In this document: piece after piece, positions 1 to 36,905 of the stretch | How positions within the stretch are numbered: position 1 is the first letter of the stretch | How the letters are laid out: every line of letters starts with the position of its first letter | From: Candidatus Sumerlaeota bacterium | GTDB lineage: Bacteria > Sumerlaeota > Sumerlaeia > SLMS01 | Direction: 5' to 3' | Assembly: GCA_007133495.1 (NCBI GenBank) | Contig: SLMS01000054.1 | Span: forward strand, 1-36,905 | Length of the DNA stretch: 36,905 nt | Position numbers and translations under genes: made by a program | The notes under the pieces: generated by a model | The model's input: only the letters and a program-made list of their open reading frames with translations | What the model was told of the DNA's origin: nothing | The model's database searches: none

Positions 1-1224
1 GACCTCGCTCAATACGTGAACCCGCATCTTCCTGGGAGGACGGAACTTCTGGCGCGATGGTATGGCAGGCATGGATACGTAAACGAGGCGATCGGCCTGT
101 GGGAAACCGCCACGCGGGAAGGCGACTGGCTTTCCTATGAGGATACAGGAGTCCTTGCCGACCTTTACCAGCTTACGGGAGAAATAGACACGGCGGTGGA
201 GCTTCTGGAGCGCTACTCCGAGAACCCTGACAATCTCCACTCCGGGGCGAATGCACTGCTCGACATACATGCCATCCATCTGCGGCAGGGGGACTTCGAT
301 AAAGCGGGCGAGTATTTGCTCAAGGCGTATGGCCTCGACTCCGCAATGGGCAGCTTCATGCGTGCCCAGGAGCTCTGGAATCAACTGAAAGGTGAAATGG
401 AGCAGGCCGAAAGAGCCTATCAGCGCCGGGCCACTCGTTACAGTTCAGCAACGGGGACCCTCGACTACGCTCTTTTTCTCCAATCCCAAGGGAGGTATGA
501 TGAGGCATGGGAGCAGTTGGCCGCGACCTATGAGCGCCAGCACAACTATCACGACGCCGTATTCTACCACCTGCAATTTCTTGTGCGCGAAGGCAGGCTG
601 GACGAGGCGGAGGCAGTCCTGGCCGAAAGAGCGCAATCCTACCATCAGGATGCGGGCGCCCCACACCTTCAAGCCAATTATTATATGAACATTGGCGATT
701 TGGACAAGGCGCTCGAGCACGGTTACGAAGCCCTCGACCGAGCCCGCGAGCATTGGCGCTTCAGTGCCCGCCGGACACTGGCCAACATCCATCTGCGCCG
801 CGGCGAACTCGATGAAGCCTGGGAGCACGTCAACTACCTCCGCATTCAATACCCCGTTGATACCATCGCTCAAACGTATACCGCCCAGGTGCTCCTGCTC
901 CGTGGAGAACTTGACGAAGCGGAGGAAGCCATGCGCGGTGCATACAATTACCGGGTTGACCGAGCCAATGCCATCATGGGGGACATTCTCTACGAACGCG
1001 GCGACCTCGAAGCTGCCCTCGAACACAAGCGAGCCGCAAACAGGCTCCGATTTCCCATTCCTGAATCCCGCTGGCTGTACGAGGAGGGCAGGATTGCCGC
1101 CGAGCTTGGCCGCGAGGACGAGGCGCGCGAGGCGTGGGAGCGGGTTGTCGAACTCTTCGGCGGCGAGTACCACGAGTTCGGCAGCCGGGCGCGCGAAGGG
1201 CTCGAACAACTCGCCGGCGAATAG
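1..1224 (+). CDS. TPR-repeat protein, 5'-truncated by the window edge
   Basis: The frame is open back to base 1 (it reads D-L-A-Q-Y before a GTG at 16), so the true start is probably outside the window. At least 407 codons are visible, ending in TAG at 1222-1224. The protein is almost entirely alpha-helical and built of roughly 34-residue units with the TPR pattern (small residue/Tyr, then a D-E-A turn); 'LDEA' or 'LDKA' recurs through most of the length, for example near codons 110, 203, 235, 269 and 304. TPR arrays bind other proteins, so this is probably a scaffold or assembly factor. No enzymatic domain is visible. A signal peptide cannot be judged without the N-terminus. A 10-bp inverted repeat follows the stop immediately, suggesting the transcript ends here. 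The TPR call is strong; the cellular role is unknown. Confidence 0.85.
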   Translation, partial: DLAQYVNPHLPGRTELLARWYGRHGYVNEAIGLWETATREGDWLSYEDTGVLADLYQLTGEIDTAVELLERYSENPDNLHSGANALLDIHAIHLRQGDFDKAGEYLLKAYGLDSAMGSFMRAQELWNQLKGEMEQAERAYQRRATRYSSATGTLDYALFLQSQGRYDEAWEQLAATYERQHNYHDAVFYHLQFLVREGRLDEAEAVLAERAQSYHQDAGAPHLQANYYMNIGDLDKALEHGYEALDRAREHWRFSARRTLANIHLRRGELDEAWEHVNYLRIQYPVDTIAQTYTAQVLLLRGELDEAEEAMRGAYNYRVDRANAIMGDILYERGDLEAALEHKRAANRLRFPIPESRWLYEEGRIAAELGREDEAREAWERVVELFGGEYHEFGSRAREGLEQLAGE

Positions 1225-1225
1225 C

Positions 1226-1270
1226 GGGCGCCGGCCCCGAACAATGATGCGGGTCGATGCGCCGGCGCCC
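1226..1270 (+). terminator. Strong stem-loop just after the TPR gene
   Basis: GGGCGCCGGC at 1226-1235 and GCCGGCGCCC at 1261-1270 are perfect 10-bp complements separated by 25 nt. The stem begins one base after the TAG stop of the TPR gene. There is no clear T-run afterwards (TCCGTTCTCG), so it is either a weak intrinsic terminator or an mRNA 3'-end stabilising structure. Confidence 0.45.
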
Positions 1271-1373
1271 TCCGTTCTCGTGTCGGCGGGCAGGCGTGCG
1301 CCCCGCAGGCCCGGGCTGCTTCGAAAATCCTGCCGGACGTTTCCGTTCTCCGATTCCGGTCGTCCAATCGGGT

Positions 1374-1471
1374 GCGACCCCTGCCGGGGTCGCGGGAACC
1401 TGCGTCCCGGCTACCGGTGGTGTCGCTTCGCTCAACCACCGGCTACCATCTTGGACCCCTTGGCGGGGTCC
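1374..1471. repeat. Three consecutive perfect hairpins, non-coding
   Basis: Three perfect stem-loops follow one another. Stem GCGACCCC/GGGGTCGC (1374-1381 with 1386-1393) has a TGCC loop. Stem CCGGTGGT/ACCACCGG (1414-1421 with 1435-1442) has a 13-nt loop. Stem GGACCCC/GGGGTCC (1453-1459 with 1465-1471) has a 5-nt loop. The segment reads open in more than one frame but has no start with a Shine-Dalgarno site and no recognisable protein. It looks like a structured intergenic repeat unit of the kind dispersed in many environmental genomes (the last point from memory, not a search). Confidence 0.7.
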
Positions 1472-1556
1472 TCGGAGCAGAGGACAAGCCCGCCTCCGAA
1501 AAATCAGCCCGAGAGGAATGGGGGTTTTCTGTGCTGCGGTTGCTGGCGGTGAAAAG

Positions 1557-1576
1557 CGCCAAACGGGAGTTTGGCG
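1557..1576. repeat. Perfect 8-bp hairpin with GGGA tetraloop
   Basis: CGCCAAAC (1557-1564), GGGA loop, GTTTGGCG (1569-1576). It lies in the same non-coding spacer as the three hairpins at 1374-1471 and is not followed by a T-run, so a terminator role is not indicated. Confidence 0.6.
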
Positions 1577-1636
1577 ATCCCAGGAGGGTGCTGCGGTTCA
1601 GGGCGGTTCCCTTCTGCTGCTCGACCACGTGGCGGG

Positions 1637-1751
1637 TTCCGGCCGTAGGGAATCATCCGCCGATTTCACCGATTCACGCCGATGGGGGTTGATGCCTGGT
1701 GCTGTGTGCCGAGGGAGGCTGAATCTGCGAGAATCTGCGGAATCTGCGGAT
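1637..1751. repeat. Imperfect long palindrome of CGCCGATT/GAATCTGCG units
   Basis: The left part (1653-1683) holds three CCGAT-type units; the right part (1721-1748) holds three exact copies of GAATCTGCG, at 1721, 1731 and 1740. The right arm reverse-complemented matches the left arm at 24 of 31 positions (1653-1683 against 1721-1751), so the element is an imperfect inverted repeat with a loop of about 37 nt. The stretch 1637-1696 is also repeated at 34344-34403 with 53 of 60 positions identical. It is a dispersed intergenic element, not a gene. Confidence 0.75.
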
Positions 1752-1931
1752 AACACCAACGTCTGTGGCCATCGAGCCAAGGGATGGGGGTAGTCGAGAA
1801 CGGAAACGGCTTCGAAAATCCTGCAGGAAGTCCATCTCTGCTATTGATCCCCCGGAGGTCATCTGTACCATGCGGGCAACGATCGGCGGAAGAGCGTCGC
1901 CGCACGCGCAGGTTGCCGCCAGGGAGCGGAT

Positions 1932-2528
1932 ATGCGTAGCGCCAATGGATTCACCCTCGTGGAGCTGCTGATAGTGGCGGCGATCCTCGGGATACTGGCC
2001 GCCGTGGCCGTGCCGAACTTCATGGAAGCTTCGGTGCGCGCGAAGGTGGCCAGGGTGTCCTCGGACATGCGGGCCATGGCCACGGCGGTGGAGGCCTACC
2101 GGGTGGACTGTGGAATGTATCCGCTCAATGGCGTGCTGAACGCGGACGGCTCGGTGCAGAACCCCCACCTCACACCCGCGGGCCCGCCGGCGCACAAATT
2201 CCTCTGGGAGGGGCTCACGACCCCGGTGGCGTACCTGACGGCGATTCCGGAAGACCCGTTCGTGGAGGGCCACGCGGCTCCGGTCCGCGAGTGGCACCCG
2301 CTCTGGCCGCGCTATTTCTACACCAACCTTCCCCACTTTCAGGCCGTGATGGAGCCCTCTCCCCCGCCAGTCATCGGGGAGATGATGGCCCGCTACGGCA
2401 AGTGGATCATCGCCTCCGCCGGCCCGAACGGCAACCGGCTGGACCTCTCCCGGCATCTCTATTACGACCCCACCAACGGAACCATCTCGGACGGCGATAT
2501 CGTCCGCAGCCCTCTCCTCATGCCCTGA
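1932..2528 (+). CDS. Type II secretion/type IV pilus-like pseudopilin
   Basis: 198 residues. The N-terminus MRSANG|FTLVELL is a classic class III prepilin signal: a short charged leader, the Gly-Phe cleavage site for prepilin peptidase, Glu at mature position 5, then about 18 hydrophobic residues (to the AVAVPNF turn) forming the N-terminal helix. The following segment with RAKVARVSSDMRAMATAVEAYRVD is the alpha-1 helix, and the C-terminal part is a G/P/W/Y-rich globular head. The family assembles short pseudopili in secretion systems or minor components of pili; mature protein sits in the inner membrane until assembly. The ATG is supported by AGGGAG about 6-11 nt upstream. No other pilus or secretion gene lies nearby, so it is an orphan copy, as is common in Planctomycetes-like genomes where this subfamily is expanded. 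Confidence 0.85.
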   Translation: MRSANGFTLVELLIVAAILGILAAVAVPNFMEASVRAKVARVSSDMRAMATAVEAYRVDCGMYPLNGVLNADGSVQNPHLTPAGPPAHKFLWEGLTTPVAYLTAIPEDPFVEGHAAPVREWHPLWPRYFYTNLPHFQAVMEPSPPPVIGEMMARYGKWIIASAGPNGNRLDLSRHLYYDPTNGTISDGDIVRSPLLMP

Positions 2529-2530
2529 CC

Positions 2531-2545
2531 GGAGGGGCATCCTCC
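2531..2545 (+). terminator. Small hairpin after the pseudopilin gene
   Basis: GGAGG (2531-2535), 5-nt loop, CCTCC (2541-2545), followed by CGTGTTTCC. It begins two bases after the TGA at 2526-2528. It is short and weakly T-rich, so only a tentative terminator. The rest of the 134-bp spacer before the hydrogenase operon shows no convincing promoter. Confidence 0.3.
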
Positions 2546-2662
2546 CGTGTTTCCACCGGCAACCCGCAGCGCCCTCCTCCCCGGAATCTTCAAGGGGGAA
2601 GTGCGACCCTGTACAGACACCCTGCGTCCCGCCTGCGTGCGGGCGCGGCAAGGAAGGCAGCC

Positions 2663-3136
2663 ATGGCCGACGTAATTATGGTCCCGGACATATCCCGGAC
2701 CGTCCAGAAGTGGAGGAAGAAGAGGGGCAGCCTGATCATGGCCCTGCACGAGGTGCAGAACCGCTACGGCTACGTGCCCCGCAACGTGTCGCTTCAGTTG
2801 GCGCAGTTGATGGACGTGCCCCTGGCGCGCATCTACGAAGTCGTCACTTTCTACAATTACTTCAACCTCGAACCGCCGGGGCGCAACAACGTGGCGGTTT
2901 GCCTCGGCACGGCCTGCTACCTGAAGGGCGCACCGGAAGTCTTTGACGCACACAAGAAGGCGCTTGGCCTGGAGGACGGCGGTACCACCGGGGACGGCGA
3001 GTTTCACCTCCAATCGGTGCGGTGCGTGGGTTGTTGCGGCCTGGCTCCTGTCGTGGTAATGAACGGGCAAACGGTGAGCAAGGTCCGCCCCGAGGGAGTG
3101 CGGGACCTCATCGCCCGGTGCCGGAAGGAGGCCTGA
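2663..3136 (+). CDS. hydC: NuoE-like [2Fe-2S] subunit of NAD-linked [FeFe]-hydrogenase (HydC/HndA type)
   Basis: 157 residues from the ATG at 2663, chosen because AAGGAAG lies about 6 nt upstream and the family begins here; the frame is open further upstream without homology. An N-terminal helical bundle (S-L-I-M-A-L-H-E-V-Q-N-R-Y-G-Y-V-P) is followed by a thioredoxin-like ferredoxin domain. Ligands for one [2Fe-2S] cluster are visible as C-L-G-T-A-C (Cys-x4-Cys) and C-V-G-C-C (Cys-x3-Cys, followed by G-L-A-P). It relays electrons between the flavin subunit and the hydrogenase subunit in the cytoplasm. It is first in a three-gene operon and ends 3 nt before the NuoF-like start. The homologous complex I subunit is excluded by the adjacent H-cluster gene and the absence of other nuo genes. 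Confidence 0.9.
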   Translation: MADVIMVPDISRTVQKWRKKRGSLIMALHEVQNRYGYVPRNVSLQLAQLMDVPLARIYEVVTFYNYFNLEPPGRNNVAVCLGTACYLKGAPEVFDAHKKALGLEDGGTTGDGEFHLQSVRCVGCCGLAPVVVMNGQTVSKVRPEGVRDLIARCRKEA

Positions 3137-3139
3137 GCC

Positions 3140-4774
3140 GTGGGAAAACTCAACCGGGACGACCTCGACCGCCTCGAATCCGAATACCAGGAATCCCGGC
3201 AGGAAAGGGATTATATCCGCGTCGGCATGAGCACCTGTGGAATTGCGGCAGGCGCGGAGCCCGTTTACAGGTTCCTGTGCGAGGAGATACGCCGGCGCGC
3301 GCTTGACGTCGAAGTGCGGCGGAGCGGCTGCCTTGGAATGTGCCATGCGGAACCGCTGGTGGAGGTGAGCGTCGCCGGCGCCCCGCGCAGTCTATACGGC
3401 GAGGTGGGGCTGGACGCGGCGCGCCGCATCCTCGACCAGCACGTGGAGAAGGGGCTCGTCCTGGCGGGCATGCTGGCCTCGCAGGACGGCCTGCTCGCGC
3501 CGCCGGAGGAAACCGTGCCGCGCATCGGCAGGCAGCTCCGTATTGTGCTGCGCAACTGCGGCATCATCGACCCGACAAAAATAGAGGAGTACATCGCAAG
3601 GGGCGGATATCAGGGCCTCAAGCGGGCGCTCTTCGAACTCGGGCCGGAGAGCGTGATAGAGGAAATGCGCACCGCCGGCTTGCGCGGGCGCGGCGGGGCA
3701 GGCTATCCCGCGTGGCTGAAGTGGAAACTCACCCGGGATGCCGAAGGCGCCGAAAAGTATATGATATGCAACGGCGATGAGGGCGACCCGGGCGCCTATA
3801 TGGACAGGAGCGTGCTCGAAGGTGACCCGCACTCGGTGATCGAGGGGATGCTTATCGGAGCGCTGGCGATCGGCGCAAGCCAATGCTATTTCTATATCCG
3901 CGCGGAGTACCCCCTGGCAGTGGACCGTATCGAAACCGCGATCAAGCAGGCCCGGCGCATGGGTCTGGTGGGGAAAAACATACTCGGGAGCAATTTCTCC
4001 TGCGAAATGGAAGTGCGCCTCGGCGCAGGTGCCTTCGTCTGCGGAGAGGAGACGGCGCTTATCGCCTCGCTGGAGGGCAGACGCGGCACGCCACGCCCGA
4101 GGCCACCATACCCTGCGCAGTATGGCCTCTGGCAGATGCCGTCCAACATCAACAACGTGGAAACGCTGGCCAACGTGGGGCCGCTTATAGCCCGCGGCGG
4201 CAAGTGGTTCGCCTCCATCGGCACCGAATCGTCCAAAGGAACAAAAGTCTTCGCTGTCACGGGCAAGGTCCGCCACTCCGGGCTGGTGGAAATCCCCATG
4301 GGAACAACCATCCGCGAAATCGTAATGGACATCTGTGGAGGCGCAGAGGGCGGGAAGCACATCAAGGCTGTCCAAACCGGCGGACCCTCCGGCGGTGTCA
4401 TCCCTGAGGAGCTTTTCGATACTCCCGTGAGTTACGAAAGCCTGCAGGAACTCGGCTCCATTATGGGGTCCGGCGGCCTTATCGTGATGGACGAGGACGA
4501 TTGCATGGTGGATATCGCCGGGTTCTACCTGGGTTTCTGTGTGGAGGAGTCCTGCGGCAAATGCGCCCCGTGCCGCATCGGCGGGAAGCAGGTGAAAATG
4601 CTCCTGGACAAAATATCGGCACGCCGGGCAACCGCAAAGGACGTGACGGAGCTGCGGCGTATCTGCCACGCTATGCAAAAGGCATCGCTCTGCGGGCTTG
4701 GCCAGACGGCACCGAACCCCGTGCTTTCCACACTTAGATATTTCGAAAATGAATACGAGGCACTTCTCCAGTGA
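3140..4774 (+). CDS. hydB: NuoF-like flavin/NAD(H) subunit of [FeFe]-hydrogenase (HydB/HndC type)
   Basis: 544 residues, GTG start 3 nt after the upstream gene. Domain order: an N-terminal thioredoxin-like [2Fe-2S] domain (residues ~25-105; Cys33, Cys47, Cys64 and Cys68 are available as ligands, with the motif S-T-C-G-I-A-A-G-A); the FMN/NAD(H)-binding NuoF core, with G-R-G-G-A-G-Y-P, N-G-D-E-G-D-P-G-A and C-G-E-E-T-A-L-I; an SLBB-type segment; and a C-terminal [4Fe-4S] domain with E-S-C-G-K-C-A-P-C-R and a fourth Cys in S-L-C-G-L-G. It oxidises or produces NADH and passes electrons to the partner subunits. Unlike Thermotoga maritima HydB, it ends right after the NuoF core (F-E-N-E-Y-E-A-L-L-Q) and lacks the C-terminal two-[4Fe-4S] ferredoxin domain tied to electron bifurcation. 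The stop overlaps the next start by 4 nt (GTGA). Confidence 0.9.
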   Translation: MGKLNRDDLDRLESEYQESRQERDYIRVGMSTCGIAAGAEPVYRFLCEEIRRRALDVEVRRSGCLGMCHAEPLVEVSVAGAPRSLYGEVGLDAARRILDQHVEKGLVLAGMLASQDGLLAPPEETVPRIGRQLRIVLRNCGIIDPTKIEEYIARGGYQGLKRALFELGPESVIEEMRTAGLRGRGGAGYPAWLKWKLTRDAEGAEKYMICNGDEGDPGAYMDRSVLEGDPHSVIEGMLIGALAIGASQCYFYIRAEYPLAVDRIETAIKQARRMGLVGKNILGSNFSCEMEVRLGAGAFVCGEETALIASLEGRRGTPRPRPPYPAQYGLWQMPSNINNVETLANVGPLIARGGKWFASIGTESSKGTKVFAVTGKVRHSGLVEIPMGTTIREIVMDICGGAEGGKHIKAVQTGGPSGGVIPEELFDTPVSYESLQELGSIMGSGGLIVMDEDDCMVDIAGFYLGFCVEESCGKCAPCRIGGKQVKMLLDKISARRATAKDVTELRRICHAMQKASLCGLGQTAPNPVLSTLRYFENEYEALLQ

Positions 4775-6576
4775 CGAATCCCAACGGCTACGAATCCCTC
4801 CCCAATGCCATCATCAACGGTGCCAGCGGACCAACCGTGAGTTGCCGGATAAACGGCAGCGAGGTGGAACTCCCCGACGGGACCACCATCCTGGACGCGG
4901 CCCGGCTCCTGCGCCTGGAAATTCCGACGCTCTGCAAGCACGCCGACCTCGACCCGACGGCAGCCTGCGGACTCTGTATCGTAAAGGTCGAAGGCACTCA
5001 CAAGATGCCGCGCGCCTGCTGTACTCCCGTCGAAGAAGGGATGGAAATCACCACCCACAATGCCGAAATCATGGACGTCCGGCGCACGGTGGTGGAGCTC
5101 ATCCTTTCCAAGCACCCAACGGATTGCCTCACCTGCGGGCGGAATCAGAATTGCGAACTGCAGACCGTTGCCTCGGACTTTGGCATCCGCCAGGCCGTCA
5201 TGCCCAACATCGCCCACGATCTGGATCGGGACTCTTCCAGCCAGGCGCTCACCCTCGATCCGGCAAGGTGCATCACCTGCGGCCGTTGCGTGCATATCTG
5301 CCAGGATATACAAAATGTCCACGCCCTCTGCTTCCTGGACCGGGGGTACGGAACGCGCATCGCCCCTGCCGGCGTGAGCCTTGGTGAATCGCCATGCGTC
5401 CGCTGCGGACAATGCTCCGCCCATTGTCCGACGGGAGCGATTTTCGAGTTCGACGAAACACGCGACGTGTGGGAATACCTTATGACGCCCGAGTACCACG
5501 CCGTCGTGCAGATCGCCCCCTCGGTGCGCGTGGCAATCGGAGAAGCCTTCGGGCTCGCTCCCGGAACGAACCTCACGGGAAAATTGTACGCGGTGCTCCG
5601 CCGGCTCGGATTTGACGCAGTTTTCGACACAAACTTCGGCGCCGACGTGACCATACTCGAAGAGGCGTCCGAATTCATCCAGCGCTTCCTCCATGGCCGC
5701 GGCGAGCTTCCCCTCATCACCAGTTGCTGTCCCTCCTGGGTGGACTTCATGGAAAAGTTCCACGGAGACATGATCGATCATTTCTCCACCTGCAAGTCCC
5801 CTCACGAGATCGTCGGCGTCCTCACGAAAACGTATTACGCAGACAAAATGGGCATAGACCCCTCCCGTATTCGCTGCGTCTCCGTCATGCCCTGCACGGC
5901 CAAGAAGTGGGAAATCAAACGCCACGAAAGCATGAGTGCCTCCGGTTTTCAGGACGTGGACGTGTCGATCACCACGCGCGAACTGGCCCGTATGATCAAG
6001 CAGGCAGGCATCTCGTTCCTCGACCTTGAGGAAGAGGAATGCGACCCGGTCCTTGGCGACTATACAGGCGCGGGGACGATTTTCGGCGTGACCGGCGGCG
6101 TCATGGAAGCGGCCCTCCGCACCGCGGCGGACCTTATTACGGGGGAAACAATGGAGCAGCTCGAATACAATACCGTCCGCGGTCTCGACGGTGTCAAGGA
6201 GGCCGGGGTGGAAATCGCCGGCCGGCAGGTGCGCGTCGCCGTGGCTCACGGACTGGGACACGTGGAAACCGTCCTGAACCGCATTCGCGAGGCCCGGGAG
6301 GCGGGGGACGAGCCACCCTACCATTTCGTGGAGGTGATGGCTTGCCCGGGCGGCTGCGTCGGCGGCGGTGGCCAGCCCTACGGCGTGACGAACGAAGTCC
6401 GCATGGCCCGCGCCCGCGGTCTATACAGTGACGACGCACGCCGCACCGTCCGCAAGTCCCACGAGAACCCACACGTGCAGATGTTATACAAGGACTTCCT
6501 CAAGGAGCCACTCAGCGCGAAGGCCCACCAACTCCTGCACACCCGGTATCAGGCGCGCCTGACCTACACCAGGTGA
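4771..6576 (+). CDS. hydA: [FeFe]-hydrogenase catalytic subunit (HydA/HndD type)
   Basis: 601 residues; GTG start overlaps the preceding stop. It catalyses 2H+ + 2e- to and from H2 at the H-cluster in the cytoplasm. N-terminal relay: plant-type [2Fe-2S] domain (Cys55, 66, 69 and 83/84), His-ligated [4Fe-4S] site (His115, Cys119, 122, 128), then two ferredoxin [4Fe-4S] sets (Cys167/170/173/177 and 209/212/215/219). H-domain signatures are intact: L1 T-S-C-C-P-S-W (Cys319 proton relay, Cys320 ligand), L2 M-P-C-T-A-K-K-W-E (Cys375), L3 E-V-M-A-C-P-G-G-C-V-G-G-G-G-Q-P (Cys525, Cys529). The fused small-subunit segment is present after L3. There is no extra C-terminal [2Fe-2S] domain as in T. maritima HydA. 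Being a trimer with NuoE/NuoF partners, it falls with NAD-linked group A3 enzymes. HydE/F/G maturases, needed for activity, are not in the window. Confidence 0.95.
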   Translation: MTNPNGYESLPNAIINGASGPTVSCRINGSEVELPDGTTILDAARLLRLEIPTLCKHADLDPTAACGLCIVKVEGTHKMPRACCTPVEEGMEITTHNAEIMDVRRTVVELILSKHPTDCLTCGRNQNCELQTVASDFGIRQAVMPNIAHDLDRDSSSQALTLDPARCITCGRCVHICQDIQNVHALCFLDRGYGTRIAPAGVSLGESPCVRCGQCSAHCPTGAIFEFDETRDVWEYLMTPEYHAVVQIAPSVRVAIGEAFGLAPGTNLTGKLYAVLRRLGFDAVFDTNFGADVTILEEASEFIQRFLHGRGELPLITSCCPSWVDFMEKFHGDMIDHFSTCKSPHEIVGVLTKTYYADKMGIDPSRIRCVSVMPCTAKKWEIKRHESMSASGFQDVDVSITTRELARMIKQAGISFLDLEEEECDPVLGDYTGAGTIFGVTGGVMEAALRTAADLITGETMEQLEYNTVRGLDGVKEAGVEIAGRQVRVAVAHGLGHVETVLNRIREAREAGDEPPYHFVEVMACPGGCVGGGGQPYGVTNEVRMARARGLYSDDARRTVRKSHENPHVQMLYKDFLKEPLSAKAHQLLHTRYQARLTYTR

Positions 6577-6588
6577 GCTGCACGCTGA

Positions 6589-7725
6589 CTATAGTTTATC
6601 GAAACTCTGCCGGGCGCGTGTCCGCTGGCCCTTCTGCCCGGCAAGCTGCCCGCACGCCCCGCCGAGGTCCAGCGCCTTCGACCACCGCACGCTGACCGTA
6701 TAGTGCGCCTCCATGAGGATCGTGGCGAACCGGTCGATGGACTCCTCGTCCGGCCGCTCGTAGGGGAGGCCCGGACTTGGGTTGAACGGAATCAGGTTCA
6801 CCTTGCACGGCAGTCCGCGTAAAAGCGGCACCAGCCGGTGCGCGTCCTCCTCCCGGTCGGTCAGGCCCTTCATCAGCACGTACTCGAACGTGACACGTTT
6901 GTTTCTTGCAAACGGATAGCGCCGCACCACGTCCAGCACGTCCGCCAGCGGGTACTTCCGCGTGATCGGCATGATGGCTTCGCGCTGTTCCTGCGTGGGG
7001 GCGTTGAGGCTGACGGCAAGGCAGGCGCCGGTCCTCGCGCGCGAAAGCTCGATCATCCCCGGGACGATGCCGCTCGTCGAAACGGTGATGCGCCGGGGCG
7101 AGAGGTCCACCCCCTCCGTGTTCGTCAGCAGGCGGATCGATTCCACAACCGGGCCCGTGTTCAGGAGCGGCTCGCCCATGCCCATATAGACAAGGTTCCG
7201 GAAATTCGCCCGGGAGTCGCGCTGATGGAGATAGTGCCGGGCGTAGAGCACCTGGTCCACAATCTCGTCGGTGCGCATCTGACGGAAGAAGCCGTTCAGG
7301 CCTGTGACGCAGAACTTGCAGTCCACCGCACAGCCCACCTGCGAGCTGACACACAGTGTCCAGTACTCCCGCACCGGGTCCGGCATGAGGACGGACTCGA
7401 CCTTCCGCCCGTCGTCCAGTTCGAAGAGGAACTTGAAGCTCCCATCGGCGGACTCGCTGGAAACCTCCGCCCGCGCGATGCCGCCGGGCGAGGTGTTCTC
7501 CTCCAACCAGGCACGCAACGGCCCGGGCAGGTTGCGCATCTCCCCGAACGAGCGGACACCGCGCCGGTGCAGCCATTGGAAGAGCTGCCGGCCGCGATAG
7601 GCATCGAACCCCGCGGCACGCACGAGGCCCTCGAGCTGTTCAGGGCTCATGCCGCGAAGCCGCGGCCGTTCGGCCAAGCCTGACCCGCCGCTCCGCGCTG
7701 GGGCGTTCCGTTCTTCCACCTGCAT
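6589..7725 (-). CDS. rlmN: Dual-specificity 23S rRNA/tRNA (adenine-C2) methyltransferase RlmN
   Basis: 378 residues. Radical-SAM enzyme that methylates C2 of A2503 in 23S rRNA and, in many bacteria, A37 of some tRNAs. Visible marks: the N-terminal helical accessory domain (Y-R-G-R-Q-L-F-Q-W-L-H-R-R-G-V), the [4Fe-4S]/SAM motif C-A-V-D-C-K-F-C (Cys-x3-Cys-x2-Cys), G-M-G-E-P-L-L-N, and the C-terminal G-G-A-C-G-Q-L-A whose Cys becomes the methyl carrier. A second catalytic Cys is expected mid-domain. An alternative internal Met (M-S-P-E-Q-L) lies 25 residues in; neither start has a strong Shine-Dalgarno sequence. The gene lies 16 nt downstream of the membrane-protein gene ending at 7742, so the two are probably co-transcribed. 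It ends convergently, 12 nt from the hydrogenase operon. Confidence 0.95.
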   Translation of the reverse strand: MQVEERNAPARSGGSGLAERPRLRGMSPEQLEGLVRAAGFDAYRGRQLFQWLHRRGVRSFGEMRNLPGPLRAWLEENTSPGGIARAEVSSESADGSFKFLFELDDGRKVESVLMPDPVREYWTLCVSSQVGCAVDCKFCVTGLNGFFRQMRTDEIVDQVLYARHYLHQRDSRANFRNLVYMGMGEPLLNTGPVVESIRLLTNTEGVDLSPRRITVSTSGIVPGMIELSRARTGACLAVSLNAPTQEQREAIMPITRKYPLADVLDVVRRYPFARNKRVTFEYVLMKGLTDREEDAHRLVPLLRGLPCKVNLIPFNPSPGLPYERPDEESIDRFATILMEAHYTVSVRWSKALDLGGACGQLAGQKGQRTRARQSFDKL

Positions 7726-7741
7726 GGTTGTCGCGCTGTCC

Positions 7742-9511
7742 TTAGCCTTCCGGATCCACCAGCCTCAGTTCGGCGTAGAAGGCGTTGAGGGCATTCTCCA
7801 CGTCACGGTGGGTGGCGCGGGTGTCGCGGTCGCGCGTGGCGGCCACGTAGAACGAACGCTGCGGGCCGAGCTGGGCCCTTGCAACCGTAATGGCCAGCCG
7901 TTCGCCCGAATCGAGCACGCCTTGGTAAGTATTCTCGACGAAATCATGGCCGCGGAACTGGAACTGCTCGGCCTCGGCAGTGACGGCGGGGAGCCCGCGG
8001 CTGATCTCCTGCTCGAGCATAGTCGGTTCCTCCCGCCCCAGCAATTGGGCCAGGGTCAGGCGGGGCGTCTCCTCCACGTAGAAGGCCACCATGATGTCCT
8101 GGTTTCGGTTGACGAAGTGGTACTCCGGCGGCGAGGCGAGCCCGGCGGCAAGGGGACTCAGGTCCACTACCTCGCTCCAAGAATAGGTGGCCCAGCCTTC
8201 CGGCTTTGAGAAGGTGAATCCTTCAGCGGAGGACCCGTGCCGGGCCGGCTGGAAAGAACCCGCCGGAGCCGTGAGCACCGGGCGGATATCTGACAGGTGA
8301 ACGACCAGCATCAAACCCAGAAGCCCGAGAACCAGCACCGCACCGCTCACCAGGTTCCGCGCGATCCCTGGTCCCCCCGCAAGCATCAGCAGGTTCCCCA
8401 GGATGAGCACGACCCCGAAGCCGACAAAAGCCAACCCGATGGCCGGGCCGCTCAGCAGCCCCCCGCCAAGCATCATCGGCATCTGATCGCCAAGGAGCAA
8501 CTGCGCCCCCAGCACGCACGACCCCACACCCCCCACCACAGCCGAAATCAGAGCCACGTATCCCGACCAGCGCGTGGCCGTCAGCAACAACAACCCCACG
8601 ATCGCCACAGGCGTCGCCACGAAGGTGCTCGCATAGAAAGCATCGAGCATGTAACCGGTCAGGCCGATAAGTATGCCGAGAAAAAACCAGACCATCCCAC
8701 CGATCCGCCGGGCGGGGACCGCGAAGTCCGGCTCCGTAAAAGGCATGGGCGGGATCTTCTTGGGCACGCCTTCGGGGCCGATCGCTTCATCCCTGCCCAG
8801 CCCCGCCAACTTGGCAAGGCGCTCCTGCTCGTCCTCCGCAGCGTCCTCCGCCGCCCGCTCCTGAAACGAAGGCGTCAGGAAAAGCCCCGAGTCTTTCCAA
8901 CGGCCGGAATCCGTCTTCTCCTCCGCCGCCCGCTCCTCCCCCTCCTCATCTTCCTCCTTCTTCTGCAGGGCCCGCAGTTCCGCCACGGACATCTGGTGGA
9001 AGGTGGGGTCGGAGAGCGAGCCACGCTCCTGCGTGATCCCCTCCGGCCCGGAGAAAGCACCCGAGTCCTCATCGTCCTCGTCCCCGAACACCCGATTCCA
9101 TTCGCTGGAATCATGCACTTCGGGCGAGTCCACCCCCGAACCGACAGTCACCCTGTATCCCCCGGAAAGCGGCGGAACCGGCGGGGTATCGGGCGGTTCC
9201 GGTGCGCCTGACTGCTGGGCGTCCGCCCCCCTGCTGGAGAGAGGATCGGCCCCGGGAAAGTCCGGTGAACGGTCCGGCGGCGGGTCCGGAAAAGGCGTGG
9301 TGGGGCGCGAGGGGAGAGTCTCTCCCTCGCCCGGCGCCGGCGGCGGTGCTTTGGGCGCACCTCTGGCCAAGCGGCCGCCATGGGGGTGTGATTTCAAGTC
9401 CCCAGGGCCGGGCCGGCGTCCTTCTGGCAGCCCTTCTTCCAGCCAACCGGGAGGCGAAGGAATTCCACCGTCCCCGGGATTCGCTCCCTCCGGCAAATGC
9501 AGCATTCTCAT
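7742..9511 (-). CDS. Uncharacterised membrane protein with acidic, proline-rich N-terminus
   Basis: 589 residues, not recognised as a named family. Residues ~1-250 are low-complexity: many Pro-Pro, Gly and charged residues, with an acidic stretch (K-K-E-E-D-E-E-G-E-E) near 185, so probably disordered and cytoplasmic. Residues ~268-410 hold about five hydrophobic segments typical of membrane helices (for example M-V-W-F-F-L-G-I-L-I-G and V-A-I-V-G-L-L-L-L). The last ~170 residues are soluble with mixed alpha/beta character and begin F-S-K-P-E-G-W-A-T, which recalls PsbP/DcrB-like domains that open with a 'P-x-G-W' phrase; that match is weak. ATG at 9511 is used; another Met lies two codons in. 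It is upstream of rlmN in an apparent two-gene operon. Function cannot be assigned. Confidence 0.7.
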   Translation of the reverse strand: MRMLHLPEGANPGDGGIPSPPGWLEEGLPEGRRPGPGDLKSHPHGGRLARGAPKAPPPAPGEGETLPSRPTTPFPDPPPDRSPDFPGADPLSSRGADAQQSGAPEPPDTPPVPPLSGGYRVTVGSGVDSPEVHDSSEWNRVFGDEDDEDSGAFSGPEGITQERGSLSDPTFHQMSVAELRALQKKEEDEEGEERAAEEKTDSGRWKDSGLFLTPSFQERAAEDAAEDEQERLAKLAGLGRDEAIGPEGVPKKIPPMPFTEPDFAVPARRIGGMVWFFLGILIGLTGYMLDAFYASTFVATPVAIVGLLLLTATRWSGYVALISAVVGGVGSCVLGAQLLLGDQMPMMLGGGLLSGPAIGLAFVGFGVVLILGNLLMLAGGPGIARNLVSGAVLVLGLLGLMLVVHLSDIRPVLTAPAGSFQPARHGSSAEGFTFSKPEGWATYSWSEVVDLSPLAAGLASPPEYHFVNRNQDIMVAFYVEETPRLTLAQLLGREEPTMLEQEISRGLPAVTAEAEQFQFRGHDFVENTYQGVLDSGERLAITVARAQLGPQRSFYVAATRDRDTRATHRDVENALNAFYAELRLVDPEG

Positions 9512-9706
9512 GATATCAAATGTCGCGGGACTGATCGCCGGCCGCTCTGGCTCCTCATCGTATCGTCCTCGTTACCGGCCTGAAACAAATAGGCATCCTG
9601 AGTGCTGACCCCCACAAGTGAAAAGGAAGGTAAGGGAATACTTGCTCATTTTTCAGTGAAACACCTGAGGTCAGGCGCGTCAACCCCTACTTGCGCTTTT
9701 TCAACA

Positions 9707-9744
9707 AATGTGCATGAATGTGCAGTTTTCGATTGAAACCAATC
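9707..9744 (+). promoter_or_regulatory. Operator-like repeats upstream of the deoR-type gene
   Basis: AATGTGCA occurs twice, at 9707-9714 and 9717-9724, exactly one helical turn (10 bp) apart. Directly after it TTTC-GATT-GAAA (9727-9738) is an inverted repeat of the type bound by DeoR-family repressors, overlapped by GATTG/CAATC (9731-9735 with 9740-9744). The cluster lies 53-90 nt before the repressor's GTG, in a 285-bp divergent spacer (9512-9796) that holds no gene. It fits an autoregulatory operator. A possible -35 (TTGCGC at 9691) lies just upstream, but no good -10 was found. The binding assignment is inferred from position and symmetry. Confidence 0.45.
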
Positions 9745-9796
9745 AACTCTGTGCGGATTTCTTTCATCACTTCTGCGGCAAGAACGGAACCGCGCC

Positions 9797-10594
9797 GTGT
9801 CCCTCCTTAGCCAGCAGCGCCGCCAGCGTATCCTCGCCACGGTCCTTGAGCGCGGCCAGGCAACCGTCAAGGACCTCGCAAGGGACATGGCCGTCTCCGA
9901 GGCCACCGTCCGCCGCGACCTGCGCGGGCTGGCCGATGGCGGCGAGGTGGAGCTGGTTTACGGCGGAGCCACCCTGCCCCGCACTTCCGACTTCTCTTTC
10001 CGCTCCAAAGCCCAGCGCAACGTCGAGTCCAAGCGCATCATCGGCAAGCTGGCTGCCGCCCTGGTCGCCGCCGGGGAGACGGTCTTCCTCGATTCGGGCA
10101 CGACCGCCTTCGCCATGGCGCCCCACCTCAAGCGCCAGCGCGCCCTTTCGGTCATCGTCAATTCCGCCCGTCTGGCTGCCGAACTCGGCACCGGCAACGG
10201 TGACCCGGAGCTGATCCTCCTCGGCGGCCGCTTCCGCGCCGACACCATGGACACCATCGGGCCGCTGGCCCTTGCAACGCTCGAACAGTTGCGCGGCTTC
10301 CGCCTTTTTCTCGGGGCGGACGGGCTCAGCACCGAGTTCGGCGTCACCGCCGCCGACATGGAAAGCGCCCACCTTTATCGCCTCGCCATCCGCAACGCGC
10401 GGGAGACCATCCTGCTCGTGGACCACAGCAAGTTCCTCTCTCCCTCTCTTGTCAGAATCTGCGGCTTCGAGAGTCTTTCGCGGATTGTGACCGACCGGGC
10501 GCCCTCGCCCGATTGGCTGGAATTCCTGAACGAGCAGGGCATCGGACTGCTCCATCCCGGCAGTGAACCGTCAACATCCACAAAGGAGAACTAG
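9797..10594 (+). CDS. DeoR-family transcriptional regulator
   Basis: 265 residues from GTG at 9797. N-terminal winged helix-turn-helix (residues ~6-58: R-R-Q-R-I-L, then V-K-D-L-A-R, then V-S-E-A-T-V-R-R-D-L) is the DeoR signature. The C-terminal domain (~75-250) is the sugar-phosphate isomerase-like DeoR sensor, with F-L-D-S-G-T-T, G-A-D-G-L-S and V-D-H-S-K-F. Family members usually repress sugar or sugar-acid catabolic genes and release DNA on binding a phosphorylated intermediate. It ends 3 nt before the fused E1 enzyme, so it almost certainly controls that gene and itself through the repeats at 9707-9744. The inducer is unknown; the partner suggests a metabolite leading to a 2-oxo acid. 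Confidence 0.9.
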   Translation: MSLLSQQRRQRILATVLERGQATVKDLARDMAVSEATVRRDLRGLADGGEVELVYGGATLPRTSDFSFRSKAQRNVESKRIIGKLAAALVAAGETVFLDSGTTAFAMAPHLKRQRALSVIVNSARLAAELGTGNGDPELILLGGRFRADTMDTIGPLALATLEQLRGFRLFLGADGLSTEFGVTAADMESAHLYRLAIRNARETILLVDHSKFLSPSLVRICGFESLSRIVTDRAPSPDWLEFLNEQGIGLLHPGSEPSTSTKEN

Positions 10595-10597
10595 GAA

Positions 10598-13078
<2,481 letters not shown>

Positions 13079-13087
13079 CCCGGCAGG

Positions 13088-13101
13088 CCGGACCGTTCCG
13101 G
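13088..13101. terminator. Weak hairpin in the convergent gap after the E1 gene
   Basis: CCGGA (13088-13092), CCGT loop, TCCGG (13097-13101), followed by GGCGGATCTATTTT. The short stem plus T-rich tail could end the E1 transcript; it sits in the 30-bp gap before the convergent acetyltransferase gene. Confidence 0.35.
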
Positions 13102-13108
13102 GGCGGAT

Positions 13109-13672
13109 CTATTTTCCGCTCAGGGCCTGCTTCTCCCGCCACTCCTCCTCAAGGATGCCCATGACGAGGAAATTGCAGTACTCCCCGTTGTGCTTCATCG
13201 CCTCACGCAGCAGCCCCTCGCGCCGGAACCCGGCCCGCTCGTAACACCCGATTCCGGCCGCGTTGCCCTCCCACACATGGAGCTGCACCCGGTGCAGGTT
13301 CAATACATCAAACCCGTAGTGCAGCATCAGCCCGGTGGTTTCGCGGGCATAGCCCTGCCCCCACGATTCAGGATCGGCAAGGCAGATGGAATAGACGGCC
13401 GCGCGGCTCACCAGATCGACCCGGTGGTAAGCGGTTACCCCGACCGCGCCCCGGTCCGACTTCCGGCACACCGCAAAGGGGATATAGTCCGACCCCGGCT
13501 TGTAGAGCCCGGCGATGACCTCCCGCTGTCGTTCGATCGAAACCGGCGTGTGGGTGAAGAAGGAGTGGCGCACCTGCGGGTCGTTGTTGCTCGCGGCGAG
13601 CATCGGCGCGTCGTCCGGCTCGATCGCCCTCAGGAAAAGCCTCTCACCCTCCAGAAACAGATCGCGGATCAT
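13109..13672 (-). CDS. GNAT-family N-acetyltransferase (RimJ/RimL-like)
   Basis: 187 residues. The ATG at 13672 is chosen because AGGAGG lies 8 nt upstream; the frame is open farther but that part has no homology. The fold order is that of GNAT acyltransferases: L-F-L-R-A-I-E-P-D-D at the start, the core strand A-V-Y-S-I-C-L-A-D-P, the acetyl-CoA pyrophosphate loop W-G-Q-G-Y-A-R-E-T (Q-x-x-G-x-A type), and the late segment H-V-W-E-G-N-A-A-G-I-G-C-Y-E-R-A-G-F-R-R-E-G, which is typical of the RimJ/RimL/SpeG branch. It transfers acetyl from acetyl-CoA to an amine, commonly a protein N-terminus, polyamine or antibiotic; the substrate cannot be told. Convergent to the E1 gene and divergent from the SpoIID-like gene. 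Confidence 0.9.
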   Translation of the reverse strand: MIRDLFLEGERLFLRAIEPDDAPMLAASNNDPQVRHSFFTHTPVSIERQREVIAGLYKPGSDYIPFAVCRKSDRGAVGVTAYHRVDLVSRAAVYSICLADPESWGQGYARETTGLMLHYGFDVLNLHRVQLHVWEGNAAGIGCYERAGFRREGLLREAMKHNGEYCNFLVMGILEEEWREKQALSGK

Positions 13673-13723
13673 GGCGGACACCTCCTCGGCAGTGCTCCAA
13701 AGGAGAACACCTCCGCGCCCCGT

Positions 13724-13760
13724 GGCAAGAGAAGGCTGCGGTGGTAAGACCGCTCTTGCC
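13724..13760. promoter_or_regulatory. Perfect 8-bp inverted repeat between divergent genes
   Basis: GGCAAGAG (13724-13731) and CTCTTGCC (13753-13760) are exact complements; inside them CGGT/ACCG extends the pairing. It sits in the 151-bp spacer between the GNAT start (13672) and the SpoIID-like start (13824). Position suggests an operator or a leader structure; no regulator is known. Just before the SpoIID-like ATG, GGGAGG-G-CCTCCC also folds back on its own Shine-Dalgarno sequence. Confidence 0.35.
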
Positions 13761-13823
13761 CCGCCCTCCCCCTCCTTCTGAGCCTGATTCCCTGAAGCGC
13801 ACCTGAAAAGGGGAGGGCCTCCC

Positions 13824-15176
13824 ATGCGTCTGTTCGCACTCGTTCTCACCACGATCGCCGCGGTGGCGCTCACCGCCTGTGCCCCGCCGCCCACAATCGA
13901 CCCCGTCGCGGAAGCCACCGAACCCGAGGAGCCGATGGTCCGCATCCGCATCATCTATACGCTGGACGCCATCGACGCCTGGACCGCCGGCGCCTACACC
14001 GTCTCCGCCGCCGAAGCCTCACCCGCCGGCATGGACCTCCCCGACGGCAGCGAAATCAGCCTCGCCGTGGACGGCGACAACGTCGTCCTCGCCGCCGGCG
14101 GCAACGAACTCCTCCGCGCCCCGCAGATCGACTTCGACCCCGAGGACGACGCCACCATGATGCACATAGAGGCCGTCCCCTACGGCATCGGCTGGTGGTG
14201 GGAAGGCGTTGAGGACCGCTCCTACATTGGCCCCATCCGCTCGTTCGTCAACGACCAGGGCCTGCTCGACGTGGTGGTGACGCTCCCGCTTGAGGAGTAC
14301 CTGCGCGGTGTCATCCCCCAGGAAATCGGTGCCGACAGCCCGGAGGAGGCCCTCAAGGCCCAGGCCATCGCCGCCCGCAGCGACACCATCATCGCCCTGC
14401 GCACCGGCAAGTACGAAGGCCCCGGCTACGACATCTGCGCCGACGTCGAATGCCAGGTGTACGGCGGAGCCGGCAAACACGCCCCCGGCACCGACGCCGC
14501 AATCGAGGCCACCCGCGGACTCGTCCTCACCTACCAGGGTGAGCCCTTCTCCGGCTTCTACGCCTCCAACTGCGGCGGCCACTCCGAAGACATCCAGAAC
14601 GTCTGGCCCACCCGCTCGGCCAACGGCGAGCCCTACTGGAGCGGGTATTTCGACGCGCCCGAGCCCTTCGACTACGACCTGCGCAACGAAGACGACCTCC
14701 GCCGCTGGCTCGAGGCCAACCCCGACGTCTATTGCAACCCCGCCGTCCACGACCCCTACCCCCAGTGGGCCGCGCAGAACTTCCGCTGGGAGCGCGAATT
14801 CACCGCCGAGGAAATGGCTGAACACGCCGCAAGCCAGCAGGACATCGGCCGGGTCCTCAGCATCGAAGCCGTCGAGCGCGGCGTCTCCGGCCGAGCCCAC
14901 CTTGTCCGTTTCACCGGCGAGGACGGCGAGTTCGAAATCGGCCCCGAGCTGCCCATCCGCCAAGTCTGGACCCCGCCGCTGCGCAGCGCCGCCTTCGTCG
15001 TGGATACCGAGGACGACCCCGACGGCGTGCCTGAACGCTTCATCATCAGCGGGGGCGGCTGGGGGCACGGCGTGGGCATGTGCCAGACCGGCGCCATCGT
15101 CCGCGCCTACCAGGGCCAGGACTACCGCCAGATTCTCTCCGCCTACTACCGCGAATCGGACGTGGCGCATTACTGA
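13824..15176 (+). CDS. SpoIID/LytB-domain lipoprotein, putative peptidoglycan lytic enzyme
   Basis: 450 residues. Lipoprotein signal with lipobox L-T-A-C (Cys19), so anchored in an envelope membrane. The SpoIID domain is clear: L-E-E-Y-L-R-G-V-I-P-Q-E-I (Glu167 in the position of the catalytic Glu of Bacillus SpoIID), E-A-L-K-A-Q-A-I-A-A-R-S, the S-N-C-G-G-H-S-E-D-I-Q-N-V-W segment, and the C-terminal G-G-G-W-G-H-G-V-G-M-C-Q-T-G-A motif. SpoIID is a lytic transglycosylase acting on glycan strands lacking stem peptides; homologues (including LytB) occur in non-sporulating bacteria. Residues ~25-145 form a separate N-terminal domain. The next gene encodes a PBP4-type enzyme 143 nt downstream, so a shared role in wall turnover is likely. 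Sporulation is not implied. Confidence 0.9.
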   Translation: MRLFALVLTTIAAVALTACAPPPTIDPVAEATEPEEPMVRIRIIYTLDAIDAWTAGAYTVSAAEASPAGMDLPDGSEISLAVDGDNVVLAAGGNELLRAPQIDFDPEDDATMMHIEAVPYGIGWWWEGVEDRSYIGPIRSFVNDQGLLDVVVTLPLEEYLRGVIPQEIGADSPEEALKAQAIAARSDTIIALRTGKYEGPGYDICADVECQVYGGAGKHAPGTDAAIEATRGLVLTYQGEPFSGFYASNCGGHSEDIQNVWPTRSANGEPYWSGYFDAPEPFDYDLRNEDDLRRWLEANPDVYCNPAVHDPYPQWAAQNFRWEREFTAEEMAEHAASQQDIGRVLSIEAVERGVSGRAHLVRFTGEDGEFEIGPELPIRQVWTPPLRSAAFVVDTEDDPDGVPERFIISGGGWGHGVGMCQTGAIVRAYQGQDYRQILSAYYRESDVAHY

Positions 15177-15213
15177 GGCCCGGCCGGCCGGAAGGTCTTG
15201 AACAAGTCACCGT

Positions 15214-15256
15214 CTCCCGCTCCCCCCTGTTGACAGGCGGGGGGCGGGGGCGGGAG
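15214..15256 (+). other. Long G/C hairpin between SpoIID-like and PBP4 genes
   Basis: CTCCCGC (15214-15220) pairs with GCGGGAG (15250-15256), and the inner CCCCCC-TGT pairs with ACA-GG-GGGGGG around a two-base loop, with a small bulge between the two stems. There is no T-run downstream, so it is more likely an mRNA structure (attenuator or stabiliser) than a simple terminator. It lies about 65 nt before the PBP4 start, for which no clear Shine-Dalgarno site is seen. Confidence 0.4.
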
Positions 15257-15319
15257 TCTCCCCGCCGCTCCCGGCTTCATGCCGCGGACGGTCAAGTCTC
15301 CGGCCGGGTATTGCTTTCC

Positions 15320-16864
15320 ATGCGCCTTTGGGCACTCATCACCGCGTTTCTGCTCGCCGTGGCACCACTGCACGCCCAGACCCAGGTTCCCTACACGGAC
15401 CAGAACCCCGTGGCGGCGGATCCGCTCACCCGCGAAATCGTCGAAGCCTTCCGCGCGGCCGAACTCGGCGAGGCCGCCCGCCTTGCCGTACACGTGATCA
15501 ACCCGCAGACCGGCCAGACCTGGATTCAGATAAACCCCCACGCGCCGCTCCGGCCCGCCTCCGTGCTCAAGCTGGTCACCTCCGCCGCGGCGCTGGACAT
15601 ACTCGGCTCCGACCGCCGGTTCGTCACCACCATAGAAGCCACCGGTCCCGTCGTGGACGGCGTCCTCCACGGCGACTTGCTCATCCGCGGTGGCGGCGAC
15701 CCGAGCCTGGGGCCGCGCTTTCACGACAGGCCGAACAACATAACCGGCGTGCTTCGGGACTGGGCGCGCGAGTTGCGCTCGCAGGGTATCCGCTCCATCA
15801 CCGGAAACATTGTCGGCGACGGCAGCCGCTACGCCAACGAGCCGCACGCCATCGGCTGGGAGCCGCTCGAATTCGGCGAGTGGTACTCCGCCGAGGTCAG
15901 CGCCCTCACGTTCAACGACAACGCGGTGGACATCCTCTGGCGCGGAGGCCGCAGCACGGGGTCGCGCGCCAGCTATACGCTGCGGCCGGACACCGACTAC
16001 GTCACCATTGCCAGCGCCGTCCGCACCAGCCCCGCCAGCCGCACGGACACCCGCATAAGGCATTTCCGCTTCCGCGACAGCAACGAAATCCGCGCCCGCG
16101 GATCCATCCCCCCCGGCGAGCGCGCCTACCGCTTCGCAGCCATCCACGACCCCCCGCGCTATACGGCCCACCTGCTCAAGCACGAGCTGGAGCGCCGTGG
16201 TATAGACGTGCGCGGGTCCGCGCTGAACGCCCGCCACCTGGATATCGGCAGCCCCGCCGCAAACGGAGGGACGGAGAACGCGGAAGAGCCCTCCTTCGAC
16301 GTGCTCCTGCGCCATGAATCACCGCCGCTTCGCGAGTTCCTCCCGATACTCCTCGGCGACAGCCACAACCTGTACGCGGAAATCCTCCTGCGCGAAATCG
16401 CCCTCGAAATGGGCAGGGAGGCCACCTTCCTCGAAGGTGCGAACGCCGTCACGCAATGGCTCCGCCGGCAAGACCTCAACTACCCGGGGTTCACCATGGT
16501 GGACGGAAGCGGCCTCTCCCCCCTTACCCGCATGCCCGCACGGGTCGGCGCGCGCCTCCTGCGCGATATACACCGGGGCGAGCACGCCGAAGCCATCCGC
16601 GAAGCCCTCCCCATGCCCGGAACACGCTCCCTGCAGACCCGCTTCCAGGACGGGGAGTTCGCACCACTCCACGACAACCTCCGCGCCAAGACAGGATTTA
16701 TAGACGGCACCCACACCATGGCCGGATATCTCCAAAATCACGAAGGCACCACCTACGCCTTTGTCATCATGCTCAATGATTACGACCTTGCCCTCTCCCT
16801 GGAAGCACGGGCACTGCTCGACCGCATCGTCCTCAAGATATACGAATCCGGCTACCTTCCCTGA
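15320..16864 (+). CDS. dacB: D-alanyl-D-alanine carboxypeptidase/endopeptidase, PBP4 family
   Basis: 514 residues from ATG at 15320, chosen because it begins a clean signal peptide (M-R-L-W-A-L-I-T-A-F-L-L-A-V-A-P-L-H-A|Q). Three penicillin-binding motifs are present: S-x-x-K (Ser81-V-L-Lys84), S-x-N (Ser348-H-Asn350) and K-T-G (457-459). The long insertion between the first two motifs and G-G-G-D-P-S-L are typical of class C, PBP4-type enzymes, which trim terminal D-Ala and cut peptide cross-links in the periplasm. Length fits the family (about 480-520). The upstream gene is a putative lytic transglycosylase and the next gene starts inside its stop codon (TGATG), so a wall/envelope operon is likely. 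The start lacks a strong ribosome-binding site; a TTG three codons upstream is an alternative. Confidence 0.93.
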   Translation: MRLWALITAFLLAVAPLHAQTQVPYTDQNPVAADPLTREIVEAFRAAELGEAARLAVHVINPQTGQTWIQINPHAPLRPASVLKLVTSAAALDILGSDRRFVTTIEATGPVVDGVLHGDLLIRGGGDPSLGPRFHDRPNNITGVLRDWARELRSQGIRSITGNIVGDGSRYANEPHAIGWEPLEFGEWYSAEVSALTFNDNAVDILWRGGRSTGSRASYTLRPDTDYVTIASAVRTSPASRTDTRIRHFRFRDSNEIRARGSIPPGERAYRFAAIHDPPRYTAHLLKHELERRGIDVRGSALNARHLDIGSPAANGGTENAEEPSFDVLLRHESPPLREFLPILLGDSHNLYAEILLREIALEMGREATFLEGANAVTQWLRRQDLNYPGFTMVDGSGLSPLTRMPARVGARLLRDIHRGEHAEAIREALPMPGTRSLQTRFQDGEFAPLHDNLRAKTGFIDGTHTMAGYLQNHEGTTYAFVIMLNDYDLALSLEARALLDRIVLKIYESGYLP

Positions 16865-18006
16865 TGGACGAAGAGCCCGCCGGCAGGCGCCTCCACGTCG
16901 TCCACGTCTATAAGGATTATTGGCCGCCCGTCCTTGGCGGAATCGAGCGTTCCATCCACTGGATGGTGGAGGGGCTCGCGGACCGGTTCGATTTCACCGT
17001 GCTCGTCAACTCCAGGGAGCGCCGCACGCGCGAGCGCCGCGAGGGGGCGGCCCGTGTCATCGAGGTGGGGGAGTGGGGCCGCGCACTCTCCGCGCCCCTT
17101 TCCCCGCGATTTCCTCTCGAAATGAAAAAGCTCCGGCCGGATATTTGGCATTTTCATATACCCAACCCCACCGGGGACGTGTCCTTCCTGCTTGCGCGCC
17201 CTCCCGGCCGGGTGGTGGCCACCTACCACAGCGACGTCGTGCGGCAGCGCTGGGCCATGCGTCTATACGGCCCGTGCCTGCGTGCCTTCCTGCGTCGGTG
17301 CGACACGATCATGCCCACCTCGCCGCGCCTTGCGGAAAACTCCGAATTCCTCCGCCCTGTCGCGGAAAAATGCCGGCCCGTTCCGCTCGGGATGCCGCTC
17401 GCCCCTTACGCGCGGACGGTGGAGAGCGCTCACGCCGCCCGCGAAGTGAAGCGCCGCTACAAGGGGTTTCCACTTCTCGTTTTTGTCGGCATCCTGCGGT
17501 ATTACAAGGGCCTCCAGTTTCTCATCTCGGCGATGCGTGCGATCGAGCACGCACGGCTCGCGATTATCGGGGACGGGCCGGAGGGCGAAAAGCTGAAGCG
17601 CCTGGCCGGAGAGCTTGGCGTGGCGGACCGTATAGACTTTACCGGCAGGCTGCCGGACGCCGGCGTCGTCGCACACCTTCAGGCGGCGGACGTGTTCGTC
17701 CTGCCCTCACACCTTCCGGGCGAGGCGCTTGGCCTCTCGCAAATAGAGGCTATGGCCTGCGGCATCCCCGTCGTCTGTACGGACCTGCCGACGGGCGTGC
17801 CCTTCGTCAACCGCGACGGGGAGACCGGCTTCGTGGTCCCGCCCGGTGATGACGAGGCGCTCGCGGCCGCCATCTCGAAATTGCTCGCCGATCAGAACCT
17901 CCGCTTCCTCATGGGCGAAGCGGCCCTGCGCCGCGCCCACGAGGTGTTCAGCCAGGAAGCCATGTGCAACGCACTCGCCGGTGTCTATACATCGGTGCAG
18001 GGCTGA
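16864..18006 (+). CDS. GT4-family glycosyltransferase
   Basis: 380 residues, ATG overlapping the PBP4 stop by one base, so translationally coupled. GT-B fold: N-terminal domain with P-P-V-L-G-G-I-E-R-S (glycine-rich acceptor loop) and A-T-Y-H-S-D-V-V; C-terminal donor domain with F-V-G-I-L-R-Y-Y-K-G-L, I-I-G-D-G-P-E and the E-x7-E motif in G-E-A-L-G-L-S-Q-I-E-A-M-A-C-G-I-P-V-V. Retaining GT4 enzymes move a sugar from a nucleotide donor to lipid-linked or surface glycan acceptors at the cytoplasmic face of the membrane. The acceptor is not predictable. Context (PBP4, then O-antigen-ligase-like and GT39-like genes elsewhere in the window) favours envelope polysaccharide. Confidence 0.92.
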   Translation: MDEEPAGRRLHVVHVYKDYWPPVLGGIERSIHWMVEGLADRFDFTVLVNSRERRTRERREGAARVIEVGEWGRALSAPLSPRFPLEMKKLRPDIWHFHIPNPTGDVSFLLARPPGRVVATYHSDVVRQRWAMRLYGPCLRAFLRRCDTIMPTSPRLAENSEFLRPVAEKCRPVPLGMPLAPYARTVESAHAAREVKRRYKGFPLLVFVGILRYYKGLQFLISAMRAIEHARLAIIGDGPEGEKLKRLAGELGVADRIDFTGRLPDAGVVAHLQAADVFVLPSHLPGEALGLSQIEAMACGIPVVCTDLPTGVPFVNRDGETGFVVPPGDDEALAAAISKLLADQNLRFLMGEAALRRAHEVFSQEAMCNALAGVYTSVQG

Positions 18007-18026
18007 GCCGTTCCGCGCCCACAGGG

Positions 18027-19121
18027 TTACCGGCGAATACGGCTCTGCGGGCGGAGGTAGGCGAAAAGGTTCGTGCCGTTGATGAGGCAAATGACAAAAA
18101 CAATCAGGTCGTCTATCGGGCCGGGCACAAGCGTCACGGGAGAAAGCACGTAAAGCACCCCGAAACCGAGCCATGCGGAGCGCCGCACCACCGTGAAGCC
18201 GGTCTCCATGGCGTCCGACGCCGGATCGTGCAGAAGGCGGTGACCGGGGAGCACGTCCCGGGCCACGGGGTCGAAGTCCACCAGCCGGAAGTCCATCAGT
18301 TCCGCAAAATAGCGCGGATCATTTTCGAGATAGAGCTTCGTTTCGCCCGTCGTCAGGCTGCCCTGACGAACGAGCTCCCGCAGGAAATCGAGCTGTGCCG
18401 GCCGCAAGTGCCTCTTCAGACGGTCCGGCACCAGCAGCGGCGTCTCCCACTGCGTATAGACGAACAGCCCGAGAAACGCAAAACCCGCGATTGTTTCCGC
18501 CGAGGGATAGAACAGCAGGCAAATCGCCGTCAGAACGATCGCCACCAGCAGCACCCCCGCCCGCCGGTTCCTTCCGCTGCCGAAAACGAGAATGACCAGC
18601 GTCAGAAGGAGAAAGAAAAACGAGAGGATGCCCCTGAACAGTGCCAGGGCGATCCCCATGCCGGGAATCGCCTCGATCGACCGCACCAACTCCAGCAACG
18701 CCCCCTCCACCAGCGCCGGGAGCACGCTCTCTCCCAGCGCGGGATTGAGCGCCGCCGCCACCGGGATGCTCAGCGTCAGCGTCAGCGCGATATACAGCCA
18801 TTGCTGTGTCCTCCGCCGCCAGTCCCCCAGCGCGCGCCAGTTGAACACCAGCGTCATCACCATGATCGCCGTCAGCAGAAACCCCGCGATGCCAAAAAAG
18901 CCGCGCTCCCACGGAAAGCCGAGTGCCTCACGGAAAAACAGCAATGCACCCAGCAGGAGGCCCGTGCGGTAGAGCACCTCGAACGGGCGCAGCTCCCCGC
19001 GCTCGTCCACCGGGGAGTCGTAGGGGAGAGGCCCGGCCAGCTCCCCTTCCGGCCTCGGCGCGAGTTCGTGCGTGGGGCGCTTTTCGATTTCGCCGGTCTG
19101 TCCGGGGTCGGCGGCACTCAT
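18027..19121 (-). CDS. Polytopic membrane protein with C-terminal DUF1232/YkvA-like motif
   Basis: 364 residues. About seven hydrophobic segments are seen between residues ~50 and ~245 (for example G-F-L-L-T-A-I-M-V-M-T-L-V-F and L-V-A-I-V-L-T-A-I-C-L-L-F), then a soluble stretch rich in charged residues, then Y-V-L-S-P-V-T-L-V-P-G-P-I-D-D-L-I-V-F near the C-terminus. The Y-x-L-S-P-x-x-L-x-P ... D-D phrase is the hallmark of the short DUF1232 (YkvA) domain, here joined to a much longer membrane protein. The role of DUF1232 is not established. Nine nt downstream of the gene ending at 19131; the pair form an operon. Confidence 0.75.
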   Translation of the reverse strand: MSAADPGQTGEIEKRPTHELAPRPEGELAGPLPYDSPVDERGELRPFEVLYRTGLLLGALLFFREALGFPWERGFFGIAGFLLTAIMVMTLVFNWRALGDWRRRTQQWLYIALTLTLSIPVAAALNPALGESVLPALVEGALLELVRSIEAIPGMGIALALFRGILSFFFLLLTLVILVFGSGRNRRAGVLLVAIVLTAICLLFYPSAETIAGFAFLGLFVYTQWETPLLVPDRLKRHLRPAQLDFLRELVRQGSLTTGETKLYLENDPRYFAELMDFRLVDFDPVARDVLPGHRLLHDPASDAMETGFTVVRRSAWLGFGVLYVLSPVTLVPGPIDDLIVFVICLINGTNLFAYLRPQSRIRR

Positions 19122-19130
19122 GGGTGGCGG

Positions 19131-20207
19131 TCAGTTCCCCCGGCGGGGGGGCGAATCGTGGACGGGACTTCCCCGCCGGCCGTCCCAGGTGTTCGAATCG
19201 CTCCCGGTCAGGGGAAGCGACGGCCCGTGAATCGCCCGGTTTGCCTGGCGGATTTTCTCGACAAGGCGTTCGACCACCGGCCGCGCACGCGGGCTGATCG
19301 CCTCCAGCCGGTACCAGTCCCCGGGCGGCACAACCAGCCGCAAGGCCGCCTGATAGGCACTCCGCCCCGTGCGTATCTTCAGCGTATCGGTCCCCACAAG
19401 GCCGCCCGCCCAGCCGGTCCCCTCCTCGACGAGTGCGTCTCCGAATTGCTCGTACAGCCGCGCCCCCGCCACGCGGACCTCCACGTCGTAGGGGGTTCTG
19501 GACTCGGGGCCGAGCAGCCGCAGGATCAGGTCCGTGTTGCGCTGCAGGCTGTTGAGGTCGCTGGCGCGGAAAAGTAGCTGCTCGGCCCGGGCGACGCGCA
19601 GCTCGTGGAGCAATTCCGGATGCTGCCTTGCGGCCGGTTCCAGCTCCCCCTCCAGCCGGCCAAGCCGCTCCTCCAGACTCATCGACCGCACACCCAGCCG
19701 GGCTTCCGATACCGCCACGAGCCCCCGCACCACCGGATGGTTGCGGGTTTCCGGGCTTGGATGGGCGTCCACCCGCTCGATCACCTCCGCCCAGTCGCCC
19801 CGGCCATAGAGCGCTTCGAGCTGCGCCACGAAGTCCCGCTGGTCCCGCGAAAGCCGCGTATCGGCAAACGGAAGCGGGGCGATCCCCGAAAGGCTGCGCG
19901 GCTCGCGCTGCGCCACCGTGCCGAAACCGGCCGGAAGCCGCTCGCTCATGACGTCGAAGTATTTGAAACCGCCGTACAGCGCGAGAACAAGGAACGGCAG
20001 CGCCGCCTTGAACCAGATCGCCCGGCGGGCGCGCCGGCGCTCTCCCGCGTCGTCAGCCGGACCCGCCGGAGCGGGCAGGTTCGAATCCTCCCGAGTGACC
20101 AGAATCTCGTCCCAGCTCTGCACCTCGGACGCACGGGAGCGCGATTCCGGCTCCTCCGCAGGGCCGGATTCTCTTTCTCGTTGGACCGGGCGCTGGGATT
20201 CGGACAT
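19131..20207 (-). CDS. Single-pass membrane protein with helical-repeat extracytoplasmic domain
   Basis: 358 residues from the ATG at 20207 (M-S-E-S-Q-R-P); the frame is open for another 74 codons but that part is not protein-like and would overlap the divergent gene. A charged N-terminus is followed by one membrane helix (W-F-K-A-A-L-P-F-L-V-L-A-L-Y-G-G-F) about residues 65-85. The rest is mostly alpha-helical, with L-E-A-L-Y-G-R-G-D-W-A-E-V-I and L-L-H-E-L-R-V-A-R-A-E-Q-L-L-F suggesting degenerate TPR-like repeats. No catalytic motif. Probably a bitopic protein whose helical domain lies outside the cytoplasm. It is first in an operon with the DUF1232-like gene and divergent, 26 nt apart, from the O-antigen-ligase-like gene. 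No known family recognised. Confidence 0.65.
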   Translation of the reverse strand: MSESQRPVQRERESGPAEEPESRSRASEVQSWDEILVTREDSNLPAPAGPADDAGERRRARRAIWFKAALPFLVLALYGGFKYFDVMSERLPAGFGTVAQREPRSLSGIAPLPFADTRLSRDQRDFVAQLEALYGRGDWAEVIERVDAHPSPETRNHPVVRGLVAVSEARLGVRSMSLEERLGRLEGELEPAARQHPELLHELRVARAEQLLFRASDLNSLQRNTDLILRLLGPESRTPYDVEVRVAGARLYEQFGDALVEEGTGWAGGLVGTDTLKIRTGRSAYQAALRLVVPPGDWYRLEAISPRARPVVERLVEKIRQANRAIHGPSLPLTGSDSNTWDGRRGSPVHDSPPRRGN

Positions 20208-20233
20208 ACTTCGTTCCGGTTGCCGGGGTTGGA

Positions 20234-22084
20234 GTGCGGCGCTCCCATCGGCCAAAGCCTCTTGCGCGCCAGCGATCTTGTGCAACCTCATTCCCTTTCC
20301 CGGAAGGCCGTCAAGGCCGCCGGAGTACCCGGCCTCCCGGAGCGCCGCAGTTGTCTGTTCGCGCAGCACCCAGTCCGCCCGCCCCCCAACCGGCCAAACC
20401 GCGCACACAAGCCCGCGCGGAGGGAACACCGCCGCGCGCCAGCCCCCGGAAGCAAAGCCGCGCGCTCATCATCCCGGAGGCCATCGGCGCCGTCTTCCTC
20501 GGACTAATCGGGGTTCTCGTTCCCATCTTCGTCCTTCCTGCGCATGTCCTGACCGACTTCCAGCCCGCCCGCTCAGCCATGATCCACGCCAAGTGGATCG
20601 TTTTCCAAAGCCTCGCGGTGCTCACGGTATTGGTGGGAGCAATCGCCCTCTTCACACCCCTGTGGCGAAGGTACCTCCAACCACAGGTGCTGCTGGTCCT
20701 TGTGCCGCTGATGCTGTTTTTCCTCTGGGGCGTGCTTGCCGCACTTTTCAGCCCTTCGCCCTCCCCGAGTCTCACAGTCTGGACTCCACATCTGCTCGCC
20801 GGGTTGGCCGTCGCCATGGCGCCGTTGTTCCTCGCCCGCCCCCTGTGGACCCGGATTTTCCTCATCGGCGTCCTCATCTCGGGGACCGGGATCACGCTCA
20901 TCGGCGTCGTCAGCAGCCTGGGGTTCTACGGGTTCAACGAGTTCATCTACGGCATGGACCCGCGGGCGCTTGTGGAAGCGACCGACGACGAAAGGGTGGT
21001 CCGCCGCGTCGTCGAAGGCGGCATGGCCCGCTCCGCCTCCATCAGCACCCTGGCCAACCCCGAGTACGCGGGCAGCTTCGCCGCCGTGATTGCCGCAATC
21101 GGTGCGGTGTTTCTGTTCGACGGAACGCCCCACCTCCGGCGCAAGAAACTATGGCGCATGGTGGCCCTCGCTGTCATCGCCCTGGCGCTGCTCCACCTGG
21201 CCTTCAGCGGCAGCCGGCAGCCTTGGGTGGCGATCACGCTGGCGGCGATGCTCCGCCTGGCGCTGGAGCTGCGGCTGCCTGCCGCGCCGCTCGCAGGGGG
21301 TTTCTGTGTGCTCCTCCTGACCGCGCTTTTCGTCGGGATCGTTCCGGCCGCGGGGCTGGCGGTCCTCCTCGGTGCCGCCGGCCTCGTCTGGTCGTGGCGG
21401 ACCGGGGCGCTCGGTGAGGCGCTCAGCGGCGGGTTCACCTTCAACAAGTCCATCGTCTTCGGGACTCCCGTGGTGCTGGGGGTGCTCATGGTGGCGTTTT
21501 CCACCCCTGGGCCGTGGAACCCGACGGGGCTGCGCGTGATGCAGCGCTTCGCCGACGTGACGCGCGCCGACGACCAGTCCGTCCGCGAGCGGAGCGTCAT
21601 GTATATGCTTGCCTCGGACATGGTCCGCCAGCGGCCCGTCTTCGGCGTCGGCCCGGGGCGCTATACGAACGAGTTCAGCCCCTCCCTTGCCCGCATCATC
21701 CGCGAAGACGAAAGCGGCGCCGTCTATACAGCGCGCCACCGCATCGGCAACCGCATCGCCGAGCAGACGCACAACGACTACCTCCAGATTGCGTCCGAAC
21801 TCGGCCTGCCCGCGCTCGTCTTCTTCCTCTCGGCGATGCTCGCCCTTCAGGCGGGTCTGTGGAGAATTGCCCGCCGGATGGGTGATCCGCGCCGGCTGCC
21901 TGCACTCGTCGTCTTCTGCGCCATCATTACCTTCCTTGGGATCATGTTCACCAGTTTTCCCCTGCACATGCCCAGCCGCGGGGCGCTCTTCTGGTCGCTG
22001 GTGGCCGCAGGCATAGGCCTGCTTGCGGCAGGCCGGCAGCCACTCTCTTCCCGAACCAGGGAGGAACCGAGTGCGGGCACCTGA
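20234..22084 (+). CDS. O-antigen ligase/Wzy-family membrane protein
   Basis: 616 residues from GTG at 20234; the first ~75 residues are basic and Pro/Ala-rich and may not all be translated (another start around codon 80 is possible). About 12 hydrophobic helices follow. Wzy_C-type marks: F-S-G-S-R-Q-P-W-V-A (the conserved S-G-S-R before a helix), a large periplasmic loop ~365-430 with G-V-G-P-G-R-Y, and T-H-N-D-Y-L-Q-I-A-S-E-L-G, the H-N-x-Y-L-x-x-x-x-E-x-G signature of the family. Such proteins either polymerise lipid-linked glycan repeats (Wzy) or attach glycan to lipid A core or protein (WaaL, PglL). Which one cannot be told from sequence. The next gene starts 14 nt inside this one, so the two are coupled. 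Confidence 0.85.
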   Translation: MRRSHRPKPLARQRSCATSFPFPEGRQGRRSTRPPGAPQLSVRAAPSPPAPQPAKPRTQARAEGTPPRASPRKQSRALIIPEAIGAVFLGLIGVLVPIFVLPAHVLTDFQPARSAMIHAKWIVFQSLAVLTVLVGAIALFTPLWRRYLQPQVLLVLVPLMLFFLWGVLAALFSPSPSPSLTVWTPHLLAGLAVAMAPLFLARPLWTRIFLIGVLISGTGITLIGVVSSLGFYGFNEFIYGMDPRALVEATDDERVVRRVVEGGMARSASISTLANPEYAGSFAAVIAAIGAVFLFDGTPHLRRKKLWRMVALAVIALALLHLAFSGSRQPWVAITLAAMLRLALELRLPAAPLAGGFCVLLLTALFVGIVPAAGLAVLLGAAGLVWSWRTGALGEALSGGFTFNKSIVFGTPVVLGVLMVAFSTPGPWNPTGLRVMQRFADVTRADDQSVRERSVMYMLASDMVRQRPVFGVGPGRYTNEFSPSLARIIREDESGAVYTARHRIGNRIAEQTHNDYLQIASELGLPALVFFLSAMLALQAGLWRIARRMGDPRRLPALVVFCAIITFLGIMFTSFPLHMPSRGALFWSLVAAGIGLLAAGRQPLSSRTREEPSAGT

Positions 22085-23534
22085 CAGCGGGCCACAATTT
22101 CTCCCGGCGCTGATACTTCTTCCCCTGTGCGCATTCGTCGCGTTCCTTGCGCTGGCGGACTGGTTTTTCCCGTTTCCCTCTCTCGTTTTGCGCGATTGGT
22201 GGTGGGGCGGCCTCCAGCTATGGGATTTCCCCACCCTCTATCGCCTCTCACCGGCTCTGCTCCCCCTTGCCGTGCTCCTTCTGCCGGACCGTCAGCTCGG
22301 TGAAGTGCTCGGCGTTTTCCGCCGCGCCGCAGCCGCCATTCCCCGCATTCTTTTCCATCCGGTGGCGCTGCTGTGTGTGGCGATTCTCGGGCTGTGGGTT
22401 TTTCGCTCGGTCGCCCTCGCCTACGGCGACGCCATTTTCTACGCCGAGGATGTCATCCCCCGCGAAGCATTCTCCGAACGCGGCGTCCTCATCCGGTATG
22501 ACTCGATCGGCGCGACGTTGCTCTACTCCCTCGGCTACCGGCTCACGCACCTTTGGTTCGCTTTCGACGTCGTGACCGCTTTCAACGTCCTCGGGCTGCT
22601 CGCCCCGCTCGGATTTCTCGTCTGGGTCTATATGAACCGGGCGAAGGACCGCCTCCTCGGCGGAGCGCTCGCGGTAACGCTGCTGCTCGCGGGCAACTGG
22701 TCGCAGCACACCCTCGGGCCGGTCGAGTACTACGTCCAGATACTCATCGCCGTGGCCGTCTTTGCCATACTCGGTGTCGAGGCACTCCGCGGCCGCGAGC
22801 CACTCTGGAAGCCGGCGCTGGCGTTTTCCCTCGGGGCGTTTTTCCACCTCATGATCGGGTGGATATTCCCCGCATTGCTCTATTTATTGTGGAAGCGCTG
22901 GCGCCATGAAAGCAGTACCCTGCGGATATACGCCCTTGCTGCCATGTTTATCCCGGCTTTCCTCACCGGCTCCATCGCCTATTATTTTGGCTTCGACCTG
23001 AGCTACATGGCCGAAAGCCACGCCATCGAGGGCAAGCTCATCCCCTTCATCGACCCCACGCACCCCTACACAGGGGCCAACTATCAGTACAGCACCTTCG
23101 ACCCGCAGCACCTGGTGCATATCCTGACGCAGATGCTGCTGATGGGCTGGCCGGGAGTGATCCTCCTCGCGGCCGGTGCTCCGTATATACGCTGGCGCTC
23201 CTTCGTGCGCGAACCGGACGGGGTCTTTCTGCTCATTATTCTCGCCGCCACGGTGGCCTTCAATTTCCTGTGGAACCCCGACCTCCGCTTCTGGCGCGAT
23301 CAGGACCTCTTCGCGTGGATCGGGCTGGCGCTCTGCCTGGCGGGTATATACGCTGTCACCGGGCCGCCCGGAGCCGGCATGATGGGAAACACCCGGAAAC
23401 GTCTGCTCCTTGCAGCGCTGGCCGGAGGAATCGCCTGGCGGCTCGGCGTCATGGTCCACCACAGCATTCTTTCGGAAAACTACCTCCACCCGGAGGCGCT
23501 CAGCCTGGACAGGCTGGGGCCGTGGATATATTGA
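22071..23534 (+). CDS. Polytopic membrane protein, possible GT-C glycosyltransferase
   Basis: 487 residues; GTG at 22071 with GGGAGGA upstream, overlapping the end of the preceding gene by 14 nt. About 11 hydrophobic segments. After the third there is an extracytoplasmic-type loop with Y-G-D-A-I-F-Y-A-E-D-V-I-P-R, in the place where GT-C enzymes carry acidic D/E pairs; a later loop holds Y-F-G-F-D-L-S-Y-M-A-E-S. This would fit a lipid-phosphate-sugar-dependent glycosyltransferase working with the ligase-like partner, but no named family is recognised. It ends 6 nt from the convergent ABC permease gene. Confidence 0.6.
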   Translation: MRAPDSGPQFLPALILLPLCAFVAFLALADWFFPFPSLVLRDWWWGGLQLWDFPTLYRLSPALLPLAVLLLPDRQLGEVLGVFRRAAAAIPRILFHPVALLCVAILGLWVFRSVALAYGDAIFYAEDVIPREAFSERGVLIRYDSIGATLLYSLGYRLTHLWFAFDVVTAFNVLGLLAPLGFLVWVYMNRAKDRLLGGALAVTLLLAGNWSQHTLGPVEYYVQILIAVAVFAILGVEALRGREPLWKPALAFSLGAFFHLMIGWIFPALLYLLWKRWRHESSTLRIYALAAMFIPAFLTGSIAYYFGFDLSYMAESHAIEGKLIPFIDPTHPYTGANYQYSTFDPQHLVHILTQMLLMGWPGVILLAAGAPYIRWRSFVREPDGVFLLIILAATVAFNFLWNPDLRFWRDQDLFAWIGLALCLAGIYAVTGPPGAGMMGNTRKRLLLAALAGGIAWRLGVMVHHSILSENYLHPEALSLDRLGPWIY

Positions 23535-23540
23535 CCGCCT

Positions 23541-24356
23541 CTACTTTTCCAGGCCCCACCGCCGGCGGACGATCCGCTCCAGGTTCCCGAAAATCAGCGT
23601 GTCCACCGTCAGCCCGATCGCGAGAATCGTAAAGATTGCCGCAAACATCAGCGGCATGTTGCTGAACTGCCGGCCCGTCTCCAGCAAATTGCCCACGCCA
23701 AGAATGTCCTGACGGATCAGCTCCGCCGCCATCAGGCTCCGCCAGGCGAAAGTCCACCCGATCTTCAACCCCCCGATAAGCTCCGGCAGCGCGGCAAAGA
23801 AAAGCACATCCCGCGAAAGCACCACCCGCCTCGCCCCAAGCACCCTGCCGACCTTCGTATATATCGGCGGAATGTTGCGGATCGCGCTCTCCGTCGTGAT
23901 CGCGATGGAAAAAAGTGCCCCGAGAATAATCACCGCGATGACCGCGCCCTCGTTCAGCCCCACCCAGATGAGTGCAAACGGCAGCCAGCAGATGCTCGGC
24001 AGCGATTGCAGCGAGAGGAACAGCGAGCCCAGCGTCTGCTTCACAAGCCAGCTCCGCGCAAGCAGCACGCCTATCGCAATCCCGCCGACTATCGAAATGC
24101 CGTACCCGATGAACATGCGGGAAAGGCTCAGCCGCAGGGAATGGAAGAGCGTTCCATCCCCCACCACACGCACGAACTCGGATGCCACCTCCAGCGGGCT
24201 CGGCAACAGGTAGCTCGGAATATCCGTGACCATTGTCGCCACCTGCCAGGCGAACACCAGGAAGAGCAGGAAGCCGAGCCGCGTGGCAATATTCTGGTAG
24301 ATACCCGCACCGCCGTTTCCGGCCGGCTGTGCAGGAGACAAGGTACCCTGGCTCAT
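23541..24356 (-). CDS. ABC transporter permease, NitT/TauT (SsuC) type
   Basis: 271 residues. BPD_transp_1 membrane domain with about six helices; the cytoplasmic coupling (EAA) loop is seen as L-P-S-I-C-W-L-P-F-A-L-I-W-V-G-L-N-E-G and V-V-L-S-R-D-V-L-F-F-A-A-L-P-E-L-I-G-G-L-K-I-G-W-T-F-A-W-R. This is the pattern of sulfonate, taurine, nitrate and pyrimidine-precursor importers. It overlaps the substrate-binding lipoprotein gene by ATGA, last in the order ATPase, binding protein, permease. Substrate is not inferable from the permease. Confidence 0.93.
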   Translation of the reverse strand: MSQGTLSPAQPAGNGGAGIYQNIATRLGFLLFLVFAWQVATMVTDIPSYLLPSPLEVASEFVRVVGDGTLFHSLRLSLSRMFIGYGISIVGGIAIGVLLARSWLVKQTLGSLFLSLQSLPSICWLPFALIWVGLNEGAVIAVIILGALFSIAITTESAIRNIPPIYTKVGRVLGARRVVLSRDVLFFAALPELIGGLKIGWTFAWRSLMAAELIRQDILGVGNLLETGRQFSNMPLMFAAIFTILAIGLTVDTLIFGNLERIVRRRWGLEK

Positions 24357-25411
24357 GGCAATGCGGCCGCCTTCCGTGCAGCGTCCGCCGGCCCGGCCAG
24401 AATATCGTCAAGAATAGCAGGATAAAACAACCTGTCCAATGCTGTCGTCTCCATTCTATAGATGTCCAACTCCCGGCCCCACTGCACGAAGGTCTCAAAA
24501 CTCTCCGTGTGCATTTCCTCCGTGAAGTTAATGTACCGGAGCGACGATTCGATAACCGGCATGGGCAGCTCCTGGCCGGTCAGACGTGCCAGTTCCTCCT
24601 GAAGCAACCCCGAGAGCGCAAACGGGTCCTCCTGCAACTCCCGTGTCAGCGTCACGTGCGCCTCAAGAAATTTCCGGACGTTCTCCGGATACTTCTCGAG
24701 ATAGTCACGCCGTACGATGACGCACGTCATTTCGAGACGTCCCTCCGGCCAGAGGTCCTTCTCCTCCGCGATCAACACAACATAGCCCGCCTCGATCAAC
24801 CGCGAGCCCCACGGCTCCGGAAGCCACGCCGCGTCGAGTTGGTTCTGGCGGAACAGATTATAGATATCCGGATTCGGTATCGGAATGACCTGGGCACTCC
24901 CGCCACGCGTGTGAAGCCGTGAGCCGAGCACCTGCGTCACGTACCTCTTGGCGGAAATGTCCTGCGTGTTTCCAATAGAGGGCGTGGCGACCCGCGCGTC
25001 GCCCAGTTGGTCCAGGCTCGTAATTCCCCGCCCCTTGCTCCCCACAACGAGCACACCATTCTCCGCTCCGCCGGCCACAACGCGAATCTCTTCGCCCCTG
25101 CTCCGCAGGTGCCCGGTAAGCGCCGGCGCCGGACCAACGTAAGCCATGTCCAGGTGCCCGGCAAATATGGCCTCCACGATGAGCGGACCCGCGTTGACGA
25201 TGGTGGACTCGAACTCGATTTCCTCGCCGAGCGCTCTCTCGAAATCGCCCCGCGCCACCCCGATCACTGCCTGCGCGTGCGAAACGTTCGGAAAATACCC
25301 GAGCCGCAAACGGTCTCCCCGCTCCTCCCCCATTTGCCCGCAGGCGGAGAGCGCAGCCACCATCGCGATAAATAATATAATCGCCGTCAGCCGGCCCACG
25401 CTCCCCGTCAT
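24353..25411 (-). CDS. ABC substrate-binding lipoprotein, NitT/TauT (SsuA/NMT1-like) family
   Basis: 352 residues from ATG at 25411, which overlaps the ATPase stop (ATGA). Lipobox L-S-A-C (cysteine at about residue 24). Periplasmic-binding fold type II: L-R-L-G-Y-F-P-N-V-S-H-A-Q-A-V-I-G opens domain 1; M-A-Y-V-G-P-A-P-A-L and V-V-A-G-G-A line the cleft; A-A-W-L-P-E-P-W-G-S-R-L-I is the usual second-lobe signature. The family imports aliphatic sulfonates, taurine, nitrate/bicarbonate, aromatic acids or thiamine precursors; the ligand cannot be read directly. A sulfonate or other small anion is the most general guess. No sulfonate monooxygenase or nitrate reductase gene lies near. Confidence 0.9.
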   Translation of the reverse strand: MTGSVGRLTAIILFIAMVAALSACGQMGEERGDRLRLGYFPNVSHAQAVIGVARGDFERALGEEIEFESTIVNAGPLIVEAIFAGHLDMAYVGPAPALTGHLRSRGEEIRVVAGGAENGVLVVGSKGRGITSLDQLGDARVATPSIGNTQDISAKRYVTQVLGSRLHTRGGSAQVIPIPNPDIYNLFRQNQLDAAWLPEPWGSRLIEAGYVVLIAEEKDLWPEGRLEMTCVIVRRDYLEKYPENVRKFLEAHVTLTRELQEDPFALSGLLQEELARLTGQELPMPVIESSLRYINFTEEMHTESFETFVQWGRELDIYRMETTALDRLFYPAILDDILAGPADAARKAAALP

Positions 25412-26259
25412 ATTCCCTCTCCGAGTGTGAAGCTGTCGCGCTCCCGCTTCTTGCTGTCCTCCGGAGTCCACTCGGGGTCCATCTCGCGGGCCGCCACGCG
25501 GTTTACCTCCTCCTTGATGTCGTCGTGCAGCGCGCGTATCGCGTCGGTGATTTCGGTGGAGTTCTTCTCCCGGGGGTGGCTATACGGCACCCTGGCGATT
25601 TTCTTTATGGAGCCCGGTGCCGCCGTCATGATGAGCACCCGGTCGGCCAGGTACACGGCCTCCGCGAGGTTGTGGGTGACGAAGAGCACCGTCGTGCGTG
25701 TTTCCTGCCAGATTTGCTGCAACTCGTCGTGCAGGAGGTCGCGCGTCTGCGAATCGAGGGCACTGAACGGCTCGTCCATCAGGAGCACCTTCGGTTCGAG
25801 CGCAAACGCACGCGCGATGCTCACCCGCTGGCGCATTCCACCGGAAAGCTCGTGCGGCATCGCGTCGGCAAACCGCGAGAGGTGCACCTTCCGCAGATAC
25901 CTCATTGCCCGCTCGCGTCGCTCCGTCCGGTCCAACCCCCGGAGCTTGAGCCCGTACTCCACGTTCTTCCGCACGGTCATCCACGGCATCAGTCCCGGCT
26001 CCTGGAAGACCACCATGCGGTCCGGTCCCGGCTCGCGCACTGATTTGCCGGCCGCCAGCACCTCTCCGCTCCCCGGTACCTCGAGCCCCGCAAGCAGGTT
26101 CAGCAGCGTGGACTTGCCGCAGCCCGAAGGACCCACGATCGCGAAAAACTCCCCCGACTCGATCCGGAAGGAGATCGGCGACAGCGCTTGGAACGTCTGC
26201 CGGACGCCGCCCTCCACGCGCTGGAACTGCTTTGAAATGTTGCGGAACTCGATATCCAC
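25408..26259 (-). CDS. ABC transporter ATP-binding protein, NitT/TauT (SsuB) type
   Basis: 283 residues, GTG start. Walker A G-P-S-G-C-G-K-S-T (~residues 39-47), Q-loop F-Q-E-P-G-L-M-P-W, signature L-S-G-G-M-R-Q-R, Walker B V-L-L-M-D-E-P, D-loop S-A-L-D and switch V-T-H-N-L-A-E-A-V-Y-L-A-D-R are all intact. It powers the adjacent permease from the cytoplasmic face. The F-Q-E-P-x-L-M-P-W phrase is characteristic of the taurine/sulfonate/nitrate subfamily. A ~40-residue charged C-terminal tail (after residue ~235) is slightly longer than usual. First gene of the three-gene operon; its ribosome-binding region lies in the hairpin at 26267-26310. Confidence 0.95.
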   Translation of the reverse strand: MDIEFRNISKQFQRVEGGVRQTFQALSPISFRIESGEFFAIVGPSGCGKSTLLNLLAGLEVPGSGEVLAAGKSVREPGPDRMVVFQEPGLMPWMTVRKNVEYGLKLRGLDRTERRERAMRYLRKVHLSRFADAMPHELSGGMRQRVSIARAFALEPKVLLMDEPFSALDSQTRDLLHDELQQIWQETRTTVLFVTHNLAEAVYLADRVLIMTAAPGSIKKIARVPYSHPREKNSTEITDAIRALHDDIKEEVNRVAAREMDPEWTPEDSKKRERDSFTLGEGI

Positions 26260-26266
26260 GTTGGCG

Positions 26267-26310
26267 TGCCCTCACTGCCTGATTGCCCGCCCCGTGGGCA
26301 GGGTGAGGCA
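26267..26310 (-). promoter_or_regulatory. Leader hairpin covering the ABC operon ribosome-binding site
   Basis: On the minus strand TGCCTCAC (26310-26303) pairs with GTGAGGGCA (26275-26267, one bulged G), and TGCC (26300-26297) with GGCA (26279-26276), giving a 12-bp interrupted stem. The 3' arm contains the only Shine-Dalgarno-like bases (GAGGG) ahead of the GTG at 26259, so folding would hide them. It does not match the TPP or guanidine-I riboswitch consensus as far as I can compare by eye. Confidence 0.4.
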
Positions 26311-26383
26311 GGGAGCACGCACCCCCGGGGGCGGGTCAACCCCAAAAACCCATCTTTTTAGTAGATTGATCCGGTTCCCCCCA

Positions 26384-27829
26384 TCACAACCCCGAAACGA
26401 CCCACGCCGACGGGAGGCCCTCCGTCTCCTCCTCCTGGATTTTCACGATGAAAATGTCCCACAGGCCGTTGAACTGCGTGTCGTGCCCGCCAGCCGTCCA
26501 GCCCGGAGAAAGCGTGTCCCCCGTCACATAGATGTATCCGGCCGGGTCCAGCACGATGCCGCAGCCCTGATCCCTGTTCACTCCGCCCATGTAGGACGAC
26601 CAGAGGTGCCTGCCCGAGTAGGAGAGCTTCGCGACGAACGCGTCCTGCGACCCGTTGAATTCGGTGTCGAAGCCCCCCTCCACCCAGTCCGTGGAATCGG
26701 TTCGCCCGATCAGGAAGACGTTCCCGGCGCCATCGACAGTCACGCCATCCGCCCGGTCACTCCCGTCACCACCCACGTAGGTGGACCAGATATGCTCCCC
26801 TTGGGGGGAGATTTTCACCGCGAAGGAATCCGTGGCACCTCCCAGCTCCGTATTGTAACCGCCGGAGGTCCACCCGTCGGAGGCCGTATCCCCGGTGATA
26901 TACGCGGCACCGATTTCGTCCACGGCCACGTCCAGCGCCCGGTCGTTCCCGCTGCCCCCGAAGTAGGTGGACCAGATGTGATCGCCATCGAATGAGAGCT
27001 TCGCCACGAAGGCGTCCTGCCCCCCTCCGTGCTCGGTGTCGAACCCACCGGAGACCCACCCTTCGGACTCCGTGACACCAGCCACGTACACGTCCCCCGC
27101 CAGGTCCACCGTGATCCCGCGCCCGTCGTCCGAGCCGTTGCCGCCAAGGTAGGTGGACCAGATGTGGCCACCCTCGGGAGAGAGCTTTGCCACGAAGGCG
27201 TCGCTCGGGCCGGAGAACTCAGTATTGAACCCGCCCGAAACCCAGCCGGCGGACCCCGTAACCCCCGTTACGTAAACATTCCCTTCCGCATCCACCTCGA
27301 TTTCGCGGGCGATGTCCGCTCCGCTGCCGCCAAGGTAGGTGGACCACAGATGCTGGCCGTCCCCTGTCAGCTTCGTCACGAAAGCGTCCGTATCGCCGCC
27401 GAATTCCGTGTCAAAACCGCCGGTGACCCAGCCCACAGAGCGGGTTTCCCCCGCCACGTAAACGTTCCCCTCCGTGTCGATCGCCATGCCGTAGGCCAGC
27501 TCGCGCCCGGTGCCGCCGATGTACGTGGACCACAGGTGCTCGCCCGAAGGGGAGAACTTCACGGCGATGGCGTCCCGCGTGCCGTTGTATACGGTATCGT
27601 ACCCGCCGGAAACCCAGCCCGTGGAGTCGCTGCTCCCGGTTGTATAGACGTTTCCCTCCTCGTCGAGTACCACCCCGTAGGCGAAATCGTTCGCCGAGCC
27701 GCCCAGATAGGTGGACCACTCGACCTCGGGCCCGGAAGCCGGCGCCGGCTGTCCGCCACCAAGTACCAACAGGATCGCCGAACAGGCGAGGGTGATGCTG
27801 CCCGGAAGCAGCCGCCAGTTTGCCGTCAT
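26384..27829 (-). CDS. Secreted SBBP-repeat (beta-propeller-like) protein
   Basis: 481 residues from ATG at 27829, preceded by GAGGA about 9 nt upstream. Signal peptide: a basic start, then S-I-T-L-A-C-S-A-I-L-L-V-L-G, with cleavage probably after P-A-P-A-S or nearby. The rest is seven tandem repeats of about 61 residues, each opening W-S-T-Y-L/I/F/V-G-G (the last is W-S-S-Y-M-G-G) and containing G-N-V-Y-x-x-G and G-F-D-T-E-F-N/G-G. This is the seven-bladed beta-propeller repeat (SBBP) family; family members are extracellular, with functions mostly unknown. Seven copies would close one propeller. There is no visible C-terminal anchor or sorting domain. The gene stands between rsmB (163 bp upstream) and the ABC operon. 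Confidence 0.85.
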   Translation of the reverse strand: MTANWRLLPGSITLACSAILLVLGGGQPAPASGPEVEWSTYLGGSANDFAYGVVLDEEGNVYTTGSSDSTGWVSGGYDTVYNGTRDAIAVKFSPSGEHLWSTYIGGTGRELAYGMAIDTEGNVYVAGETRSVGWVTGGFDTEFGGDTDAFVTKLTGDGQHLWSTYLGGSGADIAREIEVDAEGNVYVTGVTGSAGWVSGGFNTEFSGPSDAFVAKLSPEGGHIWSTYLGGNGSDDGRGITVDLAGDVYVAGVTESEGWVSGGFDTEHGGGQDAFVAKLSFDGDHIWSTYFGGSGNDRALDVAVDEIGAAYITGDTASDGWTSGGYNTELGGATDSFAVKISPQGEHIWSTYVGGDGSDRADGVTVDGAGNVFLIGRTDSTDWVEGGFDTEFNGSQDAFVAKLSYSGRHLWSSYMGGVNRDQGCGIVLDPAGYIYVTGDTLSPGWTAGGHDTQFNGLWDIFIVKIQEEETEGLPSAWVVSGL

Positions 27830-27992
27830 TGTATGCCATCCTCGCGCGAAAATTGGAGAGGGGAGAGTCCGCTTCTGCAGGCACGGCACGAACGCCCCCA
27901 TTTTCCCATCCTGCCCGCAAACCCTAGGACCGCCTGCCCACTCCCGCAACCGCTTATTCTGCCCGGAAGCCCGGCTCAGGCGCTTGCAGCCG

Positions 27993-29426
27993 CTATACGC
28001 CTGCCGGTGCCAGCCGCGCCGCGTAAAACCCATCGCACCCGTGCAACGCGGGGTCGGTCTTCAGCTCACCCCGTTCCGTCACCGCGCTGCGAAACCCGGA
28101 CTCCTCCTCCGGCGGGAGAATCCGCCACGAGGGATGCGCCTCCAGGAACTCCTCCACCTGATTTTCGTTCTCCAGACCGAGCAGGCTGCACGTTGCGTAG
28201 AGCAACACCCCACCCGGGGCGAGGCGGGCGCCCCACTTGTCGAGCAGTTCGCGCTGCGTGCGCCGCAGCACCTCCATCCGCGCGACGGAAAGCCGCCATT
28301 TCACCTCCGGGTTTCGCCGCAGCGCCCCCGTCCCGCTGCACGGCACGTCCAGCAGGATCAGGTCGAACCGCTGCGGCAACTCCGCCCGGGCCGGCCGCAG
28401 ACACGTCACGCCGGCCCGTGCCGCGCGGCGGTGCAGCACTTCGAGCCGCGTCTCGTCGGCGTCCAGCGCGTACAGCTCCCCCTCGTTGCGCATCAGCGCC
28501 GCCAGGTGCAGCGTCTTCCCGCCGCCGCCGGCGCAGGCGTCCAGCACCTTCATGCCCGGCCGCACGCCGCTCAGGGCGCTAATTGCCTGGCTGCCGGCGT
28601 CCTGCCACTCGAACCACCCCTCGTTGTTGCGGGGGAGCTGCGCCCGGGAGACGCGCCGGTCCAGCACCAGCGCCTCCCGCAGAAATTCGTGGGCGGAGAA
28701 CTCAATCCCGGCGGCCCGGAGCGCCTCGCACGCCTCCTCCACGTTTGTCTTCAGTGTATTGACGCGCAGCGTCGCGGGCCCCTGCTCGGCGAGCGCTCGC
28801 GCCGTGGCTTCGGCCTGTTCCGGGGTCCGGCCCTCGGTCAGCATCGCCCACAGCCACGGCGGCCAGGAATGCGCCCGGTCGGCCTCGGTGACCCTTTTCG
28901 GGCGCTGGTAGGCGGCGGCCACCTCGGCGGCCCGCTCCACGATGCGCACCAGGCTGTCCCGCTGCACCGGCCGGAACGCGGGGTTGCGCGGCCACGTGCG
29001 TATCAGCTCGTCCGCCGCCTCCACGGCGGGCATGAGGCCGCGCTCGATGGCGCTCAGCCCAAGCCGCGCCGTGTCCACCGCCCGGTCCTCGGGGTACTGC
29101 CGCGGTGATTTGCGCTCCACCTCCGCGGGACCTCCGGCGGGCCATTCCCAGCAGACCGCCATCTCCGGTGCGGTGACGGGAAACCCGGCCGTGATGCGGT
29201 TCTGGGCCAGCACCGTTCCGCTGAAGGCAGACAGGATCGCCTCGTCCTGTCGGCGCAGATGCCGCAAGGTGTGGTAATAGACGTCGGCGAGGAACCGCTT
29301 GTCTGTGGCGCCCAGGAACTTGCGGCGGGCAACGTACCCCGCAAACGCCCGGTCCGCCGCCTGGTTGCCGTGCCGGAACTGGAAGAGCAGCTCGGCGCCG
29401 AGCTGCAAGAGTGCCTTGGCGTTCAC
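27993..29426 (-). CDS. rsmB: 16S rRNA (cytosine-967-C5)-methyltransferase RsmB-like
   Basis: 477 residues from GTG at 29426, with GAGG about 10 nt upstream; the frame is open farther but overlaps the preceding gene. Residues ~1-160 form a NusB-like helical RNA-binding domain, which separates RsmB from RsmF. The SAM-dependent core follows: D-A-C-A-G-G-G-G-K-T (SAM loop), D-V-P-C-S-G-T-G (catalytic Cys of motif IV) and Y-A-T-C-S-L-L (catalytic Cys of motif VI), then E-N-E-N-Q-V. The enzyme methylates C5 of C967 in 16S rRNA. It starts 8 nt after the flippase-like gene, so it belongs to the uppS-cdsA transcript. Confidence 0.92.
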   Translation of the reverse strand: MNAKALLQLGAELLFQFRHGNQAADRAFAGYVARRKFLGATDKRFLADVYYHTLRHLRRQDEAILSAFSGTVLAQNRITAGFPVTAPEMAVCWEWPAGGPAEVERKSPRQYPEDRAVDTARLGLSAIERGLMPAVEAADELIRTWPRNPAFRPVQRDSLVRIVERAAEVAAAYQRPKRVTEADRAHSWPPWLWAMLTEGRTPEQAEATARALAEQGPATLRVNTLKTNVEEACEALRAAGIEFSAHEFLREALVLDRRVSRAQLPRNNEGWFEWQDAGSQAISALSGVRPGMKVLDACAGGGGKTLHLAALMRNEGELYALDADETRLEVLHRRAARAGVTCLRPARAELPQRFDLILLDVPCSGTGALRRNPEVKWRLSVARMEVLRRTQRELLDKWGARLAPGGVLLYATCSLLGLENENQVEEFLEAHPSWRILPPEEESGFRSAVTERGELKTDPALHGCDGFYAARLAPAGV

Positions 29427-29434
29427 TGCCGGCC

Positions 29435-30529
29435 TCAGGCCTCCCGCGGTTTGTCGGCGTGCACCGAGTCCCCGGACCCGGCATCCGTGATTACTGGTGC
29501 CTCTTCCGCCAAATGCTCCGCTTCCTTGGCGGAAACGTGCAGTTTCCCGGCGTAGAAGAGCCCGATCAACGTCGTCGGCCCCCATTGCAGGAAGTGCACG
29601 AGCATCGTGAACGCCAGCGCGGGGCCCTCCGGCACGCCGACCATCATCAGAGCCACCATCCCGCCCAGCTCAAACGGGCCCCAGTACCCTGGTGAGGAGG
29701 GAATCGAAATCGCCACGCAGGTCACCACCATGAACCCGACCGCCTGCGCGAACGTGATCTCGAACCCGGGGAAGCCCCAGCTCATCACCTGGTAGGAAAG
29801 CGCGATCGTTCCCCAAATCACCAAGGTGTGAATCGCCACCATCGTCACCAGGAAGGGACTCTTGATGGTGCTCAGGCCGGTGGTGAACGAATGGACGAAG
29901 CTTTCGAGCTTCTCCTTGATGAAGGCGGGAATCAGCGGCAGCCAGTGAAGCACCGACAGATAGAAGCGCTTGACCGGCGGGATCAGGAACGTCAGCAGCC
30001 CACCCGTCAGGACGAGCGCCATCAGGGACATGCTCCAGGACAGCTCCTCGAGCCTTCCCGCGTCCAGACGGAAGCCCCAGAGTTCCTGCTCGATGTTCGG
30101 GTCGATGCGGAAATACAGCGGCATCAGAATGAACAGTGCCAGCAGGCAGAGCATATCCACCAGCCGTTCGAGCAGCACGCTGGAGAACCCGGCGCCGTAG
30201 GGGACGTCGTCCTGCTTCATCAAGGCCAGCGGCCGGGCGAACTCTCCTGCCCGCGCCGGAAAGATGTTGTTGAACCCAAAGCCGATCATCAACGGCCCGA
30301 ACAGCCGGCTCGATGGTACCCACTTCGCCGGTCCGAGCAGTATCCGCCACCGGATTGAGCGGTAGTAGAAGTTCCCGATCGTGATCAGCAGGAAGGGGAT
30401 CGCCCAGAGCCAGTTGGTCTTCTCGAACGCGCCGACCAGCTCCCCGACATCCACGTTCCGGAAGGCCAGCCACAGGAAGAACACGCTGATGACGAGGCCG
30501 ATGGCAAGTTGGACGCTTTTTTTCTTCAT
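29435..30529 (-). CDS. Flippase-like membrane protein (LPG synthase TM-domain/UPF0104 family)
   Basis: 364 residues from ATG at 30529 (M-K-K-K-S-V-Q). About eight membrane helices. The conserved family core is visible: R-S-I-R-W-R-I-L-L-G, then F-N-N-I-F-P-A-R-A-G-E-F-A-R-P and L-L-E-R-L-V-D-M, with P-S-S-P-G-Y-W-G-P-F-E in the C-terminal half. Members include AglD, YbhN and the membrane part of lysylphosphatidylglycerol synthase (MprF), which move or modify lipids. No C-terminal aminoacyl-transfer domain is present, so this is the short form. Co-transcribed with cdsA and uppS (19 nt after cdsA), which suggests a role with phospholipid or polyprenyl carriers. Confidence 0.85.
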   Translation of the reverse strand: MKKKSVQLAIGLVISVFFLWLAFRNVDVGELVGAFEKTNWLWAIPFLLITIGNFYYRSIRWRILLGPAKWVPSSRLFGPLMIGFGFNNIFPARAGEFARPLALMKQDDVPYGAGFSSVLLERLVDMLCLLALFILMPLYFRIDPNIEQELWGFRLDAGRLEELSWSMSLMALVLTGGLLTFLIPPVKRFYLSVLHWLPLIPAFIKEKLESFVHSFTTGLSTIKSPFLVTMVAIHTLVIWGTIALSYQVMSWGFPGFEITFAQAVGFMVVTCVAISIPSSPGYWGPFELGGMVALMMVGVPEGPALAFTMLVHFLQWGPTTLIGLFYAGKLHVSAKEAEHLAEEAPVITDAGSGDSVHADKPREA

Positions 30530-30548
30530 TCGGTGGTATCCAGAGGTA

Positions 30549-31373
30549 TCACCCCCCGCCCAGGACCTGCGGGTGGAAGATGTGAAGATAAACAAAAAGG
30601 GGGATCGCGGCGAAAAGTACCGCGTCCATCAGGTCAAGGAAACCTCCGTGCCCGGTCAACGACGAACCGCTGTCCTTCACCCCGACGTCCCGCTTGAGCA
30701 ACGATTCAGCCAAGTCGCCGAGCTGCCCCAGCGCGGAGAAGAAAATCGCGAAAAGGCCGAGGTGCAGATTGCTCACGTCCGCAAAAGCGTTCGGAAACGC
30801 AATCCTCACGAACAGCACGACCAGCAGCGCCCCGAGCAGCCCTCCAGCCGCGCCTTCCCACGTCTTCCCGGGGCTGATCCGCGGCGCCATCTTGATGCTC
30901 CCGAAGCGGCTCCCGACGATGAGGGCGGCCGAATCCGTCGTCCAGATGATCCCCAGCATCAGAAGCAGCCAGGCCTCCGATTCCGGAGTCGCCAGAAACA
31001 TCACCACGACCGCCGCCAGCGGAAGCCCGACGTAGGCCATGGTGAAGCAGGTGGCGGAAATGTCCGCCCAGGCGCCCTCCACCTTCTTCGGCATCCGGAA
31101 GAGCCACGCGGCACATATCGCCAACCCGAAGACAAGGCCGGAGAAGCGCATGTCCCAAAGGAGCGCCTCCAGCAGCAGCGCCAGCACCCCCCAGGATGCC
31201 ACGCGGCGGTAAACCCTGATGCCGCGCGGGCGGAGCAGCGTGCAAAGCTCCCAAGTGCAGCCGACGGCGATGATCCCCGTCAGCACCACCAGCACCCACG
31301 CGAGTTGTGGAAACACGAATCCGCTGAAGACGACGGCCAGCAGGAGCGCCGCCGTCATCACCCGGCGAATCAT
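30549..31373 (-). CDS. cdsA: Phosphatidate cytidylyltransferase
   Basis: 274 residues, ATG overlapping the uppS stop (ATGA). Makes CDP-diacylglycerol from CTP and phosphatidic acid in the inner membrane, the entry to all phospholipids. About eight hydrophobic helices; W-T-T-D-S-A-A-L-I-V-G-S-R-F-G, P-R-I-S-P-G-K-T-W-E-G and the C-terminal signature S-L-L-K-R-D-V-G-V-K-D-S-G-S-S-L-T-G-H-G-G. In the usual signature G-H-G-G is followed by x-x-D-R-x-D; here it reads F-L-D-L-M-D, with Leu in place of the conserved Arg. Both Asp residues that bind metal are kept. Order uppS-cdsA is the common one, but dxr and rseP do not follow. Confidence 0.93.
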   Translation of the reverse strand: MIRRVMTAALLLAVVFSGFVFPQLAWVLVVLTGIIAVGCTWELCTLLRPRGIRVYRRVASWGVLALLLEALLWDMRFSGLVFGLAICAAWLFRMPKKVEGAWADISATCFTMAYVGLPLAAVVVMFLATPESEAWLLLMLGIIWTTDSAALIVGSRFGSIKMAPRISPGKTWEGAAGGLLGALLVVLFVRIAFPNAFADVSNLHLGLFAIFFSALGQLGDLAESLLKRDVGVKDSGSSLTGHGGFLDLMDAVLFAAIPLFVYLHIFHPQVLGGG

Positions 31374-32170
31374 TCGGGACCGACCCCGCCGAAACGGCGG
31401 TCGCGCCGCTGGTAATCAAGCAGGGCGCGGAAGAAGTCCGGCCGGCGGAAGTCCGGCCACAGCACGTCCATCACCACGAATTCGGAATAGGCGATCTGCC
31501 AGAGCAGGAAGTTCGACACCCGCATTTCCCCGGAAGTGCGGACAAGGAGGTCCGGGTCTCCCAGTTCGGGATGATCGAGCATCTGGCCGAAGACCTCCGG
31601 CGTCAGCTCCTCGGGCGACAGTTCCCCCGAGCGTGCCATCTCCATGGCGCGGCGCACGGCGCGGGCGATTTCCGCACGGGCGCCGTAGCTCAGCGCCAGG
31701 TTCAGCACGAGCCCTCCGTTGCCGGCGGTCTTCTCCATCGTCGAGTCGAGGATGCGGCGGGTCTTCTCGCGCAGGTCGCCGAGGTTGCCGCTGGCCACCA
31801 GCCGCACGTCGTTTTCCATCAGCTCGGGGACCTCCTTGACGAGGTATTCGTCGAGCAGGTCCATCAGGGCGTTCACTTCACGGGCGGGGCGCGACCAGTT
31901 CTCCTTGCTGAAGGCGTAGAGCGTCAGCCCCGAGAGCCGCAGTTCCGCCGCGGTGCGGGTGGCCGCGCGGACCGCCTCGGTCCCCGCGCGGTGCCCGAAA
32001 ATGCGCGCCGCGTAGCCACGGCGCTTCGCCCACCGCCCGTTGCCGTCCATGATGATGGCGACGTGACGGGGGAGCCGGCCAAGGTCCAGCGCCGCGAACA
32101 ACTCCGCCTCCTCCGCCGTCGCTGGCTGGCGGAGCACCGGCTCGAGCCGCCTTTGGTTTCCAACACTCAT
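31370..32170 (-). CDS. uppS: Undecaprenyl diphosphate synthase (cis-prenyltransferase)
   Basis: 266 residues from the ATG at 32170; a further in-frame ATG at 32194 is possible and neither has a strong ribosome-binding site. Adds eight isoprene units to farnesyl diphosphate to make C55-PP, the carrier for peptidoglycan and surface glycans. Motifs: H-V-A-I-I-M-D-G-N-G-R-W-A (catalytic Asp), F-S-K-E-N-W-S-R-P, and D-L-L-V-R-T-S-G-E-M-R-V-S-N-F-L-L-W-Q. Family members usually have S-T-E-N-W; Lys in place of Thr is a small change. First gene of a run uppS-cdsA-flippase-rsmB, so the carrier, phospholipid and ribosome-modification genes share a transcript. Confidence 0.95.
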   Translation of the reverse strand: MSVGNQRRLEPVLRQPATAEEAELFAALDLGRLPRHVAIIMDGNGRWAKRRGYAARIFGHRAGTEAVRAATRTAAELRLSGLTLYAFSKENWSRPAREVNALMDLLDEYLVKEVPELMENDVRLVASGNLGDLREKTRRILDSTMEKTAGNGGLVLNLALSYGARAEIARAVRRAMEMARSGELSPEELTPEVFGQMLDHPELGDPDLLVRTSGEMRVSNFLLWQIAYSEFVVMDVLWPDFRRPDFFRALLDYQRRDRRFGGVGPE

Positions 32171-32384
32171 CGAAGAATCATCCACGTCCGGCATGGTGCG
32201 TTTCGGACCGGCCGCCTGCCGGCTCCCCAGAAAGGAACCCGGCCGCGGCACGGCACACAAGACCGAACCGCCCGCCACCCCACCGGCGCAACCGGGGAGT
32301 CGGGGGGTGGTCAATGCGGGCGTAGCCTGGAATTGTTATCCAATTGGCAGAGTCGAAGGCGTTCGCCGGAATGGCGTCGCTCAT

Positions 32385-32508
32385 GGAGTGCGAAGGCTTG
32401 CCTTCGCCATCGGGGCGGGAGCTTGCTGCCGCCCCAAGCGTATTGGCCAGCCAGAGCGGGCGCGGGCAAGCCCGCTGCGCGAAGGCGGCGGCAAGCCGCG
32501 CGCACTCC
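32385..32508. repeat. Branched palindromic element (outer stem with two inner hairpins)
   Basis: Outer arms: GGAGTGC (32385-32391) with GCACTCC (32502-32508), continued by GGCTTGCC (32395-32402) with GGCAAGCC (32490-32497). Inside are two further hairpins: GGGGCGG-G-AGC-TT-GCT-G-CCGCCCC (32412-32435), with one G-G mismatch, and AGCGGGC/GCCCGCT (32455-32461 with 32470-32476). The whole can fold as a three-way structure. It lies in a 427-bp spacer (32171-32597) between uppS and the GT39-like gene that has no supported gene. This resembles REP-type palindromic repeats; no REP-associated transposase is in the window. Confidence 0.7.
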
Positions 32509-32597
32509 AAGGGTACGCGGCACTCCCGGCGGCAAGGGCCGGTAACAACGCTGAGGTGTGCCCGGTCAATGCCGCGGGGCGGGTGTCCAGCAGGCGG

Positions 32598-34208
32598 TCA
32601 GCCCTCCGGCCGGACCGCCGTCCGCCAGACTTCCAATCCGTTGTGTGTGGCGGTCTGCTCGGCTTCTGCCACCGTCAGTCCCTTTTCGGAAAGCACTTCC
32701 AAGGCCTGGTCCCACCGGGCCAGCCGGCGCGAGTTACCGGCCAGCACAACCCACAGCGCGCCCCCCTCGGCCGGGCGGAAACGGTCCGGCGGGTCCCAGG
32801 GTGCCCGCATCAAGTGCGCTTCCTTTCCCTCCATGAACAGCCAGTAGCGCAAGGTCCCGTTGATGGGTGAGTCCGCCAGGATGAGGTCCCCCTCCTGCAC
32901 GTGCGCCAGAAGCGTCTCCGCGGCGGGCCGGCCCTGCGGCGTCTGTCCGCCGGATTCCGTCTCGTGCACCTTCCCGGCATTCGACACGCCGAGCACACCG
33001 AACGCCACCGCCAGGACCAGACCCGTCCCCGGCGCCGGAAGCCCCCGCGCCGCGAACGCCTTCAGCCGGCCAGCCACCCAGTCCCCCAGCACCGTCAACG
33101 GAACAACCAGCGCCAGGCCGAGAAACGGCAGGAAGTACATCCACGTCCGCCCCGGCGCGATGCCCCGCTGAATCAGCGTCAGCACCGCCGCGCCCACCAG
33201 CAGAAACGGCAGCACCGGCGGGACCGAAAACCTCCCGCGCACCGGCCACACCATCCCCACCACCATCAGTGGCCCCAGCAGCCACCACGCCGCCAGGGGG
33301 CCCAGCCCGTAGCCAACGTACTCCCAGAAATTTATCAGCGGATAGCGAATGGAACGGACGAGCTGCTCCAGCGGAAGCGGCTGCGTGAACGGGTTGGCGG
33401 AAATCGCGGATATTCCGTTCCGGTAAATCACCGGTCCGTATAGCAACAGCGCCAGCAGCACCGCTCCGGCGCCCGCTCCCGCAAGCCAACCAAGCCGCGC
33501 CAGAAACTCCCGCCGCCAACTGATTACCAACCAGCAGAACGCCCAGAGCCAGAGCCCAACGGCCGCGAAGGCCGTCGTCGGAATCGTATAGAGCCCGAGC
33601 GCCACCACCACGGCGAGCAGGACCGCCAGCACCAGCCGCCTCCGCCCGCCTGCGCCCTCCTCCCCCAGCAAATGTACCATCAGCCCCAGCGCCACCACGA
33701 CCAGCAGTACCTGGATGCTGTAACCCCGCGCCGCAGTGGAAAAGTAAACCATCGAGGGCGAGAACGCGCAGAACGCCGTGGCCGCCACCGCTGCCGAAGC
33801 AGGGGCAAACAGCCGGAAAACCCACCACACCGCCGGCAAGGTCAGCACACCCGCAATGAACGCCGGAACGCGGATCACTGCGGCGTCCCAACCCCCGAAA
33901 AGCCCCATCATCCGCGCCAGGATCGTATGCAGGATGTGGTTGTTCGGGGACTGATAACCCGTCAGCGTCTCGTACCACGAATGGCCGGCGAACTCGGTTA
34001 CCGTGGCCGCCTCGTCCCCCGATATTGGCCGGCCGAGGAACGCCAGCCGCACCGCAAGCCCGGCGGCCACGACCGCCGCAACGGCGATCAGCTCCCAATG
34101 CCCCACCCCGAGCCGCTCGGCCAGTCCCGGACGGGCGGCCGGAGCCTGCCGCGAGGATTCCTCCCTCGCCTTTCCGCTTTTCTTCCGGCTCCGTTTGCCC
34201 TTACCCAT
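32598..34208 (-). CDS. Membrane glycosyltransferase, GT39/ArnT-like (PMT_2 type)
   Basis: 536 residues from ATG at 34208, with AAGGG about 9 nt upstream. A basic cytoplasmic N-terminus (G-K-G-K-R-S-R-K-K), then about 10-12 membrane helices and a C-terminal soluble part from residue ~420. The first extracytoplasmic loop has P-I-S-G-D-E-A-A-T-V-T-E, the D-E pair typical of GT-C enzymes of the dolichyl-phosphate mannosyltransferase/ArnT group; F-S-P-S-M-V-Y-F-S-T-A-A-R-G-Y also matches the family. Such enzymes transfer a sugar from a polyprenyl-phosphate donor to lipid or protein outside the cytoplasm. Donor and acceptor are unknown. The neighbouring uppS makes the relevant carrier. Confidence 0.85.
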   Translation of the reverse strand: MGKGKRSRKKSGKAREESSRQAPAARPGLAERLGVGHWELIAVAAVVAAGLAVRLAFLGRPISGDEAATVTEFAGHSWYETLTGYQSPNNHILHTILARMMGLFGGWDAAVIRVPAFIAGVLTLPAVWWVFRLFAPASAAVAATAFCAFSPSMVYFSTAARGYSIQVLLVVVALGLMVHLLGEEGAGGRRRLVLAVLLAVVVALGLYTIPTTAFAAVGLWLWAFCWLVISWRREFLARLGWLAGAGAGAVLLALLLYGPVIYRNGISAISANPFTQPLPLEQLVRSIRYPLINFWEYVGYGLGPLAAWWLLGPLMVVGMVWPVRGRFSVPPVLPFLLVGAAVLTLIQRGIAPGRTWMYFLPFLGLALVVPLTVLGDWVAGRLKAFAARGLPAPGTGLVLAVAFGVLGVSNAGKVHETESGGQTPQGRPAAETLLAHVQEGDLILADSPINGTLRYWLFMEGKEAHLMRAPWDPPDRFRPAEGGALWVVLAGNSRRLARWDQALEVLSEKGLTVAEAEQTATHNGLEVWRTAVRPEG

Positions 34209-34343
34209 CACGCCCTTCCCGGTACACCCTGCTTTTGTTGCACCGAACCAGCGAGAGCCCCGTCCGCGGGTCAAAGCCTAAGTGCCACACGCCCCGGCGG
34301 CCATGCAGGATATCCCCGTTCTCGTGTTCAATCTCGTGGCCTG

Positions 34344-34403
34344 CTCCGGCCGGAGGGGATCATCCGCCGATTACGCCGATTCACGCCGATGGGGGCTGCT
34401 GCC
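34344..34403. repeat. Second copy of the CGCCGATT intergenic repeat
   Basis: Identical at 53 of 60 positions to 1637-1696, including the core ATCCGCCGATT...CGCCGATGGGGG. The right arm of the first copy (GAATCTGCG units) is missing here. It lies in the 356-bp spacer 34209-34564, which holds no supported gene. Confidence 0.75.
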
Positions 34404-34535
34404 CGGTCCCGCGGGTCGAGTGAAACAGCATACGTGAGGGCCTGCCGATGACTCCAGAGCCGGTGCCACCGAACCGAAGAAGGTAAACAGTCGAGAAGGG
34501 AAACCAAGAGTGTTACCCATGTCCTGACCCAACAC

Positions 34536-34563
34536 AAAACTCGTAATTCGTAATTCCCAATTC
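34536..34563. repeat. Tandem heptamer array (about four units)
   Basis: AAAACTC, GTAATTC, GTAATTC and CCAATTC stand head to tail at 34536-34563; the middle two are identical. On the minus strand the unit reads GAATTAC. The array ends one base before the stop codon of the gene at 34565-35272. The sequence is far more A+T-rich than its surroundings. Confidence 0.65.
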
Positions 34564-34564
34564 A

Positions 34565-35272
34565 CTACCTCGCCGCTTTTGCCCGCCACAGCAGCGCAAC
34601 AACCACCGCCGCACCGGCCGCCGCCACAACAAGTCCCGCGAATAACCAGACAAACACAGCGGCCACCACGTAGAACTCCACCCCCGCGAGCGCCTTGATG
34701 CCGAGCATGGCCCCCGCGGCCAGCGAGCCCAACGCCTCGCCCCGCAGCGCATGCGCCACCGCCGCGCCGGCCAGGGCGGTGGTACCGCCGTTGCGTGCTG
34801 CAAGCTCCCCAAGCGTCAGCGAAATCACTCCATTGACCGCCGCCGCGCCTGCCACCGTGCGCCACTCGTCCAGCCCGAGCGACCGGGCGAACAGCTCCGC
34901 CCACGAGACCGCCAGCGCGAGCACCAGCACCAACACCGTCCCGCGCAGCAGCAACGCCGTCGCCGGAAGCAGCCCCCGCACGAGCCTCCGGTACCGCGCC
35001 ACCGGATAGCGCCCGCTCCTCCGGCCCGCTGCCAGCCAAGCTAGCGCCGCAAGGCGGCTCCCCACCGCATACCCCGCCACGGCCAGCAAAAACGCCGGAC
35101 CCAGCACGAGCCCCGCCGCCGCGGCGGGAGAATAACCGGCAGCCCCGAGCGTCACCAGCACCCACACCGCCAGCACCGCGGCGAACAGCGCGTCCGCCAC
35201 CGCAAGCGCCGGGTAGCGCACGAGGGCGAAGAACGGCCTGCGCAAGATGAGAAGGGTGATGAACGTGGTCAT
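34565..35272 (-). CDS. Small uncharacterised polytopic membrane protein
   Basis: 235 residues from ATG at 35272, preceded by AAGGAG about 12 nt upstream; the frame is open farther upstream without protein character. Very Ala/Val/Leu-rich with about five hydrophobic helices. Short conserved-looking charged stretches: R-Y-P-V-A-R-Y-R-R-L-V-R between the second and third helices, and S-W-A-E-L-F-A-R-S-L-G-L-D-E-W. No catalytic motif and no family recognised. It is read divergently from the secreted protein gene at 35440, across a spacer with an inverted repeat, and is followed by a repeat-filled spacer. Confidence 0.65.
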   Translation of the reverse strand: MTTFITLLILRRPFFALVRYPALAVADALFAAVLAVWVLVTLGAAGYSPAAAAGLVLGPAFLLAVAGYAVGSRLAALAWLAAGRRSGRYPVARYRRLVRGLLPATALLLRGTVLVLVLALAVSWAELFARSLGLDEWRTVAGAAAVNGVISLTLGELAARNGGTTALAGAAVAHALRGEALGSLAAGAMLGIKALAGVEFYVVAAVFVWLFAGLVVAAAGAAVVVALLWRAKAAR

Positions 35273-35312
35273 GGGAGGGGGCTCCTTTCCCGGCGGCGCT
35301 GGGCGTAGGTAA

Positions 35313-35328
35313 GTAAATGATTGTTTAC
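35313..35328. promoter_or_regulatory. GTAAA-N6-TTTAC inverted repeat between divergent genes
   Basis: GTAAA (35313-35317), 6 nt, TTTAC (35324-35328), set within GGTAAGTAAATGATTGTTTACC. It is the most A+T-rich spot in the 167-bp spacer between the divergent genes at 35272 and 35440. The symmetry and place fit an operator for either gene. No binding protein can be named. Confidence 0.3.
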
Positions 35329-35439
35329 CACGCAAGGGAAAAATGCAACCCGCCGCTCCGCTTGTCCTCCGCCGCGGCCCCGGCCAGCATGAAGCAGCCC
35401 CAACGGCGCCACCTCCAGCCACTCACCGGAGCAAGGATC

Positions 35440-36348
35440 ATGAAACGTCCTGCATGGCCCACCCTCCTCGCCGCGGTCCTCGCGCTCTTCCTCCCGCTGG
35501 CGGCGGCCGCGGACGGCCGGCACCTTTTCATCGACAACGGCGTCCTCCGCCTTGGCGTGGACCTCGAATCGGGCGGCAGCATCTTCCACCTCTCCGAGGT
35601 GGAGACCGGCCGCAACCTCCTGAACCATCATGACCAGGGGCGTTTCGTCCAGCAATCCTTCTATGGGAATCCCGACGGTTCGACGTGGAGCGGCCGGCCC
35701 TGGACCTGGAACCCCGTCCAGGGGGGTGATTACCGCGGCAAGCCGACCACGCTGCTCGACCATTCGCATTCGGAAACGGCGCTCACCACGAAGAGCACGC
35801 CGATGCACTGGGCCACGGGCGAACACATCACCGAGGCCGTCATGGAGTCCGCGATCGCCCTCGAAGACCACGCCGCGCACATCCGCTTCCGCTTCGAATA
35901 CAATGGCGAAACCGCGCACGGCCCCCACCACCAGGAAATGCCCGCCGTGTTTGTGGACTATGCGCTGCCGAACCTTGTGATATACGAGGGGGACCGCCCG
36001 TGGACCGGCGGGGAGCTGACGAAGCTCGTCCCCGGCTGGCCCAACGAATACCAGGTCTCCAGCGAGGAGTGGTTTGCCTTCGTGGACGAAGACGGCTGGG
36101 GCATCGGTGTCTATACGCCGGGGACGCCCGAACTCACCACCTACCGCCACCCCGGCGAGCCGGGACCGCTCGGCGGCGGGTGTTCCTACGCCGCGCCCAT
36201 CCGCACGCTCGCCGTCACCCCCGGCCTTGCCCTGGAATACGATGTCTATCTCACCATCGGCACCGTTGACGAAATCCGGCAGCGGTTCGCCGGCATCCGA
36301 GCCGCCCGCAAAAACCGGCCGGAAACCCCCGAACCCCCGCAGGACTGA
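35440..36348 (+). CDS. Secreted beta-sandwich-like protein of unknown function
   Basis: 302 residues from ATG at 35440 with AAGGA 6 nt upstream. Signal peptide: M-K-R-P-A-W-P-T-L-L-A-A-V-L-A-L-F-L-P-L-A-A-A-A|D-G. The mature part is rich in Gly, Trp, Tyr, His and Asp with alternating beta-strand pattern: D-N-G-V-L-R-L-G-V-D-L-E-S-G-G-S-I, G-R-F-V-Q-Q-S-F-Y-G, W-T-W-N-P-V-Q-G-G-D, H-H-Q-E-M-P-A-V-F-V. This resembles galactose-mutarotase-like or glycosidase-associated beta-sandwich folds that bind sugar, where an opening 'x-N-G-x-L-x-x-x-V-D-x-x-x-G-G-x-I' strand pair is usual. Catalytic residues are not identified. Probably periplasmic or extracellular carbohydrate handling. Confidence 0.7.
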   Translation: MKRPAWPTLLAAVLALFLPLAAAADGRHLFIDNGVLRLGVDLESGGSIFHLSEVETGRNLLNHHDQGRFVQQSFYGNPDGSTWSGRPWTWNPVQGGDYRGKPTTLLDHSHSETALTTKSTPMHWATGEHITEAVMESAIALEDHAAHIRFRFEYNGETAHGPHHQEMPAVFVDYALPNLVIYEGDRPWTGGELTKLVPGWPNEYQVSSEEWFAFVDEDGWGIGVYTPGTPELTTYRHPGEPGPLGGGCSYAAPIRTLAVTPGLALEYDVYLTIGTVDEIRQRFAGIRAARKNRPETPEPPQD

Positions 36349-36382
36349 CCGCCCGCCCCCGGGTGGGGTGCCTCCTTCGGTC

Positions 36383-36412
36383 TTGCCAGAGACCCTGTCC
36401 TGACCCCATACT
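36383..36412 (+). promoter_or_regulatory. Probable sigma-70-type promoter of tRNA-Ser
   Basis: TTGCCA (36383-36388; 5 of 6 to TTGACA) and CATACT (36407-36412; 4 of 6 to TATAAT) are 18 bp apart. Transcription would start near 36419, about 9 nt before the tRNA. Supported by position only. Confidence 0.4.
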
Positions 36413-36427
36413 TTCCTTGTGCCGCGC

Positions 36428-36517
36428 GGTGGGATGGCTGAGCGGTCGAAAGCACCGGTCTTGAAAACCGGCGAGGGTTCACGCCCTCCGTGGGTTCGAA
36501 TCCCACTCCCACCGCCA
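36428..36517 (+). tRNA. tRNA-Ser (anticodon UGA)
   Basis: A 90-nt class II tRNA. The 7-bp acceptor stem GGTGGGA (36428-36434) pairs with TCCCACC (36507-36513); G514-equivalent discriminator (36514) is typical of Ser, and CCA (36515-36517) is encoded. Anticodon stem CCGGT/ACCGG (36455-36459 with 36467-36471) encloses loop C-T-T-G-A-A-A, with anticodon TGA at 36462-36464, reading UCA and related Ser codons. A long variable arm (GAGGG...CCCTC) follows, and the T arm is GTGGG-TTCGAAT-CCCAC (36490-36506). All stems pair perfectly. No integrase or att-like duplication was seen next to its 3' end. Confidence 0.97.
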
Positions 36518-36696
36518 CCTCCTTCCGCCCACACCCGGGACATCCCGGAGACTCCCCCTGCACCGGGGCTCACAGACCGGCCTGCGAGGCCGCACCTCTC
36601 CCGTCGGGCGGAAGTCCGAAACCCCTTGCGGTGCCGGAAGCAACGGGACACCCTCAGTGCAATTGAGAAATATCGGGAACACGGGAGGACTTTCCG

Positions 36697-36905
36697 ATGA
36701 ACACTCCGGCGTATGGCTCACCTTCGCGGAACCTGTGCGGTTGTGGTCTTCTCCTTCCCCTTCTCTTGGCGGTGCTGTTGGGTTGTGTCCAGCCGGGGTT
36801 TGATCCTGACGCCCCGGAAGCAGTGGAGTTGCGAGAGGCCAAGGAGCGAGCGGAACGCGAACGGCAGGAAGTGATGGACATCCTGAAAGGTGCAAAAGAA
36901 GGCCA
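36697..36905 (+). CDS. Lipoprotein, truncated by the window end
   Basis: ATG at 36697 with GGGAGGA 6-8 nt upstream; 69 codons are visible with no stop before the window ends. A short polar start leads to C-G-L-L-L-P-L-L-L-A-V-L-L-G-C, a lipoprotein signal with lipobox L-L-G-C (Cys about residue 30), so the mature protein would be lipid-anchored in the envelope. The following residues are acidic then strongly helical and charged (E-L-R-E-A-K-E-R-A-E-R-E-R-Q-E), suggesting a coiled coil. The rest of the gene lies outside the window, so family and role are unknown. Confidence 0.75.
   Translation, partial: MNTPAYGSPSRNLCGCGLLLPLLLAVLLGCVQPGFDPDAPEAVELREAKERAERERQEVMDILKGAKEG

Follow-up and report, generated by a model that had tools for sequence, protein, structure and literature searches.

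A branched palindrome upstream of uppS in a Candidatus Sumerlaeota bacterium is very probably the core of a MITE-type mobile element

Results

The branched palindrome found upstream of uppS in the window (the whole stretch of 36,905 nucleotides analysed here) is the middle part of a repeated mobile unit, and this unit is very probably one copy of a MITE, a non-autonomous DNA transposon of 246 nt. It is a short dispersed unit with terminal inverted repeats and a target duplication, and a relative contains empty sites for two of the five copies compared. Coordinates of the features are collected in Table 1.

The original prediction described a branched palindrome of 124 nt at 32385-32508, and the outer stem and inner hairpins fold as claimed. 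The core has a folding energy of -80.4 kcal/mol, compared with -63.9 +/- 3.7 kcal/mol for 200 dinucleotide shuffles (z -4.42), none of the 200 being as stable. However, the predicted extent was too narrow, taking in just the middle of the unit at 32318-32563. On the + strand the full 246 nt forms a single long branched hairpin from one end to the other (-133.2 kcal/mol, z -3.34); the - strand, on which both neighbouring genes are encoded, reaches -115.5 kcal/mol (z -2.31, 1 of 200 shuffles as stable). Among 17 copies with a full core, two-sided changes were seen at 0 of 39 predicted pairs. This absence of covariation fits decaying copies and not a conserved RNA.

Table 1. Features of the mobile element and its surroundings in the window
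Feature	Position	Strand	Details
uppS, downstream gene	31370..32170	-	PF01255, E 2.9e-77; start codon 32168-32170
Left target-site duplication, 9 bp, GGTCAATGC	32309..32317	.	9/9 identical to right copy
MITE-type element (very probable), whole mobile unit, 246 nt	32318..32563	+	Repeat alignment, consensus; ends set by direct-repeat statistics
Left terminal inverted repeat, 23 nt	32318..32340	+	Against right end: 14/23 in this copy, 17/23 in consensus
Palindromic branched core	32385..32508	+	Outer stem GGAGTGCG/CGCACTCC, inner hairpins; fold z -4.42
Inner hairpin 1, GGGGCGGGAGCTTGCTGCCGCCCC	32412..32435	+	Predicted fold
Inner hairpin 2, GCGGGCAAGCCCGC	32462..32475	+	Predicted fold
Right terminal inverted repeat, 23 nt	32541..32563	-	Imperfect inverted copy of left end
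Right target-site duplication, 9 bp, GGTCAATGC	32564..32572	.	9/9 identical to left copy
GT-C-like membrane glycosyltransferase candidate	32598..34274	-	Weak PF13231 (PMT_2); stop codon at 32598

The host genome is a draft of 3.73 Mb in 344 contigs, 88.7% complete. When it was searched with the core, at least 40 places matched at E <= 2e-11, whole or partial and with the window copy included; 40 of the 91 first-look candidates were scored, so this count is a lower bound. Pooling the core, left-part and right-part queries gave at least 46 distinct places with some part of the element. All three probed parts were present in 18 of these 46, while the others had core and right part (11), core and left part (5), left and right parts (1), core only (6), left part only (3) or right part only (2). 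The left-part and right-part queries recovered copies that have either end in common. A 244-nt consensus matched all 12 places scored in the same genome; the match covers 234-244 nt at 11 places and consensus positions 53-244 at the remaining one, C5. A genome search for similar outer arms, as the original prediction had proposed, thus reveals an element repeated at no fewer than 46 places, and the objection that it might be unique in the genome falls away.

The copies lie in intergenic DNA. By a codon-position test, 1 of 32 adjacent 120-nt windows was coding-like, compared with 21, 29 and 25 of 32 in the three bins farther out and with 236 of 307 windows over the whole contig. The original prediction is borne out in that the palindrome belongs to a mobile repeat scattered through intergenic DNA. 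Conservation in relatives, the lack of which was to count against the prediction, was not observed, since no match appeared in the same-genus genome G001 or in five other genomes of the same family, with 12 candidates scored per genome. Such absence from close relatives is expected of a young mobile element.

The limits of the unit were obtained from an alignment of 33 loci with their flanks, made up of 32 of the 40 core-matching places and C264, a copy found by pattern search only and excluded from the 46. Similarity extends past 32385-32508 on both sides. The terminal inverted repeats are imperfect, 23 nt long, with the consensus GGGCGTATCT..G..TGTTACC, and the consensus layout is GGGCGTATCTTGGAACTGTTACCC...core...GGTAACAACGCTGAGATGCGCCC. 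Full-size copies measure 246-249 nt, and with this variation no reading frame is kept between copies; in the window copy, three of the six frames are open end to end. The 246-nt unit appears too short to encode a transposase. Many copies have suffered internal deletions and retain one or both ends. The shortest (C280) has about 60 nt and is flanked by a perfect 14-bp direct repeat.

Evidence for target duplication was obtained from 16 two-ended copies, in which the sequence just ahead of the left end was compared with that just beyond the right end. Out of 45 loci measured, 29 were left out, mostly with one end missing or not reliably aligned. Flank identity peaks at a single offset, with 134 of 224 positions identical compared with 65-85 at 12 other offsets and with a maximum of 110 in 20,000 permutations. 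The peak offset (14) equals 9 bases before GGGCG, the true left end being 5 bases farther out. Over the 9-bp flanks there were 102 identities in 144 positions, a value that 0 of 100,000 permutations reached. Six of the 16 copies carry a 9/9 direct repeat, and 10 of the 16 a repeat of at least 7/9, compared with 0 and 2, respectively, of 240 mismatched pairs of flanks. Another copy with both ends, C297, had been among the 29 left out and has no direct repeat (counted by eye); its addition leaves the result unchanged, with at least 7/9 in 10 of 17 copies compared with 2 of 272 mismatched pairs. The remaining seven of the 17 have no good 9-bp repeat (6, 4, 3, 3, 2, 2 and 2 of 9).

We take the duplication to be 9 bp long, although a variable length of 9 to 14 bp is also conceivable. 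The repeat reaches at least 13/14 in four of the 16 copies, while C221 and the window copy match well over the first 9 only. The longer matches extend to 13-14 since the target sequence happens to be GGxxG or nearly so, close to GGGCG. A casposon-like duplication of 14 bp was considered and dropped, both because the C221 target in G001 is unlike GGGCG after nine bases and because the window copy matches well over 9 only.

The same-genus genome G001 was searched with the flanks of five copies (C221, C276, C341, C202 and C277). Two of its contigs, C74 and C211, align unbroken across the insertion points of C221 and C276, and these are empty sites: the flank-joined sequence scores 566.5 compared with 511 for the filled version at C221, and 512 compared with 438.5 at C276. 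At C221 the target differs from GGGCG after nine bases, which supports a 9-bp duplication. For C341, C202 and C277 the right flank alone matches in G001, and at C202 and C277 the flank-joined sequence scores below the filled version. The element is also absent from the uppS locus of G001. There, homology stops 8 nt before the target duplication, another gene comes next (ruvC-like by eye), and the flank-joined sequence scores 191 compared with 247 for the filled one, so that the end of homology and the different neighbour leave no clean empty site for the window copy.

Along the - strand, the GT-C-like gene is followed after 25 nt by the element and its duplications, and after a further 138 nt by the start of uppS. 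Among genome contigs, the UppS match of lowest E-value belongs to a Candidatus Sumerlaeota MAG (56% identity), a hint at the phylum at most, as near relatives may be missing from that search. The predicted placement between a GT39-like gene and uppS is correct as to position, but the name GT39-like is weakly founded, the PF13231 (PMT_2) match (E 1.1e-4, 22.9 bits) falling under the Pfam cut-off of 26.1. Gene orientation was assessed with the codon-position heuristic at 43 places, namely 42 of the 46 (without C64, C130, C167 and C183) and C264: 17 copies have divergent neighbours, 16 have tandem ones and 1 has convergent ones, and 9 are unclear. Of the 37 non-coding gaps of the window, 7 are divergent, 21 tandem (the element's own gap among them) and 4 convergent, with 5 unclear. 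Few copies thus sit where two 3' ends meet and many where two 5' ends do; the numbers are small, longer divergent gaps are larger targets, and insertion preference, gap size or selection may each account for the bias. A role at mRNA ends, as had been suggested, finds no backing here, as 3' ends are not favoured (one of 34 classified copies lies between convergent genes).

Two other repeats were noticed in the window. Positions 1609-1807 and 34316-34504 hold a second dispersed repeat (133 nt at 74% and 40 nt at 70%) ending in ...AGTCGAGAACGGAAAC or similar, and like sequence adjoins element copies on other contigs (L072, L099 and L101; by eye). At 26577-27718, six direct repeats with a spacing of 186 nt lie within a long - strand ORF, which likely encodes a repeat-domain protein.

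Outside the host, a 244-nt query was compared with 60 other genomes, up to 12 candidates being scored in each. Matches reaching beyond the core were found in the own genome only. Part of the core, 25-55 nt, matches in four of the 60 (G012, G013, G018 and G019), all of the same class. In G019, which belongs to another family, the related core sits in elements that are bounded by CTGATGTTACGCA and flanked by exact duplications of 7 bp. Seventeen such elements of 134-203 nt were found, with a 7/7 duplication in 10 of 17 compared with 5 of 272 mismatched pairs; 12 of them contain the core and 5 have other interiors within the same ends, and the targets are AT-rich. No transposase was noticed inside ten ends in an ORF listing. 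These elements are alike to the window element in their related core hairpins, in being bounded by terminal inverted repeats and in their target duplications, while they differ in the repeat itself (CTGATGTTACGCA) and in a duplication of 7 bp instead of 9 bp. We regard them as another MITE family, recent in appearance, which makes 7-bp duplications and has several different interiors. Matches to CTGATGTTACGCA at no more than one mismatch number 63 in G019 (4 in the control), many as inverted pairs, for example at L187-L216. In G018, six elements carry the core in longer GCGCGAAGCGC arms with no duplication signal.

Discussion

The combination of terminal inverted repeats and a near-fixed duplication length suggests that a DDE-type transposase moves this MITE in trans by cut and paste. 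Such an enzyme would recognise the GGGCGNATCT...TGTTACC ends and excise the element as double-stranded DNA. The element would then be joined to staggered cuts 9 bp apart, and gap filling would produce the duplication. The palindromic core would be cargo or structural filler, with hairpins found again in other families of elements in the class. At the loci matching the left or right end in the host genome (88.7% complete), neither an autonomous copy nor a transposase bearing these ends turned up; the transposase gene may have been lost or may be unassembled. A 22-nt left-end pattern had no exact match in the genome-contig database, nor did the plasmid and phage records match the element. An integron attC-like site, which the branched fold might recall, was dropped on inspection, as the copies are single and dispersed and their duplicated targets differ.

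The original prediction placed the palindrome among REP/REPIN elements moved by a Y1 transposase, and the core by itself does look REPIN-like, as GGAGTGCG and a hairpin are followed by a hairpin and CGCACTCC. On this reading the core would be a REPIN, a pair of REP hairpins in inverted order whose GGAG heads point outward and which a RAYT (Y1/HUH) enzyme mobilises in single-stranded form; a variant is a TIR family moved by a TIR-associated Y1 enzyme (TIRYT). GGAG forms both outer ends of the core. GGAG may be a RAYT tag; the word was not found in the literature where it was looked up. In favour of this reading, the related core of G018 lies in plain inverted arms in six elements with no detectable target duplication, and the exact motif TTGGAGTGCGNNGGCNTGCC occurs in four of 39 class genomes, all four with a PF01797 match. 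However, PF01797 is present in 27 of the 39, and the mobile unit here is longer, with inverted-repeat ends and 9-bp duplications. IS200/IS605-type Y1 enzymes are not known to produce target duplications. The search for a REP-associated tyrosine transposase yielded a single PF01797 match in the own genome (C330:11796-12137), with an in-frame TAA. It is flanked by inverted copies of a CCGGTGGTCGAGCG... palindrome, one after GTAG and the other after TTAG, which are REPs of other sequence and not this element. At 30 fetched loci, a subset of the PF01797 matches listed, the core hairpin (GGAGTGCG) was found within 3 substitutions at none, and either element end within 6 of 23 substitutions at none. 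TIR families do flank some Y1 genes, according to the available part of PMC3733652; we rejected membership in TIRYT, as in REPIN/RAYT, in view of the ends, the duplications and the different REPs around the Y1 gene. We thus consider movement of this element as a REPIN improbable, and the claim is not supported. REPs of the CCGGTGGTCGAGCG type were also seen near element copies on C271 and C164.

A nested history would reconcile both readings, each being true at a different time, if an old REP-like palindrome had been captured by a TIR transposon. Core relatives do sit within different ends elsewhere (CTGATGTTACGCA in G019, GCGCGAAGCGC arms in G018), five of the 17 G019 elements combine the same ends with other interiors, and in the own genome 6 of 46 places match the core only. 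Nevertheless, core-only copies are equally explained as truncations, as with QMITE2, and the differing ends could come from divergence of one ancestor. We hold this history to be rather unlikely. An element retained for its function at uppS, whether as a terminator, an mRNA stabiliser or a 5' leader, is very improbable. Both strands give a stable fold, and divergent gaps are commoner for copies (17 of 43) than among window gaps (7 of 37). Two terminator-like sites were found where 0.4 were expected, one overlapping the left end of the element (32317-32329, + strand) and the other outside it (32196-32182, - strand). Against such a function, Rfam gave two sub-threshold matches in 31900-32900 (best 19.8 bits compared with a gathering score of 41.2), compensatory changes were absent from the 17 full-core copies, the element is missing upstream of uppS in G001, 32100-32700 contains no sigma-70-like promoter, and many copies adjoin unrelated genes. 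The lack of an Rfam match and of covariation led us to reject a functional RNA.

The MITE reading has consequences for uppS. The insertion would have put a very stable hairpin between the two genes, 25 nt past the upstream stop codon and 138 nt ahead of uppS, and the element may affect uppS expression. As the palindrome is very probably an insertion, its fold alone should not ground regulatory conclusions about uppS.

The nearest published anatomy that we found is QMITE2 of Coxiella burnetii; the likeness is one of anatomy, and we claim no sequence kinship. In the available parts of its descriptions (PMC5896051, PMC10969869), QMITE2 has TIRs of 23-29 bp (23 in the window element), direct repeats of 7-11 nt in the abstract or 7-9 in the text (9 here) and a REP-containing core of 113-145 bp (124 here), and it is present in tens of full-size and truncated copies, the truncated ones resembling plain REPs. 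Its reported fold is -113 kcal/mol, compared with -133 for the window element with another program. QMITE2 is described there as lying mainly in 3' UTRs and intergenic DNA and as containing a GTAG REP, whereas the window element has GGAG tag-like bases and several core hairpins and is rare in convergent gaps. The Chunjie MITE of Geobacter uraniireducens, as far as the excerpts of PMC10969869 describe it, is 235 bp long and occurs in tens of copies whose TIRs are conserved and whose DRs vary in size; by this description it is like the window family in size, copy number and the many partial copies. REPINs share with the window core an intergenic pair of inverted palindromes that forms one hairpin, and RAYT-REPs have a GTAG-type tetranucleotide and lie beside their own Y1 gene, according to the available text of PMC3116915, PMC8266576 and PMC3733652. 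Unlike RAYT-REPs, the window element has TIRs and 9-bp duplications, and the Y1 gene of its host lies between other REPs. A literature search with the strings GGCGGCAAGCCGCC, GGCGGCTTGCCGCC and GGAGTGCGGCGG returned only papers with unrelated titles. No description of the family was found in the open-licence literature, and we regard it as a new family within an otherwise ordinary type of genomic parasite, one whose fold is notably elaborate.

In summary, the element provides a clear case in which a REP-like palindrome with no matching RAYT forms the centre of a TIR element flanked by target duplications. Its relatives hint at a core that travels as a module within different ends. It is tempting to propose, though we do so with considerable doubt, that this core (GGAGTGC...GCACTCC, hairpins with CTTG/CAAG or CATG centres) is a module acquired by at least two TIR backbones that differ in duplication length (9 bp in the window element, 7 bp in G019), and that it also occurs duplication-free, as in G018. 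If this is true, REP-like palindromes would spread in the class by swapping carriers and not via a dedicated RAYT, and other 'orphan' REP families may be the interiors of MITEs.
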